Positions 1 to 48,851 of a stretch of DNA of 48,851 bases are shown one piece after another. This DNA comes from Fidelibacterota bacterium (GTDB lineage: Bacteria; Fidelibacterota; Marinisomatia; Marinisomatales; UBA1611): contig JABHGY010000108.1 of NCBI GenBank assembly GCA_018671775.1, positions 1 to 48,851 on the forward strand, given 5' to 3'. The notes beneath the pieces are model-generated. The model had not been told where the DNA came from. It did no database searches and saw only the letters and a list, made by a program, of their open reading frames with translations. The first letter of the stretch is position 1, and every line of letters starts with the position of its first letter. Position numbers and translations under genes: made by a program.

Positions 1-54
1 AAATTTTTAGAAAAACGAAAACGCTTTGCCATCGTTGAAGGGAGTCAGTCATGA
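1..54 (+). CDS. spmA: C-terminal end of a truncated upstream CDS, probably SpmA (nucleoside recognition/gate domain)
   Basis: Frame 1 reads KFLEKRKRFAIVEGSQS* and its stop overlaps the spmB ATG by 4 bp; identity rests mainly on spmA-spmB synteny. Confidence 0.5.
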   Translation, partial: KFLEKRKRFAIVEGSQS

Positions 55-599
55 TTGATTCATTTGTAGGAGGCATAAACGAATTCTCAAAATATATTAT
101 CCCCTTTTTATTGGTTGGCATTCCTTTTTATGGCTTAGTTTTCAAAAAAGTTAAAGTTTATGAATCCTTTGTGGAAGGTGCCAAAGACGGCTTTACTATT
201 TCGGTTAGAATCATTCCATATCTTGTAGCAATTTTGGTCGCGATTGGCATGTTTCGTGCTTCAGGTGCTTTAGACTTATTATTGAATGCCCTTTCCCCTG
301 CTTTGACGTTTATTGGTTTTCCACCAGAAAATCTTCCCTTAGCATTGATGCGTCCGCTATCAGGAAGTGGCTCTTTAGGACTATTAACAGATTTGGTGAA
401 TCAACATGGCGCAGATTCACTCATTGCTAAAATCGGTGCCACTATGTTTGGGTCCACCGAAACAACGTTTTATGTGCTGGCTGTATATTTTGGTTCAGTG
501 GGAATTCGTAAAACACGCCACGCCCTTTTGGCTGGATTATTTGCTGATTTGGTTGGCGTTTTAAGTGCAGTTTATATATGTCAATTTTTATTTGCTTAA
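51..599 (+). CDS. spmB: Spore maturation protein B-like / nucleoside recognition domain membrane protein
   Basis: 182 aa; SpmB-like motifs such as RPLSGSGSLGLLTDL and GSTETTFYVLAVYFGSVGIRKTRHAL. Confidence 0.85.
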   Translation: MIDSFVGGINEFSKYIIPFLLVGIPFYGLVFKKVKVYESFVEGAKDGFTISVRIIPYLVAILVAIGMFRASGALDLLLNALSPALTFIGFPPENLPLALMRPLSGSGSLGLLTDLVNQHGADSLIAKIGATMFGSTETTFYVLAVYFGSVGIRKTRHALLAGLFADLVGVLSAVYICQFLFA

Positions 600-627
600 T
601 CTCATTTTAAAATTCAAAACACATCAA

Positions 628-1752
628 GTGAAAACAATAAAACTAATTTTAGCATTATTGCTCATTCTACTATTAACAGATTGTAATTCAAAAAACGGAA
701 TACAAAACCAATTTAAACAGGGAGCCCAAAACATCGAGACACACTATATTTCAGATAAAACTTTAGCCGTGTTTCAGGTCTCTTTAGACAAAAATGCTGG
801 TCAATGGGAACTCAGTGGCGAAACGAACCATCTTATTGCTCATCAAAAAATCATCGGTTTTTCCGATTCCCTTCTTGGCAAGGATGCTTATACCAACTAT
901 TTTTCTGCCCTGCCAGATTCCGCATTGGGGGACAGCACTTATGGAATCATCAATGTGAGCGTTACGCCCATTCGTGAAGAATCTCGACATGCATCTCAAA
1001 TGGTAGATCAAGCCGTTATGGGCTTTTCAGTTCGATTGCTAAAGCGAGTGGACAGCTGGTTCTTGGCGCAAACACATTATGATTATATTGGCTGGATTCA
1101 TCATACCGCAATTCATCGTTGTGACTCTACATTTTCAGTAAATTGGCAATCTGCTGCAATTCATCAAATTCGCGAACTGAATACTCACATTTATTTCAAA
1201 CCCAATATCGAGAGTATGCCTGTGACGGATATGGTTTTGAACAATCGGATTTCCGTGATAAAACTAATGGCTAAATGGTCTAAAGTTATGCTACCCGATG
1301 GACGAGTCGGTTTCGTCTTGAATGAGCAAATTGAGCCATATTCAAATCGTAAATCCAATCAAAACCGTCTAAATCTTTTGCTTGATAAAGCACATCGCAT
1401 GATGGGAACACCTTATCTTTGGGGGGGCAATTCTTCAAAAGGAAATGATTGCTCTGGATTTACGCAAATTGTCTATAAATCTGTGGGCAAGCAGTTGCCA
1501 CGTGACGCACGTCAACAAGCGTTAGAAGGATTAGAAATTATCCCAAATGAAACTTGGTCAAATGTTAAAGCTGGCGATTTACTATTCTTTGGTAATGGCA
1601 AAAAAGTCACCCATGCTGGCATTTCTATTGGAGGAAAAGATTTCATACATCAAGGAGGTAAAGTCGCAATCAATTCTTTAAATCCAGAATCAGATGTTTA
1701 TAGTCCTTATCGGGCAAAATCATTTATGCTCATTAAAAGAATGATTGATTAA
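628..1752 (+). CDS. NlpC/P60 family peptidase with SH3-like region, probable lipoprotein
   Basis: Likely GTG start at 628 followed by hydrophobic signal and Cys (LLLTDC); NlpC/P60 motifs GTPYLWGGNSSKGNDCSGF, THAGISIG, FIHQGG. Confidence 0.85.
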   Translation: MKTIKLILALLLILLLTDCNSKNGIQNQFKQGAQNIETHYISDKTLAVFQVSLDKNAGQWELSGETNHLIAHQKIIGFSDSLLGKDAYTNYFSALPDSALGDSTYGIINVSVTPIREESRHASQMVDQAVMGFSVRLLKRVDSWFLAQTHYDYIGWIHHTAIHRCDSTFSVNWQSAAIHQIRELNTHIYFKPNIESMPVTDMVLNNRISVIKLMAKWSKVMLPDGRVGFVLNEQIEPYSNRKSNQNRLNLLLDKAHRMMGTPYLWGGNSSKGNDCSGFTQIVYKSVGKQLPRDARQQALEGLEIIPNETWSNVKAGDLLFFGNGKKVTHAGISIGGKDFIHQGGKVAINSLNPESDVYSPYRAKSFMLIKRMID

Positions 1753-1814
1753 TAGAATCCCTTTGAAAAACAAGAACCAAATCTTGTTCTATGTTCTGAC
1801 ATTACAATAAAATA

Positions 1815-1842
1815 AAAAAGCCCCGCATTGCGAGGCTTTTTT
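1815..1842 (-). terminator. Intrinsic terminator, best on minus strand (rpmB), possibly bidirectional
   Basis: AAAAAAGCCCCGCATTGCGAGGCTTTTTT: 7-bp stem, A/T tracts on both sides; the one mismatch on the plus strand becomes a G-U pair on the minus strand. Confidence 0.75.
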
Positions 1843-1865
1843 ATTTTGGAAACTGTGTAAAAGAA

Positions 1866-2102
1866 TTAAATCTTTTGACCTTGGGCACGCAGTTCATTTA
1901 TCACGCGTGTAATTCCTTTTTTATCGATAACACGCATCCCCCGAGTTGAAACCCGAAGGGTAATAAATCGATTCTCCTCTGGTAACCAGAATTTTTTTCT
2001 CTGGAGATTGACATTAAATCTTCTCCGAGTCTTGTTGTGAGCGTGACTCACGTTATTCCCAAACATGGGTTTTTTACCTGTTACTTGACAAACTCTACTC
2101 AT
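1866..2102 (-). CDS. rpmB: 50S ribosomal protein L28
   Basis: [34 protein letters not shown]...; internal ATG at 2102 matches the L28 N-terminus better than the longer ORF. Confidence 0.95.
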
Positions 2103-2219
2103 AATATCTCTGTTTTCGTTGTTATTTACTTGAAAAAATGCTGGAGAATTTACACGAATTGAGCCATTACACAAATTATTTAAGTTCATTCATTCAAGTA
2201 ATTTTTTTACGCTCAAATA

Positions 2220-2690
2220 ATGATAAATTTCAATATGATTATTCGCAAAGGAAATTTTCAAGATAAGAAATTTATCATCGCCTCCAATCAAGCCATGGCA
2301 ATTGAAACTGAACAAAAAGTATTGCAAGAAGATGCCATTCGTTCTGGTGTAGAAGCGGTACTCAATGACGATTCAAAAGGGACTTATTTCATTGTCGAAA
2401 ATAACAAAGGGCAAAATTGTGGGCAATTAATGATCACAAAAGAGTGGTCGGATTGGAGAAATGGCACCTTTTGGTGGATTCAATCTGTTTACATCAAACC
2501 CCAATTTAGGCGACAAGGCCTTTATCGTCATTTACATGAAGAAGCAAAACGGCTGGCTAAACTAGATGGAAATGTGTGCGGTATTCGTCTTTATGTAGAA
2601 TCAGAGAATTATGCCGCAAAAAAAGTTTATGCGCATATGGGAATGAACGAAACAAACTATCAATTTTTTGAAGAAGATTGGTCACAGTGA
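2220..2690 (+). CDS. GNAT family N-acetyltransferase
   Basis: WWIQSVYIKPQFRRQGLYRHLHEEAKRLA and YVESENYAAKKVYAHMGM acetyl-CoA binding motifs. Confidence 0.85.
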   Translation: MINFNMIIRKGNFQDKKFIIASNQAMAIETEQKVLQEDAIRSGVEAVLNDDSKGTYFIVENNKGQNCGQLMITKEWSDWRNGTFWWIQSVYIKPQFRRQGLYRHLHEEAKRLAKLDGNVCGIRLYVESENYAAKKVYAHMGMNETNYQFFEEDWSQ

Positions 2691-3685
2691 AGATTGGTCA
2701 CGTCAAAATTAAAACGCCTATATTTTTGGCGCCAATGGCTGGATATACAGACTACCCATTCCGTATTCTTTGTAAACAAATGGGTGCTGGCGTGGTGTAT
2801 TCCGAGTTTGTTTCTTCTGACGGAATTATTCGTGAAAATGCAAAATCTTTAGATCTTATTCGCTTTTCTGAAAAAGAACGTCCCATTGGCATTCAAATAT
2901 TTGGCGATGACCCAGATGTGATGGCCATGGCAGCCCGTACCATTGTGGATCAATTTGCACCCGATATTCTTGATATCAATTATGGATGCCCTGTCCCAAA
3001 AGTCACAAAAAAAGGAGCAGGATCCGCTGCCTTAAAAGATCTTTGTCTCATGGAAGAAATCACCTCAGCCGTTGTAGAATCTGTTCCCGAAGTTCCTGTT
3101 ACGGTAAAAATGCGTTCTGGTTGGGATAAAAATTCTATTGTCGTTCCAGAAGTAGGTCCGCGATTAGAAAAAATTGGCGTAAAGGCCATTGCGCTCCATC
3201 CTCGAACGACTTCTATGCGATACAACGGACAATCAAACTGGGCGCTCATTCGGCAACTCAAAGAATCCGTTTCAATTCCTGTGATTGGAAATGGCGACAT
3301 CAAAACTTCCGATGATATGATGCGTATGTTCGATGAGACTAATTGCGATGCGGTGATGATTGGCCGAGCGGCCCATGGGAATCCTTGGTTTTTTCGTGAA
3401 GCCAAAGCGCAACTGAATGGAGAAACCGTACCGAGTCGCCCTTCCCTTTTGGAAATTGCAGAAATGTGCGAACGGCATTTAGATTTAATCATAAAATATC
3501 ACGGGCCTTCCATTGGATCAAAACTCATACGAAAACATTTTTCCAGTTATGTAAAACGATTTCCCGGTGCGTCAAAAATTAGGTATAATCTTGTTACCGC
3601 TCCCGGCCTTGAAGAAATGAGAGATGAATTAGCGCGATTCAAAACAAGGGCCGAAGCAGTGGATGAAGTATCACTCATTTCTTAA
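2678..3685 (+). CDS. dusB: tRNA-dihydrouridine synthase, DusB-like
   Basis: APMAGYTDYPFR, DINYGCPVPKVTKKGAGSAAL, VTVKMRSGWD, VIGNGDI, VMIGRAAHGNPWFF. Start TTG 2678 or GTG 2687. Confidence 0.92.
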   Translation: MVTVKIGHVKIKTPIFLAPMAGYTDYPFRILCKQMGAGVVYSEFVSSDGIIRENAKSLDLIRFSEKERPIGIQIFGDDPDVMAMAARTIVDQFAPDILDINYGCPVPKVTKKGAGSAALKDLCLMEEITSAVVESVPEVPVTVKMRSGWDKNSIVVPEVGPRLEKIGVKAIALHPRTTSMRYNGQSNWALIRQLKESVSIPVIGNGDIKTSDDMMRMFDETNCDAVMIGRAAHGNPWFFREAKAQLNGETVPSRPSLLEIAEMCERHLDLIIKYHGPSIGSKLIRKHFSSYVKRFPGASKIRYNLVTAPGLEEMRDELARFKTRAEAVDEVSLIS

Positions 3686-3774
3686 ACTCAATTCCTTGAA
3701 TCCAAGCTCATTCTCTGTAACTTATCGGGCTTTTTTATGAGCTTATTTTTAGACTTAATCATTAAAGGTTCCAA

Positions 3775-5409
3775 ATGCAAAATGCAAAAGTAGTTGTCCC
3801 AAAAGCCGTAAATGAACCCATTTATTCTTATGCGCCAGGCACACCTGAACGAGATGCACTCAAAAAACGTATTACTGAGCTCAAAGCAACAGAAATTGAA
3901 GTTCCCGTTATCATTAACGGCGAATCTATTTTTACTGGAAATACGGTTGAAATGCGAATCCCTCATGACCATCAGCACGTTTTGGGTATTTATCATCAAG
4001 CCGGTGAAAAAGAAATAAAACTCGCTATCGAATCCGCCATGGATGCTTGGCAAGATTGGTCAACGCTCCCTTGGGAATCGCGCGTGGCATTATTCAAACG
4101 AATGGCTTCAATTTTACAGAGAACGCACGAACAAACCATCAATGCATCCACCATGCTTGGGCAAAGTAAAAATGCCTTTCAGGCTGAGATTGATGCTTCC
4201 TGTGAATTCATTGATTTCCTCAATTTTAATGCTTCATTTGCACAAGAAATTTACGAGCAACAACCACCCTACTCTCCTGATGGCATTTGGAATATGGTAG
4301 AAAATCGTCCTCTGGAAGGATTCGTTTTCGCTGTAACGCCATTCAATTTTACGTCGATTGCAGGAAACCTTCCCACCGCGCCCGCTTTGATGGGAAATGT
4401 CGCTTTATGGAAACCAGCCTCCTCTTCTGTCTATAGTGGGTATTTCTTGATGAAATTATTTGAAGAAGCTGGATTACCAAAAGGTGTCATCAATTTTATC
4501 CCCGGATCAGGACGCGAAGTAGGTCCACGTGTTTTAGAAAGTCCTCATTTAGCTGGCATTCATTTTACAGGATCGACAGCTGTATTTCAATCTATGTGGA
4601 AAACCATTGGTAATAATATCGCAAAATATAAAACTTATCCACGTATCGTTGGCGAAACGGGCGGAAAAGACTTTTGTATCGCTCACGAATCTGCTAATGT
4701 GGATGCGTTAGTGACAGCAATGGTTCGAGGGGCATTTGAATATCAAGGACAAAAATGCTCTGCCATGTCTCGCGCCTATATTCCCAAATCGATTTGGCCT
4801 GAAGTCAAAGAAAAATATGAAAAAATGGTCGCTACCATTTCAGTGGGAGATCCAGAAGATTTTTCACACTTTATGAATGCGGTGATTGATAAATCTGCTT
4901 TCGATTCTATTACCGCTTATATCGATTTCGCAAAAGAGTCATCGGATGCGGAGATTCTCACTGGCGGAAACTATGATGATTCAAAAGGCTATTTCATTGA
5001 ACCCACAACCATTCTTACAAGTGATCCTCATTTCAAAACCATGGAAGAGGAAATTTTTGGTCCTGTTCTCACTATTTATATTTATGATCCCAAAGATTGG
5101 GAAGAGACATTGGGCTTGGTGGATAGCACATCTCCCTATGCTTTGACCGGTTGCATTCACAGCAGAGATCGAGAAAAAATCGTTGAAGCGAGTAAAGCCT
5201 TAACTCATTCTGCGGGGAATTTTTACATCAATGATAAACCAACAGGCGCAGTAGTGGGGCAACAACCTTTTGGCGGTTCTCGTGCTTCTGGCACCAACGA
5301 CAAAGCGGGCTCTATGATGAATTTGCTCCGTTGGGTTTCTCAAAGAACCATCAAAGAAACATTCGATCCACCCAAAGATTATCCGTATCCATTTATGGAC
5401 AAAGAATAA
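3775..5409 (+). CDS. pruA: L-glutamate gamma-semialdehyde (1-pyrroline-5-carboxylate) dehydrogenase
   Basis: 544 aa; ALDH motifs FAVTPFNFTSIAGNLPTAPALMGN, GETGGKDFCIAHESANV, FEYQGQKCSAMSRAYIP, QQPFGGSRASGTNDKAG typical of P5CDH. Confidence 0.92.
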   Translation: MQNAKVVVPKAVNEPIYSYAPGTPERDALKKRITELKATEIEVPVIINGESIFTGNTVEMRIPHDHQHVLGIYHQAGEKEIKLAIESAMDAWQDWSTLPWESRVALFKRMASILQRTHEQTINASTMLGQSKNAFQAEIDASCEFIDFLNFNASFAQEIYEQQPPYSPDGIWNMVENRPLEGFVFAVTPFNFTSIAGNLPTAPALMGNVALWKPASSSVYSGYFLMKLFEEAGLPKGVINFIPGSGREVGPRVLESPHLAGIHFTGSTAVFQSMWKTIGNNIAKYKTYPRIVGETGGKDFCIAHESANVDALVTAMVRGAFEYQGQKCSAMSRAYIPKSIWPEVKEKYEKMVATISVGDPEDFSHFMNAVIDKSAFDSITAYIDFAKESSDAEILTGGNYDDSKGYFIEPTTILTSDPHFKTMEEEIFGPVLTIYIYDPKDWEETLGLVDSTSPYALTGCIHSRDREKIVEASKALTHSAGNFYINDKPTGAVVGQQPFGGSRASGTNDKAGSMMNLLRWVSQRTIKETFDPPKDYPYPFMDKE

Positions 5410-5436
5410 AATTTTAACTGACAAAAAGGAATCATA

Positions 5437-6615
5437 ATGAAAGTGCATGAATATCAAGGAAAGCAGATTTTTGCCAAGGCGGGAATGCCCGTGCAAGATG
5501 GCTATATTTTTGAAGACATTCAGAATGCTGAATCTACTATTAAGAAAGTTCAGGCAGATTTTGCCACAGAAGATGTGGTTGTAAAAGCGCAAATTCACGC
5601 AGGTGGACGAGGAAAAGGAGGCGGTGTAAAGTATTCGCCCAATTTTGATTCTGCTTTAGAACATGCGAACAATATTTTTGGAATGACTTTAAAAACACAC
5701 CAAACGGGTGAAAAAGGCCAGAAAGTCCGGAAAGTGTATGTAACCGAAGCGTTCGATATCGCAAAAGAATATTATGCGGCGATTACTTTGGATCGAAATA
5801 AAGGTATGGATGTCTTTATGATTTCCACAGAAGGGGGTATGGAAATTGAAAAAGTCGCATCTGAGACGCCTGAGAAAATTATCAAAGTTTGGATTGATCC
5901 TTTATTGGGTATGAAATCCTTTCAAGCTCGAAAACTAGCCTATGGATTGGAACTCGAAGGCGATGCGTTTAAATCTGCTAGTAAAATCTTTATGCAAATG
6001 TATCAAGTTTATCAAAACACAGACGCAACGATTGTGGAAGTGAATCCATTGGTTTTAACCGATGATGGGAAGATAATTATTTTAGATGCAAAATTCAATT
6101 TTGATGATAGTGCATTATTTCGCCATCCTGATATTGCAGAAATGCGAGATTTACACGAAGAAGATCCCATGGAAGTGGAAGCGGGGAAATTTAATTTGAA
6201 TTACATTAAATTAGATGGAAATGTAGGTTGTATGGTCAATGGTGCGGGTTTGGCGATGGCGACGATGGATATCATCAAATTGGCTGGTGGAGATCCTGCA
6301 AATTTTTTAGATGTAGGCGGAACCGCCAGTGCAGAAACAGTGAAAAATGGCTTCAGAATTATCTTAACCGACGAAAATGTTAAAGCCATTTTGATTAATA
6401 TCTTTGGTGGCATTGTTCGTTGTGATCGAGTGGCAAATGGTGTGGTGCAAGCCGTTAAAGAGATGGGATTAAAAGTGCCCGTCGTTGTAAGGCTGGAAGG
6501 GACAAATGCCAAAGAAGCGCAAATCATTTTAGCCGAATCGGGCGTAGATATTATCCCCGCTGTTGGCATGAAAGATGCTGCGGGAAAAGTCGTGAAAGCT
6601 GCGTTAAGCGCATAG
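5437..6615 (+). CDS. sucC: Succinyl-CoA ligase (ADP-forming) beta subunit
   Basis: [19 protein letters not shown]..., [55 protein letters not shown]. Confidence 0.97.
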
Positions 6616-6626
6616 GAGAAATCAAA

Positions 6627-7508
6627 ATGTCAATCTTAGTCAATAAAAACTCAAAAATTGTTATTCAAGGCATTACCGGTTCAGAAGGTCAATTCCATGG
6701 TGGGCAAATGCTAGATTATGGAAGCAATATTGTAGCAGGTGTTACACCCGGAAAGGGTGGACAAAAAACATTCAACGACCGCGTTCCCGTTTTTAATACC
6801 ATGGATGAAGCAGTAGAAAAAACAGGTGCGGACACCTCCATTATTTTCGTTCCTCCACCCTTTGCCGCCGAAGCCATTATGGAAGCCAGCTTTGCTGGAA
6901 TCAAAGTTGTGGTGTGTATTACGGAAGGCGTTCCAGTCCATGATATGGTGAAAGTCAAAAGAATTGTAGATCAAAACGGCACCAGATTGGTCGGCCCCAA
7001 TTGTCCCGGCATTATTACGGTAGATGAATGTAAACTGGGAATTATGCCTGGATTCATTTGCAAAAAAGGAAATATCGGCGTCATCTCAAAATCAGGGACT
7101 TTAACGTACGAAGCCATCGACCAACTGGTGAATGCTGGTTTGGGGCAAACTACCGCCATTGGGATTGGTGGAGATCCCATCATTGGTACAACCATGAAAG
7201 ATTGCCTACAATTATTCCAAGCCGACCCTGAAACAAAAGGGATTGTTATTATTGGAGAAATTGGGGGACAAATGGAAATTGAAGCGGCACGTTGGGCAAA
7301 AGAAAATATTACAAAGCCTATGGTCGGATTTATTGCAGGGCAAACCGCACCTCCTGGCCGGAGAATGGGACATGCAGGCGCCATTGTATCAGGTGGCGAC
7401 GATACGGCAGAAGCCAAAATGCGGATTTTGAAAGAGAGCGGCATCCAAGTCGCAGAATCTGTTGCCGATATTGGAGCGCTTATGAAAACCGCTATGGAAC
7501 AAAATTAA
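6627..7508 (+). CDS. sucD: Succinyl-CoA ligase alpha subunit
   Basis: [64 protein letters not shown]. Confidence 0.97.
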
Positions 7509-7542
7509 TAGTTATCAACAAACGAATAAAAAGGAATAAATT

Positions 7543-7968
7543 ATGGGAAATAAAACATTCGCAATCATTAAACCAGACGCCGTTAAAAATGGCCATACTG
7601 GAAAAATTTATGATCGCGTTCTTACGGCTGGATTTAAAATCCTATCCGCTAAACTGATGAAAATGACACTGGCGCAAGCCGAAGGTTTTTATGCCGTTCA
7701 TAAAGAACGACCTTTTTTCGGCGAACTAACTACTTTTATGTCCTCTGGTGCTTGTATGGTTTTGGCCTTAGAAAAAGAAAATGCGGTTGCAGGATGGAGA
7801 AAAACCATTGGGGCAACAAACCCCGAAGAAGCGGATGAAGGCACCATTAGAAAAGATTTCGCCACCAGTCTTGGTGAAAATGCAGTTCATGGATCTGATA
7901 GTGATGAAAATGCTGAAAAAGAGATTGGATTTTTCTTCACAGAGAGTGAACTTATCAGTAATCAATAG
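7543..7968 (+). CDS. ndk: Nucleoside diphosphate kinase
   Basis: TFAIIKPDAVKNGHTGKIYDRVL; GATNPEEADEGTIRKDF; NAVHGSDSDENAEKEIGFFF. Confidence 0.97.
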   Translation: MGNKTFAIIKPDAVKNGHTGKIYDRVLTAGFKILSAKLMKMTLAQAEGFYAVHKERPFFGELTTFMSSGACMVLALEKENAVAGWRKTIGATNPEEADEGTIRKDFATSLGENAVHGSDSDENAEKEIGFFFTESELISNQ

Positions 7969-7978
7969 AATCAATCTT

Positions 7979-8839
7979 ATGCATAAATACATCAAAACAG
8001 TCTTTATCTTATCTTTTATCCTTTTCTTTGCTTGCGGAAATAAAGGCATTGAAGGGTTCGTTGGAGAAGGAATCACCATCACAGCTGAAAGCCCCGAAGA
8101 AGAAGGGAAGAAATTTGATTATGACTGGCGAATGATATCCGTCCCTGACGGCAGTTTATTAACTGAAATGGATCTCGTTTTGGGCAAGCATTCTAAGAAA
8201 ATGACATTTACGCCTGATTATCCGGGAGATTACCAATTTGAGGTGATTGCCTCAAAATATGGCGATGAAATATCAAACCAATCTTATTCCTTCTCTATCA
8301 TTGATGATGGAAGGAGTCAAGCCTCAATTGAATCTCCTCAAGAAGATGAGGAAGAAGTGCTCGTGACCGAAGAGAATGATTCTGAAGAAGATGATGAACT
8401 TTCTTGGCTGGATGCGACCATTGAAGATGATGGTGATGATGAAGAGGAAGAAGAAACTGAAATTGAGGAAGAAATTGAAGTGGAGAAGGAAGAAATACCT
8501 GTTTCCAAGCCTGCACCAAAACTGGTAAAAAAAGTCCGCAAAAAAGCCAAGCCAAAAACAAAAATTGTTACGTCTATCCCTGCAGATAAAACGCGATTCA
8601 CCATTCAAGTGGTATCTAAAAGCTCTTTGAAAGCTGCGCAAAAAACGGAAGCTGAGTTGATTATAGCTGGCTATGATGCCTATATTCAGAAAGCCGTCTT
8701 TACAGAAAAAAATGAAACTTGGTATCGTGTTAGAATTGGTAGTTACAATAACCGGAAATCTGCAAATGCTGTCTCAAAAGCTGTGTCTAAAAATTTAGGA
8801 CTTGAGACTTGGGTAGATTTTGTAAGATTTGATCAATAA
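7979..8839 (+). CDS. SPOR-domain lipoprotein with long acidic then basic linker
   Basis: Start re-set to ATG 7979 (MHKYIKTVFILSFILFFACGNKG, lipobox); acidic tract, then KLVKKVRKKAKPKTK, then SPOR-like TRFTIQVVSKSSLKAAQKTEAELIIAGYDAYIQKA...WYRVRIGSYNNRKSANAV. Confidence 0.8.
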   Translation: MHKYIKTVFILSFILFFACGNKGIEGFVGEGITITAESPEEEGKKFDYDWRMISVPDGSLLTEMDLVLGKHSKKMTFTPDYPGDYQFEVIASKYGDEISNQSYSFSIIDDGRSQASIESPQEDEEEVLVTEENDSEEDDELSWLDATIEDDGDDEEEEETEIEEEIEVEKEEIPVSKPAPKLVKKVRKKAKPKTKIVTSIPADKTRFTIQVVSKSSLKAAQKTEAELIIAGYDAYIQKAVFTEKNETWYRVRIGSYNNRKSANAVSKAVSKNLGLETWVDFVRFDQ

Positions 8840-8857
8840 TGAAAATGGAGATTTAAA

Positions 8858-10066
8858 ATGGAACCTATAAAACTATATTTTGATTTTAGAGATATTTTTC
8901 GTGCGCCGCGTTTGGCATTAAGTGGAAAAAAAATCTGGTTATTCCTCTTGGGAAACCTTGCTGGTTTTCTTCTTTATTGGATATTTTCCTATTCGGCATT
9001 AGCCCTTTCTGGCATCGCCTTTAATGACGCAATACAATCTTATGGACTCTACCCCTGTTTGTTTGGCGTGGATGCTCCTTGGTTTGCTTGGGGTGTTTAC
9101 TTCTTTGGATCTTTTGGCTGGATTGCATTCATCCATCTTTCTTGCGCGGCTGTTTCTCGTGTGACGTTTAAACAATTGAAAGGAGATAACTTTTTCTCCG
9201 CAAGTGATGCTTGGGATTATGTTAAAAAACATTGGCATCCCGTCATTTTCACTTCCATTGCGCTTATTTTAATTCTCATATTTTTTCTGATTTTTGCAGG
9301 CATATTCGCATTTTTTGGCAAAATTCCTTTCGTGGGTGAATATTTATTTGCACTTCCATATCTCTTCTATTTGATGGGAGCCGTCTTTACGATTTATACT
9401 GTATTCGTATTAATGGTTTCCTGTGTCTATACACCAGCGATTGTGGGCGCTTATGAAGAAGATACCATGGGAACCGTTTTTCAATCTTATTCTATTGCAT
9501 GGTCACAACCGTGGCGCGTCATTCTTTACAATGCGCTACTGTTTCCCCTTGCTGTCTTTTCTGTGAGAATTTTTTCCTGGTTTCTTTTTGCTGGTTTTCA
9601 GCTCATCAACCATGTCTTTAGTATGGATTTTTTAATGGGCTCAAAAGCATCATCTATCGTTGGAAATGCCCTAAGCTATATTTCACCACGTGGCATATGC
9701 AATTCAATTTGCACGCCATTTGACTCGGCTTGCGGAACGCCTTGCTGTTTTTATACATTGCCAGAAGCTGGCGCGTTAACGGGATCCGAAACTGGCGCTG
9801 CAATGATTCTCGCTTTATTCTTTCTCATATTAATTTTCGTCATCATTTCCTATGGATTATCCATACTATCAGTGGGCGAAACATTGATGTTTATCATCTT
9901 TAAGAAAAAAACAGATGATGACAATGTGCTCGAAAGACAAGATGAAGACGAATTGGACGAGGAAGAAAATGATGATTCTTTTATGGAGACCTTAAGCGAA
10001 GAAAACGCTGATGATGAAGCTTCTCCAGAAAAAGATCAAGATTCAACGGATAGCGAGGAAAAATAA
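8858..10066 (+). CDS. Multi-pass membrane protein with Cys-rich loop and acidic C-terminal tail
   Basis: 402 aa with several hydrophobic segments; CNSICTPFDSACGTPCC loop; tail rich in D/E. No family recognised. Confidence 0.7.
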   Translation: MEPIKLYFDFRDIFRAPRLALSGKKIWLFLLGNLAGFLLYWIFSYSALALSGIAFNDAIQSYGLYPCLFGVDAPWFAWGVYFFGSFGWIAFIHLSCAAVSRVTFKQLKGDNFFSASDAWDYVKKHWHPVIFTSIALILILIFFLIFAGIFAFFGKIPFVGEYLFALPYLFYLMGAVFTIYTVFVLMVSCVYTPAIVGAYEEDTMGTVFQSYSIAWSQPWRVILYNALLFPLAVFSVRIFSWFLFAGFQLINHVFSMDFLMGSKASSIVGNALSYISPRGICNSICTPFDSACGTPCCFYTLPEAGALTGSETGAAMILALFFLILIFVIISYGLSILSVGETLMFIIFKKKTDDDNVLERQDEDELDEEENDDSFMETLSEENADDEASPEKDQDSTDSEEK

Positions 10067-10068
10067 AA

Positions 10069-10087
10069 TACAAGCATATCGCTTGTA
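10069..10087 (+). terminator. Weak hairpin, possible terminator or processing site
   Basis: TACAAGC-ATATC-GCTTGTA perfect 7-bp stem directly after the 10066 stop, T-run shortly downstream. Confidence 0.35.
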
Positions 10088-10124
10088 AAACAGCTTTTTA
10101 ATTCAGTAGTTTCCCCAGCTTAAT

Positions 10125-10577
10125 ATGAAGCTATTTCGAACAGAATTAGCCTCAGAATTCAAGGACAAGTTTTTTGACATTGAATCTGCGGAATTACAAA
10201 ACGAAGTTTTCGTTGCAGAAGCCAAAAATATTTCATGCGTATTATCTGCTGAAAAAACAAAATTTGGTTATCAAGTTTCTGGAAAGCTCCAAACGGAGCT
10301 TTTTCTGCAATGCGATCGATGTTTAATTTCCTTTGCAGAGCACCATAGAATTCCTGTAAAACTCAGTTTGAGTCCTAATCCAAAATTAATGGAAACAAAC
10401 GAGGTTGATGTTTTATTCATTGATAAAAAACAAGAATTCATTGATTTGACCGATCCCCTTCTAGAACTAATTCTAGTTGATATTCCTTTAAAGAATCTTT
10501 GTAAGGATAATTGTTTGGGCTTATGCGAGCAATGTGGTGCAGATTTAAATGTTAAAACATGTAATTGTAAATCATAA
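10125..10577 (+). CDS. DUF177 (YceD-like) domain protein
   Basis: Located directly before rpmF; LQCDRCL...DLTDPLLELILVDIPLKNLCKDNCLGLCEQCGADLNVKTCNC. Confidence 0.85.
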   Translation: MKLFRTELASEFKDKFFDIESAELQNEVFVAEAKNISCVLSAEKTKFGYQVSGKLQTELFLQCDRCLISFAEHHRIPVKLSLSPNPKLMETNEVDVLFIDKKQEFIDLTDPLLELILVDIPLKNLCKDNCLGLCEQCGADLNVKTCNCKS

Positions 10578-10598
10578 AAAAATATTTGAGGAGATAAA

Positions 10599-10775
10599 AT
10601 GCCATTACCTAAAAGACGCCAATCCAAGACGAGAGGCAAAAAACGTAGGACACATTACAAGTCAAAGTTAGCTTCTGTAACTACTTGCGCCCAATGCAGC
10701 CAACCAAAAATGCCACATAGAGCATGCCCTAATTGTGGATATTATCGCGGTCGCCCTGTAGTTGCTTCAAATTAA
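10599..10775 (+). CDS. rpmF: 50S ribosomal protein L32 (58 aa; below the ORF-track cutoff)
   Basis: Translated by hand: MPLPKRRQSKTRGKKRRTHYKSKLASVTTCAQCSQPKMPHRACPNCGYYRGRPVVASN*; AGGAG upstream; between DUF177 and plsX. Confidence 0.95.
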   Translation: MPLPKRRQSKTRGKKRRTHYKSKLASVTTCAQCSQPKMPHRACPNCGYYRGRPVVASN

Positions 10776-10787
10776 TCTCTTTTAATC

Positions 10788-11786
10788 ATGATGATCGCAG
10801 TTGACGCAATGGGAGGCGATCATGCCCCAGATATTGTGATTCAAGGTGCGATACAAGCACTTGAAACTTCAAAAATTCAAGTAATGCTTTTGGGGGATGA
10901 GATATCCATCCAATCCCATTTGGGAAACTATTCTTCCGACCGCCTTACAATCCAAGATGCACCTGATTTAATTTCTATGGATGAGCCTGGTTCTCGCGTC
11001 GTGAAAACGAAGCCCAATTCTTCAATTGTGCAAGGCTTACAATTAGTCAAAGATGGAAAGGCCGATGCTTTCGTCAGTGCCGGAAATACGGGTGCTGTTT
11101 TGGCTACCTCCCTTCTTTTGCTTGGGCGAATTCCTGGTGTGCACCGCCCTGCGCTCGCCGCTTACATTCCGTCTGAATCTGGGGGGAAAATAATTTGTGA
11201 TGTGGGCGCAAATCCAGATACAAAACCAAAATATTTACTCCAATTTGCTATTTTAGCTTCTCATTATTATTCACATGTAGAAGGCGTCGAGAATCCAAAA
11301 GTAGGACTCATCAATATTGGTTCTGAGGCTAATAAAGGCAGTGCGCTTTATCAGGAGACGCATCAATTACTCCAGAAGAATTTACCAAATTTTGTTGGCA
11401 ATATTGAGGGACGATATCTCATGTCCTCCGAAGCGGATGTATTAATCTGTGATGGTTTTGTTGGAAACACTTTAATCAAATTTGCTGAAAACTGGATTAG
11501 TCATTTAGGAGATGAGCTTAAATCGGCATTTCAAAACCATTGGCTTAGTCGCATGGGAAAACATTTTATAAAACCGGCTCTCGTTTCCATAAAAGAAAAA
11601 TTTGATTACGAAGAACATGGCGGGGCACCTTTACTGGGCATTAATGGTGTCTCCATCGTCGCTCATGGAAGTTCAGGACCTAAATCAATTAAAAATTCTA
11701 TTAAGCTAGCTCAAAAATGTGTTGAGAGCCACTTAATCGAACACACACAAACACAATTTAAAAATTCTATACGGGGAATAGCATGA
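10788..11786 (+). CDS. plsX: Phosphate acyltransferase PlsX
   Basis: IAVDAMGGDHAPDIVIQGA; FVSAGNTGAVLA; ADVLICDGFVGNTLIKFAE; GGAPLLGINGVSIVAHGSS. Confidence 0.96.
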   Translation: MMIAVDAMGGDHAPDIVIQGAIQALETSKIQVMLLGDEISIQSHLGNYSSDRLTIQDAPDLISMDEPGSRVVKTKPNSSIVQGLQLVKDGKADAFVSAGNTGAVLATSLLLLGRIPGVHRPALAAYIPSESGGKIICDVGANPDTKPKYLLQFAILASHYYSHVEGVENPKVGLINIGSEANKGSALYQETHQLLQKNLPNFVGNIEGRYLMSSEADVLICDGFVGNTLIKFAENWISHLGDELKSAFQNHWLSRMGKHFIKPALVSIKEKFDYEEHGGAPLLGINGVSIVAHGSSGPKSIKNSIKLAQKCVESHLIEHTQTQFKNSIRGIA

Positions 11787-12772
11787 ACGCAATCATAAGC
11801 GCAACAGCACATTATGCACCAAAAAAAGTGCTAACCAACCATGATTTAGAAAAAATAATGGACACAACTGACGAATGGATAAAAAGTAGAACTGGTATTC
11901 ATCAAAGACACATTATTGGCGAAAATGAAGCCACATCTGATATCTGCACACATATTGGGCGCGACTTATTGGAAAAAGCCAATCTCAAGCCAGATGATAT
12001 CGACATTATTATTGTCTCTACTGTAACGCCAGATATGCTTGCTCCATCTACAGCAGCAATTGTGCAAAATAACCTTGGTGCGAATCGTGCATGGGGATTT
12101 GACTTATCTGCAGCCTGTTCTGGCTTTTTATATGGCTTAGAAACTGGAGCAAAATTTGTTGAATCGGGACAATATAAAAGAGTAATGGTCATCGGAGTTG
12201 ATGCCATGTCAACCATCTTGGATTACGAAGATCGTAATACTTCTGTCCTCTTTGGAGATGGAGGCGGCGGCGTAATTTTAGAATCAACAGAAAGTGATTT
12301 TGGCATTCTAGATTCTATCCTGAGAATGGATGGCTCTGGTGGAAAGTATCTTCAGATGCCAGCGGGTGGAAGTCGTATGCCTGCCACAATCGAGACCGTT
12401 GAAAACAAAATGCATTATCTCAAGCAAGATGGTCGAACCGTCTTCAAATTTGCTGTAAAAGGCATGGCCGATGTAAGCGCAAAAATGTTGGAAAAGCATC
12501 AATTAACTGGTGACGATATTGCGCTTTTTATTCCACATCAAGCCAATAAAAGAATCATTGATGCTGCCGCAAATCGATGCAATATATCTAAAGATAAAGT
12601 CCTCATTAATATCCAAAAATATGGGAATACGACAGCAGGCACGATTGCCATCGGATTAAATGAAGCGGTGGAACAAGGACGATTGAAAGAGGGTGATTAT
12701 TTATTACTCGCCGCATTTGGTGCTGGATGGACGTGGGGAAGTATGCTCATTAAATGGGGCAATCCTTCTTGA
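11783..12772 (+). CDS. fabH: Beta-ketoacyl-ACP synthase III
   Basis: TTDEWIKSRTGIHQRHI; DLSAACSGFLYGLETG; FIPHQANKRIIDAAANR; KYGNTTAGTIAIGLNEA. Confidence 0.96.
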   Translation: MNAIISATAHYAPKKVLTNHDLEKIMDTTDEWIKSRTGIHQRHIIGENEATSDICTHIGRDLLEKANLKPDDIDIIIVSTVTPDMLAPSTAAIVQNNLGANRAWGFDLSAACSGFLYGLETGAKFVESGQYKRVMVIGVDAMSTILDYEDRNTSVLFGDGGGGVILESTESDFGILDSILRMDGSGGKYLQMPAGGSRMPATIETVENKMHYLKQDGRTVFKFAVKGMADVSAKMLEKHQLTGDDIALFIPHQANKRIIDAAANRCNISKDKVLINIQKYGNTTAGTIAIGLNEAVEQGRLKEGDYLLLAAFGAGWTWGSMLIKWGNPS

Positions 12773-13686
12773 AAACTGCTTGGCTATTTCCTGGGCAAGC
12801 TTCCCAAAAAGTTGGAATGGGTTTAGACTTATTTGAAAAAACAGATTTGGGGAAATCCTATTTTAACCGTGCCAATGAAATTTTGGAAACAGATATTCAG
12901 TCTATAATTTTTGATGGCCCTGATGAAATATTAAAACAAACAAAATATACACAGCCCGCTATTTACATCGTAAGTGTCATTATCGGAAAATTACTTTTAG
13001 AAAAAGGATGCTTGCCTTCTGCCCTTGCCGGGCATAGTTTAGGTGAATATTCTGCTTTATGCATTGGAAACGCCTTTTCATTTGAAACGGGACTATCTTT
13101 GGTAAAAGTTCGAGCTGAAAGCATGTTTGAAGCTGGCAAAAATGAGCCTGGAAGCATGGCGGCAATTGTGGGTATGGATGACGCACAAGTTCAAGATTTG
13201 TGCGACGCTTATCAAGATGGAATTGTGGTACCTGCTAACTTTAACTCACTCGGACAAATTGTGATTTCTGGTGAACCGAATGCAGTCGAAGATTTGATGA
13301 AAATCGCAAAAGAAGCAGGTGCACGGTTGGTCATACCTTTAAATGTGAGTGGTGCATTCCATTCACCTTTAATGAAATCTGCTCGCGAATCACTTGCAGA
13401 GATATTGAATTCCACCGAAATTTCAGATACTATTTTTCCCATTTATGCAAATGTTCATGCAGGTCCTACTACGAACGGAAGCGCTATCCGGGAATTATTA
13501 TTAAAACAATTGGAGAATCCAGTACTTTGGTCAAAAACAATGAATAATTTGATTGAGGATGGGAATGAAATGTTTTTGGAGTTGGGCCCCGGGAAAGTTT
13601 TACAAGGTCTTCTCAAAAGAATTGATCGGAAACAATCTTCTCGCGGTATTGGAACATTAGAAGAAATAGAGAATTATGATGTTTGA
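12754..13686 (+). CDS. fabD: Malonyl CoA-ACP transacylase
   Basis: AWLFPGQASQKVGMG; AGHSLGEYSAL; NVSGAFHSPLM; LELGPGKVLQGL. Start may be TTG 12769. Confidence 0.95.
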   Translation: MGQSFLKTAWLFPGQASQKVGMGLDLFEKTDLGKSYFNRANEILETDIQSIIFDGPDEILKQTKYTQPAIYIVSVIIGKLLLEKGCLPSALAGHSLGEYSALCIGNAFSFETGLSLVKVRAESMFEAGKNEPGSMAAIVGMDDAQVQDLCDAYQDGIVVPANFNSLGQIVISGEPNAVEDLMKIAKEAGARLVIPLNVSGAFHSPLMKSARESLAEILNSTEISDTIFPIYANVHAGPTTNGSAIRELLLKQLENPVLWSKTMNNLIEDGNEMFLELGPGKVLQGLLKRIDRKQSSRGIGTLEEIENYDV

Positions 13687-14425
13687 TTTAAAAAATAAAG
13701 TAGCAGTGGTTACAGGCGCATCTCGTGGTATTGGGAAATCAATAGCAGAAACCTTTGCTTCCGCAGGCGCTATTGTTATTTGCGTTAGTCGATCTGAAGA
13801 TGCCTTGATTAATTTGGTAGAATCTTTAAAAGCGTCCGGTGGGAATGCCCATTATCGTACCTGTGATATTTCAGACGGTGAGGCATTTACTTCCATGGTA
13901 AAATCGATTGTGACTGATTTTGGTCAATTAGATATTTTGATTAATAATGCTGGTATAACCCAAGATACCTTATTGATGCGTATGTCCGATGAACAGTGGA
14001 CGCAAGTTTTAGATATTAATTTAAAAGGTGCTTTCTTCGGCATAAAAGCTGTAATGCGTCCAATGATGAAAAAAAGATGGGGACGCATTATAAATATTTC
14101 CTCTATCGTAGGCATCACAGGAAATGCAGGGCAAGCAAATTATGCCGCATCCAAAGCCGGACTCATTGGCCTAACAAAAAGTGTGGCAAAGGAAGTTGCT
14201 TCTCGAGGAATTACGGTCAATTGCATTGCACCCGGATTTATTAAAACTGATATGACAGACGAATTGTCTGATCAGGTAAAAGAAAAAATACTGAAAGATA
14301 TTCCAATTGGAAGAATGGGAGATGGTTCTGATATTGCCAGCGCCGTTTTATTCTTAGCATCGGAAGAAGCCAGTTTCATTACAGGACAAACCATCGTGAT
14401 CGATGGGGGTCAAATCATAAGCTAA
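13676..14425 (+). CDS. fabG: 3-oxoacyl-ACP reductase
   Basis: [67 protein letters not shown]. Confidence 0.96.
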
Positions 14426-14439
14426 ACAAGGAGAAAAAC

Positions 14440-14670
14440 ATGTCAACATTAGACAAAATAAAAGAGGTTGTAATCGACAAATTAGGTGTCGATGAATCAG
14501 CCATTAAACCCGAATCACATTTCATTGACGATCTTGGTGCTGATTCATTAGATACGGTAGAGCTCATCATGGAATTCGAAGAAGAATTTGGAATTGAGAT
14601 TCCAGATGAAGATGCTGAAAATATCATGACAGTTGGCGCTGCGCTTGCTTATATCGAAAAAACACAGTAA
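14440..14670 (+). CDS. acpP: Acyl carrier protein
   Basis: 76 aa with [33 protein letters not shown]. Confidence 0.97.
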
Positions 14671-14681
14671 GTAATTTAGTT

Positions 14682-15914
14682 ATGCGTAAGGTCGTTGTAA
14701 CAGGATTGGGTGTTCTTGCACCGAATGGGAATACTGTTGAATCATTTTGGTCAGCTTTAAAAACGGGACAAAGTGGAATTGCTCCTATCAGTTATTTTGA
14801 TGCAAGTGACCTACGTGCTAAAATCGCAGGAGAATTATCTGATTTTTCTCCCGAACCCATTTTGGATGCGAAAGAAGTTCGCAAATTAGATCCATTCTCT
14901 GTCTATGCCATTGTTGCAGGACAGCAAGCCATCGACCAATCTGGGCTAGATTTAGATTCAATTGATCTGGATCGAGCTGGCGTAATTATCGGATCTGGCG
15001 TTGGCGGTATTCAAACACTGGAAGAACAACACGGTATCATTATGAATAAAGGTGGTCGCCGTGTTTCTCCACAATTTGTGCCAAAAATGATATCCAATAT
15101 TGCTGGAGGTCATTTATCCATTCGATGGGGGTTTCGAGGTCCAAATCAAACTATCGTATCAGCCTGCGCATCTGCGACAGATGCGATTGGTATGGCTCTC
15201 AGGCTCATTCGTTATGGCGATGCTGACATCATGATTACAGGTGGAACAGAAGCGAGTATCACGCCCTTAACCATTGCAGGATTTGGTAATATGCGTGCTT
15301 TGTCTCAAAGAAATGATGATCCTAAAGCAGCGAGCAGACCATTTGATGGCGATCGTGATGGTTTCGTCTTGGGCGAAGGCGCAGGCATGTTGATTATTGA
15401 ATCAGAAGAACATGCGCTAAATCGTGATGCAACTATTTTAGCAGAGTTAGCTGGATATGGTGCAACCGACGATGCTTTTCATGTCACCCAACCTGCTCCA
15501 GGTGGTGCTGGCGCAGAAAAAGCTATGAAGCGTGCTATTGAAGATGGAAGCCTTACACTCACAGATATTGATTATATTAATGCACACGGTACCTCTACCC
15601 CATTCAATGATAAAAATGAATCAGCTGCAATTAAAAGTCTATTTGGAAATCATCCCATAAAAGTGAGCTCTACAAAATCAATGACAGGCCACTTATTGGG
15701 TGCTGCTGGTGGTATTGAAGCTGTTGCAGCAGTCAAAACCATTATGGATCAAACGGCTCCTCCAACAATTAATCAAGAAACACCCGATCCTGATTGTACC
15801 TTAGATTATATACCAAATGAAGCTCAATCCTTTACTATAGATGCAGCATTATCTAATACCTTCGGATTTGGTGGACATAATGCAGTAATTTGTTTGAAAA
15901 AATATTCGACTTAA
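14682..15914 (+). CDS. fabF: Beta-ketoacyl-ACP synthase II
   Basis: VVVTGLGVLAPNG; SACASATDAIGMALRLIR; NAHGTSTPFNDKNE; SSTKSMTGHLLGAAGGIEA; NTFGFGGHNA. Confidence 0.97.
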   Translation: MRKVVVTGLGVLAPNGNTVESFWSALKTGQSGIAPISYFDASDLRAKIAGELSDFSPEPILDAKEVRKLDPFSVYAIVAGQQAIDQSGLDLDSIDLDRAGVIIGSGVGGIQTLEEQHGIIMNKGGRRVSPQFVPKMISNIAGGHLSIRWGFRGPNQTIVSACASATDAIGMALRLIRYGDADIMITGGTEASITPLTIAGFGNMRALSQRNDDPKAASRPFDGDRDGFVLGEGAGMLIIESEEHALNRDATILAELAGYGATDDAFHVTQPAPGGAGAEKAMKRAIEDGSLTLTDIDYINAHGTSTPFNDKNESAAIKSLFGNHPIKVSSTKSMTGHLLGAAGGIEAVAAVKTIMDQTAPPTINQETPDPDCTLDYIPNEAQSFTIDAALSNTFGFGGHNAVICLKKYST

Positions 15915-16633
15915 TGCGCTTTATTTTTACTGCTCTTAAAAAAATATTTTCTTCAAATCGCTCTCCTTTATCCCCTTTAGAAAAAAGGATAAAATATCAA
16001 TTTAAAAATAAAGCCTATTTAAATCAGGCTTTTGTCCATAAATCTATATCTCCTCTTCCTAGGCAAAATTATGAACGCTTGGAATTTTTGGGTGATGCGG
16101 TCATCGATATTGTAGTCAGTAAATTATTGATGAAAGAATTTCCCGATGGCGATGAAGGTTTATTAACTCAGAAAAGAGCTGCACTTGTCCAAAAATCTTA
16201 CTTGGCAAGTATGGGCACAATGCTCGACCTTATGGACCATTTAAACATCGAAACAAGTGTCGATTTAAGCATCGATAAAGTTGCCGAAAAACAGCAAGCT
16301 AATCTATATGAATCTTTGATTGGTGGCATGTACTTAGATGGAGGAATTAACCCTTGCCGTAAATTGATTATGGAAACAATTTGGGCTCATCGTGAAATCG
16401 CCTGGAAATCGACAAATTATAAAGGCAAATTGATTGAATATTGCCATCAAAAATCAATAGGCAATCCGTTATTCCAAGTGAAAGATGTGACGGGACCAGA
16501 CCATTCAAAAACATTTGAAGTCCAGGTCAATATTGATAACGAACCTTATCAAACGGGCATTGCTACCAATAAAAAAGCCGCAGAACAGCTTGCGGCAAAA
16601 TATGCTTTAGATGTTTTAGGCGCTGTCCTTTAA
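15914..16633 (+). CDS. rnc: Ribonuclease III
   Basis: YERLEFLGDAVIDIVVSKLL; C-terminal dsRBD. ATG 15914 overlaps fabF stop (TAATG). Confidence 0.95.
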   Translation: MRFIFTALKKIFSSNRSPLSPLEKRIKYQFKNKAYLNQAFVHKSISPLPRQNYERLEFLGDAVIDIVVSKLLMKEFPDGDEGLLTQKRAALVQKSYLASMGTMLDLMDHLNIETSVDLSIDKVAEKQQANLYESLIGGMYLDGGINPCRKLIMETIWAHREIAWKSTNYKGKLIEYCHQKSIGNPLFQVKDVTGPDHSKTFEVQVNIDNEPYQTGIATNKKAAEQLAAKYALDVLGAVL

Positions 16634-17175
16634 TGATTCATATTTTTTATCTTATCTCGTAAAACTGCTGCTTTTTCATATTCTTCTTTTTCAACTGCTT
16701 GTTCCATCTTTTTTTGAATATCTTCTAACGTTATTTTAGCTTTTTGTTTTTCCATTATACTTTCTTTAAAAGCAGCTTCCGTCACACTAGCTTCTTCCAT
16801 GACAGCATCATGAACTAAAATAGGGACTTTTAATCGTAAGCCCACAGCCAGAGCATCACTGGGACGCGCATCAATAAATCGAAGCCCAATGCCTTCTGCT
16901 TCTAATTCCATTTTAGCATAAAAAACACCCTCATTCAAATGCGTAACTTTAATCGCCTTTAATTTTGCTTCAAGACCTTCGATAATAGCTCCAATTAAAT
17001 CATGCGTTAAAGGGCGTGGTGTCTCTACATATTCAATGGCAAGAGCAATGGCTTGTGCTTCCATAGAACCGACAATTACAGGCAAGATGCGTGAACCTTT
17101 TACCTCTTTCAGCAAGACGGCGTAGCTTCGACTTGGAGGGTGGAAAGAAATTCGCTTTATTTTAACAGGGATCAT
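16630..17175 (-). CDS. Bifunctional nuclease family protein (DUF151) with UVR motif
   Basis: LPVIVGSMEAQAIALAIE; RPLTHDLIGAIIEGL; RPSDALAVGLRLKVPI; C-term MEQAVEKEEYEKAAVLRDKIK. Confidence 0.88.
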   Translation of the reverse strand: MIPVKIKRISFHPPSRSYAVLLKEVKGSRILPVIVGSMEAQAIALAIEYVETPRPLTHDLIGAIIEGLEAKLKAIKVTHLNEGVFYAKMELEAEGIGLRFIDARPSDALAVGLRLKVPILVHDAVMEEASVTEAAFKESIMEKQKAKITLEDIQKKMEQAVEKEEYEKAAVLRDKIKNMNH

Positions 17176-18212
17176 TTTAATGACTCAAGCTCATCTTTTA
17201 ATTTTGATATTTTTACCACAGGACTCGGATCAACGCCATGGGCAATTGCACACCAATAACTTAACCAATCTCCATAATGAATCATATGAAGAAATCGTTC
17301 TATTACATTTCCACCACCACAGGCAATTTCTTTTTGTGCTAATGGAAGCGTTTTCAATATCTTTTGAGTGACATTTTGACGGTGTTTTACCCGTGGATGG
17401 TCACCCTCATCCTTAAGCCATAATATGACCATGGAATGAAAAAGGGATTCATTTTTTTCCCAACCCACAATTTCATTATGATTTAGTTCTGGTAATTCAT
17501 TATGGTAAGCTGGCATTTTTGCATTTTCGCATAATTGTCCTTTGTACCGAAGCGCCACAACGGATGTCCATTCTGATTCACCATAAATAATAGGAATTTT
17601 TGTGTGGATTTCTTCTGCCATTTTATAAGCAGGATTTGTCTCTTTTTCTTGGCTATATAAATTAGTCAATTTTTGTAAAAATGGAACCGCAGAAACCAAA
17701 TCTGTTTCCCACGATTTATCAATAATACCTAATTGATTTAAAATATAAAGCATGGGGACAAAAGAAAATGCTACGGCAGCACGAGGTTGCAATCCAGATG
17801 GAATTTTAACCACATCTTTTCCAATAGATTGAAGTTTTTCTGTTAGAATTCCACCGGTGCTAATCCCAAGAACTTGGGCGTCTGCATTCATGGCTTGTTC
17901 GGTGGCAGCAAGTGTCTCTTCCGTATTCCCTGAATAAGAAGAACAAATAACCAACGTATTTTCGTTCACCCAATGGGGTAAAGTATAATGACGCGATACA
18001 ATGAATGGGACTGATAATTGATTTTTCAAAAAAATTCGATTTATATCTCCACCGATCGCAGAGCCACCCATTCCCGCCAATACAATATTATGAATCGGTT
18101 TTTGTACGGGTGTTAATTGAATATTTTTTCCAATCTCCATCGCATCTAAAATATTGGAAGAAAAATCAGTGATGGAACCAAACATGTTTTCTGGATCAAA
18201 AAGTTTTGTCAT
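17172..18212 (-). CDS. Bifunctional phosphoglucose/phosphomannose isomerase
   Basis: IVLAGMGGSAIGGDINR; VICSSYSGNTEETL; LNHNEIVGWE; SIS-domain architecture. Confidence 0.88.
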   Translation of the reverse strand: MTKLFDPENMFGSITDFSSNILDAMEIGKNIQLTPVQKPIHNIVLAGMGGSAIGGDINRIFLKNQLSVPFIVSRHYTLPHWVNENTLVICSSYSGNTEETLAATEQAMNADAQVLGISTGGILTEKLQSIGKDVVKIPSGLQPRAAVAFSFVPMLYILNQLGIIDKSWETDLVSAVPFLQKLTNLYSQEKETNPAYKMAEEIHTKIPIIYGESEWTSVVALRYKGQLCENAKMPAYHNELPELNHNEIVGWEKNESLFHSMVILWLKDEGDHPRVKHRQNVTQKILKTLPLAQKEIACGGGNVIERFLHMIHYGDWLSYWCAIAHGVDPSPVVKISKLKDELESLK

Positions 18213-19180
18213 TAGTACGTCCTATTTTTGATAAGTTGAATAAAAGCATCTAGATCTTTTCGTTTTTCTTCTGGCAAAAAATGTAATACTTTACCTGCTT
18301 CTTCAAAAAAAGATTCATATCGAGTAATGGTCTCTTCTGCAATGCCTGTTTTTTCCAAAAATGTTTTAACAATATCCATGGAATCTTCATTTTGTTTAGA
18401 CATGAATTGAGAAATACATTTGTTCCATTCTTGCTCATGATTGGTGCGAGCTAAAATGATTGGATAAGTTTGTTTCCCCTCAGCCAAATCACTTCCCAAA
18501 CTTTTCCCCATTTGTTGAGGATTAGAGATAAGTTCTAACAAATCATCTTGCACTTGAAAGCCTTTGCCTAACAAGCGCCCAAATTGATCTAAATTTTGAA
18601 CCGTTTCATTGCTCAATCCTTCCATAATGGCTGGCAATGCAGCACAAGCACCCAATAATGCGCCTGTTTTGCAATCGATCATATCTAAATAATTAGATTC
18701 AGAAATGCTTAGATCATTTTCAAATTCTTTATCCCAAGCTTGCCCTTCACAAATCTCTAAAGTGACTTGATTGAAATAATTCATCACTTCTGTGACATGT
18801 GTCTCTACAAGTGTAACTTTAAGTTGGGCCAAAATAAAAATCGCATCGCCTGCTAAAATCGCAGTGGATTCATCCCATTTTTGGTGCAAGGTTTCTTGAC
18901 CATGACGCGTATCATCTTTATCCATAATGTCATCATGAACCAATGTAAAGGTATGAAGCAGCTCTACGGCTAAAGCTAAGTTCATTAATCCACGAGAATT
19001 AGCATCCAAAGCTCGACCCATAAGATGCACTAAAAGAGGACGAAATCGTTTCCCTTTTCCCTTTAAAACATAACGAATTGGATCATATAGATAGCCTGGT
19101 TTTTGCGGGATTGGAAGGCTGGCCAATTCTCGATTGACTTCCTCCCTAATCAGATTTATTTTTTTTTGGAAGTCACTCAT
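18212..19180 (-). CDS. Polyprenyl synthetase (trans-isoprenyl diphosphate synthase)
   Basis: GKGKRFRPLLVHLMGRA; LVHDDIMDKDDTRHGQETLH; KGFQVQDDLLEL; GSDLAEGKQTYPIILA. Confidence 0.92.
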   Translation of the reverse strand: MSDFQKKINLIREEVNRELASLPIPQKPGYLYDPIRYVLKGKGKRFRPLLVHLMGRALDANSRGLMNLALAVELLHTFTLVHDDIMDKDDTRHGQETLHQKWDESTAILAGDAIFILAQLKVTLVETHVTEVMNYFNQVTLEICEGQAWDKEFENDLSISESNYLDMIDCKTGALLGACAALPAIMEGLSNETVQNLDQFGRLLGKGFQVQDDLLELISNPQQMGKSLGSDLAEGKQTYPIILARTNHEQEWNKCISQFMSKQNEDSMDIVKTFLEKTGIAEETITRYESFFEEAGKVLHFLPEEKRKDLDAFIQLIKNRTY

Positions 19181-20544
19181 GATTCAAGTGTGATATCCCC
19201 AAATGATTGTAATTTATCTAAAACCAATTTTTTGATCTCTTCCATTCTTTCCATTGAATTTGCTTCAAATCGTGTTACGATAACGGGCTGAGTGTTAGAA
19301 GAGCGAACTAAACCCCACCCATCGCCAAATTGAATGCGAACACCATCAATGGTATTGCAATCAAAATTTGCTTTAAAATAGGCCAATGCTTTCTTGGTAA
19401 TGGTAAATTTTTCTTCATCCGTTCCACAATCCAAACGCATTTCTGGCGTTGAATAATACACAGGTAAATCTGCTGCGATTTTTGATAGTTTTTTATCGGA
19501 ACGAGATACTAATTGCATGAGACGGGCAGCTACATATATGGCATCATCAAACCCAAAAAAATCGTCAGCAAAAAAAATATGTCCACTCATTTCTCCACCA
19601 AACTTACATTGAATTTCGGCCATTCTTTGTTTAATGAGCGAATGACCCGTTTTCCACATGACTGGAATTCCACCCGCTTTCACAATCATTTCTTCAAGCG
19701 CTTGAGAACATTTTACATCAAACAAAATTTCATCGCCTGGTTCAACAATTTCTGGAAGAAAAAGTGCCATTAATTGATCTGCCCAAATGACTGTTCCCTT
19801 TTCATCTACAACGCCAACTCGATCTGCATCACCATCAAAAGCAAATCCCAAATCGTAATCACCGGATTTCACTTCACGAATCAAATCTTGGAGATTCTTC
19901 TCAACCGTTGGGTCAGGATGATGGTTTGGAAAAGTGCCATCTGCATCACAAAATAATTCTTTGACTTCAACATTGTGCATATTTTCAAAAATTGTTGGCG
20001 CATTCAAACATGCGGCCGCATTTCCACAATCCATGACCACTTTAAGAGGGCGTTCAATGTTGATTTTGCTCCGAATCATTTTATTGTAATCACCATTGAT
20101 ATCATGTTTGGCTTCACTGCCTTCTCCAATTTCGAAATCATTTTTATCAATCAGCGCTTTCAATGATTGGATAGTTTTTCCAAAAACAGCTTTACGTTCA
20201 ATGGACATTTTAAATCCGTTGAATTCTGGAGGATTATGACTACCGGTAATTTGAACCGCACCAAAGACACCAAGCTTAAACATGCTATAATAATTAGCTG
20301 GCGTGGGTAAAAGTCCCAAATTGATGACATCTGTTCCCGTGGACAAAACCCCTTTCGAAAACGATTCCATTAGAGACGGCGTTGTAAGACGAATATCCCC
20401 ACTTAATGCAATCTCTTGACCGCCAGAGCGGCGAATTAATGTTCCAAATGCTTTTCCTAATGCAAGCACCACATGGGGAGGAAAATCATCTTCTACTTTT
20501 CCACGAATATCATATTCGCGAAATATATATTTATTTATACTCAT
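19177..20544 (-). CDS. Phosphomannomutase/phosphoglucomutase
   Basis: FREYDIRGKVEDD; TGSHNPPEFNGFKM; FAFDGDADRVGVVDEKG; GEMSGHIFFADDFFGFDDAIY; RSSNTQPVIVTRFEA. Confidence 0.93.
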   Translation of the reverse strand: MSINKYIFREYDIRGKVEDDFPPHVVLALGKAFGTLIRRSGGQEIALSGDIRLTTPSLMESFSKGVLSTGTDVINLGLLPTPANYYSMFKLGVFGAVQITGSHNPPEFNGFKMSIERKAVFGKTIQSLKALIDKNDFEIGEGSEAKHDINGDYNKMIRSKINIERPLKVVMDCGNAAACLNAPTIFENMHNVEVKELFCDADGTFPNHHPDPTVEKNLQDLIREVKSGDYDLGFAFDGDADRVGVVDEKGTVIWADQLMALFLPEIVEPGDEILFDVKCSQALEEMIVKAGGIPVMWKTGHSLIKQRMAEIQCKFGGEMSGHIFFADDFFGFDDAIYVAARLMQLVSRSDKKLSKIAADLPVYYSTPEMRLDCGTDEEKFTITKKALAYFKANFDCNTIDGVRIQFGDGWGLVRSSNTQPVIVTRFEANSMERMEEIKKLVLDKLQSFGDITLES

Positions 20545-20635
20545 TTTTAACCTTCAATCTTTTTACTATTATTAATGTCTAAATTACAAAAATTCAAAAT
20601 TGAATTCATTAAAAGAAATGCCATAATTCTTATGA

Positions 20636-21529
20636 TTATTCTGAAAGAACTCGACGTAGAAAGCCCTCATTTTTTTCTAATTTCGCAATCGCATCTTTCG
20701 CCGAACATTGCATCAATCCCATAACGATAGCTGTTTTTACAGACATACCAGATTCTCTCAATAATTTCTCTGACTTCTTGGCCTCAAATCCCGTGATTTC
20801 AGAAATGATCCGTCTTCCTCTATCCAATAGTTTTTCATTCACGACTTGCAAATCTACCATCAAATTTCCCAATGTTTTTCCCATGCGAATCATCGTTGCT
20901 GTCGATATCATATTCAAAATCAATTTTGTAGCGGTTCCAGCTTTCATTCGAGTAGAACCAGTTACAACTTCTGGGCCAATATTGACCGCCATAAGCACAT
21001 CCGTTTTTGTTGCTCGATAAGGTGCTTTATTCGTTACTAAATAAGCTGTAAAAGCACCAAGAGACCGGGCATAGTCTAAAGCAGAAACCACATATTTCGC
21101 CGAACCACTACAAGATATACCCACCAATAAATCATGCTTAGAAAAATGACATTTTTTTAAATCTTGAATGGCATCTTCTGAACTATCTTCTGCCCCTTCG
21201 ATAGATCGAACCAATGCCTCTTCTCCCCCAGCGATAATGCCTTGAAACCATTCATGTGGCGCGGAGAAGGTTGGAGGGATTTCTGATGCATCCAATACGC
21301 CCAGTCGTCCGCTCGTACCTGCACCAATATAAAAAATGTGTCCACCTGCTTGCAATGCTTTTACCGCCAAATTGACCGTCGTTTCTATTTCGGGAATTAT
21401 GGATTGAATGGCCTTTGCGATCTTTTGATCTTCGCTGTTGATAATTGTCAAAATTTCCCCCACGGGCAGGGAATCAATTTCCATAGATAACGGATTTTGC
21501 ATTTCGCTTAAAAGATCTTTGCGTTTCAT
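20636..21529 (-). CDS. murQ: N-acetylmuramic acid 6-phosphate etherase
   Basis: GGHIFYIGAGTSGRLGVLDASEIPPTF; GISCSGSAKYV; GSTRMKAGTATKLILNMISTATMIRMGKTLGNLMVDL. Confidence 0.95.
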   Translation of the reverse strand: MKRKDLLSEMQNPLSMEIDSLPVGEILTIINSEDQKIAKAIQSIIPEIETTVNLAVKALQAGGHIFYIGAGTSGRLGVLDASEIPPTFSAPHEWFQGIIAGGEEALVRSIEGAEDSSEDAIQDLKKCHFSKHDLLVGISCSGSAKYVVSALDYARSLGAFTAYLVTNKAPYRATKTDVLMAVNIGPEVVTGSTRMKAGTATKLILNMISTATMIRMGKTLGNLMVDLQVVNEKLLDRGRRIISEITGFEAKKSEKLLRESGMSVKTAIVMGLMQCSAKDAIAKLEKNEGFLRRVLSE

Positions 21530-21649
21530 AAGTTTCGTTTTATCTTTGAGGTTGAATCAAAATTTAAGCAGATTGTGTCTCAAGAATATGTGTCTTTTTA
21601 TTCTTTTTGATTTCATCTGAAGAGAAGGATTAAGTTCAGCCTACTCATT

Positions 21650-22543
21650 ATGAAGAAATGGCAAAACATTCATCTCGCTCTCCCTAATATCGATTTGGAG
21701 GAAGCATCCAATTATCTTTTGGAACTGGACGTTTTATCTGTATCTATTCTTCCCAAAGAAGGGACAAATCCTGAATTTGGATTCGATGAAGCGGGCGAAA
21801 ACATTTTCTTATCTTCAGAGAAAGATGTCCTATCATTTATCATCGATGAACATATTAATCCTAGCCCTATTCTTAAATCTTTAAGCAAAAAACTGTCTCT
21901 AGAAAATACACCTAAATTTAATCTTAGCATGATTGAAGATAGAGATTGGATAAAGCATACACAAAATCAATTTTCTGAAATAGTAATCAATGAGTCACTT
22001 CGAATTCTGCCACCTTGGGAGACAAAAAGTCCGTTTAATGGAGAATCTATTATCATCGAACCTGGATCTGCATTTGGAACAGGAGATCATCCAACGACTC
22101 ACTTATGCTTGGATTGGCTTTCAAAAAATATCAAGCCCGAGAATCATGTATTAGATTTCGGCTGTGGATCAGCCATCCTCTTGATTGCCGCACTTCAATT
22201 AGGCGCGGGTACGGGAACAGGCGTGGATATAGATCCGCTTGCTTTAGAAAATGCAAAACACAATTGTACACTCAATCAAGTAAACCCTACTTTATGTTTA
22301 TCGCAGGATTTTCACTCTGGACAATTTGATATTATTGTGGCAAATATACTTTGTAATCCACTGATTGCCCTCGCACCCTTGCTCGCTGAAAATTGTAATA
22401 CAAATGGACAGATTATTTTAGCTGGTATTTTAGAGCATCAAATATCTCAAGTCATTGATGCTTATAACCCTTATTTTTCTATAGAATTATTGGCGCAAAA
22501 AGAAGAATGGGTTTTACTTGGTGGAAAAAAGAAATCCAAATAA
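21650..22543 (+). CDS. prmA: Ribosomal protein L11 methyltransferase
   Basis: EPGSAFGTGDHPTTHLCLDWL; VLDFGCGSAILLIAALQLGA; VDIDPLALENAKHN; VANILCNPLIALAP. Confidence 0.93.
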   Translation: MKKWQNIHLALPNIDLEEASNYLLELDVLSVSILPKEGTNPEFGFDEAGENIFLSSEKDVLSFIIDEHINPSPILKSLSKKLSLENTPKFNLSMIEDRDWIKHTQNQFSEIVINESLRILPPWETKSPFNGESIIIEPGSAFGTGDHPTTHLCLDWLSKNIKPENHVLDFGCGSAILLIAALQLGAGTGTGVDIDPLALENAKHNCTLNQVNPTLCLSQDFHSGQFDIIVANILCNPLIALAPLLAENCNTNGQIILAGILEHQISQVIDAYNPYFSIELLAQKEEWVLLGGKKKSK

Positions 22544-22545
22544 GT

Positions 22546-22719
22546 CTATTTATTCTTCTCTCGAAATTTCTTCCACGCCATAGCGCCACCGGCTCCGATT
22601 AAAAGTTTTAAGCCACCAATGGGTGCTTGAGTTGGTGCATTCGAAAAACCAACGCCTTGTGCCATCAGGATACTTGAAATTGAAATAAGTCCAATAATGA
22701 TTGTTGTGTATCTGTTCAT
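22546..22719 (-). CDS. Tiny secreted/membrane protein, signal peptide plus PID-CTERM-like C-terminal tail
   Basis: MNRYTTIIIGLISISSILMAQGVGFSNAPTQAPIGGLKLLIGAGGAMAWKKFREKNK: signal, short spacer, PIGG motif, hydrophobic stretch, basic end. Start set to ATG 22719. Confidence 0.6.
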   Translation of the reverse strand: MNRYTTIIIGLISISSILMAQGVGFSNAPTQAPIGGLKLLIGAGGAMAWKKFREKNK

Positions 22720-22763
22720 AATTGTTTTTTCCAAATGCAACCTTTTGAAGGTTTATTCTGAGT

Positions 22764-25538
22764 TTATTTAATGTATGTGATTTTTTGTGTGAATGTCTTT
22801 TCTCCTGATTCCAATTTTATAAAATAAATTCCTGATGATTGATTCACTGGACTCCATTGTGCTTTGTGTTTACCTGCTTTCATTGGTTTATTTATCAGGG
22901 TTTCTACCAACCGTCCTTTGATATCAAAAACGCGTAGAGACGTTATTAATAACGTCTCGGTACCTGGGATATCAAACGAAATCATGGCGCTTGGATTAAA
23001 TGGGTTAGGATAAATGGGATATAATGAAAATTTTGCAGGTAACGAGATGTTATCGATTTTTATTTTCCCTTGCTGAGAAATGATATTCTCTCCATTTAGC
23101 ATTTTGTAATAAAGATTTAAAATTTCGATTTCAGAATCCATCTTGAATGAAATTGTATCTTGCTTAAACTCACCTGTTCTCGAAAATTCTACAATAGAAA
23201 ATCCTCTTTCTGGAGAGTCACTTGACATAAATAATTCGCCATCCTGATTTTGTTGAGGTGTAAATTGAATGCTTTGCTCACCGATATCGTAAGAAATCTG
23301 GATTTGTCCAGCTTGAATAGATTCGTCAATAATAATTGAAATATTGTCCTTTTTTTGGATCACTTCCAATGAGCGTCCAACTTGTGATTGCTCTTTTTCA
23401 ATCTGACCAAAATTCTTTTGATACCAAGACCACATTTGAACAAATGCCATGCCATCTTCTAAATCAAATTTGCTATCCAATGTTGATATAAAATGAGGTG
23501 CTTCTCCACTCACAGGAGCTAATTCAAAGTTAAAATCTTTTGCATTCCATCTGTTTAATAAAATATTTAAATCAATAAAAGATATCTTTGAATCTAAATT
23601 ATAATCACCCAACATTGGCGTTAGATAGGTATACGCTATGTCAACGGTCGTAAGGCCTGTTTCGTCTTCCAGATAGGTAAAGGATACGGTTATCGAATCG
23701 TAACTTGCAAACGGAGGTTTTAATAATATGCTTAAGCTTGAATCTGTTTTACTTGAATCAAAGCTTATCGAGTTCACATTAAAAGCGGATATGGAAAAAT
23801 TCAATGAATCAATCTTTTCATTAAATAAAAATGTAATAGGCCTATTTTCCATAAGAACAATAAATGAATCGATTGGGAAAGAAATTGATTCCACGCTAGG
23901 AGGAAGTATATCATATAATTGAGTTGTATCGACAATGGTAGTATTACTCACCAATTGATTGCCAGCTTCGTCAAATATCTCAACATCTGCTTTGGTCTTT
24001 AGAATGAATTTTTCATTTCCATTGGGCGTATGATTATAATTAAAATTCATTCTAATTTGATTCTCTCCTCCATTCAAAAAATTACTATCTGTGCGTGTCA
24101 AACTCGTAATCACCATGGTATCAGAAAGACTTTTATTCGAAAAATATTCTATCTCAAAATTGTTTTTAGTGATGGACTCCGTCCCGACATTTGTCCCAAA
24201 TATTGTATCATCAAAAATCAAATCTAAATAGGAGTTGTTTAATGCAAAATTTACTGAATCTAAAGCTGGAGCTAAGTAATCTCTGACTGTAAATAATTGG
24301 CTTGAATTAAATTCAACACTAACATTATTTTCATCTGCCAAAACAGCATTAAACGAGAAATAAATAGTTGTTTCACTTTCAAATATTTCTGTAGGAAAAA
24401 GCGCTATTGAAGGTGGATCCCCTTCCATGGTTAAAGTAAAAGGAATATCGGGGCCCGAGATATCATTATATTTTAGTATGATATAGGACATCAAATGTTC
24501 AGCTTCCACAACAATTTCCGTATCTGGGATATATAATGTTTCACTAAAACTCATGGTAATTGAATCATTTTCCATCGCGCCATTTTCAGGTATCACAAAA
24601 TCAATATCAGGAGGAACGGCATCACTCAAATTGAATGTTATTCCATCCACATCGAGAAGCGGAATTCCTATGCTATTGAAAATTGAAGAGACCGAAGCTG
24701 GTCCGATTGTAACAGATTCTGAGCCACTAGGCAGATTGGGGTACTCTATATTGATGATAACTGATTCATCGCCACTCACAAGATCATCTCCTGTTAATGA
24801 TGTGAGAGAGCTTATATTTGCTTCTGTGGCATTGCCTCCATTCGGGTTGATTGTTAAACTATAATCATCATTATCTAAAGGTGGTCCATTTCCGCTGTAC
24901 ACCTCTTGGTAATCGCCACCATAAACACCTTCGCTAAAATAATAATTTATATTCGAAAAATCTTCTGATAAAGATGTAGAATCTACAGTGAGCGCTAAAC
25001 CAAAAGAGGTTTTCACACTGCCAGTATTTCCTCCACGATCGTCCACAACAATGTAATATGTTCCTGCCTCAAGTATCAATTTGGGAAGCATATTGGCATA
25101 ATAGGGGGCGGACTCAAAACCTGAAATACATTCAAACGCATAAGTCTCAGACGAACCATCTGGATAGAGAATTTCTGTATTAGAATCATCCTGATAAAAC
25201 GCCCAAGATGCCATATCGCAATCAACTGTAAATAAAGCAATATGAACATCTACATCTGTTTCAGAATCACAGGTTGTGATATAGATTGTTGAAGTTTCGC
25301 TTAAGGATAATTTGTATGTATAATCTGTTCCATCCGAATTATTAATATTTCCTGGATTGCCGTCAATACCTGGAAATGCCCTAAAGTCCCAATCATTATC
25401 GTCAACGGTAAGGTCCGCTAAATGATTAAATGGGAAGTCAACTTCAGTAAGTTCTGTATCAAAGCACTGAGCAAATGTCACCTTCGGAACGGACATTAAT
25501 ATTAAGACAAATAATGGATAAACTATTTTATTCCACAT
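22764..25538 (-). CDS. Large secreted protein with Ig-like regions, dockerin-like motif and T9SS type A-like sorting domain
   Basis: Signal peptide; GDYNLDSKISFIDLNILLNRW and DSKFDLEDGMAFVQMW (dockerin/EF-hand-like); C-term YPIYPNPFNPSAMISFDIPG...VFDIKGRLVETLINK...GIYFIKLESGEKTFTQKITYIK. Confidence 0.85.
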   Translation of the reverse strand: MWNKIVYPLFVLILMSVPKVTFAQCFDTELTEVDFPFNHLADLTVDDNDWDFRAFPGIDGNPGNINNSDGTDYTYKLSLSETSTIYITTCDSETDVDVHIALFTVDCDMASWAFYQDDSNTEILYPDGSSETYAFECISGFESAPYYANMLPKLILEAGTYYIVVDDRGGNTGSVKTSFGLALTVDSTSLSEDFSNINYYFSEGVYGGDYQEVYSGNGPPLDNDDYSLTINPNGGNATEANISSLTSLTGDDLVSGDESVIINIEYPNLPSGSESVTIGPASVSSIFNSIGIPLLDVDGITFNLSDAVPPDIDFVIPENGAMENDSITMSFSETLYIPDTEIVVEAEHLMSYIILKYNDISGPDIPFTLTMEGDPPSIALFPTEIFESETTIYFSFNAVLADENNVSVEFNSSQLFTVRDYLAPALDSVNFALNNSYLDLIFDDTIFGTNVGTESITKNNFEIEYFSNKSLSDTMVITSLTRTDSNFLNGGENQIRMNFNYNHTPNGNEKFILKTKADVEIFDEAGNQLVSNTTIVDTTQLYDILPPSVESISFPIDSFIVLMENRPITFLFNEKIDSLNFSISAFNVNSISFDSSKTDSSLSILLKPPFASYDSITVSFTYLEDETGLTTVDIAYTYLTPMLGDYNLDSKISFIDLNILLNRWNAKDFNFELAPVSGEAPHFISTLDSKFDLEDGMAFVQMWSWYQKNFGQIEKEQSQVGRSLEVIQKKDNISIIIDESIQAGQIQISYDIGEQSIQFTPQQNQDGELFMSSDSPERGFSIVEFSRTGEFKQDTISFKMDSEIEILNLYYKMLNGENIISQQGKIKIDNISLPAKFSLYPIYPNPFNPSAMISFDIPGTETLLITSLRVFDIKGRLVETLINKPMKAGKHKAQWSPVNQSSGIYFIKLESGEKTFTQKITYIK

Positions 25539-26091
25539 TAATTAACCCTATTCCATAGCTTTTTATATGGGCAGAATCATTTTTCGCATCTCGAAGTTTG
25601 GTGTTTTTTCCATAAAGCAATTCCGAATTTCCTGTGGAAATAGCCGTTAAATGAATCGTTGCCAAAGACCAAGTTCCCCCATCATTTTGATCCATCTCAA
25701 TGTCAGGTAATAAATATATAAGAATATCAAGAACCCCTTGCTCATTCTCCACAATTTGAATGGGGCTATTTTGACTTTGGAAAAATTCTCCCGCAGTCAC
25801 TGAATCAACCCTTACGCTTCCCCAATCATATCGGATATCTAATTGAGCCGCAGCCGATGGATTTAGTTTTAACCCATAAAGCTGAACAGATATTGAAGAA
25901 TTTAATTGTGTATTTATTTCTGCAGGATGGAAAAAAAGTGCCGGTGCTTCCAAATCCATATTCTCAGGATCAAATGGATTATTTAAAACATAGTTCGCTT
26001 CATCACATGAAAGAATCAAAAATAAGCAACAAAGAAAAAGTTTATGAACTATTTTCTTAAAAACGATAATTGAATTGTATTTTATTCGCAT
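25528..26091 (-). CDS. Lipoprotein with cohesin-like domain
   Basis: Lipobox LILSCDEANYVLNNPFDPEN; then SISVQLYGLKLNPSAAAQLDIRYDWGSVRVDSVTAGEFF...GTWSLATIHLTAISTGNSELLY resembling cohesin-fold pattern. Start set to ATG 26091. Confidence 0.6.
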   Translation of the reverse strand: MRIKYNSIIVFKKIVHKLFLCCLFLILSCDEANYVLNNPFDPENMDLEAPALFFHPAEINTQLNSSISVQLYGLKLNPSAAAQLDIRYDWGSVRVDSVTAGEFFQSQNSPIQIVENEQGVLDILIYLLPDIEMDQNDGGTWSLATIHLTAISTGNSELLYGKNTKLRDAKNDSAHIKSYGIGLINVE

Positions 26092-27076
26092 CAGGTTTGT
26101 ATTCAAAATCAAAATAATAGTCTCCATCAAAAAAATCATCATTTGGTGCAACAATATAGGCATGAGCCATATTTATAACCCAAATCAATGCACCTATATT
26201 TCGAACATTTTTCATAAATAAATTGTATTTTTTTGTATCAGAAACATACTGAATAATTTGAGGGCGTAATTCTAATAAATTGTGTGGATCAGTTTCGATT
26301 TGGTAAGATTGATATGTTTCTTGAAATCCTCCCCAAGCAATATCATATTGATAATAAGCTATCAAAGTGCTTACTCCGAGAATCGCTTCTATACTCATGA
26401 ATGTATATCCATGAAATTTTCGTTTTGCCCAAATTTGTCCGCTACCTGGTAGCGCGGTGGACATCATAAGTGCTTTAATTTTACTGGGTATTGGAGGCAG
26501 TTGAGGCCATATCCGTTTACGAATTATTTTTTTGGACACGGCGACTTGAGATGTATCTGATTCTACAGACAGATTATCTGGAATTGGTAAACCACTTACA
26601 TCATAAGCCATTTTTTTCATATCTAGCAAAAGGCTATCAGAAGCGCCTGAACTATTTATGGAAAATTCATTGACCATCGTTTCCAAATCAACGGAAAACA
26701 ATCTACCATTGATTAAAAATTCATCATCCCCGTTCTGTTCAATTTTTCCTGCGATAATATAATTTACGTTTAATTTTTTCCCGAGATCAATGGCGCACCC
26801 TTCACTTAAACATGACCAATAATCTTTTTTATTTGGATTTAAAATACTGAACTGATTACTGATACCTTTATTTTGGACTCTATAAACTTTCAGATCTCGG
26901 ATTGTCTTCCTGAATTCCTCTGTGAGGAATAATCTTAACGGCTCAGAAAGACCCTCTCCACTAAATTCTAACACAGCAAGTTTGCTACCTGTATTCAAGT
27001 AAACCGATTTACTAATCTCACTCGCAAAGCAAAGATTTATAAATTGAAAAATGATGATAGCTCGAATGATGGACAT
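26057..27076 (-). CDS. DUF5683-like protein with TolB-N-like N-terminal region
   Basis: LAVLEFSGEGLSEPLRLFLTEEFRKTI; then STALPGSGQIWAKRKFHGYTFMSIEAILGVSTLIAYYQYDIA typical of DUF5683. Confidence 0.6.
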   Translation of the reverse strand: MSIIRAIIIFQFINLCFASEISKSVYLNTGSKLAVLEFSGEGLSEPLRLFLTEEFRKTIRDLKVYRVQNKGISNQFSILNPNKKDYWSCLSEGCAIDLGKKLNVNYIIAGKIEQNGDDEFLINGRLFSVDLETMVNEFSINSSGASDSLLLDMKKMAYDVSGLPIPDNLSVESDTSQVAVSKKIIRKRIWPQLPPIPSKIKALMMSTALPGSGQIWAKRKFHGYTFMSIEAILGVSTLIAYYQYDIAWGGFQETYQSYQIETDPHNLLELRPQIIQYVSDTKKYNLFMKNVRNIGALIWVINMAHAYIVAPNDDFFDGDYYFDFEYKPDANKIQFNYRF

Positions 27077-27165
27077 GAATGAAAAAGAGAGGATATTTTT
27101 CCTCGCTATTGTAAAGTTACGCCGTTTCTTGAATCCATTGCAAATAAATCGAAAAAAGGATATAT

Positions 27166-27666
27166 CTAAAATTGTTTGAGCGGATTGTCTCGCATCATTT
27201 GTTCAATAAAATTTTTGCTTTCTTGATGAATGGCCCTTTCTACATCTCCATATAAATTCTGACTTGTGGATTGTCCCAATATTTCATGAGAATAGATTTT
27301 AGATGTCATCACTTTTTTAGGTAAAAGAATTTTTCCTTTTGGTTTTGAATACCCTTCTGCAGAGATAGAAAAATCATAAACTGAAAAAATAACCAAAAAT
27401 GATGAGATCTCATCAACTCTTGAATCAATAATTTGTATATCTACACGTAAGATAGGTATCTGCTCATCTTCTATTTTTATATTATATTTTAACAAACGGA
27501 GTTCGAGTATTTGAGCAATACGTTTCTCCCATGTCAAATCTGCTACACCCTTCAACTTGATTTCTAAGTTTAAATCGTCAATCCCTTTTAGATTCCCATC
27601 GAACCATTTATCTTTAGCCAAAATATTCGAGAATAATAAAAATAATAATATCAATTCTTTCTTCAT
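27166..27666 (-). CDS. Hypothetical secreted/periplasmic protein
   Basis: 166 aa with N-terminal signal (MKKELILLFLLFSNILAKDKW); no family recognised. Confidence 0.6.
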   Translation of the reverse strand: MKKELILLFLLFSNILAKDKWFDGNLKGIDDLNLEIKLKGVADLTWEKRIAQILELRLLKYNIKIEDEQIPILRVDIQIIDSRVDEISSFLVIFSVYDFSISAEGYSKPKGKILLPKKVMTSKIYSHEILGQSTSQNLYGDVERAIHQESKNFIEQMMRDNPLKQF

Positions 27667-27681
27667 AGGAAAAATTTAATC

Positions 27682-29046
27682 TTATTTTTCTTTGCTTTTA
27701 GAAAAATACCGACGCGTTTCTGCCATCACTTTGGGAGATAATAAAATTGCCGATATCATAGTCGGAATTGCCATTAAGGCAAACATGCCATCAATGAGAT
27801 TAATGGCTATATCAATAGAAATGACCGATGCCAAAACGATGGTGGCAAGGTAAAACCAATTATAAATGGGTTTTGCCTTCGTGCCAAAAAGATAACTTGT
27901 GCATTTCCGTCCGTAGTAAGAATATCCAAACATGGTGGATAAACTAAAGCTTAATACAGCCACAAATATTATCACTTGACCGAACAAACCCAATTCACTT
28001 TTGAATGCCATGGTGGTTAGGGTTACTCCATTATCTCCACCGTAATCCACGCCAGAAGCTAAAATGACAAATGCGGTAATCGAACACACGACGATGGTAT
28101 CAATAAAAGGACCTAACATGGCAACCAATCCTTCTCGGACGGGCTCTTTGGTTTTGGCTGCACCATGCGCCATAGCTTCCGTCCCAATCCCAGCTTCATT
28201 CGAAAATGCAGCGCGCTTAATGCCTACAATAATGATGGAACCCAACGCACCGCCCAAAACGGCATCTCCCGTAAAGGCATCCTGAAAAATTGATGCAATA
28301 ATAGCCGGAATATCTGAAATATGATTGACGAGAATAATCATGGCGGCAAAAAGATAGATGGCAACCATAAAAGGAACCAACCGTGAAGCAACTTTTCCAA
28401 TTCGCTTAATTCCGCCCAAAATCACCAAGGATACAATCAATGCAGTCATTAGTCCCGTAAGCGTGTCGCCAAGCATAGGATTATCCAAAAATAATTCATT
28501 CGGTCTATAAAATAAATCTCGAATTATTTGTGCCAATTGGTTTGCTTGAAAAAGGACAAAACAGCCAAATAATCCCGCAACGCTAAACAAGATGGCTAAG
28601 GGACGAAAAGCTTTTCCCAATCCTTCTTCAATAACATACATGGGACCACCTTGCACTTCACCTCGGTCATCTTTCCCTCGATACATAATACTTAGAGTGC
28701 AGGTAAAATATTTCGTGGACATACCAATAATCGCAGAAAGCCACATCCAAAATAAAGCACCTGGGCCACCCGTGTGAATCGCCAAAGCGACACCACCGAT
28801 ATTTCCCATTCCAACAGTACTTGCGAGCGCAGAGGATAAAGCTTCAAAATGTGAAATTTGTCCAGGATCATTTTCATCATCATATTTCCCTTGCAAAATT
28901 TTAATCGCATGAGGAAAATGTCGAAAGGGGATAAAACGACTGTATATCGTAAAAAATATTCCACCGCCCACCAATAGGATGATGAGAGGTGTCCCCCACA
29001 TAAACCCTGAAAAAGCAGACATGGCGCTATCTATAAATTGTAGCAT
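27682..29046 (-). CDS. Sodium:alanine symporter family protein (AGCS)
   Basis: SALASTVGMGNIGGVALAIHTGGPGALFWMWLSAIIGMSTKY; AFSNEAGIGTEAMAHGAAKT; FGYSYYGRKC. Confidence 0.93.
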   Translation of the reverse strand: MLQFIDSAMSAFSGFMWGTPLIILLVGGGIFFTIYSRFIPFRHFPHAIKILQGKYDDENDPGQISHFEALSSALASTVGMGNIGGVALAIHTGGPGALFWMWLSAIIGMSTKYFTCTLSIMYRGKDDRGEVQGGPMYVIEEGLGKAFRPLAILFSVAGLFGCFVLFQANQLAQIIRDLFYRPNELFLDNPMLGDTLTGLMTALIVSLVILGGIKRIGKVASRLVPFMVAIYLFAAMIILVNHISDIPAIIASIFQDAFTGDAVLGGALGSIIIVGIKRAAFSNEAGIGTEAMAHGAAKTKEPVREGLVAMLGPFIDTIVVCSITAFVILASGVDYGGDNGVTLTTMAFKSELGLFGQVIIFVAVLSFSLSTMFGYSYYGRKCTSYLFGTKAKPIYNWFYLATIVLASVISIDIAINLIDGMFALMAIPTMISAILLSPKVMAETRRYFSKSKEK

Positions 29047-29115
29047 ATTTATGGACTCTCTTTCATATAATTGTGCATATTTATTTATAAAATATAGGCA
29101 ATATCCTAAAATACC

Positions 29116-30231
29116 ATGCTTATTTTCTTTATTGATTTTATGAAAAAATTCGACTTATATCTCCTACGACAGTTTTTCGGCATTTTTCTCATGGCGCTCC
29201 TGGGCTTTGTGAGCATTTTTATTATCGTGGACCTCATCGAAAATCTAGATCGATTTATTGACAATCATGTTCCATGGCCTATCGTAGGCTCTTATTATTT
29301 TTATTCTTTCCCCTGGTTTGTGAGCATCGCTCTACCCATGTCCGTCCTGATTGCTACTGTATTTAGTGTTGGCGGATTTGTCAAACGAAATGAATGGACA
29401 GCCATGAAATCATCTGGTATTTCACTCTATCGTCTCGCCCTCCCTTTATTTATTGTTGGATCAATAATAAGCATCGGATCTTTTATTTTAGACAACGAAT
29501 GGGTGTCTTGGGGAAATGAAAAACGATTTGAGATTGATCGCGATCATGTAAAACGGCGTTCAAGACATAAATTAAAAAATGTATTGAATAATATTTTTCT
29601 ACAAAAAAATTCGGATGCACATATTTCTCTTGCGAAATTTCGAATAGATAAAAAAAGAGGCAATGATTTAGCCATTGTTCAATTGCATGAAAAAGCTATC
29701 AAACAACGAATTGATGCAAAACACATTATTTGGAATCAAGATGTATCCCTCTGGCAGATTAAAGATTATTCTATTCGTTCTTTTTCTTTAGATGGAAAAG
29801 AAACAGCCGTCGTGATTTCAAAAAAAGATACGATTATTTCTTTGGGCTTTTCACCCCAAGATATTCAAAAGCAAGCGCGATCGCCTGAAGAATTAGACTA
29901 TTTTGAATTAACAAGTCGTATTGCTCAACTCAAATCTAATGGGGTAGATACGCTTCGATGGGAAGTGATTCGATATATGAAAATATCTTTTTCATTCACC
30001 TCATTGATTCTCATTTTGTTCGGTATTCCCCTGGTCGTTTTTAAGGAAGATAATAGTTTATCTTTCGGCGCTGGGATGAGCGTATTCGTTATTTTTTCTT
30101 ATTACGCATTTATTAAGTTTGGACAATCATTGGGATTTAATGGCATTTTAGAACCAATCCTCTCCGCTTGGCTTGGAAATATTCTCTTTTTCGCAGGTGG
30201 ATCTTTTTTATTGCTAAGGGCTAAAAAATAA
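29116..30231 (+). CDS. LptF/LptG family permease (LPS export)
   Basis: LRQFFGIFLMALLGFVSIFIIVDLIENLDRFIDN; ALPMSVLIATVFSVGGFVKRNEWTAMKSSGISLYRLALPL. Likely start ATG 29149 (MKKFDLYLLRQF). Confidence 0.85.
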   Translation: MLIFFIDFMKKFDLYLLRQFFGIFLMALLGFVSIFIIVDLIENLDRFIDNHVPWPIVGSYYFYSFPWFVSIALPMSVLIATVFSVGGFVKRNEWTAMKSSGISLYRLALPLFIVGSIISIGSFILDNEWVSWGNEKRFEIDRDHVKRRSRHKLKNVLNNIFLQKNSDAHISLAKFRIDKKRGNDLAIVQLHEKAIKQRIDAKHIIWNQDVSLWQIKDYSIRSFSLDGKETAVVISKKDTIISLGFSPQDIQKQARSPEELDYFELTSRIAQLKSNGVDTLRWEVIRYMKISFSFTSLILILFGIPLVVFKEDNSLSFGAGMSVFVIFSYYAFIKFGQSLGFNGILEPILSAWLGNILFFAGGSFLLLRAKK

Positions 30232-30308
30232 CGTTGAGAATTATCTTTCTAAAATTTTGAAAATATATCTGGAAACAACTTAAAGCTTGAGGGACTATCC
30301 ATAAATGG

Positions 30309-30329
30309 ATTCCGCATCTCGTGCGGAAT
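30309..30329. repeat. Perfect 8-bp inverted repeat (ATTCCGCA-TCTCG-TGCGGAAT)
   Basis: Direct reading; lies between convergent genes. Confidence 0.7.
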
Positions 30330-30363
30330 GACAAGCTTGCTTTATCAAACTCACAATTTAATT

Positions 30364-30456
30364 GTCATGCCGGAATTTTCGCAGAAAATATCCGGTATCC
30401 ACCTGGAGCTTGACTGAAAATCTTTAGATGAGTTTCGTGTTTCTGAGCGGAATGAC
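30364..30456 (-). repeat. Dispersed intergenic repeat, copy 1
   Basis: Its reverse complement aligns with 47549-47648: shared ATTCCGC, ATCTAAAGATTnTCAGTCAnGCT, GTGGATnCCGnATATTT. Confidence 0.7.
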
Positions 30457-30487
30457 GCATGTCAGTAAAGTTCAAAGTTTGTGGGAC

Positions 30488-31864
30488 TTATTCCAAATTA
30501 TCCGCTGGCTTTGGACGTTTCCGTGATTTAAAACTTGTGATTGTTAAGCCTAGAGAAAAATTAAATCCACGCATGGTTTGAATCCACATTCCATTACGGA
30601 AGCCAAAACCCAAATCAAAAATAATGGGACCTTTATGAAATCCAAGTCCTAAAGATAATTCTTTCGCATCACCGCCCGCCCAGCTATACCCAAGTCTGAT
30701 CGGAATATTATCTAATTTTGTCCACTCCACTCCAAAAGACCAACGCCATTTTGCTTTCGAGTAATATTCGTTGCTGAACCCCGTAATTAAATCACTGGCT
30801 AAAAGAAATGTTTCCGTTCGTTTCGATACGCCCAAACGAAAAGTAGCTGGATAGCGTGTTACAAAAGGGCGAGCGCTCCCATTTGCAGTGGTATCTTTGA
30901 TAATTTCTGAATGATTATAAAACAAGGAATCTTGTGATAATTTATCCGCACGAAGGGTATCGATGGTATAGGTAAATAAAACCGATTCACTGGGACCCAA
31001 TTCTTCTCCCTGCCACGTAAAAGGATAAATTCCAGGGATGGAAATGCCCGGACCTCCTTCATCTTTTTTGAGCGTTTTATTCCAGGTGATATTGCCTTTC
31101 GCGTTAATGAGAGATGCGCCAAAAGCCCAGCCATCAAATTCTTGGGTAACCACACCAATATCCAAACCCAAACCAGCACCCCCAAATCCTTGGCGTATGA
31201 GATATTTCCCCGAACCGTAAAGCCCTAAATCATCCGTAATCAGGGTCGCTGAAGAACTATCAGAATCGATCCCAAAATAAAAAAGACCTTGAAGATATTT
31301 GACTGTTGCTCCAAATGATAAATTTTTAAATGGAACCGCAAATGTCACGCCATATTCATTTATCCCCAGCATTTCGTAGCCCAAAGTCATATCCAGCTCT
31401 GGTTTATCCGCATTGCCATACATCATCAATTCTAATAGACCTATGGGCAATTTATAATTGGCTAAAAAGATGGCATTTGACGTAAATGCTAAATTTTCAT
31501 ACGCAAAGTTTAAAACAGGAATTGGAAGATGAAAATCTTGGAAAAAAGTGAGTCCACCCGCATCTTGAAATTCTAGAAATAGTTTATCCTTATCTGCAGT
31601 ATAAAGGGTATCACCACTATATTCTGACAGCGTTTCAAATGAAATGAAATTCCCGATCACGCCAGCATCAAACCCAAATAATTGCAATTGAAAAGGTTTA
31701 TCTTGTTGAAACCCAATGAGCGCAGGATTATATCCAACAGAAAATATACCGTCTGCAATTGTTGTATAAGTCCCTGCTAAACCCACAACACGAGGATCTC
31801 GTTTAGTTTGCCCAACTGCAATCGTTAAAACAATCAAAATGAAGATGATACATCTTTTTATCAT
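30488..31864 (-). CDS. Outer-membrane beta-barrel-like protein (PorV/TraF-like or DUF5723-like)
   Basis: Signal peptide then RDPRVVGLAGTYTTIADGIFSVGYNPALIGF; alternating amphipathic C-terminal strands. Confidence 0.55.
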   Translation of the reverse strand: MIKRCIIFILIVLTIAVGQTKRDPRVVGLAGTYTTIADGIFSVGYNPALIGFQQDKPFQLQLFGFDAGVIGNFISFETLSEYSGDTLYTADKDKLFLEFQDAGGLTFFQDFHLPIPVLNFAYENLAFTSNAIFLANYKLPIGLLELMMYGNADKPELDMTLGYEMLGINEYGVTFAVPFKNLSFGATVKYLQGLFYFGIDSDSSSATLITDDLGLYGSGKYLIRQGFGGAGLGLDIGVVTQEFDGWAFGASLINAKGNITWNKTLKKDEGGPGISIPGIYPFTWQGEELGPSESVLFTYTIDTLRADKLSQDSLFYNHSEIIKDTTANGSARPFVTRYPATFRLGVSKRTETFLLASDLITGFSNEYYSKAKWRWSFGVEWTKLDNIPIRLGYSWAGGDAKELSLGLGFHKGPIIFDLGFGFRNGMWIQTMRGFNFSLGLTITSFKSRKRPKPADNLE

Positions 31865-34800
31865 TTGAAAATCCTGCCGTTCTGATTCTTTGCTTTAATA
31901 AAGGATAGGCTTTTTTTATTAACTCGCACAGCATTTGGTCTAATAATAAGATAATATCCATTCATATCTCGAATGGAGCCATCTGAACTAGAAATTCTTA
32001 AACGCACTTTATCATGAGATGTGGGAAAATCAACCGTTGCGCTCAAATCCCAAGTATAAGATGCTAGGTTTTCTGCTTCTGCCACAATAGACGACCAATG
32101 AGCGTCATTGTTAATCTCGGGACTTTCTATGGTGGAATAATCTATATTTATGGTTTCTATATTGCCATAATTTTTCCATAATATCTCGTAGGATTGATCC
32201 GCATACAAGGTATCTCCTCCATTTGGCCAAGTAATCAAAAGCTCATTTGGAGAACTTTCCATCATGCCTGTGCTGCTTAAACGAAAAGTGATGAATGAAT
32301 TGATATCCAAATAATCTGCCGTCGTCATATATACGGATTGACTATCCGTTCCATTCAAATGAAATCTAGGCGCCACATAATGATCACCATAATCTGTTAA
32401 AAGAAAAATACGATTAGAATCCATGGTGCTTAAAAATGTCCCTGTGCCCGCTTCATGCACCATCCCTGGCGGAAAGCCGGAAGAATCGCCTTCGATATAA
32501 TAGCTCACAGGGTCGGGTAAAATAAATTTCCATAGCGTATCCACATAAGAAATCACAGTCTCTGTTCCCGATACAGCTCGGTGGACTAAATAAGGAATGC
32601 CATCCACGCATTCAGAAAAATCTGTCATAACATTAAAAATATAAATATCACTAGTATCTGGATCTAATGCTGAGCATTGGTTCACAATATATATTTCATC
32701 CAAGAGATCCCAGCCTTCTTGAACCACCAAGGAATCTCGGAGCGTGGCTAACATTTCGGCTGTGGTATCATAAGGAAAATAGGATTGATTCGACATCAAA
32801 ATAGATAACTCAGCACCAAAAGGAATCGCATTTATCACATTGGACGTGAGTTCAGCGTGAATGAGAGAATTCCGAATACGATTTCGGTTTTCCGGATCAA
32901 ATTCTGTAATCGGCGTTGGGAGCGCAGAAATAAAAGTCATAGGTGCCATCATCACTTCAAAAGGAGCAACCAATCGGTAAGCACCAGAAATTGCTTTGCC
33001 TACTTCGATGGTACCGCGCCCATCTACTCGTGATTCAGATTCTACCACCAAGCTCACAGGATTAATTGAGAGTAGTTCAATAATGTTTGCGCAATTTTCA
33101 TCTGATGGTACCAGTTGGGACCAAGAGGGAAGACTATCTGATTTCGAATTAAAAATTTGCGTGAGTGTCCCCTCTTTATTCAATTCGATTACAGTCATGG
33201 CCGTATCAATATCATTTATTGGATATCCTATGGAATCCACATTTACACATAAATTAGTTGTATCCCCAAAGGTATCCACACCTTTCATATTGATACTCAA
33301 CATGACAGGTAATTTAATCTGACTATACATGATAAACTGAATACGCACATCTGTCATGGTCATCCCCGTGAGTCCTTGAGGCATATTTTCCATGGATTGT
33401 GTAGAGCTTGGAAAAGCCATAAAAACATAGGCTTCCAGCGATTCAAAACGCATAGAATACATACGGACCTTTAGCCCCAAACCGCCAAGATACTCATCTT
33501 TTAAAGAAATAACGGTTGTTTGCGCTGGAATAGAAACATCTAATCCCAATTCCATTTTATCGATTGCAGAGTCTGGATATTGCGTGCTTTGAAAATTGTA
33601 TCCTTTTAAATCAAAATCACGATTAATCACATTTCCTGTTGAAAGCGCAGTATCAATCAAAACCGAATCAGACCCAAGAGGTGGAACAAAATTTTGAAAA
33701 TTGATGCGAAAGTTAATATCAAAGGGAAACGTGCTTTCCAAATCAGAAATAGTCAGGCGATTGGCCGTATTATCAATGCCCTCTGTTTTGAGTGTTGCCT
33801 GAAAAAGAGACAGGCTGGTTTCACCACCATCATCACCTCCTTGTGCTGGAAAACTCATATCAGGTTTTGGAATATCTAATACCGTCTCTAAAATATTTAC
33901 CTCAGCAGAATCCAAAGTGGGGATATTCAGATTAAGAATTAGATTGACTAACATAGAATCATTGGCCGGAATTACAACCGTTTCGCCACTGGCCACATCA
34001 GCAGAATCCAACTTGAAACCAAGATTAATTTTGATTTTTTCTTTTAACCGTTTTCCTAGAAGAAGCGTGGTATCCGTATATGAAATATTACTACCAATCG
34101 TCGGGCTTGTCTCATGCTGTGCTAAGGTATCATTCGTTAAAACGGCTCCCGTAAAAAGTCCAGATTGTGCTTGAATCAAATCTTTGGGAATCCTTTGGTT
34201 TGCAATAGATGTAATAAATTGTGCTAGATTGATATCATCATCACCCATAACCAAAGCATTGATACTTTCCACAATTTGAGGGTCACTCGCCAGATCAATA
34301 TCACTAAAACCTAAATTTAATTCTACGAGTGCTTCGGTGAGAATCGAATCAACAGCCGTATTAAAAACATTCACAATGAAATTCCATGTTTCAGCTGTTA
34401 TTGTTCGATCTACTGCTGGAGGCATATAGAATGTCGCAGCCGACCAAGTGGCTGGATTTGCTTCAACATAAGTATTATCAAAATAAGGTCCATTGGAACC
34501 AGCCTCATAACTCACGACGGGCAAACTCATATTAATAGGAGAGACTGGAATTTCAAATGTGCTTAAATCTACGCCAGGTATTGGCGTCGCTGGAATATCA
34601 GTATCAAGATAACCACCATCAAAATCTACCTTCAAATTATCGTCATCAATGGCTTGAGACGGCAATTCTCCTTCAAAAATTAACTCCATTCCTAAACTGT
34701 CATCACGATTAAAGATGTTGACACTATCCACAATTCCATCAAGAGAATACCGGGTTTGGACTAATGGAATCTTGATATCGATAAACCAAGTGGGCTTTTC

Positions 34801-34917
34801 GAATTTCTCGGTTTTCTCAAAATCGCAAGCACTCAAGAGGAATAAGGCTAAAAGGCCACTGAAATAAAAAATACTTAAATATTTTTTATCAGGTCTATTT
34901 CTCGGATGATTTTTCAT
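31861..34917 (-). CDS. Large (1018 aa) lipoprotein with C-terminal Kre9/KNH-like module
   Basis: Lipobox LFLLSACDFEK; C-term LLITWPNGGDTLYADQSYEILWKNYGNIETINIDYS...VRLRISSSDG. Confidence 0.6.
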   Translation of the reverse strand: MKNHPRNRPDKKYLSIFYFSGLLALFLLSACDFEKTEKFEKPTWFIDIKIPLVQTRYSLDGIVDSVNIFNRDDSLGMELIFEGELPSQAIDDDNLKVDFDGGYLDTDIPATPIPGVDLSTFEIPVSPINMSLPVVSYEAGSNGPYFDNTYVEANPATWSAATFYMPPAVDRTITAETWNFIVNVFNTAVDSILTEALVELNLGFSDIDLASDPQIVESINALVMGDDDINLAQFITSIANQRIPKDLIQAQSGLFTGAVLTNDTLAQHETSPTIGSNISYTDTTLLLGKRLKEKIKINLGFKLDSADVASGETVVIPANDSMLVNLILNLNIPTLDSAEVNILETVLDIPKPDMSFPAQGGDDGGETSLSLFQATLKTEGIDNTANRLTISDLESTFPFDINFRINFQNFVPPLGSDSVLIDTALSTGNVINRDFDLKGYNFQSTQYPDSAIDKMELGLDVSIPAQTTVISLKDEYLGGLGLKVRMYSMRFESLEAYVFMAFPSSTQSMENMPQGLTGMTMTDVRIQFIMYSQIKLPVMLSINMKGVDTFGDTTNLCVNVDSIGYPINDIDTAMTVIELNKEGTLTQIFNSKSDSLPSWSQLVPSDENCANIIELLSINPVSLVVESESRVDGRGTIEVGKAISGAYRLVAPFEVMMAPMTFISALPTPITEFDPENRNRIRNSLIHAELTSNVINAIPFGAELSILMSNQSYFPYDTTAEMLATLRDSLVVQEGWDLLDEIYIVNQCSALDPDTSDIYIFNVMTDFSECVDGIPYLVHRAVSGTETVISYVDTLWKFILPDPVSYYIEGDSSGFPPGMVHEAGTGTFLSTMDSNRIFLLTDYGDHYVAPRFHLNGTDSQSVYMTTADYLDINSFITFRLSSTGMMESSPNELLITWPNGGDTLYADQSYEILWKNYGNIETINIDYSTIESPEINNDAHWSSIVAEAENLASYTWDLSATVDFPTSHDKVRLRISSSDGSIRDMNGYYLIIRPNAVRVNKKSLSFIKAKNQNGRIFK

Positions 34918-35027
34918 AAACGTTTATTTACCATTGGACTACCGCACATGAATTTGGCCTTTTTTTCATCATCATACCACAATAAAAATGGATAACGAAT
35001 CTTCTGCTATTTGATATTTATTTTTTC

Positions 35028-36413
35028 CTAATATCGATAATCGTCTGGCTTATATGGACCTTCGATTGTCACATTAATATACTCGGCTTGTGCTTCTGTC
35101 AATTGCGTTAATACACCACCAAAACCCTTCACCATACCTGAAGCAACTTCTTCATCCAATCTTTTGGGAAGTACTTCAACCGTAATTTTGGATACTTTTT
35201 CATCAGAAGATAAATTAGCAAATTTTGCATCAAATAAATGTATTTGAGCTAATACTTGATTTGCAAATGAACCGTCCATAATCCGAGATGGGTGCCCTGT
35301 CGCATTGCCCAAATTAACCAATCGACCCTCGGATAAAAGGATGAGATAGTTGTTTTTGTCATCACTTCTAAAGATGCGATGAACTTGCGGTTTTACCTCA
35401 TTCCACTCCCAGTTATCGCGCATAAATTTCGTATCGATTTCATTATCAAAATGTCCAATATTACAAACCACTGCTCCACTTTTTAACGTTTCCAACATGG
35501 AACGATCACACACATTTACATTGCCAGTCGTCGTAACAATTAAATCTGTTTTAGACAATAAATCTGTATTGATACCCTCTATGGTTCCTGTGTTAATTCC
35601 ATTTTTGTAAGGAGAAATAACTTCATATCCATCCATACATGCTTGCATAGCACAAATAGGATCAATTTCACTAATGCGAACAATCATACCTTCTTGTCTC
35701 AGAGACTGAGCGGATCCTTTCCCCACATCACCATAGCCAATAACTAAAGCTTTTTTGCCAGACAACAACATATCTGTCCCTCGCTTAATCGCATCATTGA
35801 GCGAATGACGACATCCATATTTATTATCATTTTTGGATTTGGTCACAGAATCATTTACATTAATAACGGGCACTTTAAGCGAACCTTTTTGAAGCATTTC
35901 CAAAAGACGATGGACACCTGTTGTTGTTTCTTCACTAATTCCATGGATATTGTCTAAGATTTCAGGATATTTCTCGTGCAACATTTGCGTTAAATCACCC
36001 CCATCATCCAAAACCATATTCGCTTCCCACGGCTTCCCATCCTTGAGAATCGTTTGCTCAATGCACCATAAAAATTCTTCTTCCGTTTCACCTTTCCATG
36101 CAAATGTTGCAATATCGGCAGCGACCATTGCGGCAGCGGCATGATCTTGCGTAGAGAATATATTGCAGGATGACCATCGGACTTTTGCACCCAAATCAAT
36201 CAAAGTTTCCATCAAGACAGCGGTTTGAATTGTCATATGAATACATCCCAATATATTCGCACCTGCCAAAGGTTGTTCGCTTTTGTATTTTTCACGTAGC
36301 GTCATTAAAGCAGGCATTTCTGCTTCCGCTAGTTCTATTTCTTTTCGACCATAATCAGCCAAAGTAAGATCGGCTACTTTATAATCATTATTATCGATGG
36401 TTGGATTGTTCAT
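35028..36413 (-). CDS. ahcY: Adenosylhomocysteinase
   Basis: [56 protein letters not shown]-term KPDDYRY. Start re-set to ATG 36413 because GGAG precedes it. Confidence 0.97.
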
Positions 36414-36444
36414 TTTATTCTCCATTTTTGTTGCTAATCAAAAT

Positions 36445-36501
36445 GAACGCCGTTTTAATTCGCCAAGCCTCTTGGATATATCCAATGCAACGTTCCTTGG
36501 C
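36445..36501 (-). promoter_or_regulatory. SAH riboswitch (ahcY RNA motif-like) in the 5' leader of ahcY
   Basis: Minus strand: GCCAAGGAACGTTGCATTGGATATATCCAAGAGGCTTGGCGAATTAAAACGGCGTTC. P1 GCCAAG/CTTGGC, P2 TTGGA-TATA-TCCAA, pseudoknot GAACG/CGTTC; conserved GG-nnCG-TTGC, AGGCT, AACGGCG. Confidence 0.88.
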
Positions 36502-36518
36502 AATTCAAGTTTATATAT

Positions 36519-37694
36519 CTATAAATATTGTTTTAATTTTTCTACCATATCTGTTTTTTCCCAAGTGAATGAATCTAGCTCTCGTCCAAAATGACCATAG
36601 GCCGCCGTTTGGCGATATCGTGGATGTTTCAATTTTAGATGAGAAATAATTGCACCCGGTTTGAGTGGGAAATTTTCTTTGACCAATGCTGTAAGTTTTT
36701 CATCAGACATTTTTCCTGTTCCAAATGATTGAACGAGTAAAGAAGTAGGTTCAGCAACACCAATGCCGTAAGATAATTGCACCTCACATTTATCTGCCAA
36801 ACCAGAAGCCACAATATTTTTTGCAATATAGCGTGCCATATAAGTTGCTGACCGATCTACTTTAGACGGATCTTTCCCTGAAAAAGCACCACCGCCATGA
36901 GGCGCATAACCACCGTAAGTATCCACAATAATTTTTCTTCCTGTTAGCCCCGTATCTGCCGCTGGACCGCCATGGACAAATCGTCCCGTTCCATTAACAA
37001 TAAATTCTTTTTCATAGGGATAATCATATTTATCTAAAACGGGTAAAATGATATGCTGAATTACTTCTTTCTTCACAAAAGCATTTTCTGCCTCTTCCGT
37101 TCCAAATTTTCCTAACATATCTTCGTGTTGAGTTGCAATCACAACTTGAGAAATAGATGTGGGTTGTCCATCCACATATTTCACGGAAACCTGAGATTTA
37201 CCATCTGGACGAAGCCAAGACAACGTTCCATCTTTTCGTAATTCGGTTAATTTCTCTGTCAAGCGATGGGCCATTTGAATCGGCAAAGGCATCAATTCTG
37301 GTGTTTCCTTACAAGCAAAACCAAACATAAGTCCTTGATCGCCAGCGCCTTGCTCTTCATCATTCCCTTGACTTACACCTTGGGATATTTCTTTGGATTG
37401 GGGTTGAATGGCTGAAATCACTTTCACCGTTTCTTGATTCATCCCTTTTGTATAATCATCATAGCCAATCTCATTTAAGGTGTTTTTAACAATACGATCT
37501 ACGTCAACAAATCCATCCGTAGTGATTTCACCCGCAACTACGACCATTTCTTTTGTTGCTAAAGTCTCACACGCCACACGAGATTCGGAATCTTGTTCTA
37601 ATAAATTGTCTAAGATCGCATCGGATATGGCATCACAAACTTTGTCTGGATGACCTTCGGTTACGGATTCTGATGTAAAATAATATTCGCTCAT
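36519..37694 (-). CDS. metK: S-adenosylmethionine synthetase
   Basis: FTSESVTEGHPDKVCDAISDAILD; GAGDQGLMFGFA; GGPAADTGLTGRKIIVDTYGG; GGGAFSGKDPSKVDRSA. Confidence 0.97.
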   Translation of the reverse strand: MSEYYFTSESVTEGHPDKVCDAISDAILDNLLEQDSESRVACETLATKEMVVVAGEITTDGFVDVDRIVKNTLNEIGYDDYTKGMNQETVKVISAIQPQSKEISQGVSQGNDEEQGAGDQGLMFGFACKETPELMPLPIQMAHRLTEKLTELRKDGTLSWLRPDGKSQVSVKYVDGQPTSISQVVIATQHEDMLGKFGTEEAENAFVKKEVIQHIILPVLDKYDYPYEKEFIVNGTGRFVHGGPAADTGLTGRKIIVDTYGGYAPHGGGAFSGKDPSKVDRSATYMARYIAKNIVASGLADKCEVQLSYGIGVAEPTSLLVQSFGTGKMSDEKLTALVKENFPLKPGAIISHLKLKHPRYRQTAAYGHFGRELDSFTWEKTDMVEKLKQYL

Positions 37695-37728
37695 AATGTT
37701 TCCTTTAATCTTAAAAATTGTCGGGGAA

Positions 37729-37734
37729 ATTATA
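37729..37734 (-). promoter_or_regulatory. Putative -10 element for metK
   Basis: Minus strand reads TATAAT about 35 nt before the metK ATG; no clear -35 at standard spacing. Confidence 0.35.
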
Positions 37735-37797
37735 CCTTTTTATAGAAAATCCAAAGTGATGGAAAAGTTTATATTAAGCAATGCTCGTCTTTAAATT

Positions 37798-38736
<939 letters not shown>

Positions 38737-38903
38737 TTAATAAATTCGTTTCCCTAAATAAATTACTTTGGCGAGGGTTAATCGTAATTTTAATTTTCAT
38801 CATATTTTTATAAACCCCCATCTATCCCCAACATTTGAGGATTTGATTGGGTAAAAATAAAAATTACTTTCTACTATTGTCCGCCGGATTAAATAGAAGA
38901 AAC

Positions 38904-39752
38904 TTATTCTGTTAAAATTTTGAATAATTTTGAATTGGATGGAAGAACCAAAGTCGTATTTTTATCAATGACCTTTTTGTAGGTTTCCAACGTGCGGACA
39001 AACTCATAAAAATCTGGGTCTTTTGAAAAAGCATCTGCATAAATCTGCAAAGCCTTTGCTTCCCCTTCACCACGAATTTCTTGTGCTATTTTATACGCAT
39101 CTGCCAAAACCACCACTTTATCTCGATCTGTTGTGGCTCTAATTTTTTGAGCTTCTTCTTCACCTTCCGATCTAAATTTATTCGCCTGACGCATTCGTTC
39201 TGCTTCCATCCGAGCATAAATGGATTTTTCATTTTCTTGAGGTAAATCCACTCGTTTGATACGAACATCCACAACTTCAATGCCATAAGGTCCTGTTGCT
39301 TCATTACTTTCTCGCGTTACTTTTTCCATGATGACGTCACGATTTTCTGTAATGATTTCTGCCATTTCATGCGTTCCTAATTCCTGACGTAATTTGGAGT
39401 AAACAATGTCATCCAAGCGCGTTACAGCAATGGGAACCGATTGCACGGTTTGGAGAAAAAGAAGTGGATTCACAATCCTAAATCGTACATAATTATCAAC
39501 GATAAGTGATTTTTTATCCTGACTCAAAATCTCTTCTGGTGGCACATCATATTCCAACAAGCGATTGTCAAAAACGGACGCGGTTTGAAATGGAGCGGGC
39601 AATTTAAAATTAAGTCCTGGTTCCGTAATGGTTCTTATCGGTTTTCCAAATTGAAGGATAACCACCTGCTCCGTTTCGTCCACAAGAAATACAGTGGAGA
39701 AAGCAAACAAAAGCCCAAGAATTATTGTTGCTAAAAATATATTTTTTTTCAT
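38904..39752 (-). CDS. hflC: HflC protease modulator (SPFH/band 7)
   Basis: SPFH protein next to hflK; FDNRLLEYDVPPEEILSQDKKSLIVDNYVRFRI; ARMEAERMRQANKFRSEGEEEAQKIRA. Confidence 0.92.
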   Translation of the reverse strand: MKKNIFLATIILGLLFAFSTVFLVDETEQVVILQFGKPIRTITEPGLNFKLPAPFQTASVFDNRLLEYDVPPEEILSQDKKSLIVDNYVRFRIVNPLLFLQTVQSVPIAVTRLDDIVYSKLRQELGTHEMAEIITENRDVIMEKVTRESNEATGPYGIEVVDVRIKRVDLPQENEKSIYARMEAERMRQANKFRSEGEEEAQKIRATTDRDKVVVLADAYKIAQEIRGEGEAKALQIYADAFSKDPDFYEFVRTLETYKKVIDKNTTLVLPSNSKLFKILTE

Positions 39753-40723
39753 TATTTCTTCCCTTTCGTTGGGTTGAGATTCAAGAGATTGAGCACGTTC
39801 CCATTGTCTCCATCAGGAACAATCACTTTTTCAACCCCTGGTAAAATTTCTTCCATGGTTTCTAAATAAAGTCGTTTTTTGGTAATATTCTTCGCCTTGC
39901 GATATTCCTTGAGCATAGATTTGAATTTGGCCACATCCCCTTCTGCTCTTTTGGTTCGGGCTTGCTTAAAACCCTCCGCATTACGAATACGTGCTTCTGC
40001 TTCTCCCCGTGCTTTTGGGATTAAATCATTCCGATACCCTTCCGCTTGGTTAATCATACGATTTTTATCTTCTTTGGCTGAAGCCACATCCTTGAAAGCG
40101 CCAAGCACCTGTTCTGGGGGAGAAACGTCTTGCAACTGGACAGCTACCACTTGGATGCCTGCTCCATATTTATCCAATATCTCCTGCAACAAAGCCTTCG
40201 TTTCTTCTTGGATTTTGAGCTTTCCACTGGTCAAAGATTCATCGATATTATGACGACCCACCACCGTTCTTAAACTCGCTTCAGCAGCTTCGCGAACAGT
40301 CAGTCTAGGCTTGACAATGTCAAATAAATAGGCTTCCGGTGATTTGATTTTATACTGAACAATCATTTCTGCATCCACGATATTCTCATCTCCTGTGAGC
40401 ATTAAACTTTCCTGATTGATAGCGCGGTACTGACCATTGCCTAAAGAACGAAACCCAATTTCGATTCGCTTCACTTCCGTGACTTTGGGCGTATCCACCG
40501 ATTCAATGGGGTAAGGAAAATGGTAATTCAAACCCGGTTGATCTACGCGCGTGAATTCTCCAAAAGTCCGCACCACGCCGACTTCATCTGGTCCCACCTT
40601 ATAAATGCCGGTAGAAAGCCATCCGAAAAAGACGATAAGTACAATGGGAATGAGTCCCAAAGTGAGTAGTTTTTCAGGGACTTTTATTTCGCTATCCCCG
40701 ACGATTATTCTTCGATATGCCAT
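39752..40723 (-). CDS. hflK: HflK protease modulator (SPFH/band 7)
   Basis: STGIYKVGPDEVGVVRTFGEFTRVDQPGLNYHFPYPIESVDTPKV; LTGDENIVDAEMIVQYKI; LQDVSPPEQV. Confidence 0.93.
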   Translation of the reverse strand: MAYRRIIVGDSEIKVPEKLLTLGLIPIVLIVFFGWLSTGIYKVGPDEVGVVRTFGEFTRVDQPGLNYHFPYPIESVDTPKVTEVKRIEIGFRSLGNGQYRAINQESLMLTGDENIVDAEMIVQYKIKSPEAYLFDIVKPRLTVREAAEASLRTVVGRHNIDESLTSGKLKIQEETKALLQEILDKYGAGIQVVAVQLQDVSPPEQVLGAFKDVASAKEDKNRMINQAEGYRNDLIPKARGEAEARIRNAEGFKQARTKRAEGDVAKFKSMLKEYRKAKNITKKRLYLETMEEILPGVEKVIVPDGDNGNVLNLLNLNPTKGKK

Positions 40724-40739
40724 TGTTATTTCTCCTTTA

Positions 40740-42086
40740 TTAAAATTCTTTTCTTAATCGAGCTACAGGATAACCCAATTGATCTCTGTATTTCGCTACG
40801 GTTCTTCTAGCCATCTTGTAACCCACTTCAGCCAATCTTGTTCCTAATTCATCATCATTCAAAGGCGATTTTTTATCTTCCGCCAAAATGATTTTTTCCA
40901 ATGCAATTTTGATGATATAGTTTGATACAACGCGTCCATCATCTAAAGAAACCGCATCAGAAAAAAAATGTTTCAGTTCAAAAACACCGTAAGGGGTGTC
41001 CACGAACTTACCGCGAGTTGAGCGACTTATTGTGGATATATCCATCTTAATTATATCCGCAATATCTTGTAATACCATAGGCTGGAGATGTTCGATGTTC
41101 CCCTTAAAAAATTCTGTTTGCTTCTCAATGATGGTCTTCATCACATTCAACATGGTGCGACGTCTTTGGTTTACCGCATCCACAAACCAGTGAGCCGAAT
41201 CCAACTTTTCTTTCATGAATTTTTTTGTTTCGGCTGTAATAGATTTCTGATCCAAAGCGCCTGCATACTCTTGATTCACGCGCACTTCCGGAATACCGCC
41301 ATCATTGGTGGTAATACGCCAGCCATCATTTTCTTCTCTAACAATCAAATCTGGAATCACCACTTGATAGCGATCTTGAAGCCCTTCTCCTGGACGAGGA
41401 TTTAATTGAGAAATCAGCTCAATCGCTTCTTGTAATGCTTCGTGAGAACATTTCGTTTTTGTCTGAATTTTTTCATAACGCTTGTGCATAAAATCTTCAA
41501 ACAAATAATGAACGATTTTCCACGCTAAAGATGCTTCATCATCCTCCAACTGAACGAGCAAACATTCTTGAATATTTCGAGAACCTAAACCTTTTGGTTC
41601 AAGACGTTGGACAACTTTGAGAATATCTTCAATATCTTCATCTTTTTTTCCAAATCGATCCGCAATTAGAATCAGTTCTGTATCTAAATATCCACGGTCA
41701 TTTACATTCCAAATGATTTCTTCCGCAATTTCGACTTCAAGTTCAGAAAGGCCAGTATCATCCAACTGAGCAATCACATCTTCCAAAAAACTATGGCTTT
41801 CTGCTAAAGGACCGTATTCTTTTTCTTCTTGTTTGTTATAAGAAAAATCATCTTCATAAACTTCTTTTTCAGTCAAATCTAGCGCATCTAAAAGCGATTC
41901 ATCTTCCGAATTTACATCTTCTGAAGTGTCCGTTTCTACTTGCTCCAATAAGGGATTAAGTTCCAACTCATCCAAAATGGCTTGCTCTAAATTGATAGCA
42001 TTCAATTGAAGAAGTTTTGCTTGTAAAACTTGCGTTGGCGAAAGCTTCTGTTTTTGAGCTAAGACTTGTTTTAGATGGGTTGCCAT
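40740..42086 (-). CDS. rpoN: RNA polymerase sigma-54 factor
   Basis: N-terminal LKQVLAQKQKLSPTQVLQAKLLQLN; DISTISRSTRGKFVDTPYGVFELKHFFSDAV; RpoN box ARRTVAKYRDQLGYP. Confidence 0.95.
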   Translation of the reverse strand: MATHLKQVLAQKQKLSPTQVLQAKLLQLNAINLEQAILDELELNPLLEQVETDTSEDVNSEDESLLDALDLTEKEVYEDDFSYNKQEEKEYGPLAESHSFLEDVIAQLDDTGLSELEVEIAEEIIWNVNDRGYLDTELILIADRFGKKDEDIEDILKVVQRLEPKGLGSRNIQECLLVQLEDDEASLAWKIVHYLFEDFMHKRYEKIQTKTKCSHEALQEAIELISQLNPRPGEGLQDRYQVVIPDLIVREENDGWRITTNDGGIPEVRVNQEYAGALDQKSITAETKKFMKEKLDSAHWFVDAVNQRRRTMLNVMKTIIEKQTEFFKGNIEHLQPMVLQDIADIIKMDISTISRSTRGKFVDTPYGVFELKHFFSDAVSLDDGRVVSNYIIKIALEKIILAEDKKSPLNDDELGTRLAEVGYKMARRTVAKYRDQLGYPVARLRKEF

Positions 42087-42820
42087 TAGTCCAATCTAAA
42101 TTTTGCGCCTAAATATAAACGACGTGCTTCTTCATCATTTGCTAAGGATTCAGAGCTTCCTGTTTTCAATACTTTTCCTTCAAACAATAGATAAGAACGA
42201 TCCGTAATCGACAAAGTTTCTCTCACATTATGATCTGTAATCAAAACGCCAATATTTTTTTCTTTGAGAGAGCGAACGATGGATTGAATGTCTTCTACCG
42301 CAATCGGATCCACACCAGCAAACGGTTCATCCAAAAGGATAAAATCTGGATCCATGGCCAAAGCACGACTGATTTCCACTCGTCGCCTTTCTCCACCGGA
42401 AAGAGTATTCCCTTTGCTTTTTCGTAAATGAGCAATAGATAATTCGTCCAATAATTTTTCCATCTTTTCATTTTGCTCCGATGATGATAAATCACTCCGC
42501 ATTTCCAAGACAAGTTTCAAATTATCTTCTACCGACAATTTTCCGAAAATGGACGGTTCTTGCGCTAAATAGCCTACGCCAGCCCGAGCCCGCTTATACA
42601 TAGGTTCATCCGTAATTTTTTTTTCATCTAAAAAGATATTCCCAAAAGTAGGTTTTACCATGCCTGTAATCATATAAAATGTAGTCGTTTTTCCTGCGCC
42701 ATTCGGACCGAGTAATCCAACAATTTCTCCCTTATTTACGGAAATATCTACATCTTGGACCACCATACGATTTCCATATTTTTTGGATATATTTTTTGCG
42801 CTGAGTGTTTGATTCTTCAT
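42086..42820 (-). CDS. lptB: LPS export ABC transporter ATP-binding protein
   Basis: Walker A GLLGPNGAGKTTTFYMITG, LSGGERRRVEISRAL, FILLDEPFAGVDPIAVEDIQ, VLITDHNVRETL. Start re-set to ATG 42820. Confidence 0.94.
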   Translation of the reverse strand: MKNQTLSAKNISKKYGNRMVVQDVDISVNKGEIVGLLGPNGAGKTTTFYMITGMVKPTFGNIFLDEKKITDEPMYKRARAGVGYLAQEPSIFGKLSVEDNLKLVLEMRSDLSSSEQNEKMEKLLDELSIAHLRKSKGNTLSGGERRRVEISRALAMDPDFILLDEPFAGVDPIAVEDIQSIVRSLKEKNIGVLITDHNVRETLSITDRSYLLFEGKVLKTGSSESLANDEEARRLYLGAKFRLD

Positions 42821-43365
42821 TTTTTCAACTCTCGATTGCTCACGCCTGAAGGCTTTAAAATTTTCCAATGATTTAGATCAGAATCAGATTCAAATCCCAC
42901 GCCATACAAAGTATCTGCATATTGGGTTGTCAACATAATCGAATCTTTCGTAAACATAATTTCCTTTTTCGAATCCCAAGTCAGTGTATCTGTATAAAGT
43001 GTCATTCCGCTATCAGAGATAGCCACAACCTGACCCATCGCCACCATATCATTGGATTTCTGATCCACTTCAGCACGTATTGCTTTCAAATTGGACGTGT
43101 GATTTTCCTCTCCATCAAAAAAATCGATGACCACACCACTATCCAAAAGCGCGAATTGCTTTTCATGATATTTTTCGAGATGTCCCGCACGAATTTTGGC
43201 CGTTAGACTGCCTTCATCACTCAAATATATGGTCACATTCCAACCCTCTTGATCTGGCCCTTTTTCCTGGATTTCCATATCGTTCATTTCAATCGGTTTT
43301 TCGCAAGCCATGAAAATCAGCCCAACAAATAGAGGCATCTTGGTAATTATATTTTTGAATTGCAT
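42817..43365 (-). CDS. lptC: LPS export protein LptC-like lipoprotein
   Basis: Lipobox FMACEKP; WNVTIYLSDEGSLTAKIRAGHLEKY...; overlaps lptB start. Confidence 0.8.
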   Translation of the reverse strand: MQFKNIITKMPLFVGLIFMACEKPIEMNDMEIQEKGPDQEGWNVTIYLSDEGSLTAKIRAGHLEKYHEKQFALLDSGVVIDFFDGEENHTSNLKAIRAEVDQKSNDMVAMGQVVAISDSGMTLYTDTLTWDSKKEIMFTKDSIMLTTQYADTLYGVGFESDSDLNHWKILKPSGVSNRELKK

Positions 43366-43383
43366 GAGAGAATTTCGTAAATC

Positions 43384-43926
43384 CTATTCTTCATTATTGA
43401 ACGTGCTAACCGCTTCACGCAATTGGATAAGCACATCTTCGTATCGTCCTTGCTCCTTTAATATCCAATCCACTGCTTCCCGAAAAGCCCCTTCTCCACC
43501 TGCTTTTTCTGTCACATAAACTGCCAACTCTTTTACCAAAGGATATGCATCAGAAACAGAAATAGCTGTGCCTACTTTTTCCATAACAGGCATATCAATC
43601 ATATCATCTCCAATAAAAGCAATTTCATCATCGTCTAATTGGTATTTTTTTTTAAGGGCTTCATAGGGAATCAATTTATTCAAAGTGCCATTATAAACGT
43701 CTTGAATTTTGAGCTCTTTTGCTCGTGCTTCGGTGGCTTTAGAAAATCGTCCTGAGATAAATGCGACCTTCAAATCTGCCATTCGCGCTACTGCCATGCC
43801 CGCACCATCCAAAACAGAAAATCGTTTAAACTCTTCTCCCGTTCCATTGAGAAAAATCGTTCCATCTGTCCAAACGCCATCTACATCGGAAATAATCAAT
43901 TTTATTTTTTGAACAGACGAATTCAT
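43384..43926 (-). CDS. KdsC-family HAD phosphatase
   Basis: KLIISDVDGVWTDGTIFLNGTGEEFKRFSVLDGAGM; FISGRFSKATEARAKEL; FIGDDMIDMPVME. Confidence 0.88.
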   Translation of the reverse strand: MNSSVQKIKLIISDVDGVWTDGTIFLNGTGEEFKRFSVLDGAGMAVARMADLKVAFISGRFSKATEARAKELKIQDVYNGTLNKLIPYEALKKKYQLDDDEIAFIGDDMIDMPVMEKVGTAISVSDAYPLVKELAVYVTEKAGGEGAFREAVDWILKEQGRYEDVLIQLREAVSTFNNEE

Positions 43927-43928
43927 GT

Positions 43929-45551
43929 TTATTTTAATGAATCATACTTTAGTGTGGCCGCAATAAAATTCCGAAACAAAGGATGAGCTCGATTGACGCG
44001 ACTTTTTAATTCTGGATGAAATTGCCCTGCAACAAACCAAGGATGATTAGGCAATTCCACGGCCTCCACAACGCCCAATTCTTTATTCTCGCCAGAAAAA
44101 ATTAATCCTTTTTTCTCTAGTCTTGCTCTATATCGATTGTTCACTTCATACCGATGGCGATGTCTTTCCGAAATATTTTTCTTTCGATAGGCGGCGTAGG
44201 TTTTTGTTCCCGTTTTAAGTGTGCAATCATAAGCGCCCAAACGCATGGTGCCACCTTTAATTTTAATTGCTCGCTGAGATTCCATCAAGTCTATCACGGG
44301 GTGAGCTGTCTTCGGATTAAATTCTGTTGAATTAGCATCTTTGAGTCCACAAACATGGCGAGCAAAATCAATCACGGCACACTGGAGTCCGAGGCAAATT
44401 CCTAAAAATGGGACATGGTTTTCGCGGGCATATTTGGATGCCAATATTTTTCCTTCTGATCCACGAGATCCAAATCCAGGGAGAAGCAGAATGCCTTGCA
44501 CATTTTTGAACGCTTTTTCTGCAGAGTCATCATCCACAATTTTTTCGGTTTTAATCCATTTGATTTTGACACGTGCTGCATTTTCTACGCCCGCATGGAT
44601 AAAAGATTCGATGACACTCTTATATGCATCTAATAACTCCGTATATTTCCCACACATGGCAATGCTTACTTCATTGGCAGGGTTTTTGAAATTATGGATA
44701 AAATCTTCTAAGTGGGAAACATCCATTTCTTTATCCAATTGAAAACGATTGTTGATGATGTCACCTACGCCTTGCTCATGCAAAACCAAAGGGACTTCGT
44801 AAATGCTTTCCAAGTCTCGCCCTTCAAGCACATGATCTGGACGCACATTGCAAAAAAGGGCTATTTTATCTCGAACTGATTTCTCAACAGCATATTCGGA
44901 GCGGCACAAAATAATATCAGGTGATAAACCAATTTCGCGTAATTTCATGACTGAATGTTGCGTCGGTTTAGATTTGAGTTCACCACTCGCTTTGATAAAA
45001 GGTAACAAAGTAACATGCACCAAAATATGATTGTGATAACCTGATTCTAAGGATAATTGACGAATCGCTTCCATAAAAGGCAAACTCTCAATATCGCCTA
45101 CGGTTCCGCCCACTTCACAAATAACAATATCATATTTTTTCGGTTGATTAACTGCCTTAATCCGATCAATAATTTCGTTGGTGATATGAGGAATAACCTG
45201 AACCGTTTCTCCCAGATATTCCCCTTTTCGTTCTCGCTCTAAAACATTGCTATAAATTTGTCCTGCAGTCGCATTGTTGTTCTTGGTCATATTTACATCA
45301 ATAAATCGTTCATAATGTCCCAAGTCTAAATCTGTTTCTGAGCCATCATCTAAGACAAAAACTTCTCCATGTTGATATGGATTCATGGTTCCTGGATCAA
45401 TATTGAGATAAGGATCGAGTTTAAGGATTGTAACACGTAAACCGGCGGATTTCAACAGATATCCAATGGAAGAGGCTGCAATGCCTTTTCCTAAACCAGA
45501 CATGACGCCCCCAAGGACAAATATATATTTGGTTTGTTTTTTGTTCGCCAC
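43929..45551 (-). CDS. pyrG: CTP synthase
   Basis: KYIFVLGGVMSGLGKGIAASSIGYLLKSAG; LDPYLNIDPGTMNPYQHGEVFVLDDGSETDLDLGHYERF; GICLGLQCAVIDFAR. Confidence 0.98.
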   Translation of the reverse strand: MANKKQTKYIFVLGGVMSGLGKGIAASSIGYLLKSAGLRVTILKLDPYLNIDPGTMNPYQHGEVFVLDDGSETDLDLGHYERFIDVNMTKNNNATAGQIYSNVLERERKGEYLGETVQVIPHITNEIIDRIKAVNQPKKYDIVICEVGGTVGDIESLPFMEAIRQLSLESGYHNHILVHVTLLPFIKASGELKSKPTQHSVMKLREIGLSPDIILCRSEYAVEKSVRDKIALFCNVRPDHVLEGRDLESIYEVPLVLHEQGVGDIINNRFQLDKEMDVSHLEDFIHNFKNPANEVSIAMCGKYTELLDAYKSVIESFIHAGVENAARVKIKWIKTEKIVDDDSAEKAFKNVQGILLLPGFGSRGSEGKILASKYARENHVPFLGICLGLQCAVIDFARHVCGLKDANSTEFNPKTAHPVIDLMESQRAIKIKGGTMRLGAYDCTLKTGTKTYAAYRKKNISERHRHRYEVNNRYRARLEKKGLIFSGENKELGVVEAVELPNHPWFVAGQFHPELKSRVNRAHPLFRNFIAATLKYDSLK

Positions 45552-45562
45552 GATAAATTTTC

Positions 45563-45946
45563 CTATCGGCTCATGGCGCTATAAACACCGGTCACATAAG
45601 AAATCACCCAAAAAATATAGACAAATCGGTAAAAATTAAATTGACATTTTGAAAGTGCCCACGGCTCTTCATCTTTTGCTGTTTTCCAGCCCCAAATGAT
45701 AGAAACAAAAATTACAAATGCGCCAGCATATCCCAATAAGGAATGGGGCGTAAATGCTGATTGAGTTGAAATAGCTGCCATACACCACACCGCAATGACT
45801 TCTGAAACAAATCCACTAGACAATATAATGAGTTGTTTTTTTGTGAGCATCCTGGACTTTAATACAGGAATCAATGCTCGGGAATATAGAATCAGTGCTA
45901 ATGTTATCAAGAGTGCGCCAGCTAAAATAAAAAGAGATGTGTTCAT
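45563..45946 (-). CDS. Hypothetical multi-pass membrane protein
   Basis: Four hydrophobic segments; start re-set to ATG 45946 (MNTSLFILAGALL). Confidence 0.55.
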   Translation of the reverse strand: MNTSLFILAGALLITLALILYSRALIPVLKSRMLTKKQLIILSSGFVSEVIAVWCMAAISTQSAFTPHSLLGYAGAFVIFVSIIWGWKTAKDEEPWALSKCQFNFYRFVYIFWVISYVTGVYSAMSR

Positions 45947-46066
45947 CAGATTAAGGGTCTCCCTGTTCGTTGTGAAAATCAATTTTCCAAAGGTAAACAG
46001 CTTCGAAACATGGCGCGAAATTAGACATAATAAGCACTAATCTCATTGTTTTTTAAGAGCAGAATC

Positions 46067-47488
46067 CTAATCCAACGCTTCTTTCATTTCCAAGAGATAC
46101 GATTTTGCTGCATCGTAAGTATTTTCAATCTCTCCGTCTAAAATGGCTTCTTCCACAGCAAGCTTGATGGCTCCAATCTGTCTCCCTTCTGTTAAAGAAA
46201 AAATCTCCATAATTTCGTTTCCTTTAACAGGAGATTGAAAAGCTTTCATCGCATCCCGTTCAGTCACATTCGCCATTTTTGATTCCACAATATCAAAATT
46301 CTTGAGGTAACGCTTCACCTTATTGGGATTTTTCGTGGTGATATCCGCCCGACACAAAACCAACAAATCATCTACTTGCTCTCCAGCCGAGACCATTAAT
46401 CTCCGCACGGCAGAATCAGTCACTTCGCCTTTCGCCAAAGCAATAGGACGTAAATGCAATAAAGTCATATTCACTAAATAATTTTGCAATTCATTTGATA
46501 GCTTCATCCGTTTTGCTACTTTTTTTAAAATGCGGGCGCCTACCTCACTGTGTCCATGAAAGGTATATCCTTTTTTCGGATCAATTCTTCGTGTATGCGG
46601 TTTGGCAATATCATGTACTAAAGCAGCAAATCGAATTTCCATTTTGTCCGTCAATTTCGCCGAATTATCCACCACCTGCATGGTATGAGTATAAATATCT
46701 TTGTGATGCCATTCGGACGTTTGTTCCAAGCCAATCATATTGTCAATTTCAGGGAAAATAAATTTCAGCAAACCTGTTTTCTGGAGAATATCTATTCCAA
46801 TAGACGGTTTGGGCGTTTTTAAAATTTTGGTAAGTTCGGTGGTTTTCCGTTCCCAAGAGACAATATCGATTCTTTTGGCTTGACGCTTAATGGAATTCAA
46901 TCCAGCCGAATCTATCTCAAAACCCAGCTTAGACGCGAAATATGCGGCGCGCATCATGCGAAGTGGATCTTCGGAAAAGGTGCTATCTGGATCCAGCGGA
47001 GTCAACAACTTTTTCGCTTCAATATCTTTCATACCATCAAAAGGATCGTGCAATTCACCAAAATGTTCAGGACGGATGTCCACCGCCATGGCATTGACCG
47101 TAAAATCACGACGAAGCAAATCGCCTTTCAAATCCGTATAAATGACTTCACTCGGCTTTCGTGAATCATCTCTATAGGATTCACTGCGCGCTGAAGCAAT
47201 TTCGATTTGGATGATTTCATTTGGAATCAGGGCTGTTCCAAATTTTTCAAATGGAACCACTTTTCCCATCTTGAGCTTTTGAGCTAATACCTTTGCAAAT
47301 GCAATCCCATCGCCCACCACCATCATATCAATATCATTTAATCGATTTCCCATAATCAGATCTCGGACAAACCCGCCCACAAGATAGACTTCCACATTTA
47401 AAGATGAAGCGAGTTGGCCTGCGGTTTCAAGAATGGACAGACAGCTTTGTGCACTTTTATGATTTAATAAATCTTTGATATTTTCCAT
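46067..47488 (-). CDS. CCA tRNA nucleotidyltransferase / poly(A) polymerase family with HD domain
   Basis: VYLVGGFVRDLIMGNRLNDIDMMVVG; RRDFTVNAMAVDI; PFDGMKDIEAKKL; EDPLRMMRAAYFASKLGFEID; ALVHDIAKPHTR. Confidence 0.92.
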   Translation of the reverse strand: MENIKDLLNHKSAQSCLSILETAGQLASSLNVEVYLVGGFVRDLIMGNRLNDIDMMVVGDGIAFAKVLAQKLKMGKVVPFEKFGTALIPNEIIQIEIASARSESYRDDSRKPSEVIYTDLKGDLLRRDFTVNAMAVDIRPEHFGELHDPFDGMKDIEAKKLLTPLDPDSTFSEDPLRMMRAAYFASKLGFEIDSAGLNSIKRQAKRIDIVSWERKTTELTKILKTPKPSIGIDILQKTGLLKFIFPEIDNMIGLEQTSEWHHKDIYTHTMQVVDNSAKLTDKMEIRFAALVHDIAKPHTRRIDPKKGYTFHGHSEVGARILKKVAKRMKLSNELQNYLVNMTLLHLRPIALAKGEVTDSAVRRLMVSAGEQVDDLLVLCRADITTKNPNKVKRYLKNFDIVESKMANVTERDAMKAFQSPVKGNEIMEIFSLTEGRQIGAIKLAVEEAILDGEIENTYDAAKSYLLEMKEALD

Positions 47489-47548
47489 GATTATAAATTA
47501 CTCCGAAAAATATTATTTATGAACCCAGTTCTGTCCAAAATAATTTTG

Positions 47549-47648
47549 GCATTCCGCACGAGGAACGAGATGTGAAATCTATCTAAAGATTGTCAGTCAC
47601 GCTTAAAGTGGATTCCGAATATTTACATTCTTAACATTTTGAAATGAC
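47549..47648 (+). repeat. Dispersed intergenic repeat, copy 2
   Basis: Aligns with reverse complement of 30364-30456; see copy 1. Confidence 0.65.
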
Positions 47649-47757
47649 AGCTATTTCTTATTGAGGCGATTTAAAACGTTTTGGTAAATGTGTTGTGAAC
47701 GGAAGCTTATCATTTTATTCTTGTAGGTGTCTTCGAATTTACCCCAATTTTGCATCG

Positions 47758-48609
47758 ATGAAATTCTCTGTATTGAAACGCTTTACCTTCACTTTCTTTT
47801 TTCTTTCCATTGCCTTAGGACAATTTGGAAAAATTAATATATCTTTTGATGAACAATTGCTCCGTGGGGATGAAAGACAAGAAATTTATCAACTCAAAGA
47901 TGATATTCGACGTTTTATTATCGGCACAAGATGGAGTGAAGAATTCAACGATTTGCAGATTCCGCTTCATATTCAGATGATTTTTGAAGGTGTTTCCGTT
48001 AAAAGTGGACAAAAAATATTTTTGTGTCAGGCTCTTTTTTCTAATGGAGGCGATCAACGTTATTTCGATAAAGGTCTCCAATTTAATTATACTTCAGGAT
48101 CAGCGCTTTATTACGACCCTGTGATTTTTGAACCCCTTTCTAGTTTTATTGCCTTTTATACAAACCTTATTTTGGCCAATGAAATTGATACTTACGAACT
48201 TCATGGGGGTGGAAAACATTATGAAATTTCTCGTGAAATTGCCTTTCGCGGACAAAGCTCTGATTTGAAAAAAGGGTGGGCTGCTCGGACAAATCTTGTG
48301 GATGATTTGACTTCAAACAATGGGCTCCGAAAAGCGCGACTTGCTTATTATTATGCCTTGGAATTATTTCAAGAGGGCGCCATAGATGAGGCGATTCAAG
48401 AATTTGAAAAGATGATTAATGGCTTAGATTTGGTTTATAAAGAATTTGGGCGCGAACGATATACGCTATTTTTCATGAAAATTCAGGCCAAAACCATTGC
48501 TGATATTTTTGCCATTCTGGGCAGAAAAGATTTTCTCTTAGATATGAAAGAATTAGATCCGGATCAACATGATATTTATCAATCGACGCTGGAATCTATA
48601 TCAAAATAA
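47758..48609 (+). CDS. DUF4835 / PorD-like protein
   Basis: Signal peptide (MKFSVLKRFTFTFFFLSIALGQ); FNDLQIPLHIQMIFEGVS..., YYDPVIFEPLSSFIAFYTNLILANEIDTYELHGGGKHYEISREIAFRGQSS. Start re-set to ATG 47758. Confidence 0.8.
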   Translation: MKFSVLKRFTFTFFFLSIALGQFGKINISFDEQLLRGDERQEIYQLKDDIRRFIIGTRWSEEFNDLQIPLHIQMIFEGVSVKSGQKIFLCQALFSNGGDQRYFDKGLQFNYTSGSALYYDPVIFEPLSSFIAFYTNLILANEIDTYELHGGGKHYEISREIAFRGQSSDLKKGWAARTNLVDDLTSNNGLRKARLAYYYALELFQEGAIDEAIQEFEKMINGLDLVYKEFGRERYTLFFMKIQAKTIADIFAILGRKDFLLDMKELDPDQHDIYQSTLESISK

Positions 48610-48645
48610 TATGGGATTTAATCTAAATACAAACTTACAGTATAG

Positions 48646-48680
48646 CGCAGCATATAAGAGTAATATACTTCATATCTGCG
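48646..48680. repeat. Imperfect inverted repeat (CGCAG...CTGCG)
   Basis: CGCAGcATATaAGagTA... pairs with ...ATACTTcATATcTGCG allowing bulges. Confidence 0.5.
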
Positions 48681-48693
48681 GTATATTAACTAG

Positions 48694-48720
48694 TTGGTCG
48701 GTCGCTTTGCGCCCGACCAA
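48694..48720. repeat. Near-perfect hairpin TTGGTCGG-T-CGC-TTT-GCG-C-CCGACCAA
   Basis: 8 bp + 3 bp stem with one T/C internal mismatch. Confidence 0.75.
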
Positions 48721-48741
48721 TGGCGAAACTGTAAACAGTCA

Positions 48742-48776
48742 GGGGGCCGGTTCGGCGCAAGCGCCTACCAACCCCC
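48742..48776. repeat. GC-rich hairpin GGGGG..GGT..GGCGC-AA-GCGCC..ACC..CCCCC
   Basis: Three stacked complementary segments (5+3+4/5 bp). Confidence 0.7.
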
Positions 48777-48795
48777 ACTCGAACGGAAGAATCAA

Positions 48796-48851
48796 ATGAA
48801 TGCTCAAGACCATCATTTAATCTCCGATCAGTTTCGCCATTATAAGGTGTT
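48796..48851 (+). CDS. Truncated ORF start, unknown product
   Basis: GGAAG-spaced ATG then MNAQDHHLISDQFRHYKV... running off the window edge. Confidence 0.35.
   Translation, partial: MNAQDHHLISDQFRHYKV

Follow-up and report, generated by a model that had tools for sequence, protein, structure and literature searches.

An SAH riboswitch between metK and ahcY in Neomarinimicrobiota: apparent horizontal transfer with ahcY and proposed control by start-codon sequestering

The RNA encoded between metK and ahcY in a marine bacterium of the phylum Neomarinimicrobiota is probably a genuine SAH riboswitch that was transferred together with ahcY and that controls the translation of ahcY inside the metK-ahcY operon by sequestering its AUG start codon. 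It lies on the minus strand of the window, by which the whole stretch of 48,851 nucleotides analysed here (contig JABHGY010000108.1) is meant. The host had been described as FCB-like from the sequence alone, which is confirmed by NCBI taxonomy, where Neomarinimicrobiota are listed as Fidelibacterota in the FCB group.

The aptamer and its place in the operon

With respect to structured RNAs, a cmscan search of the whole window with all Rfam 15 families yields a single match reaching the gathering cut-off, namely to the SAH riboswitch family RF01057 at positions 36504-36438 of the minus strand. Its score of 45.7 bits compares with a gathering cut-off of 37, the E-value over all Rfam is 2.3e-5, and the match covers model positions 1-78 completely; genome-wide, RF01057 is present in one copy only (E = 2.1e-7). 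The minus-strand sequence quoted in the original prediction was indeed found at 36445-36501, and its assignment to the SAH riboswitch class is supported by the covariance-model score, the structure, the place before ahcY and the conservation in relatives. As is the rule for RF01057, the aptamer stands directly before a gene of the SAM cycle, here ahcY, and together with a short leader it fills the entire gap from the metK stop at 36519 to the ahcY start at 36413, as had been proposed. The features of the locus are the following:

36519-37694, minus strand: metK (S-adenosylmethionine synthetase), native, ending 14 nt before the aptamer (Pfam S-AdoMet_synt N/M/C; MetK tree)
36438-36504, minus strand: SAH riboswitch aptamer, RF01057 (cmscan, 45.7 bits, E 2.3e-5)
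36497-36503, minus strand: P1 5' arm UUGCCAA (Rfam alignment; covaries in relatives)
36460-36466, minus strand: P1 3' arm UUGGCGA (Rfam alignment; covaries in relatives)
36491-36495, minus strand: pseudoknot 5' strand GAACG (sequence; pair 3 is G-C, G-U or A-U across relatives)
36445-36449, minus strand: pseudoknot 3' strand CGUUC, also the first half of the proposed anti-start strand (sequence; pairing in relatives)
36481-36485, minus strand: P2 5' arm UUGGA (sequence and fold)
36472-36476, minus strand: P2 3' arm UCCAA (sequence and fold)
36471, minus strand: G where the Rfam consensus and all other extracted sequences have C (Rfam alignment; extracted leaders)
36440-36448, minus strand: proposed anti-start strand GUUCAUUUU in the absence of SAH, sharing bases with the pseudoknot 3' strand (MFE fold; pairing counts)
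36420-36423, minus strand: Shine-Dalgarno-like GGAG (sequence)
36408-36416, minus strand: AAAAUGAAC, the ahcY start codon (36413-36411) and codon 2, proposed partner of the anti-start strand (fold; pairing counts)
35028-36413, minus strand: ahcY (S-adenosylhomocysteine hydrolase) of the gamma/SUP05 type (Pfam AdoHcyase; AhcY trees)
31861-34917, minus strand: 1018-aa gene, native, right edge of the replaced segment (tblastn)

The helices that had been read from the letters alone are borne out. P2 forms between UUGGA (36485-36481) and UCCAA (36476-36472), and the pseudoknot between GAACG (36495-36491) and CGUUC (36449-36445). P1, given originally as GCCAAG/CTTGGC, is present as a helix, but its pairing frame has to be shifted slightly, the Rfam alignment pairing UUGCCAA with UUGGCGA. 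The conserved core residues GGA.CG, UGC, AGGCU and AACGRCG are found in the window, with the exception of G36471 just before AGGCU, where a C would be expected and where the change might weaken ligand binding. Judged by its family, the RNA of the window is taken to be a genuine SAH riboswitch, and it presumably binds SAH, for which the family has a strong preference over SAM. An alternative in-frame ATG of ahcY lies upstream at 36425, overlapping the Shine-Dalgarno-like sequence, and is missing in some relatives. For the 1018-aa protein (31861-34917, minus strand) no Pfam family was found; its gene keeps its place immediately after ahcY throughout the Neomarinimicrobiota order.

Conservation and covariation in relatives

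The riboswitch scores above the RF01057 cut-off in 7 of 245 genomes of the phylum including that of the window, all seven belonging to one family and two genera; of the 83 SUP05-order genomes, 62 carry it above that threshold. Across the seven diverged Neomarinimicrobiota genomes the aptamer core is invariant, while P2 and the linkers vary. When P1, the pseudoknot and the start region of 27 distinct sequences (7 from Neomarinimicrobiota and 20 from gammaproteobacteria, the latter drawn from the SUP05 order) are aligned gap-free, P1 and the pseudoknot are paired in 99.6% of cells, with four pairs altered on both sides. Shuffled alignments reach 96.4 +/- 0.5%, none of 500 being as high as the observed value, and pairing falls to only 22-34% when the partner is slid by one to three columns. 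P2 was seen in the folds; its register varies between sequences, and the count covers P1 and the pseudoknot.

The pairing of P1 and of the pseudoknot is thus not lost in close relatives but kept, and it covaries. At the third pseudoknot pair, the SUP05 order has G-C and three relatives have G-U, and A-U is seen in the window and in three further relatives; the change is stepwise and, as the original prediction had held, compensatory.

Proposed control of ahcY translation

Together, the pseudoknot 3' strand and the U-run following it make up the strand GUUCAUUUU, whose reverse complement is AAAAUGAAC at the start of ahcY. For each of the 35 leaders tested, minimum-energy folding buries the start codon in the resulting anti-start helix, and the mean probability of the AUG being unpaired is 0.003 in the free fold versus 0.56 in a bound-like fold, for which P1 was fixed and the pseudoknot strands were barred from pairing, the energy of the pseudoknot lying outside the calculation. 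For the window the respective values are 0.001 and 0.97, and some gammaproteobacterial leaders release their AUG only in part under the bound-like constraints. When the starts of the 41 other genes of the window are used as a null set, the window value is reached by 1 of 41 swapped-in gene starts and by 0 of 100 linker shuffles, and in the other six genomes the value is reached by 0-4 of 41 swapped gene starts and 0-7 of 100 linker shuffles. The energy of the anti-start duplex taken alone is less striking, as that of the window is reached by 2 of the 41 other gene starts.

In the alignment of 27 sequences the sequestering helix is paired in 100% of cells, and it is kept in all seven Neomarinimicrobiota. 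Moreover, codon 2 changes from AGC or AGU to AAC where the pseudoknot strand changes from GCUC to GUUC, so that three strands have moved together, although probably in one evolutionary event.

Under the mechanism proposed here, as long as SAH is absent the anti-start strand (pseudoknot 3' strand plus U-run) would be base-paired with the beginning of ahcY, masking the AUG. Upon binding of SAH the GAACG/CGUUC pseudoknot would form and use up the anti-start strand, and the freed AUG would permit translation of ahcY and hence production of SAH hydrolase, so that the element would act as an ON switch. The predicted folds fit such a switch, and an expression raised by SAH is what they predict; this agrees with the activation of ahcY by SAH riboswitches as reported in the passage of PMC7057144 that cites Wang 2008. 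Since metK would lie outside the control of the riboswitch, the synthesis of SAM would be unswitched and the removal of SAH switched. A switch located between metK and ahcY also agrees with the situation in Proteobacteria, where metK is not controlled by SAH riboswitches (PMC4239095). If the proposed platform is right, the choice of codons at the beginning of AhcY is constrained by RNA pairing.

That a real aptamer acts here at the level of transcription, the pseudoknot strand and U residues or some control of readthrough ending or continuing the metK-ahcY transcript, is unlikely. Although a U-rich stretch directly follows the pseudoknot, no terminator-like hairpin with a T-run was found in the leader, and the hairpin that is predicted contains the start codon itself with no U-run after it. 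Besides, a pseudoknot serving as terminator would lower ahcY expression, in contrast to the rise for which PMC7057144 cites Wang 2008.

Two loci of the SUP05 order, L216 and L223, have a longer leader without the simple anti-start arrangement. More generally, the ahcY leader following the aptamer is long in three loci, L216, L223 and L230 (about 155 nt as measured in L230), and another expression platform is therefore likely there.

Promoter elements and the question of decay

In the SUP05 order (L193-L225), 29 of 31 leaders have the hexamer TATAAT some 9 nt upstream of P1, so that the aptamer probably has a transcription start of its own at this site. This TATAAT is often an extended -10 element (TGGTATAAT) and in several of these leaders it lies within a short inverted repeat, e.g. 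GAAGGTATAATCACCTTC.

None of the seven Neomarinimicrobiota leaders has a TATAAT before the aptamer, and ahcY is therefore probably transcribed from the metK side. A promoter of its own between metK and the aptamer, in the manner of the SUP05 order, is not supported: near-matches to the hexamer would turn up by chance in DNA this rich in A+T, and promoter calling gave no site in this interval.

That the upstream promoter element has been lost (0 of 7 leaders, against 29 of 31 in the SUP05 order) might also be read as a sign that the riboswitch only came along with ahcY and is now decaying, with no SAH binding or switching left to it in this species; ahcY would then just be expressed as part of the metK operon. 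The Rfam scores, which are 37-46 bits in Neomarinimicrobiota versus up to 62 in the best gammaproteobacterial members, and the C-to-G change at 36471 would fit this explanation as well. However, decay would leave neither core positions invariant in seven diverged genomes, nor pseudoknot changes that preserve pairing, nor an anti-start helix retained in all seven, and it is accordingly considered improbable.

Origin of riboswitch and ahcY by horizontal transfer

The AhcY protein of the window is 82-84% identical to that of Thioglobus, of a Bathymodiolus thiotrophic symbiont and of other gammaproteobacteria (SUP05 type), whereas its identity with the AhcY of family and order members devoid of the riboswitch is no more than about 46-59%, and AhcY of the SUP05/Thioglobus type, at roughly 83% identity to the gammaproteobacterial proteins, is encoded in all seven riboswitch-bearing genomes of the phylum. 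In the AhcY tree these seven join the SUP05 lineage with 99% SH-aLRT support, far from the native AhcY clade, and in a larger AhcY tree the group of the SUP05 order and the seven is supported at 100/99. The MetK tree, in turn, places all seven inside Neomarinimicrobiota (100% SH-aLRT), fully supported branches splitting them off from the gammaproteobacterial MetK, to which MetK of the window is about 56% identical. Also the 1018-aa gene downstream is native and, according to tblastn, syntenic in relatives with and without the riboswitch. In native operons lacking the riboswitch, metK and ahcY overlap or stand a few nt apart.

A gamma-type ahcY flanked by a native metK and a native downstream gene implies that a segment consisting of riboswitch and ahcY has replaced the resident ahcY in place. 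From the sequence comparisons, the riboswitch seems to have come with ahcY from a SUP05-like, i.e. sulfur-oxidising, gammaproteobacterium by horizontal transfer. The direction from gammaproteobacteria to Neomarinimicrobiota is indicated by other gammaproteobacteria forming the sister group and by the divergence of the native AhcY in the rest of the phylum. The metK-ahcY gene order that both sides share, and that is frequent in the donor lineages, may have helped the recombination. Vertical inheritance from an ancestor within the phylum is ruled out by the absence of the riboswitch from 238 of the 245 genomes and by the AhcY tree. The extension of the range beyond Proteobacteria and Actinobacteria, raised in the original prediction as a possibility, is therefore real, has come about via horizontal transfer of riboswitch and ahcY, and is limited to 7 of 245 genomes.

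SUP05 bacteria and Neomarinimicrobiota co-occur in oxygen-minimum waters and both AhcY and the riboswitch are gamma-like, but contamination or an assembly chimera from a SUP05-type gammaproteobacterium is rejected as largely refuted and extremely improbable, given that a native metK lies on one side in 7 of 7 genomes from two genera, that the native downstream gene was detected in 6 of 7 (contig G009 ends just after ahcY), and that the AhcY proteins of the seven are 85-87% mutually identical and fall outside the sampled SUP05 clade.

As to the subsequent spread, the two riboswitch-bearing genera are placed apart in the rpoB tree, and G029 has kept a native ahcY though it belongs to the same genus as four of the riboswitch bearers. 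The cassette must therefore have either moved within the family or entered more than once; a test for a single clade of the seven in the AhcY tree neither supports nor rejects such a clade (p-AU 0.507). In the MetK tree, the protein of G018 (L148), a genome placed in genus g8, falls with that of genus g1 at 100% support, and metK may therefore have travelled between genera together with riboswitch and ahcY.

A phage vector was considered as well and rejected, the exact core pattern having no match in viral contigs. Spread to Krumholzibacteriota was likewise dismissed, because L074 has a gamma-like AhcY without riboswitch and none was detected in 80 genomes, which does not prove absence. AhcY of L074 and also of L030 and L032 (Nitrospirales) groups with gammaproteobacterial AhcY at loci devoid of an SAH riboswitch, and transfer of ahcY thus seems to happen without the riboswitch, too.

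A second copy before metF

Four genomes of the SUP05 order (loci L226-L229 of G255, G261, G264 and G272) have an additional SAH riboswitch, which precedes metF (Pfam MTHFR). These copies retain the ahcY start codon, and 23-39 codons from the ahcY N-terminus survive there as a small reading frame whose end lies close to where metF begins; their AUG is likewise buried, with an unpaired probability of 0.001-0.005. The retention of the ahcY start suggests that the switch includes the first codons, and that riboswitch and ahcY start were copied before metF as one unit.

Whether all these observations describe a single mobile cassette is evenly balanced. Such a cassette would include the first ahcY codons, with the pseudoknot strand alternating between aptamer and start codon, and would have passed from a SUP05-like donor to Neomarinimicrobiota and then between genera of one family, by replacement of ahcY in metK-ahcY operons, leaving only ahcY responsive to SAH. 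In the SUP05 order it would have been copied before metF with the truncated ahcY as a leader peptide.

Comparison with known systems

The window RNA shares with RF01057 the helices P1 and P2, the pseudoknot of the GAGCG/CGCUC type, the UGC, AGGCU and AACGGCG positions and the place before ahcY. It differs from the family in that the third pseudoknot pair is A-U and not G-C, in a very short P2 loop and in the G for C before AGGCU, as well as in its location between metK and ahcY and in its occurrence in Neomarinimicrobiota. The range given for SAH riboswitches comprises beta- and gamma-Proteobacteria and Mycobacteriaceae (PMC4239095, PMC3766115), and no report of an SAH riboswitch in Neomarinimicrobiota was found in the literature searched. 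A well-characterised riboswitch class is thereby extended to an FCB phylum, the recipients being uncultured marine bacteria.

The closest AhcY proteins are found with the SAH riboswitches of the SUP05/Thioglobus order (L008, L010, L011 and others), which have the same compact leader and start-codon sequestering fold and, wherever metK is on the contig, the same position between metK and ahcY. However, theirs carry TATAAT (29 of 31), GCUC in the pseudoknot and AGC or AGU as codon 2, whereas those of Neomarinimicrobiota have no TATAAT, GUUC and AAC. For such compact SAH riboswitches a simple and testable platform is proposed, in which the pseudoknot strand doubles as anti-start strand and the first ahcY codons are part of the switch; modelled from folds, this platform would be new in a comparison made against literature other than the original class papers (Wang 2008, Edwards 2010).

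The SAM-Chlorobi motif RF01724 likewise belongs to the FCB group and is linked to metK-ahcY operons, but it is a different motif located before the operon, and preliminary probing saw no binding of SAM or SAH (PMC2864571); it has no match in the window, where only RF01057 reaches the gathering cut-off.

That riboswitch families are transferred horizontally is accepted (PMC3766115, PMC4239095). In Thermotogales, according to the passage of PMC3766115 that cites this case, a lysine riboswitch was acquired horizontally with its biosynthetic operon, which resembles the present case in that a riboswitch was acquired together with its genes. As described in that passage, however, the unit was an operon with its riboswitch, while here the resident orthologue in a native operon gave way to a single gene together with its riboswitch. 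The riboswitch class is thus known, and what is new is the phylum and the replacement in place, which shows one way for a riboswitch to spread, namely carried along by a gene exchanged within a conserved operon.
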